35,236 nt of DNA from Planctomycetia bacterium. GTDB lineage: Bacteria; Planctomycetota; Planctomycetia; Gemmatales; Gemmataceae. A program made the position numbers and the translations under genes. Where the stretch lies: the NCBI GenBank assembly GCA_005772955.1, contig SXID01000175.1:1-35236 (forward strand). The letters are read 5' to 3'. The notes beneath the pieces were generated by a model. That model saw only the letters and a list, made by a program, of their open reading frames with translations. It did no database searches and had not been told where the DNA came from. Within the stretch, counting starts at the first letter, position 1; the number at the start of each line of letters is the position of its first letter. Positions 1 through 35,236 of this stretch are shown here, piece after piece.

Positions 1-139
1 GAAGGCTCAACGCCAGGAGGGTTCCTTCGGAACAATGAAGCTCTCACCCATCGCCAAAAAGTTACAGAAACTCATCGACGGGGAAGACGCGAACTCGGCC
101 GAACGCGGCTGAGTTACAAGTCCACAGCGCAAGCCCCTC
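1..139. repeat. Left copy of 139-bp terminal inverted repeat (probable end of an IS-like element)
   Basis: Bases 1-139 are the exact reverse complement of 35098-35236. The two copies diverge abruptly at base 140, 27 bases after the stop codon of the partial reading frame they contain. A sharp boundary at the same short distance past a stop codon is what the end of an insertion element looks like; a diverged gene family would fade gradually. The 27-base tail (113-139) would then hold the terminal inverted repeat of the element. That is inference, because the other end of the element lies outside the window. A short hairpin, GTTCC-TTC-GGAAC, sits at 21-33. Confidence 0.85.
2..112 (+). CDS. Partial CDS, C-terminal 36 residues of a multicopy gene
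   Basis: This is an open frame entering from the left edge and ending at TGA 110-112. It encodes 36 residues, including KLSPIAKKLQKLID and ending DANSAERG. An ATG at 35 is in frame, but the frame is open upstream, so I read this as a truncated 3' end rather than a 25-residue gene. I do not recognise the family. Its exact duplication at the other end of the window, together with the flanking tail, suggests a transposase or another protein carried by a repeated element; no catalytic motif is visible in the part present. Confidence 0.5.
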   Translation, partial: KAQRQEGSFGTMKLSPIAKKLQKLIDGEDANSAERG

Positions 140-239
140 CAATTTCGCTCCCGATTGCCAAGAATCAGCAGTCGAGTGAGGTGGCGAGGTGGGTTTGAGC
201 CCCTTCGGCTACACTGCACGCGGGTAGGTTTGAGGTCTT

Positions 240-269
240 CCCCTCACCGCGGTTTTGCGGGGCGAGGGG
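240..269. repeat. REP-like hairpin (CCCCTC...GAGGGG)
   Basis: This imperfect hairpin has CCCCTCACCGC pairing with GCGGGGCGAGGGG around a short loop. The same CCCCTC/GAGGGG signature recurs near 5779, 19961 and 34105. It lies in the 226-base gap between the left terminal repeat and the first complete gene. Otherwise that gap shows only a small palindrome at 298-312 and a hairpin GTCCGT-TGCACT-ACGGAC at 329-346 around the stop codon of the next gene. Confidence 0.5.
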
Positions 270-338
270 GCCAACGACTCACTCACGACCGCATGCAGTA
301 TCAAACCGATACACGACTTCAATCCTCGGTCCGTTGCA

Positions 339-1979
339 CTACGGACGGACCGCATCTGGCGGCACGATGCCGTTGATCTTCGCCCGCGGTTTGGTGAGAT
401 CCACCAGGATCGGCTCGCGGGTGACGATCTCCTTCACGTTGCCGGCGGCGTCGCGGGCCGAGGCCTTCAGGTACACGCGAGCCGGAACGCCCGCAGGTAC
501 GCGCCAGCCGTATTGCCCGGTGTTCGCCAGACGGCGCGCGATCGGGGTGTTCACTGCTGTGGCCAGCACCACGGGGTCGGTGCCCGTCGTCGCGACCGGC
601 TTCCACGGACCAGCGGCCGAATCGCTCCATTCCAGTGTAATCGGGTCGTCACCGAAGTTGCGGTCGGCGGCCTTCCACTGAATGATGAGCGTGTCCAGTG
701 CGTTAGGGTCCGAAATGGGCGCGTACAGGTCGATCTGCGGCGGGGTCACATCGAGCACCACGCGCATGTCCGGGGCGTCTCCGGTGCCGGGTTCTCGCTC
801 ACTCAACCCGGCCCCGCTCACGGGCACCAACCGGAACCCGTAGTTGCCTTCGAGTTGCTCGTTTTCCTTCGCGTCGAGCGCGACGCGGACCGCGCCGCCC
901 TTGCCGTCGTGCTGGCTCCATTTCCGCCACGATCGGCCGTCGTCGCGCGTCACCCATAAATCGACGCGACTGATACCGGACGGGCCGCGTTGCTCAAGGT
1001 CGAAGCCGAGGTCGAAACGCGGGTAGTTGATCGCCTGCGCGCGGGTCAATTCGACTGCGGGCGGAGCGCCACTCCACGCGCCAGCGTGAGTCGCAGGTCG
1101 TGCGGGCGGGGCTTTTGGGTCCAGCGTTTCGAGCGGTTTCGGGCCGTTCGTCAGCGGCGGGTAGTTGGGAAGTAACGTCCCGGTGTTTTCATTGGGAATC
1201 GGTTGGTACGGCTTGATCGGCGGCGGTGGCGCCACAATTGACCCCGGTCCGATCGGGATCGGACCGGGACCGACTGGACCGATGTCCGGCGGCAGTGGCC
1301 CTTGCCCGTCTGGCACAGCAGGAACGGGGTAAGTGATCGCCGGTGGATCCTTCAAACTGGTGGTGGCATTCCCGGATGGGAGGTCGCGTGTGATCTCAGT
1401 TTTGTTCCCCGCGACATCGATCGCGGTGATCTTCACGGTCACGCCGTCGCTGATCCCGCTCGGGAACTTCACGCCGGTTCGCGACGTGGCCGGGAGCGTG
1501 ACCTCCTGCCAGAATGCACTCGGGTTGCCCGACGCGCGGAAGTGAACCTTCGTCTCCGCGTCGTTCGGGAACTTGTCATCGATGGCCCACTCGACCACGA
1601 TCTCGTCGCCGGTCCGCTTTGCATTGGTCACGCGGACCTGAGGCGCGGTGGTGTCAATTACCATCTTCAGGTCGGGCGGGTCGCGGGTCAGGTCGGACGG
1701 GTCTCTGTTGCCCTTCAAGTCCTCGATCTGCATCTTGAACCAGTACACGCCGTCGTCCTTCGCAACGTACACGAAGGCGTCTTTATCGGGGGAGACGGAC
1801 CCTTCCTGGTACCACGTGTTCTCGCCGTTGCGGGCCACGTACAGGACTACTTGCCGGATGGTGTTCCGGTCCTTCTTGTACTCAATGGGCAGTTTGATGG
1901 TGCGTGAGTTCATCGGGTAGTAATCGGGGCCGAGCGGCTGGCCCATTGTTAGCCCGATAAGGGCGGCGGCGAACGTCAT
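339..1979 (-). CDS. Secreted protein with duplicated Ig/fibronectin-like modules
   Basis: This 546-residue protein starts at ATG 1979 behind GGGGA. The N-terminus is hydrophobic (MTFAAALIGLTMG) and could be a weak signal peptide lacking the usual basic residues. The body appears as two similar halves. Residues about 25-200 and about 320-540 each hold a segment with a VxLYVxRxG or VDLWVTRDDG strand, then a segment opening DTTAPQVRV or DVTPPQIDL and containing a conserved W. These look like beta-sandwich (Ig/Fn3-like) modules. A Pro/Gly-rich linker at about 215-300 joins them. I infer an extracellular or cell-surface structural or binding role. No catalytic motif is seen. It is transcribed towards the left end and stands alone, facing away from larB. 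Confidence 0.75.
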   Translation of the reverse strand: MTFAAALIGLTMGQPLGPDYYPMNSRTIKLPIEYKKDRNTIRQVVLYVARNGENTWYQEGSVSPDKDAFVYVAKDDGVYWFKMQIEDLKGNRDPSDLTRDPPDLKMVIDTTAPQVRVTNAKRTGDEIVVEWAIDDKFPNDAETKVHFRASGNPSAFWQEVTLPATSRTGVKFPSGISDGVTVKITAIDVAGNKTEITRDLPSGNATTSLKDPPAITYPVPAVPDGQGPLPPDIGPVGPGPIPIGPGSIVAPPPPIKPYQPIPNENTGTLLPNYPPLTNGPKPLETLDPKAPPARPATHAGAWSGAPPAVELTRAQAINYPRFDLGFDLEQRGPSGISRVDLWVTRDDGRSWRKWSQHDGKGGAVRVALDAKENEQLEGNYGFRLVPVSGAGLSEREPGTGDAPDMRVVLDVTPPQIDLYAPISDPNALDTLIIQWKAADRNFGDDPITLEWSDSAAGPWKPVATTGTDPVVLATAVNTPIARRLANTGQYGWRVPAGVPARVYLKASARDAAGNVKEIVTREPILVDLTKPRAKINGIVPPDAVRP

Positions 1980-2103
1980 TACTCATCCCCAACGTGCGGA
2001 ACGGAGTGCCTCGCGGAGCGCGGGCTGTATCGGGTGTATCGGCTCTGCGGGCGCGAGAATTCAGTATTTCTCGCGAGTCACCGGAATTTGTTCAAGTTGC
2101 ACT

Positions 2104-2139
2104 TGCCGCTCGCGTCTCCGCGAGCGGCACCCTCGCAAA
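2104..2139. repeat. REP-like hairpin with ACCCTCGCAA tail
   Basis: A perfect 10-bp stem, TGCCGCTCGC (2104-2113) with GCGAGCGGCA (2120-2129), closes a 6-base loop. The tail ACCCTCGCAA that follows nearly matches ACCTTCGCAA after the hairpin at 3738-3756, so both belong to one small family. It lies in the 170-base gap between the divergent Ig-like gene and larB, just upstream of the larB start. Confidence 0.7.
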
Positions 2140-2149
2140 GCGAGATCCA

Positions 2150-2923
2150 ATGACCTCAGACGAACTACGACAACTCCTGGAAGGTGTGCGGACCGGCGCA
2201 ATCGACGTGAGCGATGCCGCGGCACGGCTGGGTCAGGCGTCGGTCGCGGAACTGAGCTTCGCCACGCTGGACCTCGACCGCAAGCAGCGGTGCGGGTTTC
2301 CGGAAGTGGTGTTCGCGGAGGGCAAGACGGCGGAATGGGTGGAAGGCGCGGTCCGGCGGCTCTCGGAAGCCGGGCAAGATTGCTTCGTGACGCGAATCAG
2401 CGCCGAGCAAGCGGCACACCTCGCGACTCACTTCCCGCATGCGGAGCAGGACCCGCTCGCGCGCACGTTCTGGCTGCCGCTCCTGGGCGAACGACCTGTG
2501 CCAACCGGCAAGGTGTACGTCGTGACTGCGGGCACGAGCGACCTGCCCGTTGCACAGGAGGCTCTCGTGACGGCGCGCGTCATGGGCGTGGATGTGGAAC
2601 TAATCGTTGATGTTGGTGTGGCCGGATTGCACCGCATCTTGCGGCAGCGTGAGCGACTCGCATCGGCGGACGTGGTGATCGTGGTCGCGGGGATGGACGG
2701 CGCGCTGCCGAGTGTTGTGGGAGGGTTGGTTGATTGTCCCGTGATCGCGTGCCCTACGAGCATCGGCTACGGGGCCGCGTTCGGCGGGGTCGCGGCGTTG
2801 CTCACGATGCTCAACAGTTGCTCGGCCGGTGTGTGCGTGGTGAACATCGACGCGGGCTTCAAGGCGGGTTACGTCGCGGCCCGGTTCGTGAAGCGTCGAC
2901 AAACGAAGAATGCCCAGGAATGA
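2150..2923 (+). CDS. larB: LarB, nickel-pincer cofactor biosynthesis (AIR-carboxylase fold)
   Basis: The product is 257 residues from ATG 2150, where family similarity begins; the frame stays open upstream to 1994. LarB carboxylates and hydrolyses nicotinic acid adenine dinucleotide in the first step of the lactate-racemase nickel-pincer cofactor. The N-terminal part has the LarB-type segment around DLDRKQRCGFPEVVFAEGK. The C-terminal half is a PurE/AIR-carboxylase-like domain with VTAGTSDLPVAQEA, VVAGMDGALPSVVGGL and PTSIGYGAAFGGVAAL. The length fits the family. No larC, larE or larA lies in the window. A hairpin, GCCCAGG-AATGAC-CCTGGGC (2912-2931), overlaps the stop codon. Confidence 0.92.
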   Translation: MTSDELRQLLEGVRTGAIDVSDAAARLGQASVAELSFATLDLDRKQRCGFPEVVFAEGKTAEWVEGAVRRLSEAGQDCFVTRISAEQAAHLATHFPHAEQDPLARTFWLPLLGERPVPTGKVYVVTAGTSDLPVAQEALVTARVMGVDVELIVDVGVAGLHRILRQRERLASADVVIVVAGMDGALPSVVGGLVDCPVIACPTSIGYGAAFGGVAALLTMLNSCSAGVCVVNIDAGFKAGYVAARFVKRRQTKNAQE

Positions 2924-2931
2924 CCCTGGGC
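2912..2931. terminator. Hairpin over the larB stop codon, convergent junction
   Basis: GCCCAGG (2912-2918) and CCTGGGC (2925-2931) enclose the larB stop codon. Only 24 bases separate larB from the convergent lipoprotein gene, so this hairpin could end transcription from either side. No T-tract follows. Confidence 0.45.
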
Positions 2932-2947
2932 GAGACGTTGGTTCGAC

Positions 2948-3574
2948 TCACTTGCTCCCGAAGAGCATCGTGCCGTTACCGAACCCGACCGCGGGCTGTG
3001 CGCTAGGCGGGATTGGGGCGAAGTTATTCGTCGGCGGTTGCACCGTGAACCCGCTCCCGGACGCGGTCGGGGAACCCGGCGGTGGCGGCGGCAGTGGGTC
3101 GAGGTGCGCAGGGTACGCGGGCGCGCTCGCCAGGCCGTAGTTAGGCGCGACTGGGTTGGTGTTCATCCCGTTCCAGCGCGGGTCCACGCCGACCGGTTGC
3201 ACGTTCACGCCGATCGGCTGCGCTTGTACGCCGGGCTGCCCTCCCGCACCCGGTTGCACCCAACTGCTGGGATTGTAGTTCGGGTTGGAGCCGGGCTGGG
3301 GCGTCCCGCCGCCAGGGCGCGCCGCGCCAACGCCACCAGCAGGTTGGATGACGCCTCCGGCGCCGAACTGGTTGTTCGGCTGCCCGTTCTTGGTGATCGG
3401 CAGCCCGTTCGGCCCGATCGTGGGTGTGCCGTGCAGCCCCTGTGTCGGCTGTCTGGTGAGTTTGTCTCTCTTGTCCTTGTCGGAGTTCAGGCACCCGACG
3501 AGGCCGGTGCAGAGCAGCACCCCCAACCCGGTCGTCGCGACTCGCACCCACCGTCCGCGCGTTCCTTGCGCCAT
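2948..3574 (-). CDS. Low-complexity Pro/Gly/Asn/Gln-rich lipoprotein
   Basis: I chose ATG 3574 (208 residues) because GGGGAG lies about 8 bases upstream; a GTG at 3589 is also in frame. The N-terminus is basic, then hydrophobic, ending in the lipobox LVGC with the lipidated Cys at residue 28. The mature part is disordered-looking, with many PG, NPN, QPG and PPPPPG runs and no recognisable domain. I expect a membrane-anchored, surface or periplasmic protein of unknown role. It is convergent with larB. Confidence 0.75.
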   Translation of the reverse strand: MAQGTRGRWVRVATTGLGVLLCTGLVGCLNSDKDKRDKLTRQPTQGLHGTPTIGPNGLPITKNGQPNNQFGAGGVIQPAGGVGAARPGGGTPQPGSNPNYNPSSWVQPGAGGQPGVQAQPIGVNVQPVGVDPRWNGMNTNPVAPNYGLASAPAYPAHLDPLPPPPPGSPTASGSGFTVQPPTNNFAPIPPSAQPAVGFGNGTMLFGSK

Positions 3575-3730
3575 GTTTCCGCTCCCCACCGTGAAGACAA
3601 CCGGAGCCGGTCCGTACCTTGCGACATCCGTGTCGTTAGGCGGAAGGACTCATTTTCCTTCGAGCGGGGGAAATAGCGGGCTGTGGGAGGGAAATCAAGC
3701 CGACCTGCGGTGCGCGTTCGTCGCAGTCCA

Positions 3731-3823
3731 AGGTAGGTCACTCGCTCCGCGAGTGACACCTTCGCAACGGGCGGAACGCACCACGACCACCATCGCGCAA
3801 CTCGCGGAGCGAGTTGCCTACCT
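3731..3823. repeat. REPIN-like element: two REP hairpins in inverted orientation
   Basis: The 93-bp element is bounded by AGGTAGG and CCTACCT. Each end carries a hairpin: TCACTCGC-TCC-GCGAGTGA (3738-3756) and CAACTCGC-GGA-GCGAGTTG (3798-3816). Read as terminal inverted repeats, the outer 26 bases match at 22 positions. The differences are compensatory within each hairpin, so pairing is preserved. Its right end is 8 bases from the stop codon of the next lipoprotein gene. It occupies most of the 257-base gap between the two leftward lipoprotein genes; the rest shows nothing I recognise. Confidence 0.8.
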
Positions 3824-3831
3824 TGAGTTAC

Positions 3832-4104
3832 CTAGCGCCCGCCGGGTGCTGGGGCGCCGATTGGGGCAGGACCGCCGAGAACCGGGCCGCCGCGCCGGGC
3901 GGCGCCGTCCGGGTCTTCCTGGCTTGCCAGCTCACGCGGCAGCGGGAACGCCGGGTCCGGTGCGAAGTACTGTGGGAAGTGGTCCAGATACCGCCCGCTG
4001 GGCAGCGTCATGCCGCCCATCACCGTTTGGCACCCGCTCGAACACGTCAGGGTCAGCACGAGCAAGGCCGCGACGCTCGCCAGCCACCGCCGATTGGTTC
4101 GCAT
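3832..4104 (-). CDS. Small lipoprotein, planctomycete-type
   Basis: The product is 90 residues from ATG 4104, with GAGG six bases upstream. A longer open frame to 4911 runs antisense through the next gene and is rejected. The N-terminus is basic (MRTNRRW), then hydrophobic, with a plausible lipobox ending SSGC at Cys25. The mature part contains GRYLDHFPQYFAPDPAFPLP, a pattern I associate with short secreted planctomycete proteins, and ends in a Gly/Pro-rich tail. Function is unknown. It has the same orientation and export route as the lipoprotein gene at 2948-3574, separated from it by a REPIN-like element. Confidence 0.7.
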   Translation of the reverse strand: MRTNRRWLASVAALLVLTLTCSSGCQTVMGGMTLPSGRYLDHFPQYFAPDPAFPLPRELASQEDPDGAARRGGPVLGGPAPIGAPAPGGR

Positions 4105-4255
4105 CTGGATCCTCGCTCGCTGTACATTACGGACAGTTAACCGCGCCCCTGACGGGGCATCCGGTGTTGCCGCTTGTATCGGTCGGATGGGTGGCGAGGC
4201 TTCAGCGAAATTTCGCGGTGGCGCGAACCGGTTTCCGCACGCGAGGGATACGTCG

Positions 4256-4284
4256 TTGACCCGCTTGGGGTTCCGCCCTAGCAT
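4256..4284 (+). promoter_or_regulatory. Candidate sigma-70-type promoter
   Basis: TTGACC (4256-4261) and TAGCAT (4279-4284) are separated by exactly 17 bases. They lie about 45 bases upstream of the rightward gene starting at 4330, in the divergent gap. The match to TTGACA/TATAAT is good for such GC-rich DNA. Confidence 0.5.
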
Positions 4285-4329
4285 GGCACCCTGTCCCCTC
4301 TCGCCCAGACACGATGGATCAACCGACGG

Positions 4330-5070
4330 ATGACCGGCACACGGAACCGTAGCCGCCCGCTCCCGCTCGAACTGCGGTGGGACGCCCGACGCCCGCTCCC
4401 AACCCGCTGGGTGATTCCGGACGGCGCGCGTCAGCGCATGCCGGACCCCATACCCGAGACCGCACTCGATTTCACCGATCGGATGCGAATACTCTGCGAA
4501 GACGTGGCCGCCCGGTGCGAGGCGCTGTGCCACGTTCACATGCCGCGTGTGTTGGTCACCTTCACCCCGAGCCGCAACCGCAGCCGGTATGGGCTGCAGG
4601 CCCGCGTCACGCCGTTGCGGTTCCGCGACGGTGCACTTACCCGGCGCCACGGCCCGACTGACTACCAGGTGCAGCGGTTCTTCGTGGACGGCCATGAGAT
4701 GATGTACCTGCTGACGTTCTGCCTGCCGCGGTTCCTCGACCAGCCGTTCCGCGAGCAGCTCATCACGGTTTTTCACGAACTGTACCACGTCGGTCCCACG
4801 TTCGACGGCGACCTGCGGCGCCACCCTGGGCGCTACACGGTACACTCGCACTCGAAGGACCGATACGATTCGCGGATGGCGGAGCTGGTGGACGACTACC
4901 TCGCGGACCACCCAGCTCCAGAGCTGTTCGAGTTCCTACGAGCCGGTTACCGCGAACTGTGGGTCGCGCACGGTGGCATCACCGGTGTGGTGGTGCCGCG
5001 TCCGAAGTTGTTGCCGGTGGGAGTTGCGTCGCGCCAGGTCGCGGCGCGGACCCGAGAAGACGAGGGGTAG
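4330..5070 (+). CDS. Putative zinc metallopeptidase-like protein (HELYH)
   Basis: This 246-residue protein has no signal peptide, so it is probably cytoplasmic. The clearest motif is VFHELYHVGPTFDGDLRRH at about residues 151-169, a HExxH zinc-binding helix followed by a short Gly/Asp-rich turn. This resembles the putative metallopeptidase family found in phages and bacteria (PhageMetallopep type). A further His-rich stretch (YTVHSHSKDRYD) and an acidic helix follow. The first 40 residues are Arg/Pro-rich. It is the first gene of a rightward run behind a candidate promoter at 4256-4284. The catalytic role is inferred only from HExxH. Confidence 0.65.
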   Translation: MTGTRNRSRPLPLELRWDARRPLPTRWVIPDGARQRMPDPIPETALDFTDRMRILCEDVAARCEALCHVHMPRVLVTFTPSRNRSRYGLQARVTPLRFRDGALTRRHGPTDYQVQRFFVDGHEMMYLLTFCLPRFLDQPFREQLITVFHELYHVGPTFDGDLRRHPGRYTVHSHSKDRYDSRMAELVDDYLADHPAPELFEFLRAGYRELWVAHGGITGVVVPRPKLLPVGVASRQVAARTREDEG

Positions 5071-5138
5071 CGCGGCCAGGGCGCGAGCGCGAGACCGACG
5101 GAGCGGCGCGAAGAGCGTGGTCACGGGCGCTTCTCTGC

Positions 5139-5144
5139 TACAAT
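5139..5144 (+). promoter_or_regulatory. -10 element TACAAT placed for a leaderless transcript
   Basis: TACAAT ends six bases before the ATG at 5151 and no Shine-Dalgarno sequence lies between. Transcription starting about 7 bases past the -10 would begin at or next to the start codon, giving a leaderless mRNA. I see no convincing -35 box. Confidence 0.4.
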
Positions 5145-5150
5145 TCCATC

Positions 5151-5702
5151 ATGCCAACGAACACTAATCTCCCCGCTGACATGCCGTTTGAAGCCGCCGC
5201 GTTTGCCGCGCGTGCGCACCAGCACCAGAAACGCAAGGACAACCAAACACCGTACGTGAGTCACGTGTTCCGCGTGTGCCTCGTCGTGCGGCACACGTTC
5301 GGTTTCGACGACCCCAAGATGCTCGCGGCGGCGCTCCTTCACGATACCATCGAAGACACCGCGACCGACCGCGACGACATCATCGAGCGGTTCGGCGAAG
5401 ACGTGGCGACCTGGGTCGCGGCGCTGACCAAGGACATGCGACTGCCGCACGACGCGCGCGAGGATGCGTACGCGAAGGGACTCGCCGTGGCAGACTGGCA
5501 GGTGAAGGCACTCAAACTCGCGGACCTCTACGACAACCTCGGCGACTCGAAGCACCTCTCGCCTGGCGGGCGCAAGAAGACTGTGGGCAAAACGAAATTC
5601 TACCTCGACGCGATCCGCCAGGGGTTGCCGGAACACGTGAAGCCCGCGATTGCGCTCGTGGAGCGGCGCCTCGCGGACCTCGAAGCCGGTCTAACGTCGT
5701 GA
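5151..5702 (+). CDS. HD-domain hydrolase of the SpoT/MESH1 type
   Basis: The product is 183 residues from ATG 5151; upstream in-frame codons are low-complexity and unlike the family. It matches the hydrolase domain of RelA/SpoT and the stand-alone MESH1 enzymes, which remove the 3'-pyrophosphate of (p)ppGpp using Mn2+. Visible motifs are R21 in FAARAH, H38 in PYVSH, H64-D65 and E68-D69 in LLHDTIEDT, and D125 plus N129 in LKLADLYDNL. No synthetase, TGS or ACT domain is present, so it is a small alarmone-hydrolase-like protein. Activity on another nucleotide (for example NADPH, as reported for MESH1) is equally possible. It stands alone apart from its position in the rightward run. Confidence 0.8.
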   Translation: MPTNTNLPADMPFEAAAFAARAHQHQKRKDNQTPYVSHVFRVCLVVRHTFGFDDPKMLAAALLHDTIEDTATDRDDIIERFGEDVATWVAALTKDMRLPHDAREDAYAKGLAVADWQVKALKLADLYDNLGDSKHLSPGGRKKTVGKTKFYLDAIRQGLPEHVKPAIALVERRLADLEAGLTS

Positions 5703-5778
5703 TATTCTCGCCCGTGTGCGGGATTGCTTCTTTGGTGAAGTGCGGCGAACCGGAATAATGGCGGTGTGACGTTTTTGC

Positions 5779-5909
5779 CCCTCTCCCTTTGCGGGAGAGG
5801 GTCGCCGCGCTTCGCAGCGGGGCGAGGGGTTCTTTTTCCGCCGCGCCAGAGCCCCTCACCCGTCTCGCAACGCCTCGCCTCCTCTCCCCGCAAAGCCAGG
5901 GCGAGGGTA
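5779..5909. repeat. Imperfect REP pair (CCCTCTCCC...GGGAGAGGG family)
   Basis: It starts with a perfect 9-bp hairpin, CCCTCTCCC-TTTGC-GGGAGAGGG (5779-5801). It ends near 5909 with a degenerate inverted version containing CTCTCCCCGCAAAG and GGGCGAGGGT. A copy of the first hairpin type occurs at 34105-34130. It fills most of the 225-base gap before the next start codon, so it would be part of that gene's leader if transcription begins upstream. Confidence 0.65.
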
Positions 5910-5927
5910 AGACCCGGAGAATCAACC

Positions 5928-7139
5928 ATGTTCCTTCGCTGTTTGATCCCTACCGTGCTGGCGGTGGTCGTTGGCCTTTCGTTCACGCCCGATGCGAGCG
6001 CGTGCCCCGGTTGCGGCCCGCCCTCCGGTCAGACGCTCACGAATGAAGTGGCGCAGGCCGACTTCATCCTCTACGGCACGCTTGCCAACGCGCGCCCGGA
6101 CCCTAAAGATCCCGGTTCCACGAAGGGCACGACCGACATGGTCATCGACGCCATCGTGAAGGAACACGCGATGGTGAAGGGGAAGAAACTCTTCACCATC
6201 CCGCGGTTCGTGCCGCCGGACCCCAAGCCATACAAGTACATGGTGTTCTTCAATGTCGTCAACGGCGACGTGGACCCGTACCGCGGCGTGGTTGTCGGCA
6301 CCGACAGCAAGCTGCCGGAGTACGTGAAGGGCGCGTTGGAGGTGAAGCAGAAGGACGCGGCCACGCGACTCCGCTACTTCTTCGACTACCTCGAATCCAA
6401 CGAGATCGAGATCAGCGGCGACGCGTACAACGAGTTCGCGGTCGCGGAGTACAAGGAGGTGTCGGAACTGGCCCCGAAGTTGCCGGCCGACACGCTGATG
6501 AAGTGGCTGAAAGACCCGAACACGCGGGCCTCGCGCTTCGGGCTGTACGGACTGCTCATCGGTCACTCCGGGAAACCGGAGTACGCGAAGGAACTGCGCA
6601 AACTGATGGATGCCCCCGAGAGCAAGTTCAGCAGCGGACTGGATGGGATGCTGATGGGCTACGTCCTACTCGACAAGAAGGCCGGGTTCGAGTACCTGCT
6701 GAAGCTCGTTGCGGACCCAGAGAAAGAGTTCCTCGTCAAGCACGCCGGCTTGAAGGTGCTGCGCTTCTTTTGGGAGTATCGCACCGACGTACTGACCAAG
6801 CAGCAGGTGCTTAACGGCATGTCGCGGTTGCTGACGCACGCGGACCTCGCGGACATGCCCATCGACGACTTGCGGAAGTGGAAGGCATGGGAGATGACCG
6901 GCATCGTGCTGCAGTATGCGGACAAGGAGTCGCACAACACGCTGCCGATCAACAACCGGTCGATCCTGAAGTTCGCACTTGCGGCGAGTTGGGCCGACCC
7001 GAAGAATGCCGCGGCCGCCGCGCACGTCGCGAAGATCCGTAAGGAGAACCCGGAGCGGGTGAAACTTGTCGAGGAACTGCTACAGGACGAAATGAAAGTG
7101 GCCCCGAAGCCGCCGGAACCGCCGAAGGCGCCCCGGTGA
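5928..7139 (+). CDS. Secreted CxxC/helical-repeat protein, first of a tandem pair
   Basis: The product is 403 residues from ATG 5928, with GGAG nine bases upstream. A signal peptide ends near DASA, followed directly by CPGCGPPSGQTL, a CxxC at the mature N-terminus. Residues about 30-130 form a beta-rich segment (YGTLANARPDPKDPG, then ITIPRF-like strands). The rest is helical and HEAT-like, with RFGLYGLLIGHSG and MLMGYVLLDKKAGFEYLLKL. The C-terminus is Lys/Pro-rich. It is paralogous to the next gene: same order of modules and matching segments such as TRLRYFFDYL versus ARLAYFFGHL. I associate this family with Gemmata-type planctomycetes; function is unknown. The Cys pair could bind metal or form a disulphide. 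Confidence 0.75.
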   Translation: MFLRCLIPTVLAVVVGLSFTPDASACPGCGPPSGQTLTNEVAQADFILYGTLANARPDPKDPGSTKGTTDMVIDAIVKEHAMVKGKKLFTIPRFVPPDPKPYKYMVFFNVVNGDVDPYRGVVVGTDSKLPEYVKGALEVKQKDAATRLRYFFDYLESNEIEISGDAYNEFAVAEYKEVSELAPKLPADTLMKWLKDPNTRASRFGLYGLLIGHSGKPEYAKELRKLMDAPESKFSSGLDGMLMGYVLLDKKAGFEYLLKLVADPEKEFLVKHAGLKVLRFFWEYRTDVLTKQQVLNGMSRLLTHADLADMPIDDLRKWKAWEMTGIVLQYADKESHNTLPINNRSILKFALAASWADPKNAAAAAHVAKIRKENPERVKLVEELLQDEMKVAPKPPEPPKAPR

Positions 7140-7205
7140 GGCCCCGGCCTATCTTGGGCGAGAAATGGCAGTTGGCCATAACGCAGCACCAAGCCAAGTG
7201 AGGTT

Positions 7206-7249
7206 GTCTTTGGCGAGCGGGGGGCGTAAGTCCCCCGCTCGCCAAAGAC
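7206..7249. repeat. Perfect 18-bp hairpin between the tandem paralogues
   Basis: GTCTTTGGCGAGCGGGGG (7206-7223) pairs perfectly with 7232-7249 around an 8-base loop. No T-tract follows, so I read it as a REP-type palindrome rather than a standard terminator, although it could shield the 3' end of the upstream transcript. It is unrelated in sequence to the other palindromes here. Confidence 0.75.
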
Positions 7250-7308
7250 CACTTCCCTTTCCCCACGCGGTCGGTGTATCACGTCGGCGTCACGCTCAGG
7301 GGATACAC

Positions 7309-8457
7309 ATGCTCCGCTTCTCCGCCGTTGTTGCCGCACTCGCGCTAAGTGTTCCGCCCGCGTCCGCGTGTACATTCTGCGGCGACAACGTCCGTGCGCG
7401 ACCCACCTTGCGGATGCAGCACGCGCAGGCGAAAGTCGTGCTACATGGCCAACTCAAAAACCCGCGTTTCGACCCGAAGACCGACGAAGGCTTCACCGAT
7501 CTGAGCATCGGCGGCACACTGAAGGATGATCCGGCTCGCGGGAACCAGAACGTCCTGGTGATTCGCGGCTACCTGCCGGTCATCGGTGACACACCGCCCG
7601 ACTACATCGCGTTCTGCGGCGTCGCTGACGGGAAACTCAGTTACAGCAGCGGCGTGCCCGCGACCGCAGCCGTGGTGGAGTACCTCAAGGGTGCCGCTAA
7701 GCTCCCAGAGAATGACCCGACCGCGCGGCTCGCGTACTTCTTCGGCCACCTCAGTTCCGTGAACGCGGTCGTCGCGGCGGATGCGTTCGTGGAGTTCGCG
7801 CGTGCCAGCGATTCCGACATCGCGAAGGCCGCGAAGCACTTCGCCCCGTTAGTGCTCCAGAAACTGATCAGCGACGAGAACACGCCGAGCGAACGGCTCG
7901 GAGTGTTCGCCTTCTTGCTTGGCGTGAGCGGTGGCGCGACCGATGCGGCGTTCCTCGAAAAAATCCTGAAACAATCTCCGTTATCGGAGCGTGTGCGTGA
8001 CTCCTTCGGCGGGTTGCTCGCGGGCTATGTGCTGCTCGACGCGAGGAACGGATGGGCGCTCACCGCGACCGTCCTCGGCGACACGAAACAACCGTACTCG
8101 GTGCGGCTCTCCAGCCTCAGTACGGTGCGATTCCTTCAGGCGACGCGCGGGGCCGAGTGCAAACTCGAAGTGCTGAAGTGTTGCGCCGCGCTCTTGCCCG
8201 ACGGCGACTTCGCGGACCAGGCAGTCGAAGACCTGCGGCGGTGGGGCTGGTGGGATCTGAGCGCGGACGTGTTCGCGCAGTTCGCGAAGCCGACGCATGC
8301 GGCACCGATCGTCCGTCGCGGCATCGTTCGTTATTCTCTCAGTTGTCCAAACGACGACGCAAAGCGGTTCGTCGCCGCGGTGCGAGCGACCGATCCGAAG
8401 CTCGTCGTCAACGTCGAAGATATGTTGAAACTGTTTGAACCCGTACCGAAGAAGTGA
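7309..8457 (+). CDS. Secreted CxxC/helical-repeat protein, second of a tandem pair
   Basis: The product is 382 residues from ATG 7309 behind CAGGGG. The signal peptide ends at PPASA and is followed by CTFCGDNVRARPTLRMQHAQ, again a CxxC at the mature N-terminus. It shares the module order of its neighbour: a beta-rich domain (LHGQLKNPRFDPKTDEG, VIRGYLPV), then helical repeats (RLGVFAFLLGVSGG, GGLLAGYVLLDARNGW). Similarity is clear but moderate, so the duplication is old. It lies 170 bases downstream of its paralogue with a palindrome between them. I expect an extracytoplasmic protein; no enzyme motif is visible. Confidence 0.75.
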   Translation: MLRFSAVVAALALSVPPASACTFCGDNVRARPTLRMQHAQAKVVLHGQLKNPRFDPKTDEGFTDLSIGGTLKDDPARGNQNVLVIRGYLPVIGDTPPDYIAFCGVADGKLSYSSGVPATAAVVEYLKGAAKLPENDPTARLAYFFGHLSSVNAVVAADAFVEFARASDSDIAKAAKHFAPLVLQKLISDENTPSERLGVFAFLLGVSGGATDAAFLEKILKQSPLSERVRDSFGGLLAGYVLLDARNGWALTATVLGDTKQPYSVRLSSLSTVRFLQATRGAECKLEVLKCCAALLPDGDFADQAVEDLRRWGWWDLSADVFAQFAKPTHAAPIVRRGIVRYSLSCPNDDAKRFVAAVRATDPKLVVNVEDMLKLFEPVPKK

Positions 8458-8492
8458 CGCGCACGCTACGCGTTTACCTGATGTCGCTTTCG

Positions 8493-8498
8493 TACAAT
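8493..8498 (+). promoter_or_regulatory. -10 element TACAAT placed for a leaderless pepA transcript
   Basis: TACAAT ends seven bases before the pepA ATG at 8506 and no Shine-Dalgarno sequence intervenes. The arrangement is the same as at 5139. No clear -35 box is seen. Confidence 0.4.
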
Positions 8499-8505
8499 CA
8501 GCTTC

Positions 8506-9948
8506 ATGCTGAACATCCCCAAGACGCAATTTGAAGTCTCCTCCGAAACCGACGCGAGCGTGCAAGCCGACTGGCTTGTGGTCGGCGTGTGGGCCGATCA
8601 ACCGTACACCGGCCCGGCGCCCGACCTCGTTGCGGCACTGCGCGAGCGCGGCGACTTCGCAGCGAAGCACCTCGAACTCGCCCCGATCCTCAATCCCACT
8701 CGTATCGCGGCGAAGCGTTTACTCTTCGTCGGGCTAGGCAACCGCACCGACGCGAAGCGCGCGACGCTCCACGACGCGGCTTCCGCCGCCGCGCGGCACA
8801 TCACCGCGAAGAAGGTGGGGGCGGTCGCGTTCGCGGTGCCGGCACCGGAGTTCACGCTCGCGGTCGGCGTCGGGCTGGCGCAGGGGTGCCAGGGGCCGGG
8901 CATTCGCAAGACCACACCGACGCGATTCACTCCTGAACGCTTCGTCCTCGTAGGCGGAAGCGAAACCGAGTTGCCGCGCGTTCGTGCGGAATCGCGCGCG
9001 CTGTGGCTGGCCCGCGAACTGGTGAACGCGCCGCCGCGCGAACTCTACCCGGAAACGTTCGCGGTCGCGGCTTCGGACGCGGGCCGCGTGACTGGCTTCG
9101 ACGTGGAGGTGTGGGACGAATCGCGGCTCGCGGCCGAACGCATGGGTTCACTTCTCGGTGTCGCGCAAGGCTCGCTGCGCCCAGCGCGATTTGCGATCCT
9201 GCGTTACACCGGTGCGCCGGGGAAACCAGTTCTGGGATTGGTGGGGAAGGGCGTCACGTTCGACAGCGGCGGGCTGTCGCTCAAGCCGACCGACGGCATG
9301 GTTGACATGAAGTGCGACATGGCCGGTGCCGCCGCGGTTCTCGCGGGCGTGCAGGCCGTCGCGGAGATGAAGCTCCCCGTGAACGTGCTGGGCGTACTCG
9401 CGCTCGTCGAGAACATGCCGAGCGGTAACGCGCTGAAACTCGGTGACGTACTCACCGCGCGTAACGGCAAGACCATCGAAGTGCTGACCACCGACGCCGA
9501 AGGCCGACTCATCCTCGCGGACGCGTTGTGCTTCGCGTCCGAGCAAACGAATTTCCTGGTGAACTTCGCCACACTCACCGGTGCGTGCCTCGTCGCGCTC
9601 GGCACCGAGACATCGGGCCTCATGACGAACAACGACGCCTGGGGTGATCAGATTCTCGCGGCTGTGTCGCGTGCCGGCGAACGTGCGTGGAGGCTGCCGA
9701 TGGATTCGAGTTACGACTCGCTGATCAAGAGCAAGGTCGCGGACATGCGGAACACCGGCGGCGGGCGCTGGGGCGGGGCTATCGCGGGCGGGAAGTTCCT
9801 GGAGCAGTTCGTCGGTGACGCGAAGTGGGTTCACCTGGACATCGCCGGTCCCGCGTTCGCGGAGGGCGAGTCGGCCGCGCTCGACGCCGGCGGCACCGGT
9901 TGCATGGTGCGCGCGATCGTGGAGATGGCGCGCGGGTTTACACCGTAG
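8506..9948 (+). CDS. pepA: Leucyl aminopeptidase, M17 family
   Basis: This 480-residue cytosolic dimetal exopeptidase removes N-terminal residues, classically Leu, from peptides. The C-terminal catalytic domain has GKGVTFDSGGLSLKP with K248 and D253, MKCDMAG with D271, and TTDAEGRLILADAL with D330, E332 and R334. These correspond to the metal- and bicarbonate-binding residues of E. coli PepA (K262/D267/D285/D344/E346/R348, from memory). In E. coli the third motif begins NTDAEG; here Asn is Thr. The N-terminal 160 residues match the less conserved macro-like domain. It has its own leaderless-looking promoter and ends inside an inverted repeat shared with the convergent gene. Confidence 0.96.
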   Translation: MLNIPKTQFEVSSETDASVQADWLVVGVWADQPYTGPAPDLVAALRERGDFAAKHLELAPILNPTRIAAKRLLFVGLGNRTDAKRATLHDAASAAARHITAKKVGAVAFAVPAPEFTLAVGVGLAQGCQGPGIRKTTPTRFTPERFVLVGGSETELPRVRAESRALWLARELVNAPPRELYPETFAVAASDAGRVTGFDVEVWDESRLAAERMGSLLGVAQGSLRPARFAILRYTGAPGKPVLGLVGKGVTFDSGGLSLKPTDGMVDMKCDMAGAAAVLAGVQAVAEMKLPVNVLGVLALVENMPSGNALKLGDVLTARNGKTIEVLTTDAEGRLILADALCFASEQTNFLVNFATLTGACLVALGTETSGLMTNNDAWGDQILAAVSRAGERAWRLPMDSSYDSLIKSKVADMRNTGGGRWGGAIAGGKFLEQFVGDAKWVHLDIAGPAFAEGESAALDAGGTGCMVRAIVEMARGFTP

Positions 9949-10048
9949 TCATCACGTCCGCGTGATGTCGCGACAGCACGTCTGCTGCGATTCCGAAAAG
10001 CCAGTCTCCGCTCCAGCGCGTCATCACGCGGAGCGTGATGACTACGGT
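9941..10048. repeat. REPIN-like inverted repeat overlapping the pepA stop codon
   Basis: The left arm starts CACCGTAGTCATCACG at 9941. The right arm, 10021-10048, is its reverse complement except for two missing bases, giving about 26 matches out of 28. Each arm also forms its own hairpin (CATCACGC-GGA-GCGTGATG on the right). The left arm contains the last pepA codons and its TAG. The right arm ends 8 bases before the stop codon of the leftward SMP-30 gene. The element therefore fills the convergent gap. Confidence 0.8.
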
Positions 10049-10055
10049 GAAGACA

Positions 10056-10958
10056 TCACTTCCCCGCGACGGTTAACTCCACGCGATACAGGCTCTTGCC
10101 CGCGGTGATGTAGAGCGTCTTCTTGTCCTTCCCCGCGAAGCAGCAGTTGTTGGGGTCTTCCGGTGTCGCCAGGAACGCGAGCTGCTTCCCCTCCGCGCTG
10201 AAGAAGTAGATGCCCGCGGCCTTCGCCTTGCCCGCGGTCGCGACCACGGTGCCATCCGTTGCCACGGTCATGCCGTCGATGCCGCGCTCCTTGCCGAAGT
10301 CGTGCAACACCTTCCGCGCGCCGACGGTGCCGTCTTCCTTCAGCGGGTACGCGACCAGCGCCCGCGCGCCCTTCGGGTCGCTCGCGAAGTCCGACACATA
10401 TAGCGTCTTGCCGTCGGGCGAGATCACCAGGCCGTTCGGCCGCATCACGTCCTTGATGATGCGCGTCACGGTCCCGTCGGTGTCGATGCGGTAAACGGAC
10501 TCGTGGTCGAGTTCGCGATTCTCGTCGCCGGTGTACCGCGGGTCGCTGAAGTAGATGCGGCCCTTCGCGTCGAGCGTAAGGTCGTTCGGCGAGTTGAACT
10601 TCTTCCCCTCGAACTTGTCCGCGAGCGACTTCACGGTGCCGTCCTTCTCCGTGATCGAGACGCGTCGCCCACCGCTGGTGTTCGCGCCTTCACACGCAAT
10701 GAGCCGGCCCTTCGCGTCGAACTTCAGTCCGTTGCTGCGCCCGCTCGGATCGCGGTGTATGGTCGTCTTCCCGGTCTTCGGGTCGAACTTCATGACGCGG
10801 TTGCCGATGTCGGAGAAGTAGACACACCCGTCCGGCCCTTCGGCCGGCCCTTCGGTGAACGCGCCTTCGCCCCAGATCTTTTCGATCTTGGAGTTGGGCG
10901 CGACGAACGACTTCTCTTCGGCGCCAGGCGCGACGAGCGCAAGCAGCAACAGGAACAT
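10056..10958 (-). CDS. SMP-30/gluconolactonase-family protein, exported
   Basis: This 300-residue protein starts at ATG 10958 with GGAGGG six bases upstream. A short hydrophobic N-terminus (MFLLLLALVAPGAE) suggests export. The rest is a six-bladed beta-propeller of the SMP-30/gluconolactonase/LRE type, with EGPAEGPDGCVYFSDI, SNGLKFDAKGRLIACE, NSPNDLTLDAKGRIYFSD and RPNGLVISPDGKTLYVSD. The metal ligands expected in this family (Glu in EGP, Asn in SPNDL, Asp near the final blades) are present in outline. A lactonase is likely, but the substrate cannot be told. It follows the hydrolase gene at 10998-12971 by 39 bases on the same strand, so the two are probably co-transcribed. Confidence 0.88.
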   Translation of the reverse strand: MFLLLLALVAPGAEEKSFVAPNSKIEKIWGEGAFTEGPAEGPDGCVYFSDIGNRVMKFDPKTGKTTIHRDPSGRSNGLKFDAKGRLIACEGANTSGGRRVSITEKDGTVKSLADKFEGKKFNSPNDLTLDAKGRIYFSDPRYTGDENRELDHESVYRIDTDGTVTRIIKDVMRPNGLVISPDGKTLYVSDFASDPKGARALVAYPLKEDGTVGARKVLHDFGKERGIDGMTVATDGTVVATAGKAKAAGIYFFSAEGKQLAFLATPEDPNNCCFAGKDKKTLYITAGKSLYRVELTVAGK

Positions 10959-10972
10959 GATTCACCCTCCAA

Positions 10973-10991
10973 GCCGACGTACTGCGTCGGC
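10973..10991. repeat. Short hairpin between the hydrolase and SMP-30 genes
   Basis: GCCGACG-TACTG-CGTCGGC occupies most of the 39-base space between two leftward genes. It lies just upstream of the SMP-30 ribosome binding site and might adjust expression of the second gene. Confidence 0.45.
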
Positions 10992-10997
10992 GCGATG

Positions 10998-12971
10998 TCA
11001 CTTCTTCTTCGGGAACTGCCAGTTCTCGTCGAACAGTCCCGCAGCGACGACTTCGTACGCGGCCGGATCCTTTTCCGTTGGCGTTGGCTTGATGACCGCC
11101 CAGTCGCCGAGCCGCGGGTAGAGCAGCGCGTTCGTGCCCTTCAGGTCCGCTTCCTTGAACGTGTGCCCGCTGTTGATGACGACGTAGCTTGAATAATTGG
11201 TGAGCGGATTCGGGTAGATCAGCACGGGAACGTGCGTCTTCGGGTCATACTTGACGCCGTTGACGACGAGTTCATCCTTCGTCCAAGTGATCGGCAACTT
11301 GGGAAGCGCTTTCGCGATGACCGGATTCGTGTCCGGGTTACCGAAGAGCACGAGGTTGGCAGACCCTTTCGTGTTGTAGTCGTCTGGCTTCAGCATCGGC
11401 AGCGCGCCACGGAAATACTTGTCCCAGACACCAGCGAATTGCTTGAGCGCCTCAGCGGGATAGCCCTGTTCGGACGGCGCGACGACGAAGAAGAGGCGCA
11501 AGAAAGCGTCATCGATTGGGCCATGTAAGCCGATCACCTTCGCGAGTCCGGTCGGCCGCTCTTTACTCGCCGTCCATTTGCCGTCGCGCTTGATGTACAC
11601 GAACGGCGCTTCGGTCAGCTTCAACTCTTGGTCGTCGATGGTGATTGTCGCAGTCGATTTCGGTGGCAGGAAGAGTGGCGGGGCGTGAAACTGCGCGACG
11701 TTAATCGTGCGGACTTGACCGCCCGTCGGCCCGCTTCGATAATCGATAACGGCCTTCTCGTATTGCCGTTCGAGTTGACGAATCTTCACGGAGCGTGTGC
11801 CGGGGTAGCGGGGCGTGTAGGTCACGAAGTGGACATGTTCCTCAAATCGCTCGCGGCCCTTGTCCGCGTACTTGCGGTATTCGACTTCGGCCTTGTCCTG
11901 CCACTCCTTCGGCATTTGGTGGGCCAGACCCGGCGCGACGAGGTGCGTGAACTTCACTGGTTCCTTGAAGTTCTTCAGCAGGGTTTCGATGTTGTCCGCT
12001 GCTTTCTTTTGCGCGTCTATCTCACCTGAGTACGCGACTACCGGCACGTTGAAAGCGTTCTCGGTGTAGTCTACCGCGTCGTAGATGTGGAGGCACTTCT
12101 CCTGGTAGTCGGGAAGCTGTTTCGGCAGGTTCGCGATGTAGCCGTGCGTGGTCGTGAATCCGGCGCCAGGCCCGATTACGCAGAACTCGGACGGGATATG
12201 TAATCCGATGTGCCACGTTCCGGCACCGCCCATGGAGAAGCCGCGGAGAACGACACGTTCGCGATCAACAGCGCGAGAACTTTTCTCGAAATCGGCCCAT
12301 GCCTCGAACACGTCCGTTTCACCCGCCCAGCGGTAGGCGTTGTTTCCGCGACCGTACACTTCGAGTTGAACGTAGCCCAAATCCTTCGGTGCAACTCCGC
12401 CGTGCGACGCGATGAACTTCGCTTCCGTCAGCGCGCCATCGCGACCGTGCAGCACGATATCGAGCCGCCATTTCTTCTTCGGGTCTTTACCGTATTCGGT
12501 CGGCAGCAACACCGCGTAGGGTTGAATCGAGTCATCCACCTGTGAGCGGTACGCGCGCACGACCCACTTGCCCGGTGCGTCGCGCCACACGGCTTTGCCG
12601 CCCTCCGCTTGCTTTGCGCGGGCGAGTCCCTGGTCGAGAGTCGTCAGTGCCCACTTCACGCTGGCCGCAGCGAGCCACTCCTCGAACCGCACGATGTTCT
12701 CGGCCGCCTTCAGGTAGATTTCGACCTCGATCAGCACGTCGTCCGTGACCTTCTTCGCCTTCAGTGCCGCGACTGCCTTCCGCAGATCCTCGGTCTTCTC
12801 GGCGATGACCTTCTTGGTCGCTTCGTCCGGGATGAACGTCTTCGGGTCCACCTTCGGTTGGGTCTTCTTCTTGTCGTCCTTCTTCTCCTGGGCAACCGTG
12901 ATGTTGGGTTGCGACACCGCGAGCGTGGCGGCGACACTGGCGAACAGACCGACGGCGACGAGCAATCGCAT
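10998..12971 (-). CDS. Secreted alpha/beta-hydrolase (prolyl-oligopeptidase/esterase-like)
   Basis: The product is 657 residues from ATG 12971, with GGAG nine bases upstream; it begins with a signal peptide. A Lys-rich stretch follows (EKKDDKKKTQPK). Residues about 50-125 are helical. The alpha/beta-hydrolase core has LDIVLHGRDG (about 170-179), the nucleophile elbow GFSMGGAG with S246, an acid candidate in YSGEIDAQ and a His candidate in GLAHQMP. The C-terminal 250 residues include VLFGNPDTNPVIAKALPKLP and VLIYPNPLTNYSSYVV, a pattern seen in planctomycete peptidases of this type. It is probably an extracytoplasmic peptidase or esterase with unknown substrate, and the first gene of a two-gene unit with the SMP-30 protein. 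Confidence 0.82.
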   Translation of the reverse strand: MRLLVAVGLFASVAATLAVSQPNITVAQEKKDDKKKTQPKVDPKTFIPDEATKKVIAEKTEDLRKAVAALKAKKVTDDVLIEVEIYLKAAENIVRFEEWLAAASVKWALTTLDQGLARAKQAEGGKAVWRDAPGKWVVRAYRSQVDDSIQPYAVLLPTEYGKDPKKKWRLDIVLHGRDGALTEAKFIASHGGVAPKDLGYVQLEVYGRGNNAYRWAGETDVFEAWADFEKSSRAVDRERVVLRGFSMGGAGTWHIGLHIPSEFCVIGPGAGFTTTHGYIANLPKQLPDYQEKCLHIYDAVDYTENAFNVPVVAYSGEIDAQKKAADNIETLLKNFKEPVKFTHLVAPGLAHQMPKEWQDKAEVEYRKYADKGRERFEEHVHFVTYTPRYPGTRSVKIRQLERQYEKAVIDYRSGPTGGQVRTINVAQFHAPPLFLPPKSTATITIDDQELKLTEAPFVYIKRDGKWTASKERPTGLAKVIGLHGPIDDAFLRLFFVVAPSEQGYPAEALKQFAGVWDKYFRGALPMLKPDDYNTKGSANLVLFGNPDTNPVIAKALPKLPITWTKDELVVNGVKYDPKTHVPVLIYPNPLTNYSSYVVINSGHTFKEADLKGTNALLYPRLGDWAVIKPTPTEKDPAAYEVVAAGLFDENWQFPKKK

Positions 12972-13131
12972 GAGAGAGTCTCCGGGATAGAACAGCACGG
13001 TATCCGCTCGCGTAGGCTTTCGCAACGATGTAACGAAATCGCGCACCTGCCGGGCGTTCCGCATACAATCCGGGTGTGAGTCGCGCCACTCGGGCGCACG
13101 GACGGAAGAGACACACTTCGGAGGTTAACCC

Positions 13132-13713
13132 ATGATTTCGGTCAAACTGGTAGTGCTGTGCTTCGTGGTTGTCGGGATGATGGCCGGCACCGCGCGGGCC
13201 GCGAACCCGGTGGTCGTCGTTGAGACGAACCACGGGAGCATCAAGATCGAGCTGTTCGAGGACAAGGCTCCGGGCACCGTGAAAAACTTCCTTCAATACG
13301 TCGAGGACAAGCACTTCGATGGCACCATCTTCCACCGCGTTATCAGCGACTTCATGATTCAAGGCGGTGGCTTTGAACCGGGCATGAAGGAAAAGAAGGC
13401 CCGCGATCCGATCAAGAACGAGTCCGGCAACGGGCTGTCGAACCTAAAGGGCACGCTCGCGATGGCCCGCACCAACGTGCCGGACAGTGCAAGCGCCCAA
13501 TGGTACATCAACCTCAAGGACAACACGTTCCTCGACAAGGCGAAGGCCCGCGACGGCGTCGGCTACTGCGTGTTCGGCCGCGTTATCGACGGCATGGATG
13601 TGGTGGACAAGATCAAGGCCGTGGACACTGACACCGTCAAGGGTCACGAGAACGTGCCGACGAAGGACGTGGTCATCAAGTCGGTGAAGGTTGTGAAGGC
13701 AGAGAAGAAGTGA
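13132..13713 (+). CDS. Exported cyclophilin-type peptidyl-prolyl isomerase
   Basis: This 193-residue protein starts at ATG 13132, with GGAGG eight bases upstream. A signal peptide ends ARA, followed by a compact cyclophilin domain. It catalyses cis-trans isomerisation of X-Pro bonds, here probably in the periplasm. Core motifs are FHRVISDFMIQGGGF (catalytic Arg in FHR), GTLAMAR, SASAQWYIN and VFGRVIDGMDVVD. The Trp that often lines the active site appears displaced: the segment reads QWYINLKDN where many relatives have QFFI. It ends at a strong terminator shared with clpS. A TACAAT sequence at 13064-13069 could be its -10 element. Confidence 0.95.
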   Translation: MISVKLVVLCFVVVGMMAGTARAANPVVVVETNHGSIKIELFEDKAPGTVKNFLQYVEDKHFDGTIFHRVISDFMIQGGGFEPGMKEKKARDPIKNESGNGLSNLKGTLAMARTNVPDSASAQWYINLKDNTFLDKAKARDGVGYCVFGRVIDGMDVVDKIKAVDTDTVKGHENVPTKDVVIKSVKVVKAEKK

Positions 13714-13725
13714 GACGGACAGTTG

Positions 13726-13750
13726 CGAGTGACGAGTGACGAGTGACGAG
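13726..13750. repeat. Short tandem repeat (CGAGTGA, three copies and a partial)
   Basis: CGAGTGA is repeated head to tail at 13726-13746, with a partial fourth copy, just after the cyclophilin stop codon and before the terminator hairpin. The unit resembles the stem of the REP hairpin at 3738-3756 (TCACTCG is its reverse complement). Confidence 0.7.
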
Positions 13751-13757
13751 CAAACGC

Positions 13758-13790
13758 AAGAAGCCGGTGGAGCCAACCCACCGGCTTCTT
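13758..13790. terminator. Bidirectional intrinsic terminator between cyclophilin and clpS
   Basis: A perfect 13-bp stem, AAGAAGCCGGTGG (13758-13770) with CCACCGGCTTCTT (13778-13790), encloses a 7-base loop. Rightward it is followed by the T-rich CTTTCCTGTCTTT. Leftward the stem itself ends in T-rich sequence. It sits in the convergent gap and fits a rho-independent terminator serving both genes. Confidence 0.85.
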
Positions 13791-13820
13791 CTTTCCTGTC
13801 TTTGGATCGCTGCTCGCAAC

Positions 13821-14147
13821 TCACTCCGCCGCTTCCAACTCTGCGCTCATTGCCCCCTTACAGTGCGTGATGCGGGGGTCGGGGCCGTAAGCATGGATCT
13901 GGTCACGCTTCAACTCGGCGCGCTCCAGGCTTGTGGTGCAGACGATCACGCGGCCTTTCGTGTCCACGATCTTCGCGAGTTGGTAGCCCTTCTCGACCGG
14001 GTGGCCGAACAGCTCCTTCAGCATTTCGATCACGTATTCATAGGTGTGGTCCTCATCGTTGAGCAACACGACGTGGTACGGCGGCTGCCGTTTCGTGCGA
14101 TGTTCGGTTTCGACTTCTGTGCCAGGGAGAGTTGCCGGTTTGGGCAT
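13821..14147 (-). CDS. clpS: ClpS-like adaptor with altered N-degron pocket
   Basis: The product is 108 residues from ATG 14147, with GGAG about eight bases upstream. ClpS hands N-degron substrates to the ClpAP protease. The core aligns without gaps to E. coli ClpS: YHVVLLNDEDHTYEYVIEML, then GYQLAKIVDTKGRVIVCTT. N30 and D31 match E. coli N34/D35. However, the alpha-amino-binding His66 aligns with Asp62 and the gatekeeper Met40 with Tyr36 (alignment from memory). The C-terminal extension DPRITHCKGAMSAELEAAE is longer than a minimal ClpS. The protein may therefore read different N-termini or serve another role. No clpA lies nearby. It shares a terminator with the cyclophilin gene. Confidence 0.87.
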   Translation of the reverse strand: MPKPATLPGTEVETEHRTKRQPPYHVVLLNDEDHTYEYVIEMLKELFGHPVEKGYQLAKIVDTKGRVIVCTTSLERAELKRDQIHAYGPDPRITHCKGAMSAELEAAE

Positions 14148-14231
14148 GTCGCGGTCTCCGTGCCTCGCGGGTCTGTACCTATTGTCACCGATCCCGGTAT
14201 GGGGTCAACCCGTTGGCAGCAGTTCAAGATC

Positions 14232-14295
14232 CAGTTCCAACTTGAAGACAAAAGACCTCGAACCCCTTCCCGGTTTGGTTTTCAACTTGGAACTG
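14232..14295. repeat. Inverted repeat (GTTCCAACTTGAA type)
   Basis: CAGTTCCAACTTGAAGACAAA (14232-14252, first 20 bases are the core) is matched by a 22-base inverted copy at 14274-14295 with about 19 identities. Further partial copies flank both sides (AGTTCAAGAT, GTTGGAACTTT). It lies in the 179-base gap upstream of clpS and downstream of the phosphatase gene, both leftward, so it may act as an end signal for the phosphatase transcript. Confidence 0.7.
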
Positions 14296-14326
14296 TTGGA
14301 ACTTTGTGAGCTCACGCCTGCGGTCT

Positions 14327-16087
14327 CTATGGGTTGGCGGTAGCGATCTGGTTCGGGCTGGTGTGTTGTCCAGTGCCGGGTTCGAAGCGGCCGAACGTGA
14401 CGACGGCGATGTCGTCGTTCTGGGCGCGGCCGTCGGCGTGCATGCGGACTGCATCGACCAGACGCATGCCGAGGTTTTTGGCACGCTGGCCGTCGGTGTC
14501 GTGAGCCGAGTTGTCGGGGGCTAGACACTGGCTCAGGGCCTCATCGCCGAACATCTTACTGGCCTGGTTCATCGCGTCGGTCACGCCATCGGTGAATGCG
14601 GTGACCGTGTCACCTCTACCCAGCTTCACGGTCACCTGTCCGAACGGGTAGCCGGGCAGGGTGCCGATGGGCAACCCAGTGTCGTCGAGAGAGATCACGT
14701 CGATCAGTTGGTCGGTGGCCGCGCGGTACAGTTTTGGACTCATGTGTCCGGCGTTCACGATGGTCAAGGCGTGTTCGATCGGGTCGAGAACCATGACCGC
14801 GAGGGTCACGAACCGATCGCCCAGCGCACCGTTGCTCATCTGGTCGTTGAGCAGACACACGGCCTGTGCCAGGTCGGGCACGGTGAGCAGGCAGAAGCGG
14901 ACCTCAGAACTGAGTTTGGCGACGAGCAGCGCCGCGGGAACCCCCTTGCCGGCCACGTCGGCGACCACGATCGCAAGCCGGCCGTCGCGCAACGGGATGA
15001 AGTCGTAGTAGTCGCCGCCGACGGTCTGGGCCGGGGAGTAGTGCGCGTAGAACTCGTACCCTTTCAGGTCGGGAAGCGTCTGTGGCAGGAACCCGAGTTG
15101 CACCTTGCGGGCCAACTCGACTTCCTTCGCTTCCTTCTGCTGCTCGAGCATCTGCGCCAGCATCCGGGCCTTCTCGATGGAGATACCCACGAGGTTAGCG
15201 ACGATGGTGAGCAGGTTCAGGTCGTCGATGCTGAACTTCTTCGCGCGGTCCTGGGTGTCGAGTTGCATCGCACCGATTGGTCGTCCTTCGGACGAGGCGA
15301 GCGGCACGCACATGACGGACCGGATCTTGAACTCGGCAATGGAAACCGCCGGGCCGAGCATTGCGTCGTTCGAAGCGTCTACGCTGAGGTACGATTGCAT
15401 CGAGTCGATGGTTTTCTTCACTATGGTTTTGCTGAACCGCATGTCTTCCTGGGAGGCGCGGCGGCACTTGACCACCTTGGGCCGCGCCCGACCGTTCTCG
15501 TCAAGCAGCAGGACTAAGCACCGGTCGGCCTGCTTGAACACGCTGAACAGCGTATCCGCAATCTGAGCGAACAATGGATCGAGTTCGATCACGCGGGACA
15601 GGCTCGTACTGATCTCCAGGAGCGTGCGGAGTCGGTCTGACGGGGTCACTTCCAGGAGACTCTGCGCGTTGCCTTTGCCCTGGGTGGCCTCGATGGTGGT
15701 CTGGCCGCTGTCCTCTACCTCGTCTTCGTCGCGGCCCTTGGTGTAGATGCCCGCCGGAAGCGGTTGCGGCTTGACCGCACGCTCGTCGTCGAACCGGAAC
15801 AGGAAGTCGCAGATCTTGATCCGGTCATCCGGCTTGAGCGCCAGGCGTGAGGGGGGCAAAATTTCCTTGCTGTTCACGAACGTGCGGTTCCGGCTCTTCA
15901 GGTCTTCGATGTAGAACTGCCCGCCGGCGCGCACGATCTGCGCGTGCTTGCGGCTCACCGCGTGGTGCGGGATGACGATCTGGCACTCTCTCTCGTCGCG
16001 CCCGATCACGAACATGTCCCCGTCCAGGGGGATAGTCTTGCTCGGGGCGGCTCCTTCGGGAGCCTTTAGCAGTATGAGTGATGGCAT
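14327..16087 (-). CDS. FHA-GAF-SpoIIE (PP2C) serine phosphatase
   Basis: The product is 586 residues from ATG 16087, where the FHA domain begins; a start further upstream would add an unlike leader. Residues about 15-95 form an FHA phosphothreonine-binding domain: FVIGRDE, SRKHAQI and SRNRTFVN, where the usual Gly of NGT is Arg. Residues about 155-310 form a GAF sensory domain. Residues about 340-575 form a PP2C-type SpoIIE/RsbU phosphatase with AQTVGGDYYDF, VADVAGKGVPAALL, AFTDGVTDAMN and QNDDIAVVTF carrying metal-binding Asp residues. RsbU-like proteins dephosphorylate anti-anti-sigma factors in partner-switching pathways. No STAS or HPK partner lies in the window. It is monocistronic. Confidence 0.93.
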   Translation of the reverse strand: MPSLILLKAPEGAAPSKTIPLDGDMFVIGRDERECQIVIPHHAVSRKHAQIVRAGGQFYIEDLKSRNRTFVNSKEILPPSRLALKPDDRIKICDFLFRFDDERAVKPQPLPAGIYTKGRDEDEVEDSGQTTIEATQGKGNAQSLLEVTPSDRLRTLLEISTSLSRVIELDPLFAQIADTLFSVFKQADRCLVLLLDENGRARPKVVKCRRASQEDMRFSKTIVKKTIDSMQSYLSVDASNDAMLGPAVSIAEFKIRSVMCVPLASSEGRPIGAMQLDTQDRAKKFSIDDLNLLTIVANLVGISIEKARMLAQMLEQQKEAKEVELARKVQLGFLPQTLPDLKGYEFYAHYSPAQTVGGDYYDFIPLRDGRLAIVVADVAGKGVPAALLVAKLSSEVRFCLLTVPDLAQAVCLLNDQMSNGALGDRFVTLAVMVLDPIEHALTIVNAGHMSPKLYRAATDQLIDVISLDDTGLPIGTLPGYPFGQVTVKLGRGDTVTAFTDGVTDAMNQASKMFGDEALSQCLAPDNSAHDTDGQRAKNLGMRLVDAVRMHADGRAQNDDIAVVTFGRFEPGTGQHTSPNQIATANP

Positions 16088-16188
16088 GAGCAGCGCCCGT
16101 AATGTTGAGGATGGCACGGGCCGTGAATGACGACAAGAAATCAATACGAATGGTACTGCTGCGGCGCGCTTTCCGCAAGCAACCAACT

Positions 16189-16217
16189 TGGGTCGGTGGT
16201 CATGTGCAAGATAGAAT
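16189..16217 (+). promoter_or_regulatory. Candidate promoter for the small gene at 16428
   Basis: TTGGGT (16189-16194) and TAGAAT (16212-16217) have a 17-base spacer. If active, its transcript would carry the 145-bp inverted-repeat element as a structured leader. Confidence 0.4.
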
Positions 16218-16234
16218 ACGCTTATCCAGAGTGG

Positions 16235-16379
16235 TAGGAGTTCCGCAGTTGGGGTCCGAACGCATCGCTTTCGTCGAGCAAAGGCTACTTGCCGTCGCTG
16301 TACTTGTCATTCATGCGTAGCGTGCTGTTGGCTGATGGCCAGAAATCGGCAGTCCCAGACCCCAACTGCGGAACTCCTA
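16235..16379. repeat. MITE/REPIN-like element with perfect 22-bp terminal inverted repeats
   Basis: Bases 16235-16256, starting TAGGAGTTCCGCAG, are exactly inverted at 16358-16379. The 101-base interior is unrelated to the ends and has no open frame of note. Similarity stops at both outer edges. There is no obvious target duplication of more than two bases. The size and structure fit a non-autonomous element or REP doublet. It lies between a candidate promoter and the start of the small gene at 16428. Confidence 0.8.
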
Positions 16380-16427
16380 TGTGCGTCGGACAACATCCAG
16401 GTAATGGAATTATTGAGGGGGATAATC

Positions 16428-16700
16428 ATGGCAGGAAAGAAACGCCAGCCGCGGAAGAAAGCCAAATCCACGGTCGCCGGCGTGGTCGGCGTGGGGCTGG
16501 ACGGCGAAGACGGGCACACGCGCGTCACCCGCACCGAGGAAACGGTCCTCGTCGGCGGCTCCGCCGAAACGCATGAACGCATGCAAGAGACCGCGATTCG
16601 GTTCAGTGAGAACCTGGAAAAGCGGGGCAAGACGATTCAGGAGGCGTCTGCCCGCGAGGTGATGGACCTGCTCCGCGACGCTATCGAGAAGACGGGCTGA
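16428..16700 (+). CDS. Small conserved-looking protein of unknown function
   Basis: This 90-residue protein starts at ATG 16428 with a strong GAGGGG seven bases upstream. The N-terminus is very basic (MAGKKRQPRKKAK). The middle is Gly/Val-rich with GVGLDGEDGHTRVTRTEE. The C-terminal half is predicted helical, with ERMQETAIRFSENLEKRG and EVMDLLRDAIEK. There is no signal peptide or membrane segment. I do not recognise a family. A basic tail with amphipathic helices could suit a nucleic-acid-binding or regulatory protein, but that is a guess. It sits upstream of the sigma factor and is separated from it by a hairpin. Confidence 0.65.
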   Translation: MAGKKRQPRKKAKSTVAGVVGVGLDGEDGHTRVTRTEETVLVGGSAETHERMQETAIRFSENLEKRGKTIQEASAREVMDLLRDAIEKTG

Positions 16701-16708
16701 CCACCCAC

Positions 16709-16739
16709 GGCGACCCCGCCCACAAGGGCGGGGGTCGCC
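16709..16739 (+). terminator. Terminator-like hairpin after the small gene
   Basis: GGCGACCCCGCCC pairs with GGGCGGGGGTCGCC across the loop ACAA, with one bulged G. It lies eight bases after the stop codon of the small gene. The sequence that follows (AAATCTGG) lacks a T-tract, so termination would be weak or rho-assisted. Confidence 0.55.
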
Positions 16740-16772
16740 AAATCTGGCGGCGCGAGCCGCGAACACCATTTC

Positions 16773-16800
16773 TGAAACCCCTCATTGCGTTCGCGGGTAC
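16773..16800 (+). promoter_or_regulatory. Possible ECF-type promoter upstream of the sigma gene
   Basis: TGAAACCCC (16773-16781) resembles the AAC-containing -35 element typical of ECF sigma factors. About 16 bases later lies GCGGGTAC (16793-16800). The position, about 20-50 bases before the sigma gene's start codon, would suit autoregulation. This rests on a motif resemblance only. Confidence 0.3.
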
Positions 16801-16821
16801 TCCTTCAACAGAGGGCCGGTC

Positions 16822-17391
16822 GTGTTAGCCGACGCCGTGCTCGTGAAACGGTGCCTGACCGGTTGCCCGGTTGCGTCACGCGAACTTGTCGAACGGTTTG
16901 CACCCGACGTGATCGCGGTATGTCGGCGGTTGCTCATCAACGAACACGACGCTGAGGACGTGACGCAGGAAGTGTTCATCCGCGTGTTCCGCAGCTTGGT
17001 GCGGTGGGACGGCGAACGCCCGCTGCGCCCGTGGGTGTTGGGCATCGCGGTCAACCGCTGTCGCACCGCGATTGGCAAGCGTGCTAAGGCGCCGGTCATT
17101 GCTGACTACCTCGACGAATCACCCGACTTAAAACCGGCCGACGATTCAGTGGAACTCGCACGTGAGATCCGTGCCGCCGTGGACGCCCTCCGCACCGAGT
17201 ACCGGGAAGTGTTCGTCTTGTTTCACGAACAAGGACAGCCTTACGAAGAGATCGCGGAAGCGGTGGGGCGGCCGGTCGGCACCGTGAAGACATGGCTTCA
17301 CCGCGCCCGGCTCGAAATACTGGACCGGTTGAGATGTCGCGGGCTGGTGCCCGAAGAAGTGTTGCCCAAAACACCCATCAGTCCAGGGTGA
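16822..17391 (+). CDS. ECF sigma factor (sigma-70 family)
   Basis: The product is 189 residues from GTG 16822, with AGAGGG six bases upstream. Region 2 is seen in LINEHDAEDVTQEVFIRVFR and RPWVLGIAVNRCRTAIGKR. Region 4 is seen in ALRTEYREVFVLFHEQGQPYEE and VGRPVGTVKTWLHRARLE, the helix-turn-helix that reads the -35 box. It lacks regions 1 and 3, as ECF factors do. Four bases separate its stop codon from the start of a gene encoding a zinc-finger membrane anti-sigma factor, so the two are almost certainly co-expressed and functionally paired. Confidence 0.94.
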   Translation: MLADAVLVKRCLTGCPVASRELVERFAPDVIAVCRRLLINEHDAEDVTQEVFIRVFRSLVRWDGERPLRPWVLGIAVNRCRTAIGKRAKAPVIADYLDESPDLKPADDSVELAREIRAAVDALRTEYREVFVLFHEQGQPYEEIAEAVGRPVGTVKTWLHRARLEILDRLRCRGLVPEEVLPKTPISPG

Positions 17392-17395
17392 GCGA

Positions 17396-18160
17396 ATGTC
17401 GATGCCTTACGATCCCTTCAACAATACCGAACCGGCCGCGCCAGAGTGCCGCGCGACCGTGGACGGCATTCAGCGCGCGCTCGACGGCGACGCTTCGCCC
17501 GAAACGCTCGACGCGAATCCGCACTTCGGTGCGTGTGTTTCGTGCCGCTCGCGTCTGCGTGCCGCTCGCGTGCTGCTCGCGGTTCTCGCGAACCCCGAAC
17601 CGGTCGCGGTGCCTTCGGGCTTTGCCGAGCGCGTCGTCAAGGCGATGTGGGAAGACCAGCACACGCGCTCGCGGCGCGGCGTGTACAAGGCGACCGCGTG
17701 GCTCGCGCTCGCGGCGGCGATTCTCGTTGCCGCCTTCGCGATTCTGAGCCGGCCGCGCCCGCATCCAAAAGACCCGTCGAACTGGTTGCCTCCTCGCGAA
17801 ACTGCGAAGCCACTGGAAGTCGCTCCAGAACCGCGTGCGAAGACGCCCGCGCCGGCCCCGGAACCGCGCCCGATCAACATCGGTGCGGAGTTCGCGAAGG
17901 CGGAACAGGCGCTCCGCGATGCGCCCAAGCCGCTGACGGATTCCGTCGCCGTCGCGCCGAGGTTGCTCAATGCGCTGACCGCTGCGTTCACGAAGCCAGC
18001 CACGCCGATGGGCGACATACTCGAACCGGCCCGCAAGTCGATCGCGGATCTGCCTGACGCGGCCCGCATCGGCTTCGAACCGGTCACCGGCACCACGCAG
18101 AAAGCGTTTGACCGCCTGTTACGCGACGTCGCATCCGTGAAGCCGAAACCCAACTCGTAA
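17396..18160 (+). CDS. Zinc-finger (ZAS) membrane anti-sigma factor
   Basis: This 254-residue protein has the anti-sigma zinc motif HxxxCxxC at H43, C47 and C50 (NPHFGACVSC). A single membrane helix follows at about 98-117 (TAWLALAAAILVAAFAI). The C-terminal 135 residues are outside the membrane, starting Pro/Arg-rich (PRPHPKDP, APAPEPRP) and ending in a helical part. This is the usual layout for a cytoplasmic ECF-binding domain tethered to an extracytoplasmic sensor tail. It starts four bases after the sigma gene. It should hold the sigma factor inactive until an envelope signal acts; the signal is unknown. Confidence 0.88.
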   Translation: MSMPYDPFNNTEPAAPECRATVDGIQRALDGDASPETLDANPHFGACVSCRSRLRAARVLLAVLANPEPVAVPSGFAERVVKAMWEDQHTRSRRGVYKATAWLALAAAILVAAFAILSRPRPHPKDPSNWLPPRETAKPLEVAPEPRAKTPAPAPEPRPINIGAEFAKAEQALRDAPKPLTDSVAVAPRLLNALTAAFTKPATPMGDILEPARKSIADLPDAARIGFEPVTGTTQKAFDRLLRDVASVKPKPNS

Positions 18161-18188
18161 CGAAGTCCCTTCACCGAGCTTTTCCCTC

Positions 18189-19901
18189 ATGCTCCCTCGC
18201 TCCGCTCTCGTCGTCGCGGTTCTGCTCGGCCTCGGTGCGCCGGTCTTCGCCGCGCCGCCGGCGCCGCGCGACGAGGTGCTGCGCCTCGCTCCGAACGATT
18301 TCGCGATCGTGTTCGTGGCGCAGAACCTGCGAGACCACGTGAAGGACGTGAGCGAGTCGCCGTTCGCGGAGTGGTTCCTGACTTCGCCGCTAGGCAAGCA
18401 CCTTCTGAATTCCAACGACTTCAAGAAGCTCATCGACTCCGCGACGCCCATCCTCGGCGTGCTCGGCCTCACGCCCACAGACCTGCTTCACGACATCATC
18501 GGCGATGCGGTTGTGTTCGCGTACGCACCCGCGCCACCGAACGACCCGAAGGGCGAGCGATCCGTAATCCTCATTCGCCCGCGGAAGCCGGAATCGCTCG
18601 CGAAGGTGATCGGCACTCTCAACGACCTCCAGACCAAGTCGAAGGAGCTGAAGTCGCTGGTCGAACGCAAGCACGAGGGCGCGGCGTACTTCGAACGTCA
18701 GAAGCCCGAGGGCCCGTCCGACTTCTACTGCTTCCGCGACGGCGTGTTCGCGTTCTCGCAATCGGAAGCCGACATCAAGGCGGTTATCGAGCGCGACAAA
18801 GCAGCGGAGAAAAACGTCCCCGTTCTGGTCGAACGCATGACGAAACTCGGCGTGCTTGATGCCGCCGTGGTGCTGTTGGTGAACCCGAGGGCGCTCGACG
18901 CGGAACTCGCGGCGAAGGTGAAGAACGCGAAGCCGGACGAGAAAGCCTTTCTCGCGAAGTTCGAGGAAGTGTGGGCCGCTACCGACGCGGCGGCGCTCTA
19001 CCTGTCGGTCGGCAAAGACGCCGAACTCGGTATGTCGCTGCACTTCGCACCGGACAAGTTACCCGCGAACGCGAAGACGTGGCTCGTGGGCGAGCGCACA
19101 CCGTCGGCGCTGTGGGCAAGCGTGCCCGACAACGCGCTGTTCGCGGTCGCGGGCCGCGTGAAGGCGAACGGCCTCATCGACGTGCTGACGGCGCTCGCTC
19201 CGATGGAAGGCAAACCCAGCATTCGCGAGACGCTGGAACAGACACTCGGACCGATCGTCGGGAAGGACAAACTGCCGCTGGTGCTGGACGCGCTCGGCCC
19301 GGACTGGGCGCTGTGGGTCACGCCGCCCGCGAAGGGCGCGACCGCACCGGTGGTGGTCGTCGCGGTGAAGGTACAGACGGATGGCCCGAAGGGAACTGAG
19401 GCGTCGAAGGCGATGATTCAAACGCTGGAGTACGGTTTCCAGGTGGCACGCGTCGCGTACAACGCGAAGCACAAGGATCAGATCGAACTCAAAGAGGAGA
19501 AGGACGGCGACGCGGTCATCAAGACGCTGACGGGCGATGTGTTCCCGGTCGGCCTCCGGCCGTGCTTCGCGCTGAAGGGCGGCTACCTGCTCATCGCCAC
19601 TTCACCGGACGCGATCAAGTCGTTCCGGGCGCCGACCGGAGAGCCGAAGCCGGGCGGCGACGTGCCGCTGGCGCGCTTCAACGCGGTATCGGTCCGTGCC
19701 TATCTGACGACGCACGCGGCTGAACTCGCGAAGCTCCTGGCGACCACCGGTGCGGGTGACGAGAAGACGCTAGCGGAGCAACTCGGCGTGCTGACGCTGG
19801 TGTTGGAACCTGTGGATAAGGTGGAACTACTCACCCGCGGCGATGCCAATGGGCTGAAACTGATGCTCCGAGTGAAGACTGCGAAGCCGCTGAAGAAGTG
19901 A
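18189..19901 (+). CDS. Large secreted protein of the sigma-factor operon (DUF3352-like)
   Basis: This 570-residue protein has a signal peptide ending VFA. The mature part opens APPAPRDEVLRLAPNDFAIV and has long alternating alpha/beta stretches with repeated phrases such as DFYCFRDGVFAFSQSEADIKAVIER and ALKGGYLLIATSPDAIKSF. These 'display value/flag as fit' segments resemble DUF3352-type secreted proteins; I am not certain of the family. No catalytic motif is seen. It follows the anti-sigma gene by 28 bases with no terminator, so it is probably part of the same transcript. It could be the sensed component or the output of the sigma system. Confidence 0.72.
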   Translation: MLPRSALVVAVLLGLGAPVFAAPPAPRDEVLRLAPNDFAIVFVAQNLRDHVKDVSESPFAEWFLTSPLGKHLLNSNDFKKLIDSATPILGVLGLTPTDLLHDIIGDAVVFAYAPAPPNDPKGERSVILIRPRKPESLAKVIGTLNDLQTKSKELKSLVERKHEGAAYFERQKPEGPSDFYCFRDGVFAFSQSEADIKAVIERDKAAEKNVPVLVERMTKLGVLDAAVVLLVNPRALDAELAAKVKNAKPDEKAFLAKFEEVWAATDAAALYLSVGKDAELGMSLHFAPDKLPANAKTWLVGERTPSALWASVPDNALFAVAGRVKANGLIDVLTALAPMEGKPSIRETLEQTLGPIVGKDKLPLVLDALGPDWALWVTPPAKGATAPVVVVAVKVQTDGPKGTEASKAMIQTLEYGFQVARVAYNAKHKDQIELKEEKDGDAVIKTLTGDVFPVGLRPCFALKGGYLLIATSPDAIKSFRAPTGEPKPGGDVPLARFNAVSVRAYLTTHAAELAKLLATTGAGDEKTLAEQLGVLTLVLEPVDKVELLTRGDANGLKLMLRVKTAKPLKK

Positions 19902-19959
19902 TGCGCTTGGGAGGGCCGCAATCATCGGACGGTCGCGGCTATCGTGCGTCAAGTCGCTG

Positions 19960-20115
19960 CCCCTCGCCCGCTGCGTGTCGCGATGCGCGACACGCAGCGA
20001 CCTCTCCCCGCCGAGCGCGACTCGCGCCGGGAAGCCGCACGAAGACACGGACAACCCCACCTCTCAGAGGTCGTCGCCTGGCCGCGCATCGCGGCCTGCG
20101 GCGGGTGAGGGGCTT
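19960..20115. repeat. Long imperfect REPIN-like palindrome
   Basis: The region opens GCCCCTCGCCCGCTGCG and closes CTGCGGCGGGTGAGGGGC, so the ends are inverted versions of each other. Inside lies a perfect 14-bp stem, CGCTGCGTGTCGCG (19969-19982) with CGCGACACGCAGCG (19986-19999), around a 3-base loop. The element fills most of the 219-base gap between the convergent sigma operon and pectate lyase genes. It belongs to the CCCCTC/GAGGGG family seen at 240 and 5779. Confidence 0.7.
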
Positions 20116-20120
20116 TGGCT

Positions 20121-21542
20121 CTACTTTTTCGTCACCCCAAGATACTCGCTCAGTACCTCCACGTTCTTGCTAAACACCGCACTCGACAAATACTTGAAGT
20201 CAGTCGCGAACTTCGGCTGGCCCACCAACCGCTCGCCCCCGTACACGCTCACCCACTTGCCGTCCGCGTCCAACTCCTTCACGATGCGACGCACCTCTGC
20301 TTCGAGTTCCTTCGCGGTTCGCACTTTCACTACCGGCGCGGCGCCCGACTTCGCGGCGTCGTAGTCCTTCTTGATCTGCTCGAAATGCGCGGACTGCTTC
20401 CAGCCGTAGTGACCCGGCGCGGCCGAGTCGTCGTAGGTCAGCTCGTATCGCGCGTTCATGTACAGTGGCTTGTTCGTTTTGAACTCGTAGAACCGCGCGA
20501 CTTTCCCATCCGGCAGCAGCGACTTGTTGAAGTACGCGAGCGCCTTCGGCAGCGGTTCCAGATATTTCTTGTCGCCCGTGTAGCGCGCGATCTTGATGAG
20601 CGTGGTCATCGCGTCTTGTGACTCCCAACCGGTGATCGCGCTCGGCTCGAACTTCCGCGCCCAGATCGGCACCATCTCGAAACCATACTGCTGACACCAA
20701 CCTGGCTGCGGGTCCGGCATCTGCGCCGCGATCAGGAACTCACCCAGTTTCTCGATCGCGGTCTTGTACTTCGTGTCCTTGTAGGTCTGGTGTGCTTCGA
20801 CCAATACCGCGAACACGGTTCCCGCGAGGCCGTCGTTGAGGGTGGGGTAGTCCCAGTAGTTCTTGACGCGGCCTTCGGTCTTCCAGTCGTAATCGGGGAA
20901 CTTCGCCTTGCCAGTTACCTTCGTGTCAACTGGCTTCTGCCACACCTGTGGGAAACCGCCGTTGGAGAACTGCGCCTTCAGCAGCGAGGAAAGGCCGTAG
21001 GTCGCGGCTTCGTGAATCGCCTTGTCCTTGAAGTCGAGAGAGCGGTCGGCGCGCATGAGCATCAGGAGTGCCGCTTGCGTCTGGTCGTCGTCGAGCGACG
21101 ATACGTTCCAGTTCCCGCCCTTGCCGTTGCGGTACTTGCCCATGCGGTTCGCCTTCGCGAAGTGGATCGTCTGCGTCCACCCGCCGGATTCGAGTTGGCC
21201 GTAAACCAGAGCGCCGGCCGTGTCGCGTGCGGAATCCAGGTAGAACTTGTCGCCGGTCGCTTCGTGGGCTTTGAGGTACGCCATTCCGACCGTCGGCGTG
21301 CCGGGCGGTTGCACGAAGAGGATGTCTACGCTCGCGACGCCTTCGCCCCACCGCTGTTTTAGGTCGGGCGTGTAGTAGTACACGTACCCGCCGTGGCTCG
21401 CGACCTTGTCGCGGTAGAACGTCGCGGACTTCTTGAGCGCCTTCTCGGCGTCGTCGCGAAGTGCGGCGCCGGGTTGTTGTGCTGAGAGTGGGGCGACGCA
21501 GCATACAAGAATGAGAACGCTGCGCGAGAACGTGCGTGACAT
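20121..21542 (-). CDS. Pectate lyase, PL10-type (Pec_lyase)
   Basis: This 473-residue protein starts at ATG 21542 with a GAGGG site upstream. A signal peptide ends LSAQQ. The catalytic part shows signatures of family 10 polysaccharide lyases: YYTPDLKQRWGEG, VQPPGTPTVGMAYL, ESGGWTQTIHF, SSLDDDQTQAALLML and PDPQPGWCQQYGFEMVPIWAR followed by KFEPSAI. These enzymes cleave polygalacturonate by beta-elimination. The C-terminal 120 residues (from PLYMNARYELTYDD) extend beyond the minimal (alpha/alpha)-toroid. The product should act outside the cytoplasm on pectin. No transporter or other pectin gene accompanies it. Confidence 0.88.
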   Translation of the reverse strand: MSRTFSRSVLILVCCVAPLSAQQPGAALRDDAEKALKKSATFYRDKVASHGGYVYYYTPDLKQRWGEGVASVDILFVQPPGTPTVGMAYLKAHEATGDKFYLDSARDTAGALVYGQLESGGWTQTIHFAKANRMGKYRNGKGGNWNVSSLDDDQTQAALLMLMRADRSLDFKDKAIHEAATYGLSSLLKAQFSNGGFPQVWQKPVDTKVTGKAKFPDYDWKTEGRVKNYWDYPTLNDGLAGTVFAVLVEAHQTYKDTKYKTAIEKLGEFLIAAQMPDPQPGWCQQYGFEMVPIWARKFEPSAITGWESQDAMTTLIKIARYTGDKKYLEPLPKALAYFNKSLLPDGKVARFYEFKTNKPLYMNARYELTYDDSAAPGHYGWKQSAHFEQIKKDYDAAKSGAAPVVKVRTAKELEAEVRRIVKELDADGKWVSVYGGERLVGQPKFATDFKYLSSAVFSKNVEVLSEYLGVTKK

Positions 21543-21545
21543 CAG

Positions 21546-21569
21546 TAGCCCTCTGTCTGAGTGGGGCTA
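21546..21569 (-). promoter_or_regulatory. Hairpin that could cover the pectate lyase ribosome binding site
   Basis: TAGCCC (21546-21551) and GGGCTA (21564-21569) pair across 12 bases. On the minus strand the stem includes the GAGGG ribosome binding site of the lyase gene. It might limit translation, but the stem is only six pairs. Confidence 0.3.
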
Positions 21570-21571
21570 TC

Positions 21572-21760
21572 TTACGCCATCGGTAGCGAACGCCGGCCTT
21601 TCACTTCTGGTTCCGCGTCGGGCGCCGCGCACTTGCCGCAGCCGGAACCGCAACCGGGTTTCGACGCGCCGAACCATGTCTTCCACGTCGCGCGCAGGAT
21701 GTATCCGGCCGCGAACGCGACGACCACACCGACCGCGACGAGTTGAAGTGTTGTGGACAT
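21572..21760 (-). CDS. FeoB-associated Cys-rich membrane protein
   Basis: This 62-residue protein has one membrane helix at about 5-22, an Arg/Lys patch (ILRATWKTWF), then GCGSGCGKC with C37, C41 and C44. Such small proteins commonly follow feoB and are annotated as FeoB-associated Cys-rich proteins. Here it lies 67 bases downstream of feoB on the same strand, with a palindrome in the gap. The Cys cluster could bind iron or a regulatory metal on the cytoplasmic side. The Trp-rich linker resembles the family pattern. Confidence 0.82.
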   Translation of the reverse strand: MSTTLQLVAVGVVVAFAAGYILRATWKTWFGASKPGCGSGCGKCAAPDAEPEVKGRRSLPMA

Positions 21761-21769
21761 AGGCCAATC

Positions 21770-21819
21770 CGCTCCGCGGCAAGCCGCGAATCAGGCCGCT
21801 CGCGGCTTGCCGCGTAGCG
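21770..21819. repeat. REP-like inverted repeat between feoB and the Cys-rich gene
   Basis: CGCTCCGCGGCAAGCCGCGA (21770-21789) is inverted at 21800-21819 with one mismatch in 20, around a 10-base centre. It lies inside the feo transcription unit, so it could stabilise upstream feoB RNA or reduce read-through into the downstream gene. Confidence 0.75.
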
Positions 21820-21827
21820 GGTGTTGC

Positions 21828-24131
21828 TCACCCCACAATAAATCGCCCGATCTGGAACGTGAGGAACGCCCCCACGTATGCCAGAGCCGTCATGTACACG
21901 AATGTGAACGAGGGCCAGAGCCAACTCCCCGTCTCGCGCTTGATCACGGCGAGCGTCGCGGCGCATTGACAGCACAGCGCGAAGAACACCATGATCGAGA
22001 GCGCGACCGGGACGCCGTACTTGCCGCGAACCGGGTCTTTCGACCAGTCGTCTTGCACCGCTTTCGTTAACCCCGCGACCTTCTCCTTCGCTTCGGCGTC
22101 GGCATTCTTGTTTCCGATGGCTTTGGTGTCCACTTCGCCCACATCGTAGAGGATGCCGAACGTGCCAACGATGACTTCGCGGGCCGGGAAACTCGCCATC
22201 GCCGCGACGCCTATCTTCCAGTCCCACCCCAGCGGCTTGAACACTGGCTCCATCCACAGCCCGACGCGACCCAGTGCGCTGCCGCGTTTCCATTCCCCGT
22301 TCAGTTTGTCAGGGAGTGCCGCCGCCTCTTCGAGTTTCTCCAACTCCGCCTTCTCGTCGTCGGTCAATTGCGGTGGTGCGGGTTCGCCTTCGGCTGGCTC
22401 CTCCTTGCTCTTCTCGTCTTTCTCTTTGAGTGCGTTCAACTTTTCGGCGTTCTCTTTCACCGCGTCTTCGGCCTTCTCGACGCGCTCGGGGTATGATTCG
22501 CCGTTCGCGTCAGTGAAGGGGAAGTACAGAGCGGCCCAGACGAGAATCATCGCCATGAGGATGATCGTTCCGGCGCGGAGTGTGAACGCCCACCCAGCAC
22601 CGCCCATCCGCCGGAGGACCGATGTGAACTTCGGTCGCCGGTAGTTCGGGAGTTCCATTACGAACACCGGCGGCGCGCCGCGAAGCAGCGTGCGCTTCAG
22701 CGCGAGCGCGACCAGCGGCGCGACCGTGAAGCCGATCATGTACATCGCGAACAGCACCACTCCTGGGAGCCAACCTGGGGAACCTGGGCGCGCGATGAAC
22801 GCACCGATCAGGAGGATGTACACCGGGAGCCGCGCGGAACAACTCATCAGCGGTGCAACGAGAATGGTCGCGAGCCGATCACGCCGGTTCTCGATCACGC
22901 GTGCCGCCATCACGCCCGGAATTGCACACGCCACGCTCGACAGCATGGGGATGAAGGACTTCCCGCTCAGACCGCACCGGCTCATGACGCGGTCCATGAG
23001 GAACGCGGCGCGCGCCATGTACCCACAGTCTTCCAACACCGCGATGAACCCAAACAGGATCATGATCTGCGGCAGAAACACCAGCACGCCTCCGACACCT
23101 TTGATGATGCCGTCCACGAGTAGCGCGCGGAGTGGGCCAGACGGCATCGCGCCTTCGACGCCCTTCGCGACCGTGTCCTGTCCGCTGCCGATCAGGTCCA
23201 TGAGCGGCTTCGCCCACAGAAAGATCGACTGGAACATCAGGAACATGACGAGCAGGAAGACCAGCGTGCCCCACACGCGGTTCGTGAGAACGTTGTCGAT
23301 GCGGTCGGTCCACGTGACCGGGCGGACCGCGGGCTTCGTCACGGCGGCGGCGACAGCGGTGCGCACCCACGCGAACCGCGTCCGCGCCTCCACACCGGGA
23401 ACGGCGTGCCCGGCAGTCGCGAGTTTGTCACGTGCGCCGATTAACGCGGACTTCAGTCGCGCGCCGTACCGTTCAATGAGCCACTGTTCCGTGTACCCGC
23501 CGATGTCGATGATCGCGCGCCGGACCAGAAACGTCGGGATCTCGTCGCTCAGTTCCTTTTGCAACTGCTCCGCCACTTGGTCGAACGCGACCGGGAACGC
23601 CGGGCCGTGAGGCGCGGTTTGGCCCGCCGCAGTGCGAATCGCGGTCGTGAGTTGCGCGAGGCCGGTGCCGTTGTTCGCCTGGATCGGCACGACCGGTACG
23701 CCGAGTGATTCGGACAACTTCGCGTAGTTGAACGTGAGACCCTGTGCCGCGGCCGCGTCGATCATGTTCACCGCGACGACCACCGGCACTCCTAAATCAA
23801 GCAACTGACTGGTGAGATAAAGGTGACGATCGAGATTGGTCGCATCGACGATGGAGACGACAACGGACGGTCGCGGTTCTTCGGGCCGCCGGCCCAGGAG
23901 CAAATCGACCGCGACCATCTCGTCCGGGCTGCGTGCGGCGAGGCTGTACGTGCCGGGCAGGTCGATGAGACTGACCGTTGTGCCGTCGGCCGAAAACTCG
24001 CCTTTCGTCATCTCGACGGTGACGCCGGGGTAGTTACCGATCCGCTGCCGCAACCCGGAGAGCGCGTTGAACAGCGTCGATTTCCCCGCGTTCGGGTTCC
24101 CGACGAGCGCGACGGTGATGGGATCGGCCAT
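21828..24131 (-). CDS. feoB: FeoB ferrous iron transporter
   Basis: The product is 767 residues from ATG 24131. The N-terminal G domain has GNPNAGKSTLFNALSG (G1), DLPGTYSL (G3) and VNMID (G4), followed by the helical GDI-like part. The membrane domain has the two gate motifs GYMARAAFLMDRVM and SFIPMLSSVACAIPGVMAAR, plus CQCAAT near the C-terminus. It imports Fe2+ across the inner membrane. An acidic, coiled-coil-like insert (about residues 541-625, EKAEDAVKENAEKLNALKEK) lies between membrane helices and is longer than in E. coli FeoB. It is downstream of feoA and upstream of the Cys-rich protein. Confidence 0.97.
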   Translation of the reverse strand: MADPITVALVGNPNAGKSTLFNALSGLRQRIGNYPGVTVEMTKGEFSADGTTVSLIDLPGTYSLAARSPDEMVAVDLLLGRRPEEPRPSVVVSIVDATNLDRHLYLTSQLLDLGVPVVVAVNMIDAAAAQGLTFNYAKLSESLGVPVVPIQANNGTGLAQLTTAIRTAAGQTAPHGPAFPVAFDQVAEQLQKELSDEIPTFLVRRAIIDIGGYTEQWLIERYGARLKSALIGARDKLATAGHAVPGVEARTRFAWVRTAVAAAVTKPAVRPVTWTDRIDNVLTNRVWGTLVFLLVMFLMFQSIFLWAKPLMDLIGSGQDTVAKGVEGAMPSGPLRALLVDGIIKGVGGVLVFLPQIMILFGFIAVLEDCGYMARAAFLMDRVMSRCGLSGKSFIPMLSSVACAIPGVMAARVIENRRDRLATILVAPLMSCSARLPVYILLIGAFIARPGSPGWLPGVVLFAMYMIGFTVAPLVALALKRTLLRGAPPVFVMELPNYRRPKFTSVLRRMGGAGWAFTLRAGTIILMAMILVWAALYFPFTDANGESYPERVEKAEDAVKENAEKLNALKEKDEKSKEEPAEGEPAPPQLTDDEKAELEKLEEAAALPDKLNGEWKRGSALGRVGLWMEPVFKPLGWDWKIGVAAMASFPAREVIVGTFGILYDVGEVDTKAIGNKNADAEAKEKVAGLTKAVQDDWSKDPVRGKYGVPVALSIMVFFALCCQCAATLAVIKRETGSWLWPSFTFVYMTALAYVGAFLTFQIGRFIVG

Positions 24132-24141
24132 AGTAGGACCA

Positions 24142-24184
24142 GTTAGCCGCGAGCCGAAGGCGAGCGTTGCGAGTTAAGGCTAAC
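24142..24184. repeat. Small inverted repeat between feoA and feoB
   Basis: GTTAGCC (24142-24148) and GGCTAAC (24178-24184) enclose a GC-rich centre with GAGCC and GGCGAG. The right arm overlaps the feoA stop codon. It occupies the 48-base gap between feoA and feoB. Confidence 0.5.
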
Positions 24185-24407
24185 GAATGACGACTGTGAT
24201 ACCGGCGGCTTCGCTCTTGCGAAGGCTGAGGCGGGAGTTACCGAACCTGATCTCGATCGGGTCACCAAGAGGGGCGAGCGCGACCACTTCAACCCGTTCG
24301 CCTTCAAGTAAGCCGAACTCGTAGAGGCGCTGAACGAGGGCGGGGTCGCCGCTGACGGAGAGTATCTCGGCCGTTTGGCCCGGAGAGAGGTCGGAGAGGG
24401 TGGGCAT
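24180..24407 (-). CDS. feoA: FeoA, SH3-like partner of FeoB
   Basis: This 75-residue protein starts at ATG 24407, overlapping the upstream stop codon by one base (TGATG), which implies translational coupling. It is a typical FeoA: SDLSPGQTAEILSVSGDPALV, then YEFGLLEGERVEVVALAPLGDP and FGNSRLSLRKSEAAGITV. FeoA is a small cytoplasmic SH3-like protein needed for FeoB-dependent iron uptake. It has no cysteines, unlike the upstream FeoA-like gene. Confidence 0.93.
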   Translation of the reverse strand: MPTLSDLSPGQTAEILSVSGDPALVQRLYEFGLLEGERVEVVALAPLGDPIEIRFGNSRLSLRKSEAAGITVVIR

Positions 24408-24634
24408 CAGCCGGCCACCGGGCGAACCAAAATCTGCGAACACTCGCCGCCTCGCAGGCAGAGTTTGCAACCGGCCACGTTTAGTAGGCACGTCGCACCA
24501 GGCTGCACCACCTGTACGCGACTGCCCTGGCGGATGCCGAGTTCGGCGAGGCGCCCGACCCAGTCTGCCTGGCCGGTCACCTCTTCGACATCGGCCCACT
24601 CGCCGGCTCGCACCATATCCAGTGGAACTAGCAT
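24407..24634 (-). CDS. feoA: FeoA-like protein with a four-cysteine motif
   Basis: This 75-residue protein has the FeoA plan: PLDMVRAGEWADVEEVTGQ, RLAELGIRQGSRVQVVQPGA, and a final beta strand (SQILVRP). In the central strand region it carries C49, C56, C59 and C65 (ATCLLNVAGCKLCLRGGEC), absent from the second FeoA. This could be a metal or Fe-S site. It is the first gene of the feo set; its stop overlaps the next start (TGATG). The ribosome binding site is weak (GAGTCCTGA). A 7-1-7 palindrome lies about 20 bases upstream. Confidence 0.85.
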   Translation of the reverse strand: MLVPLDMVRAGEWADVEEVTGQADWVGRLAELGIRQGSRVQVVQPGATCLLNVAGCKLCLRGGECSQILVRPVAG

Positions 24635-24649
24635 TCAGGACTCGCTTAT

Positions 24650-24697
24650 TGAGATTTAGTCTCAGTACAGTGTCGCGAGTTTCGGCGCACACGTCAA
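24650..24697 (-). promoter_or_regulatory. feo promoter with a Fur-like 7-1-7 palindrome
   Basis: On the minus strand TTGACG (24697-24692) is followed after 17 bases by GACACT (24674-24669), a moderate promoter. Just past it lies TGAGACT-A-AATCTCA (24664-24650), a 15-base 7-1-7 palindrome with one imperfect pair, where transcription would start. Position and shape fit a repressor site for an iron-responsive regulator such as Fur or DtxR; the sequence is not the textbook E. coli Fur box. Assignment to iron control is inferred from the downstream genes. Confidence 0.5.
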
Positions 24698-24744
24698 GAG
24701 CGTCGCACGCGGAATGCGCGAAAATGTGTGCCGTGCGACGCGAT

Positions 24745-25620
24745 TCACGCGGGCTTGTTCTGCCGTTCAACGAGATAGGCGGCGAGTGCTTCTTGCCACG
24801 GGCGCAGGGCGGGAACACCCTGGCTGACGAGTTTCGCGGTGGATAGCACGCTGTACGCGGGGCGCTTCGCGGCGGCACCGAACTCGGCGCTGGTGATCGG
24901 AATGAGATCGGGTGTCAGTCCCGACTGGCGGAAAATCTCGGCCGCGAACTCGTACCAGGTGCAATCACCGCTGTTGGTGACGTGGATCAACCCCTTCACA
25001 CCGCGTTCGAGGAGTGACACGGTCGCGGCAGCAACGTCCGCGGTGTAACTGGGCGTGCAGCGCTGGTCGTTCACCACGCGGAGCGGTTTGCCTTGTCCAG
25101 ATACTCGCAACATCGTCTCAACAAAGTTGCCGCCCTTGCCGCCGCTGCCCCACATGCCATACAGCCCGCACGTGCGGATCACGAGGGCACCATAGACCTC
25201 GTCGAGAACAAAGTACTCACCCGCGAGTTTGCTGACACCGTACGCGCTCGCTGGGCCGGGGAGATCGGTCTCCGTCCGTGGCACGGTGTGCGCGGGGTCG
25301 ATACCGAAGACAAAGTCGGTGCTGTAGTGGACGAGGAGGGCACCCGCTTCGTCACAGGCTCGTGCCAGTGCCCGGACGCCGAGCGCGTTGACCGCAAACG
25401 CGGCCTCCGGTTCGGTCTCCGCTTTGTCCACGAAGTTGTACGCCGCGGCATTGACGAAGTAGTCGAGGTCGTACGAAGCGATTCGCGTCGTGGTGATGGT
25501 ACTCGGTTGCGACAGGTCGATGTCGGCGCGCGACAGCGGGACGACTTCACCGAGCGCCGCGAGTCGCGGGCAGAGGTCGCGCCCGAGTTGCCCGGCCGCA
25601 CCGAGAACGGCGATCTTCAT
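24745..25620 (-). CDS. rfbD: dTDP-4-dehydrorhamnose reductase-like (RfbD family)
   Basis: The product is 291 residues from ATG 25620, with GGAG seven bases upstream; ATGs at 25632 and 25635 are in frame but lack a site. It is a short-chain-type NAD(P)H reductase: GAAGQLGRDL near the N-terminus binds nucleotide, NAAAYNFVDKAE and YSTDFVFG carry family motifs, and YGVSKLAGE supplies the catalytic Tyr and Lys. RfbD makes dTDP-L-rhamnose for cell-surface polysaccharide. The companion rfbA, rfbB and rfbC genes are absent here, so a related sugar reductase role is possible. A hairpin ends the preceding gene just upstream. Confidence 0.88.
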   Translation of the reverse strand: MKIAVLGAAGQLGRDLCPRLAALGEVVPLSRADIDLSQPSTITTTRIASYDLDYFVNAAAYNFVDKAETEPEAAFAVNALGVRALARACDEAGALLVHYSTDFVFGIDPAHTVPRTETDLPGPASAYGVSKLAGEYFVLDEVYGALVIRTCGLYGMWGSGGKGGNFVETMLRVSGQGKPLRVVNDQRCTPSYTADVAAATVSLLERGVKGLIHVTNSGDCTWYEFAAEIFRQSGLTPDLIPITSAEFGAAAKRPAYSVLSTAKLVSQGVPALRPWQEALAAYLVERQNKPA

Positions 25621-25640
25621 GACGTTCTCCATCAACGAAA

Positions 25641-25664
25641 CCGCCCGGCGCGGTGGCCGGGCGG
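25641..25664 (-). terminator. Terminator hairpin after the DUF6263-like gene
   Basis: CCGCCCGGC (25641-25649) pairs perfectly with GCCGGGCGG (25656-25664) around a 6-base loop. Read leftward, the stem is followed by TTTCGTT, so it fits a rho-independent terminator for the gene at 25690-26724. It ends about 10 bases before the rfbD ribosome binding site, so the two genes may be separately controlled. Confidence 0.6.
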
Positions 25665-25689
25665 GTGGTCGGTTGCGCGAACGAGAATG

Positions 25690-26724
25690 TTACTTCGGCG
25701 GCACGGGCGGCACCACCGGCGGTGTCACGACTTTCGGCGCGATGTAGCTCGTCTCTTGCGTCTTGATCACCGTTTTCTGGATCTGCGTCAGCTCGACACG
25801 CGTGTCGGTGCCGCCGATGATGACGATCAGGTCGCCCTTCAGCGTGATGTTGATCTCGGCTGACTCAATGCGTTTGGTCTTCGGGTCGTAAACAACGGTG
25901 CCCTTGCTGCCAGCGGGGTCGCTGGTCAACTTGCTACCCTCCTTGATGCGGAACAGCAGGCCGTCCGGGTTGCCCTTCGGAGCGGTGTAGGTGATGACGG
26001 TCTCGATCTCGATCTTGTCCTTGTCCTTCTCCATGGCCGCGTACTTCAGTTTGTAGACGAGTTCATAGTTCCCGATAGGCCCGAGGTCGAGGTTCGTCTT
26101 CTTCTCCCACGTGTCACCGACTTTCTTCGCGGTGTCCGGGAACAGCTTGGCGGTCGGGTCAACCATCTCCTTGAGCACTTCGTCGGTCATCACTTTCTTG
26201 AGCAGAGCGTCCATCTGCGCGCTGCCGGACCCGAGTTTCTTGATGAACTCCTCCTTCCCGTCCACCTTCTCGACCTTGTAGTTCTTGCCGATGGTCGCGG
26301 TGAACTCGGTGTCCTTCAGACCCTTGAAGAACTCGATCAGTCCGGGGTTGCCGGCGCTGCCGGTGGCTTCGGTCTTGGACGAGTATTTGATCGGGTTGCC
26401 GGAGATGTCGATGTCCATCTCAAGCCCTTCAATCTTCTGCTTCACGGTCCACCGGACGAATTCTTCCTTGTTCTCGGTCACCTTCTCTTCCTTGACCGGC
26501 GTCCACTGATACCAGAAGGTGCTCTTCTGCTTCTGCGTGAGATCCTGTCCCTGCACCTTGATGATCTGTGTGACGTCGGTGGTCATCTCCTGGTAATACG
26601 AGACGAGTTTGCCGTCCTTGTCTTTGGGGAAGGCGAGTTCGAATTTCTTGGGTTCCTGGCCGCTGGCGAGAGCGGTGACGGCGATGCCCATAAGCGCGGC
26701 AACGGCGAAGCGGGTGCGGAGCAC
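25690..26724 (-). CDS. Secreted DUF6263-like protein
   Basis: This 344-residue protein starts at GTG 26724 with GAGGAG eight bases upstream. A signal peptide ends ALASG. The mature protein is beta-rich with many paired charged residues: KFELAFPKDKDGKLVSYYQEM, KQKIEGLEMDIDISGNPIKYS, and LFPDTAKKVGDTWEKKTNLD. These suit the DUF6263 family of secreted beta-barrel-like proteins; I am fairly but not fully sure. It ends in VVTPPVVPPVPPK. Function is unknown. It is divergent from the SGNH gene and is followed by a terminator hairpin. Confidence 0.72.
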   Translation of the reverse strand: MLRTRFAVAALMGIAVTALASGQEPKKFELAFPKDKDGKLVSYYQEMTTDVTQIIKVQGQDLTQKQKSTFWYQWTPVKEEKVTENKEEFVRWTVKQKIEGLEMDIDISGNPIKYSSKTEATGSAGNPGLIEFFKGLKDTEFTATIGKNYKVEKVDGKEEFIKKLGSGSAQMDALLKKVMTDEVLKEMVDPTAKLFPDTAKKVGDTWEKKTNLDLGPIGNYELVYKLKYAAMEKDKDKIEIETVITYTAPKGNPDGLLFRIKEGSKLTSDPAGSKGTVVYDPKTKRIESAEINITLKGDLIVIIGGTDTRVELTQIQKTVIKTQETSYIAPKVVTPPVVPPVPPK

Positions 26725-26906
26725 GGATGAATCTCCTCGGGACCGAAAGTCCCAGACGCGGCCGGGACGGGGTTACGTGCCGAATGTTCTACCCGCACCG
26801 AACTGGGAAGCAAGAGTCTTGGGGAAAACGGCGCGGCCCGAATTCGGCTTCCGCGGCGCGATGGATTGTGTCACACTTCCGCACCCTACCTCACAACAGG
26901 CCACGG

Positions 26907-28085
26907 ATGGCCGTGACACCAACAAACACACCCGCCACACAACCCGCGACCGCGCTGCCCGTCCGAACCACGCCGGTCGTGAAGTCGGTCGGGGTCGTGG
27001 CTTCTCCGGGCCAGGAACGGGGGTTCGTCGCGCGGAACCGCACCCTGCTCTGGTTCGTACTGTTGCTCGTGTTCGCGGATGTCGCGGTCGGGTGGTTCTC
27101 GCCGGTCTGGGAGCGGCACTCGCCGGACTCCTACACCGCGCGTGTCCACGGCTGCGCCGAACGTCGGCGCGACGTGGTGTTCGTTGGCGGTTCGCCCGTG
27201 ACCGAGGGCATCAACCCCGCGATCATCGCGGGCGCGCCGTGGCGCGGGCGCCCACTGAGCGACGCGTATGCGGTGGGCTTGTCCGGCGGCACCACAACCG
27301 ACTTCTACTACGCGACGGTGAAGGCGTGCCCGGTGCCGCCGCGCGTTCTGGTTTACGGCATCACCGCGAGCGATCTGAACGATAGCCGAAACGAACCGCA
27401 CGGCGTTCATTCGCTGCTCACGCGCGGCGACGTGATCGAGATCGCCCGCACACGCCCGGATGCACGCGAGTGGGTGACGCGCCAGTACGTTCATTCAAAG
27501 CTCAACACCGCGTCGAACACGTACCGCTACCGGCACGGTGTCCGCATGTGGGCCGCGACGCGCGCCGATCACTTGTTTCCAGACTCGTGCCCCAGCGCGA
27601 CGCGTGAGGCAGGCGAACTCCGCGAACACGCCGAAGACCTCGCGCGCGGCACCGGATACGCCCCGCTGAAGGGCTATTCGCGTGTGCGATACGATCACAC
27701 CAAAGCTCGCGGCGAGCAACCGAACCCGTTCGGCTACCTGGACCGATTCCGCATCGGTTCGCACCTGAAGTACCTGCACAAACTCGCCGACTGGTGCCGC
27801 GACCGCGGCGTCGAACTGGTGTTGGTGGACATGCCAGTAACGGCGGACCTCGAAGCGAAGTACACAGTCGCGTTTCCCGAGTACCGCGAGCGGGTGGCCG
27901 AAGTCGAGCGCGAACGCGGGCTGACGGTGATCCGCGCCACCCGCGACGCCGTCGGCTTGACCGACGAAGACTTCGCTGACCTGATTCACCTGACACCAGA
28001 CGGGTGCAAGAGGCTCAGCCTCTGGTTGCGCTGGACGCTCCAACAGGTTACGTGTAGCGTCGGCCCCGAAGGGGCGGTTCCATGA
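26907..28085 (+). CDS. SGNH/AlgX-DltD-like membrane-anchored protein
   Basis: This 392-residue protein starts at ATG 26907, the first start with a plausible protein. A Thr/Pro-rich N-terminus precedes one membrane helix at about 48-65, with the rest outside. The SGNH-type motif is VVFVGGSPVTEG with candidate nucleophile S96; the C-terminal DLIHLTPDG supplies D358 and H361. Paired with an MBOAT gene, it probably transfers acyl groups to a surface polymer, as AlgX/AlgJ or DltD do. The polymer is unknown. Its stop overlaps the MBOAT start by ATGA. The 182-base divergent gap upstream contains no feature I can assign. Confidence 0.78.
   Translation: MAVTPTNTPATQPATALPVRTTPVVKSVGVVASPGQERGFVARNRTLLWFVLLLVFADVAVGWFSPVWERHSPDSYTARVHGCAERRRDVVFVGGSPVTEGINPAIIAGAPWRGRPLSDAYAVGLSGGTTTDFYYATVKACPVPPRVLVYGITASDLNDSRNEPHGVHSLLTRGDVIEIARTRPDAREWVTRQYVHSKLNTASNTYRYRHGVRMWAATRADHLFPDSCPSATREAGELREHAEDLARGTGYAPLKGYSRVRYDHTKARGEQPNPFGYLDRFRIGSHLKYLHKLADWCRDRGVELVLVDMPVTADLEAKYTVAFPEYRERVAEVERERGLTVIRATRDAVGLTDEDFADLIHLTPDGCKRLSLWLRWTLQQVTCSVGPEGAVP
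28063..28075 (+). promoter_or_regulatory. Hairpin over the MBOAT ribosome binding site
   Basis: GCCCC-GAA-GGGGC lies inside the end of the SGNH gene, seven bases before the MBOAT start codon at 28082. It hides AAGGGG, the likely ribosome binding site of the MBOAT gene. A ribosome translating the upstream gene would open it, so it fits a translational-coupling switch. Confidence 0.5.
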
Positions 28086-29512
28086 TCTTCGCGAGCAAAG
28101 CGTTCCTCGTGTTCCTGCCGGTTGTGCTGGTGCTGTACTTCGCGCTGCGGACCCGCTCGCATAAGTACCGGGTGCTGCTCGCGGCGAGCTGGTTCTTCTA
28201 CGCGTGGCTCAGCCCGCAATACCTCTGGGTGATTATCCTCTGCACGCTCATCGACTACGCCGCGGCGATCAAGATCGAAGCGGCGGAAAGTAACCGCGCG
28301 CGGAAGCGGTGGCTCGCGTTCAGCATCGTGGCGAATCTCGGACTGCTGGCCGCGTTCAAGTACGCGATGTTCGCGTATGACAACGCGGTGTCACTCTCGA
28401 ACCTGTGTGGCTTCGAGGTTCGCGACCGACACTGGAGCATCCTGCTCCCGCTGGGCATCAGTTTCCACACATTCCAGGGCATCAGCTACACCGTGGACGT
28501 GTACCGCAGACAGATCAAGGCGGTGCGGAGTTTCGTGGACTACGCGCTGTTCGTCTCGTTCTTCCCGCAACTCGCAGCCGGGCCGATCGTGCGCGCCGCT
28601 GAGTTTCTGCCGCAGATGCACACACCACCGACACCGAGCGCGAAGCAGATCGCGGACGGGCTTCACCTGTTCGTCCTGGGGCTGTTCAAGAAGCTGTTCA
28701 TTGCGGATCAGTTGGACGTGCTGTTCGTGTCGCCGGTGTTCGCGGACCCGGGCGCGTTTGGTCCCGCGGCGCACCGGTGGGCGGCGGTAGCGTGGGTGGC
28801 GCAAATCTACTGCGACTTCTCCGGTTACTCTGACATGGCCGTGGGCGTTGCGAAGTGGTTCGGCTTCGAGTTACCGCGAAACTTCAACCTGCCGTACCTG
28901 GCGACGAGCATCACGGATTTCTGGCGCCGGTGGCACCTCTCGCTCTCGACGTGGCTACGCGACTACGTGTACTTCCCGCTGGGCGGGAGCAAGGGCAGCG
29001 CGGCACGCACGTACTTCAACTTGATGACCGTGTTCGTGCTGTGTGGACTGTGGCACGGGGCGACTTGGCCGTGGCTCGTGTACGGTGCGTACAACGGGCT
29101 GCTCATGTGCCTGCATCGCGTCTGGGATCGCGCGCTCACGGGTGTACCGTGGGCCGATGTGGTCCGTGGGTCGTGGGCGTGGGCCGCGCTCACGTGGTTC
29201 GCGACACTCGCGCAAGTCACGGCTGGCCTGGTGCTGATTCGGATGAAGTCGTGGCCCGATGGCGGGCTGATGTTGAAGTCGCTTGTGGCGTTCGACGTGT
29301 GGGGCGAGCGCGCCGCGGGCGTGCCGGTGTGGGTGCCGCTATTGGTGCTGCTCGTCGCGGTCGGTCACGTGTGCGGTGGGCTGAGCGCGAAGTTCGGTTC
29401 GCGTTGGGAACTGCCGTCGCCCGTGCGCGCCGCGGGGTACGTCGCGGCGGTGCTGGCGCTGGTCACGCTCACGCCGGGCGTCACGCGGACGTTCATCTAC
29501 ATCCAGTTCTGA
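28082..29512 (+). CDS. MBOAT-family O-acyltransferase (AlgI-like)
   Basis: This 476-residue multi-helix membrane protein overlaps the upstream stop by ATGA. It has the AlgI/DltB pattern: LVLYFALRTRSHKYRVLLAAS, LPLGISFHTFQGISYTVDVYR, and DFWRRWHLSLSTWLRDYVYF. The conserved His of GLWHGATWPW is H325, the proposed catalytic residue. It moves acyl groups across the membrane to a partner acting on a surface glycan. The SGNH gene next door is the likely partner. About eleven hydrophobic segments are visible. Confidence 0.92.
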   Translation: MIFASKAFLVFLPVVLVLYFALRTRSHKYRVLLAASWFFYAWLSPQYLWVIILCTLIDYAAAIKIEAAESNRARKRWLAFSIVANLGLLAAFKYAMFAYDNAVSLSNLCGFEVRDRHWSILLPLGISFHTFQGISYTVDVYRRQIKAVRSFVDYALFVSFFPQLAAGPIVRAAEFLPQMHTPPTPSAKQIADGLHLFVLGLFKKLFIADQLDVLFVSPVFADPGAFGPAAHRWAAVAWVAQIYCDFSGYSDMAVGVAKWFGFELPRNFNLPYLATSITDFWRRWHLSLSTWLRDYVYFPLGGSKGSAARTYFNLMTVFVLCGLWHGATWPWLVYGAYNGLLMCLHRVWDRALTGVPWADVVRGSWAWAALTWFATLAQVTAGLVLIRMKSWPDGGLMLKSLVAFDVWGERAAGVPVWVPLLVLLVAVGHVCGGLSAKFGSRWELPSPVRAAGYVAAVLALVTLTPGVTRTFIYIQF

Positions 29513-29534
29513 CGTTGTCGCGCGTGGGGCATTC

Positions 29535-29595
29535 ACGAGCCGCGACCGCAAGGGAGCGGCAAACTTACACCGCTCCACTTGCGGTCGCGGCTCGT
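29535..29595. repeat. REPIN-like inverted repeat after the MBOAT gene
   Basis: ACGAGCCGCGACCGCAAG (start 29535) is inverted at the right end (29570-29595); the two 25-26-base arms differ by a single inserted base. The 10-base centre is AT-richer. It lies in the 169-base gap before the receptor-like gene and is unlike the other palindromes in sequence. No other feature is evident in that gap apart from a GGGAGG ribosome binding site near its end. Confidence 0.8.
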
Positions 29596-29681
29596 TAAGG
29601 CACGTAAGCGCTTGCGCTGCAATTCGATATCCCCACTTGGTACAGTGAAAGCGGTTCGCACCTCGTTCGGGAGGCGCAGTT

Positions 29682-31304
29682 ATGCAACGGCAGTGGCCGT
29701 TAGTCGCGGTTGTGTTGATGAGCGTGCTCGTAATCGCGCTGGTGGCGTTCCGGTCCGTGGGGTTCGGCGCGAAGGTGGCCGAACCGCGTCCGGTACCGGA
29801 CGGCGACCAGGAGATCGCGTGGCTGCACGTCCCCACGTCCGGCGACACGTGGGAGAACTTCGTGTGGGGCATGAAGCGCGTGGAGATGAACACCGCGCCC
29901 ACCGGCTTGCACGTGGACGACTCCGGCGCGTTCCCGTCGCGCACCACGGCCGTGCCCGAAGTGGTCATCTCCCGTGACGGGTTCGCGGGGAAACTCCGTG
30001 TCCGATGGTACAAGGTCACCAACGACACCCCGAACGCGGCCTGGGTGAAGACACTAGCGGCTCGCAATCCGGCTCCGCTCGCGCTCGTCGGCGGGTGGTC
30101 CAGCGATCGCGCGAGCGAACTCGCCGAGGCGATGGCCAAGGCCAACTGGCCCGGACAGAAGCCGCTGTTGCTGCTGTCCACCGCGACCGCCGACGTCGTG
30201 GACCCCGGGGAGAACTCCGCGAGCGGTTACAGCCCATCGAAACTGATCGAGCTTTACGAACGCTCGTACCGATTCTGCTTCACGAACAAGCAGATGGCCG
30301 ACGCAGTGACGGACTTCGTCTTTAGTGACCCGACCCTCAGACCCGGTCCCGCGATCTGGCCCGAGTTGCGGGCGGCGGCCGGCACTGCCGGCGCCACCTG
30401 GGGGTTCCCGTGGCTCGCGGAAGTAGCGGGCAAACCCCAGCCCATTCAGGCGTTCGCAGTCGAGTGGAGGGACGACCCGTATTCGAAAGACTTGTCGCAG
30501 CAGTTACGTGAGGCGTTTGTGGAGCAGGGCGGGAACGCCGGGCGCCCGCGACTCGAATTCGCGGCGCTCCGGGTGCCCTTCAGTGCCGGCCGCTTCGCCA
30601 GGCCGAACCCGTTCGAGGCGCGGATCGTTGACGACATCCTCGCGCACCCGAAGTTCCCGCAGCGCGGCGAGCGCACCGTCCTGGTGCTCCCGTCCGTGAC
30701 GGCCCCCGCTCGCCGGGTGCTTGGCGCGCTGGTGCAGGGCACGCCCGGCGCGGCGCGGCGCCTGGTGGCCGTGACCGGCGACGGCATCCCAGTGAACGCG
30801 CTGTTCCGCGACGGCGAGTTCGCATGGCCCGTGCGGACGCTGCCGATTCCACTTGTGCTGTTCACGCATAGCGACCCGTTCGACTGGGACGAGCCGGGCG
30901 ACCCCAGACCGCCCCAGGGGTACGAACTCCTGCCACCCGGCAAGCCCGGCGAGGTGAAGAACAGCACTGAGGACATCCAACTGTTCACCCTGCTCACGCG
31001 GGTAGTCGCACGGGGCGCGTATCCCGATGGAACCGACCGGTTGATCGACGGCCCCGACCAACTTGCGAAGCACTTTGGCGCTCGGGTGCCGAAGTTCTTC
31101 GAGGACGATTCCGGTAACCGCCGCAGCGGTTCCGGGGAACACGTGGTTGTGCTTCGCCCGACGCCGCGAATCGAAGGCACGGTCACGTTCCCGGACGCGG
31201 TTCTCGAAGTGTGGACGCGAAAGCCGGGCGAGGGCTGGAAGCGGATCCGCTCGCGCCCCGTAGTGCAGACGATGCGGCCGAATGACTGGGGGGCCAGCGA
31301 ATGA
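29682..31304 (+). CDS. Membrane-anchored type-1 periplasmic-binding-like protein
   Basis: This 540-residue protein starts at ATG 29682 with GGGAGG eight bases upstream. One hydrophobic helix (about 6-24) anchors or exports it. After a segment with DTWENFVWGMKRVEM comes a region like branched-chain amino-acid-type receptors: VGGWSSDRASELAEAMAKAN, PLLLLSTATADVVDP, YRFCFTNKQMADAVTDFVF and VEWRDDPYSKDLSQQLREAF. These are the alternating strand-helix phrases of a two-lobed binding fold. No transporter genes are present. Its stop overlaps the histidine kinase start (ATGA), so it probably acts as a sensor component for that kinase. The ligand is unknown. Confidence 0.7.
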   Translation: MQRQWPLVAVVLMSVLVIALVAFRSVGFGAKVAEPRPVPDGDQEIAWLHVPTSGDTWENFVWGMKRVEMNTAPTGLHVDDSGAFPSRTTAVPEVVISRDGFAGKLRVRWYKVTNDTPNAAWVKTLAARNPAPLALVGGWSSDRASELAEAMAKANWPGQKPLLLLSTATADVVDPGENSASGYSPSKLIELYERSYRFCFTNKQMADAVTDFVFSDPTLRPGPAIWPELRAAAGTAGATWGFPWLAEVAGKPQPIQAFAVEWRDDPYSKDLSQQLREAFVEQGGNAGRPRLEFAALRVPFSAGRFARPNPFEARIVDDILAHPKFPQRGERTVLVLPSVTAPARRVLGALVQGTPGAARRLVAVTGDGIPVNALFRDGEFAWPVRTLPIPLVLFTHSDPFDWDEPGDPRPPQGYELLPPGKPGEVKNSTEDIQLFTLLTRVVARGAYPDGTDRLIDGPDQLAKHFGARVPKFFEDDSGNRRSGSGEHVVVLRPTPRIEGTVTFPDAVLEVWTRKPGEGWKRIRSRPVVQTMRPNDWGASE

Positions 31305-33031
31305 GTCCCACCACACCTTCGCCTGCCCGCAGTGAGGAGCCGCAGTTACCCGTGTGGCGGTACGCAGGCCGACTCGCGCCGCTCGCTGTGCTGTGGGTCG
31401 TTCTGGTTGGGCTGTTGGGCTGGCTCCTTGCGACACGCGCGAACTGGGGTGAGGAGTCCGACCGGGCGGATGTCCGCGAGTGGCTCGACAATACCCGCGT
31501 GTTCCGCAAGACGCTCGCGGAACTGGTGAAGGAGTACGTCGATTTTCTCCACGCCGAGGTTCGCGGCCCGGACCACAACGATAGCGTGAAGAACAAGCGT
31601 GCGGAGATCGAGGAACACCTGCGCGCGATGGTCGAACCCACGCGCATGTACTCCGGCCAACTTCCGCTGTTTCCCAACGTGTACTCGCTCGAGGTCGAGT
31701 TCGTCGGTGTGACCGGTCTCGATGGACACTTGGCGGAACCGGTGGTGTGGACCTCACCCAAGCCGCGACCCGGTGGGTCCGCGAGGGCGCAACTCCGCAC
31801 GCTCGAGTACGAACCGCCTCTGAACCGTGAAGGGGTGGGCGCCCGCGTGCGCTGCGTGTATCAACTTCACTCGTACAACCGGATGCAGAAGCAACAGGAC
31901 GAGTACCGGCTGTGGCAGACGGTCGCCGCCGGTGTGCTAGTGCCCACGACGCTGCTCGCGGTGTTCCTGGTCGCCAGGTTCGTGCGCCGCGAGCAGGCGC
32001 GCGAGCGGGAGAAGTGGCGGGCTGCGGCCGAAGCCGAACACCAGCAGCGCGAACTGCTCGCCGCCCAGGTCGCGAGAGAACTCGTCGAGCGCAACCTGCT
32101 CGAAGCACGCGTGAAGCAACAGGAGGCGGAGCGGTCGAGCGAGGAGTTGGGCCGCAAGGTACTCGAACAGGAACTTGAGGCCGCGCGGCTCGTGAACCGC
32201 GCGGCGGAGGCCGAACACGAGGCGTTGGAGATGAAGTCGCAACTCTACGCGAGTATCGGCATCATGGCCGGTAGTTACGCGCACAACATCAAGAACCTGC
32301 TCGTGCGCCCCAACGATCTCATCGCGCGTTGTATGGATGCGGCCGGCGCCGACCGTGAGCAGCACGGCATGTTAGAGGAAGTGAAGAGTACGCTTGGCAC
32401 CGTCACGGAGCGCCTCCAGCAAATCCTGCGCACGGTGCGCCGCGACCCTGCGAATACGGAAGTGACGCAGGTCGACGTGTACGACCTTTTCCGCGACACG
32501 GAACGCACCTGGGGTGAGATGGGACGCGACAAGTGGAAGCTCGCGGTGACGGCCGACATACCACCGGGCGCAGTGCTCGTTACGGGCGATCTATCGCACC
32601 TTCAGCAAGCGGTGGAGAACTTGGTCTTCAACGCGCGTGATGCGACATTCGAGATGCGGAACTACCTGCGCGACGAGGCCAAGCGGGAGACCGACCCCGC
32701 AGCGCGGCGACAGAAGTTGCTCGATGCCGCGAGTTGGAAAGGCGAGGTCCATCTGGGCGCGCACCGCGACGGCGATCGCGTTGTTCTCGAGGTCCGCGAC
32801 AACGGCATCGGGATGACGGACGAGGTGCGGCGGAATTGCCTGAAGACCCACTTCACCACGAAACGCGACAACGCGCTTTACGAGGGCTACAGCGCCGGTA
32901 TGGGGCTGGGGTTGTCGTTCGTGGCGATGGTGTTGGAACATCATGGCGGCGCGCTGGAGATCGACTCCGCGCCGCTGCGGGGCACGACCTTCCGCGTCCG
33001 TTTCCCAGTAGTAAGCCACGAAGAGGGGTAG
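31301..33031 (+). CDS. Membrane sensor histidine kinase with long coiled coil
   Basis: This 576-residue protein has two membrane helices (about 24-46 and 207-227) flanking an extracytoplasmic domain. An unusually long Glu/Ala/Arg-rich coiled coil runs from about 230 to 310. The phosphoacceptor helix reads GSYAHNIKNLLV with H328; the usual HExxNPL form is changed to HNIKNLL. ATP-binding boxes are QAVENLVFNARDA (N), VRDNGIGMTD (G1), KTHFTTKRDN (F) and SAGMGLGLSF (G2). It is a probable two-component sensor, but no response regulator lies nearby. It overlaps the upstream receptor-like gene by ATGA. Confidence 0.93.
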   Translation: MSPTTPSPARSEEPQLPVWRYAGRLAPLAVLWVVLVGLLGWLLATRANWGEESDRADVREWLDNTRVFRKTLAELVKEYVDFLHAEVRGPDHNDSVKNKRAEIEEHLRAMVEPTRMYSGQLPLFPNVYSLEVEFVGVTGLDGHLAEPVVWTSPKPRPGGSARAQLRTLEYEPPLNREGVGARVRCVYQLHSYNRMQKQQDEYRLWQTVAAGVLVPTTLLAVFLVARFVRREQAREREKWRAAAEAEHQQRELLAAQVARELVERNLLEARVKQQEAERSSEELGRKVLEQELEAARLVNRAAEAEHEALEMKSQLYASIGIMAGSYAHNIKNLLVRPNDLIARCMDAAGADREQHGMLEEVKSTLGTVTERLQQILRTVRRDPANTEVTQVDVYDLFRDTERTWGEMGRDKWKLAVTADIPPGAVLVTGDLSHLQQAVENLVFNARDATFEMRNYLRDEAKRETDPAARRQKLLDAASWKGEVHLGAHRDGDRVVLEVRDNGIGMTDEVRRNCLKTHFTTKRDNALYEGYSAGMGLGLSFVAMVLEHHGGALEIDSAPLRGTTFRVRFPVVSHEEG

Positions 33032-33121
33032 CCACAAAGGCACAAAGGACACAAAGAAGACAAGCAGAGGAAAGGAACTGAAGTCTTCTTTGTGTCCTTC
33101 GCGTCCTTTGCGCCTTTGTAG
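33032..33121. repeat. Long inverted repeat ending the kinase gene (CACAAAGG type)
   Basis: The left arm (33032-33061), with ACAAAGGACACAAAGAAGAC, is matched by an inverted right arm (33083-33121) that carries an extra 9-base segment. The left arm begins directly after the kinase stop codon and the right arm ends 20 bases before the ung stop codon. The convergent position and the run of T residues in the right arm (TCTTCTTTGTG) suit transcription termination as well as a REPIN-type element. Confidence 0.75.
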
Positions 33122-33140
33122 TTGATCCTCTTCTCCAACC

Positions 33141-33968
33141 TCACTCTTCAGCGTGTTCGGGCAATTTCCAGTCAATCGACTCCTCGCCGGCGGCTTCGAG
33201 CGCGGCGTTGACCTTCGAGAACGGTTTGGTGCCGAAGAACTTCAGCTCGGAGAACGGCGACGGGTGCGCGGACTTCACTATGACGTGCCGCTTGGCGTCG
33301 ATGAGCGGAATCTTCTTCTGCGCGTACGCGCCCCACAGCAGGAACACAACGGTTCGCTTCTGGTCGTTGACCGCGCGAATGGCCGCGTCGGTGAAATTCT
33401 CCCATCCCTTACCGGCGTGCGAGTTGGCGGTGGCTTTGCGCACTGTCATGCAGGCGTTGAGCATGAGTACGCCGCGTCGCGCCCAGTCGGCCAGGTAGCC
33501 GTGCTTCACGGGCGGGATGCCGAGATCGGTTTCGAGTTCCTTGTAGATGTTGCGCAGGGACGGGGGTATTGCGATGCCGGGGCGGACGGAGAAGCACAAC
33601 CCGTGCGCTTGCCCTGGCCCGTGGTACGGGTCTTGACCGAGGAGTAACACTTTCACTCGGTCGAGCGGGGTGTTGCGAAACGCGTTGAACACGTCGGCCG
33701 CGGGTGGGAAGACGGTTTGCGTCTTGCGCTCCTCAATGATGAACTTCACGAGGTCGGCCCAGTACGGTTTCCGCGTTTCGGGGTCGAGTGCCGCGTGCCA
33801 GGAAGAGTCGAGGTCAGTCGGGAGACCGGGCACACCGGGCGGCAGCGGAGGAAGTTCTGCGGTTGTCGCCTCTACCTTCGCGACCGTCACGCCTTCCGTC
33901 GGCGCGATCGTGGGTTGCTCCTCGTCGAACAGCGACCGCGTTTTGGCGGGTTTCTGCATCTTGCCCAT
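33141..33968 (-). CDS. ung: Uracil-DNA glycosylase, family 1
   Basis: The product is 275 residues from ATG 33968; a longer frame to 34295 lacks family support. It removes uracil from DNA as the first step of base-excision repair. Motif A is LLGQDPYHGPGQAHGLCFSV with the catalytic Asp D113. Motif B is HPSPFS with H235; most relatives have HPSPLS, so Leu is Phe here. It carries an N-terminal extension of about 60 residues, Pro-rich (PPLPPGVPGLPTD) and opening MGKMQKPAKTRSLFDEE. RSLFDEE resembles a clamp-binding peptide (QxxLFxx-type); that is inference. It is convergent with the kinase gene. Confidence 0.96.
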   Translation of the reverse strand: MGKMQKPAKTRSLFDEEQPTIAPTEGVTVAKVEATTAELPPLPPGVPGLPTDLDSSWHAALDPETRKPYWADLVKFIIEERKTQTVFPPAADVFNAFRNTPLDRVKVLLLGQDPYHGPGQAHGLCFSVRPGIAIPPSLRNIYKELETDLGIPPVKHGYLADWARRGVLMLNACMTVRKATANSHAGKGWENFTDAAIRAVNDQKRTVVFLLWGAYAQKKIPLIDAKRHVIVKSAHPSPFSELKFFGTKPFSKVNAALEAAGEESIDWKLPEHAEE

Positions 33969-34104
33969 GCGTTGGTCTCGTGGGGATGGTGCGACTACTT
34001 TACCCACCGCCGCGCCCCGCTGCATCCCACGTTGAACCGAAGGAGGGTCTTTCAAAACCCGTCGAGCCTCTCCGCTAACCTGTCGTCGCGTGAGGCCTTC
34101 GTAT

Positions 34105-34130
34105 TTGCCCGCTCCCCTGCGGGAGAGGGC
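34105..34130. repeat. REP-like hairpin related to the one at 5779
   Basis: TTGCCCGCTCCCCTGCGGGA continues into GAGGGCG; the centre pairs CGCTCCC with GGGAG across CTGC. It is a close relative of the hairpin at 5779-5801. It lies in the 227-base gap between ung and the upstream dehydrogenase gene; no other feature is evident there. Confidence 0.5.
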
Positions 34131-34195
34131 GAAACCGTGCGCCGCCACGCGTGACAGCATCGACGTGCTACGACTCTGAAAGACCGCTGTCAGCA

Positions 34196-35017
34196 TCACC
34201 CCGGCGCCGCGGGTCCGTGGCCGCGCCAGTTGGTCATGCTGCGTGACACGCCCATCACCCGGCAGGCGGTGCGGAACCAGCTTCGCGGCCACCACCCAGT
34301 GAGAGCGTAGAGCAACCCCACTGACTGCGGCAGGATCACGAGTTCTCGCCGTTTCTCGACCGCACGTACGGCGGCGTTTGCGACAACTTCAGGCGTGAGC
34401 CAGTCGGTTCCGCTCGCGGGTTTCGCGCCATCGAACAACCCGGTGCTGATGAAACTCGGGCACATAGCGGTCACGCCCACATGCCGGTGGCCAAGGAACC
34501 GCAACTCTTCGCGGAGCGATTCCGAGAACCCGAGTACGGCCCACTTGGTCGCGGCGTAACTGACTCCGAACGGCAAAGCGAGCATCGCCGATACGCTCGC
34601 GATATTCACGACGTGTCCCGCTGGGCGGCCGAGCAGATCCGGCAGAAAGGCGTGTGTGACCGCGAGGACGCCGCTAATGTTCACGTTCACGGTCGCGAGG
34701 TGCTTGGGAAGCGACACATCGAGGAATGCGCCGCCGGACACCACGCCCGCGTTGTTCACCAGCACGTCGATCGGGCCGTGTTCGGTGAGGACGCGAGCGC
34801 GGACCTCCGCGACCTGAGCTGGGTTGGTCACGTCAATCGTGTACCCAGCGACCGCACCACCGAGTTCCTTCAGTTTCGCAACGGCCGGTTCGACCGCGCC
34901 CGCGTTCAGGTCGGTGAGGACGACCGCGGCGCCGCCACGTGCGAACGCGACGGCGGTAGCGAAGCCGAGTCCCTGTGCGGCTCCGGTGATGAGAACCCGA
35001 CTGCCCGCGACGCGCAT
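34196..35017 (-). CDS. Short-chain dehydrogenase/reductase (SDR)
   Basis: This 273-residue protein starts at ATG 35017 behind GGGAGGG. It is a classical SDR: nucleotide motif TGAAQGLG (residues 11-18), NNAG at 88-91, and the catalytic triad S141, Y154 and K158 (SYAATK). Asp36 after the second strand (VVLTDLN) favours NAD over NADP. The C-terminal part has a hydrophobic stretch (LLYALTGWWPRSWF) seen in SDRs that act on lipids or sterols, and a basic tail. The substrate is unknown. It is the first gene of the leftward pair with ung. Confidence 0.9.
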   Translation of the reverse strand: MRVAGSRVLITGAAQGLGFATAVAFARGGAAVVLTDLNAGAVEPAVAKLKELGGAVAGYTIDVTNPAQVAEVRARVLTEHGPIDVLVNNAGVVSGGAFLDVSLPKHLATVNVNISGVLAVTHAFLPDLLGRPAGHVVNIASVSAMLALPFGVSYAATKWAVLGFSESLREELRFLGHRHVGVTAMCPSFISTGLFDGAKPASGTDWLTPEVVANAAVRAVEKRRELVILPQSVGLLYALTGWWPRSWFRTACRVMGVSRSMTNWRGHGPAAPG

Positions 35018-35097
35018 GGATTTCCCTCCCCTGCCCGCGACCGGTTCGCGGTACTCCGACGCTCGAAATGAAGTGGGTCAACCTTCGGTTCATCTAC

Positions 35098-35236
35098 GAG
35101 GGGCTTGCGCTGTGGACTTGTAACTCAGCCGCGTTCGGCCGAGTTCGCGTCTTCCCCGTCGATGAGTTTCTGTAACTTTTTGGCGATGGGTGAGAGCTTC
35201 ATTGTTCCGAAGGAACCCTCCTGGCGTTGAGCCTTC
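35098..35236. repeat. Right copy of the 139-bp terminal inverted repeat
   Basis: This is the exact reverse complement of 1-139. The internal boundary is at 35098, where the sequence leaves the repeat abruptly. Both copies point inwards, so the 35-kb segment lies between inverted copies of the same element. Confidence 0.85.
35125..35235 (-). CDS. Partial CDS, second copy of the multicopy gene's C-terminus
   Basis: This is the same 36-codon open frame as at the left end, entering from the right edge on the minus strand and stopping at TGA 35127-35125. It is identical in sequence to the first copy. Two identical copies imply recent movement or ongoing gene conversion. Confidence 0.5.
   Translation of the reverse strand, partial: KAQRQEGSFGTMKLSPIAKKLQKLIDGEDANSAERG

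Follow-up and report, generated by a model that had tools for sequence, protein, structure and literature searches.

A membrane-anchored binding-protein-like protein and a histidine kinase encoded by a conserved gene pair in Gemmatales

Does a binding protein held at the membrane act as the receptor of the histidine kinase whose gene overlaps its own? The question is raised by two genes of a Planctomycetia bacterium (Gemmatales; Gemmataceae; assembly GCA_005772955.1), located in a window that comprises positions 1–35,236 of contig SXID01000175.1. Gene A (29682–31304, plus strand) encodes a membrane-anchored type-1 binding-protein-like protein of 540 amino acids, and gene B (31301–33031, plus strand) a membrane histidine kinase of 576 amino acids. 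They share the sequence ATGA (31301–31304), in which A stops and B starts, exactly as the first-pass annotation of 29682–33031 had described. All features of A and B given below are on the same strand. Inverted repeats lie between the upstream gene and A (29529–29601; 24-nt arms, 92%) and directly 3' of B (33036–33108; 26-nt arms, 85%).

Conservation of the gene pair

Among 102 genomes of the order, 91 have A and 86 have B at E 1e-40 or better. The gene order across planctomycete genomes showed that homologues of the two genes are not rarely adjacent, since 80 of the 102 genomes, or of the 91 that have A, carry the two genes next to each other on one strand with A first. The overlap is exactly 4 nt in 40 of these 80 pairs, and 77 either overlap or are separated by at most 60 nt. 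In the 11 other genomes with A, both genes are present but apart (five genomes), another gene follows A (one) or A or B lies at a contig end (five). Neither gene was detected in 11 of the 102 genomes, three of them at least 90% complete; this joint absence is weak evidence because the other eight fall short of 90% completeness. ORF clusters with their centre outside the pair reach at most 18 of 79 loci, in a survey with at least 3 kb on both sides of 53 of 81 pairs and short flanks in some loci. Ten lineage-limited neighbours were scanned, of which five match Pfam (lysine-decarboxylase-like, AAA ATPase below the cut-off, Mur ligase, MBOAT and DUF6263) and five do not. With this gene order and spacing, the association of A and B is more than chance. 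A literature search on planctomycete kinases and binding proteins returned no title or abstract about the pair, and the pair was not found in the available portion of a planctomycete proteome paper (PMC8567305).

Related pairs occur outside the order. In two further orders of the class, the A homologue immediately precedes a kinase gene in 14 of 14 loci examined (11/11 and 3/3 by family), and the profile of A aligns with that of its sister-order homologues over 380 columns with a probability of 100. The comparison of B with these sister kinases covered the sensor halves only. It gave a probability of 75.6 (P 2.4e-5) with 14 sister sensor domains and was unconvincing with only three (probability 1.8, P 0.028); judging from the larger profile, the sensor domains are probably homologous. 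A search of the phylum with the A profile matched 2 of 392 genomes, one being the genome studied here and the other a 34-residue stretch. The restriction of A to one order that this suggested was ruled out by a control, in which the profile matched three of three genomes of a sister order, and by a class search with a protein from that order, which matched 74 of 397 genomes, 11 of them in a further family. Absences in both searches are weak evidence because only three or four candidates were scored per genome. The pair is apparently single-copy and has been retained by three orders of a single planctomycete class.

The surroundings of the pair contain neither a partner transporter nor a regulator, as had been noticed at first reading. 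Receiver domains have 39 matches in the genome, 37 over the cut-off, and none on the contig of A and B. A seven-sequence response regulator profile gave nine matches in the retrieved loci, none at a conserved place. Among 20 other window ORFs scanned with Pfam (nearly all those of at least 250 amino acids, with four overlapping ORFs and all shorter ones left out), the sole transporter was FeoB (21828–24131, minus strand), about 5.5 kb from the pair, and no binding-protein-dependent transporter was matched. FeoB works without a binding protein.

Predicted structure of the A protein

A starts with a membrane helix (29682–29780; residues 5–26 in the model) and has no lipobox. In 83 A proteins, one of which is from a sister order, the N-terminal helix was present in 80 and a lipobox-like match in one. 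The extracytoplasmic domain (residues 40–523; 29799–31250) was delimited on an AlphaFold2 model with a pTM of 0.78 and a mean pLDDT of 73.4, for which the best Foldseek hit had an E of 2.1e-10. The best VIA-align match had a Z of 23.0 over 316 residues at an rmsd of 3.5 (4mlc), and further matches included 3td9 (LivK; Z 21.3) and AmiC (1qo0; Z 20.4). The predicted structure of A is that of a type-1 binding protein, in agreement with the first-pass annotation. AmiC and LivJ/LivK-like proteins have the fold in common with A, which differs from them in its extra length and its membrane anchor.

The sequence of A does not reveal this fold. Membership of Peripla_BP_6 (PF13458) or of another named family by sequence alone was rejected, as A matched no Pfam, NCBIfam or PDB sequence at E 1, and 0 of 75 A proteins matched Peripla_BP_6 at that level. 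The profile of A gave a probability of 0.4, that is no sequence-level similarity, with 25 planctomycete Peripla_BP_6 proteins, a poor LivJ-like reference because at least three of them are parts of protein-kinase fusions. Two of 13 distant A homologues matched Peripla_BP_6 weakly (best E 0.003).

A could have kept the binding-protein fold without a ligand and serve as a structural partner of B. The lack of sequence similarity to known ligand-binding families among the A proteins of the order would fit this, as would the presence, among the structural matches of A, of kainate-receptor amino-terminal domains, which share the fold but are not the agonist-binding part. The distribution of conserved residues points the other way. 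Type-1 binding proteins bind their ligand in the loops that follow the core strands, and the residues that at least 90% of A homologues share concentrate in these cleft loops of A (15/55 vs 45/429 elsewhere; Fisher p 0.0011, with core strands chosen by hand on the predicted model). For the 18 invariant residues alone the enrichment is not significant (5/18, p 0.059). We consider a ligand-free A quite improbable.

Kinase architecture and the proposed receptor

B consists of a first membrane helix (about residues 21–48; 31361–31444), an extracytoplasmic sensor domain (about residues 46–204; 31436–31912), a second membrane helix (about residues 204–229; 31910–31987), a long coiled-coil-like helical linker (31976–32224), a DHp-like domain that Pfam does not recognise as HisKA (about residues 309–379; 32225–32437) and a HATPase_c domain (32585–33010; Pfam E 9.7e-19). 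A hydropathy scan gave two membrane helices for 74 of 82 B proteins, and the ATP-binding motifs N444, D500-x-G-x-G504 and G533-x-G-L-G537 are invariant in 70 sequences. The model of whole B is weak (pTM 0.39), with helices followed by strands at mixed confidence in the sensor domain and low confidence in the linker and the DHp-like domain; an HK853 structure matches it at Z 19.7. The very long coiled coil first noted in B is plausible, because 103 residues separate the end of the second membrane helix from H328 and the best a/d register is 65% hydrophobic, compared with 40% overall. Over 85 B proteins, however, this distance is 45–103 residues, so that the length is particular to near relatives and no hallmark of the family.

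The best NCBIfam match of B, PrsK (TIGR02916), scored 78.9 bits where the curated cut-off is 300, which leaves B outside that family. HisKA (PF00512) did not match B at E 1 and is absent from the best 25 of 53 Pfam families matched by 70 B proteins. The HWE/HisKA2 kinases have Glu in place of the first N-box Asn, according to the available text of PMC12148442; B lacks this feature, as all of 70 B proteins keep both N440 and N444.

With a probability of about 0.75, A and B form a dedicated two-protein receptor, in which A, either ligand-loaded or empty, docks on B and alters its output. The N-terminal helix would tether A to the outside of the cytoplasmic membrane, where its type-1 (Venus-flytrap) domain would catch a small, probably polar ligand. 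The loaded, or the empty, form of A would then dock on the extracytoplasmic domain of B. Docking would displace both the second membrane helix and the long linker that follows it, and B would change the extent to which it phosphorylates or dephosphorylates a response regulator, which we infer to be encoded elsewhere in the genome. The original proposal of a sensing unit, in which a dedicated binding protein feeds the kinase, is well supported because of the order-wide pairing (80 of 102 genomes), the 14 of 14 loci elsewhere and the probably homologous sensor domains; the predicted fold of A also supports it.

By the predicted fold of A, the adjacent kinase gene and the extracytoplasmic domain between two membrane helices, the pair would belong to the binding-protein-coupled histidine kinases, with a putative interaction of A with B. 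LuxP and TorT are type-1 periplasmic proteins, each dedicated to the control of one membrane kinase (LuxQ and TorS), and the LuxPQ genes are adjacent. LuxQ and TorS are hybrid kinases with receiver domains and LuxP and TorT are soluble, whereas B has no receiver domain and A is anchored in the membrane. In CuaD–CuaS–CuaR of Ruminiclostridium cellulolyticum and in XylFII–LytS, as here, the binding-protein gene adjoins the gene of a two-helix kinase, and CuaD binds the extracellular part of CuaS, as stated in the available sections of PMC10384115. In CuaDSR, according to the same sections, the binding protein is anchored as a lipoprotein and the kinase gene has a regulator gene next to it, unlike A and B, which have a membrane-helix anchor, no nearby regulator and an unnamed binding-protein family.

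Adjacency alone would not prove that A acts on B. The accessible part of PMC11113362 reports that 10 of 11 characterised couples of binding protein and kinase are gene neighbours, and also that three tested binding proteins encoded near kinases gave no evidence of kinase activation. Neighbouring genes need not mean activation, and A and B might be co-transcribed but functionally separate, with A as a receptor for scavenging or transport and B sensing something else through its own domain. The five genomes in which the genes are apart would agree with such independence. Against it, no binding-protein-dependent transporter was seen among the scanned ORFs of the window, A is tethered to the membrane, and in two other orders the A homologues again have next to them a kinase whose sensor domain is of the same kind; we therefore regard functional separation as distinctly unlikely. 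To our knowledge, only a minority of sensor kinases have a known signal. Here the pair is apparently single-copy and its receptor side is set apart by a binding-protein family without a name, so that its signal could be sought by screening a single soluble domain for ligands.

Asparagine beside the phosphoacceptor histidine

The phosphoacceptor segment of B, H328-N329-I330-K331-N332 (32282–32296), is more sharply atypical than its HNIKNLL motif had at first suggested. H328 is the His of AHNIKNLL (codon CAC, 32282–32284), and it aligns with the phosphoacceptor His of 19 HisKA domains in a profile comparison (probability 43, P 2.5e-4). All 70 aligned B proteins have H328, N329 and N332, and 87 of 88 B entries carry His-Asn-x-x-Asn; the remaining one is a contig-end fragment. 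The HisKA motif H-[E/D]-x-x-[T/N] is thus matched by the H+4 Asn and broken at H+1. In the same genome, H+1 is Asp or Glu in 17 of 19 HisKA matches. The HisKA kinases CrdS and HK853 (available text of PMC3510030) share with B the phosphoacceptor His, the H+4 Asn and HATPase_c, but B differs from them in having Asn for Glu/Asp at H+1 and no Pfam HisKA match.

B may be biased towards phosphatase activity because published mutants that lack the H+1 acid lose kinase activity and keep phosphatase activity. In the available sections of PMC3510030, every tested H+1 change of CrdS (A, D, G and Q) abolished the kinase activity and spared the phosphatase activity, for which the H+4 Asn was required. B could accordingly be mainly a ligand-controlled phosphatase, in which the H+1 Asn cost the kinase activity and the pair drains a regulator charged by another kinase. 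The uniform Asn of B contrasts with Glu in 14 of 14 sister kinases and would be in line with such a loss. Asn was, however, not among the substitutions listed for CrdS in that text, and the phosphoacceptor His and the ATP-binding residues of B are invariant, as in a working kinase. The two remaining HisKA matches of the genome, with His and Gln at H+1, also lack the acid, though they score below the family cut-off. HWE/HisKA2 kinases are active with a non-acidic H+1. On balance, a B that is mainly a phosphatase seems somewhat unlikely. A literature search on natural His-Asn kinases found nothing on point; archaeal kinases have been typed by their H-box, and in the available part of PMC11784639 autokinase activity is described for those tested types in which the His is conserved.

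A rather unlikely variant is that an ancestral ligand-sensing His-Glu-x-x-Asn kinase fixed Asn at the position essential for kinase activity in Gemmatales and became a ligand-sensing, binding-protein-gated phosphatase acting on a regulator charged by another kinase. The putative ancestral motif is still found beside A homologues in the two other orders. The rule that an acid adjoining the phosphoacceptor His is needed for kinase activity and dispensable for phosphatase activity has so far come from mutants, and the His-Asn of Gemmatales and the His-Glu of the sister kinases provide a natural test of it.

A conserved gene pair in the Gemmatales

The simplest reading of our data is that gene A, which is type-1 binding-protein-like, and gene B, a membrane histidine kinase gene, encode a dedicated receptor; this is proposed from sequence and modelling, with strong genetic and moderate structural evidence. 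Protein A would bind a ligand outside the membrane and would act on protein B through the outer domain of B. CuaD-CuaS and XylFII-LytS, as described in PMC10384115, are precedents for a receptor of this type. Of the characterised couples counted in PMC11113362, 10 of 11 are gene neighbours. In that paper PA0602, PA4985 and AgtB showed no sign of acting on kinases encoded nearby, and these results call for caution when a binding protein and a kinase are merely adjacent.

Gene A (29682-31304, forward strand, 540 aa) and gene B (31301-33031, forward strand, 576 aa) share four bases, ATGA, as the first-pass annotation had described. The pair is flanked by inverted repeats, one at 29529-29601, between A and its upstream neighbour, and one directly 3' of B (33036-33108). 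Bracketed in this way, A and B look like a single, bounded unit. Just 5' of the pair, the end of a gene that has no Pfam match shares 4 nt with an MBOAT acyltransferase gene (26727-28085 and 28082-29512). This couple resembles the acyltransferase pairs for polysaccharide modification. An FHA-GAF-SpoIIE protein at 14327-16186 is another likely signalling protein on this contig.

Among 102 genomes of the order, gene A is present in 91 and gene B in 86 (E 1e-40 or better). In 80 genomes A lies next to B, 5' of it and in the same orientation; in a few of these pairs one gene is cut by a contig end. Homologues of the two genes are thus not rarely adjacent, and the suggestion of a sensing unit in which a dedicated membrane-tethered binding protein feeds the kinase is supported as far as sequence goes. 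With gene starts picked by homology, the exact 4-nt overlap occurs in 40 of the 80 pairs, and an overlap or a gap of at most 60 nt in 77. Eleven more genomes have A: both genes are present but apart in five (G023, G024, G030, G042 and G059), a different gene lies 3' of A in one (G060), and A or B is at a contig end in five (G061, G075, G080, G089 and G096). Neither gene was detected in 11 of the 102 genomes; eight of them have a completeness below 90%, and one genus consists of three of the 11. At locus L092 of genome G016, gene A is in three pieces, with stops and frame changes, and B is intact; this is either a pseudogene or a sequencing error.

In a search for a conserved third gene, ORF clusters centred elsewhere than on the pair occurred in at most 18 of 79 loci; 53 of 81 pairs had flanks of at least 3 kb on each side. 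Near the pair, receiver domains occur sporadically, with nine matches over all loci. None of the 37 receivers over the cut-off in this genome is on the window contig, one of 278, in line with the earlier remark that no response regulator is nearby.

Predicted fold and anchor of protein A

Protein A had no match in Pfam, NCBIfam or a PDB sequence search, and neither the profile nor the members of a set of 75 homologues gave anything convincing for the family. An AlphaFold2 model from six sequences reached a pTM of 0.78 and a mean pLDDT of 73.4. Its Foldseek matches were ligand domains of metabotropic glutamate receptors and binding proteins of the LivK type (best E 2.1e-10). In VIA-align the top match was 4mlc (Z 23.0, rmsd 3.5, 316 residues), and LivK 3td9 (Z 21.3) and AmiC 1qo0 (Z 20.4) were also matched. 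These matches make a type-1 binding-protein fold, which the first reading had assigned to A, a well-supported prediction. Among 83 A proteins, including one from a sister order, an N-terminal membrane helix is present in 80 and a lipobox-like match in one; the anchor of A is therefore probably a helix that stays uncleaved. Loops after core strands are enriched in positions with at least 90% conservation (15/55 vs 45/429, p 0.0011); restricted to the 18 invariant residues, the count is 5/18 (p 0.059). The enrichment fits a conserved putative ligand cleft.

Protein B and the asparagine beside the phosphoacceptor

Protein B has two membrane helices, which enclose about 155 residues, and then a long helix, a DHp-like hairpin and a HATPase_c domain. 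Although the model as a whole is weak (pTM 0.39), its catalytic part gave matches to histidine kinases with Z up to 19.8. The linker ahead of H328 has 103 residues in this protein and ranges from 45 to 103 among 85 homologues, so a very long coiled coil, as noted before, is no general trait of the family. Pfam found no HisKA domain in B. When a profile of its DHp-like region was compared with 19 HisKA domains (probability 43, P 2.5e-4), H328 fell on their phosphoacceptor His.

The segment HNIKNLL is indeed atypical. All 70 aligned B proteins have H328, N329 and N332, and the motif can be read in 87 of 88 B entries; the remaining entry is a contig-end fragment. HisKA matches of the same genome have Asp or Glu one position after the His (H+1) in 17 of 19 cases, and the other two score under the cut-off. 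Sister kinases, encoded beside A homologues in two further orders of the class, carry H-E-L-x-N in 14 of 14 cases. The Asn would therefore be particular to this order's kinases, unless these acquired their kinase halves by a swap; the comparison with the sister kinases covered the sensor halves. This fixed Asn makes the pair more interesting.

According to PMC3510030, HisKA proteins need the acid at H+1 to act as kinases but can do without it as phosphatases, and for Thr or Asn at H+4 the reverse holds. B retains the phosphatase residue, Asn at H+4, and lacks the acid at H+1; by analogy, it may be a phosphatase only. CrdS variants with A, D, G or Q at H+1 were all kinase-dead and phosphatase-competent (PMC3510030). 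Against a phosphatase-only role, B strictly retains the phosphoacceptor His and the ATP site, whose residues are conserved across 70 sequences; HWE/HisKA2 kinases are active despite a non-acidic H+1; and these CrdS substitutions do not include Asn.

Homologous pairs beyond the order

Weak matches pointed to a second order, where 3 of 3 genomes examined have A homologues, and a search of the class added A homologues in 11 genomes of a third taxonomic family, among 74 matches in 397 genomes. The three second-order genomes do not include this taxonomic family, and so it belongs to a third order. A kinase lies 3' of the A homologue on the same strand in all 14 of these loci. The A-kinase locus is intact in 11 of 11 third-family loci and two of the second order; in the third second-order genome the end of A is directly before the kinase on the same contig. 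Profile comparison of the A families within and outside the order gave a probability of 100 over 380 columns. For the sensor domains of B and the sister kinases it gave 75.6 (P 2.4e-5), against 1.8 (P 0.028) in an earlier comparison with only three sister sequences.

In two of three second-order genomes (L185:3526-5030 and L192:3446-6097) motA and motB, which encode the flagellar stator, lie 3' of the kinase gene, and this hints at motility as an output of the pair in that order. The stator genes do not follow the kinase gene in the third genome, and the same search found none in the 11 third-family loci. The second-order kinases (loci L185, L192 and L249) have an unusual G1 box, HNxGxPI and not DxGxG, and a canonical phosphoacceptor.

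Planctomycetes also encode Ser/Thr protein kinases with a C-terminal type-1 binding-protein domain. All three that were scanned combine Pkinase and Peripla_BP_6 (L203:1-2670, L216:1477-4050 and L225:1360-3831), two of them also with Peripla_BP_5, and more open frames of about 800-1100 aa may resemble these fusions.
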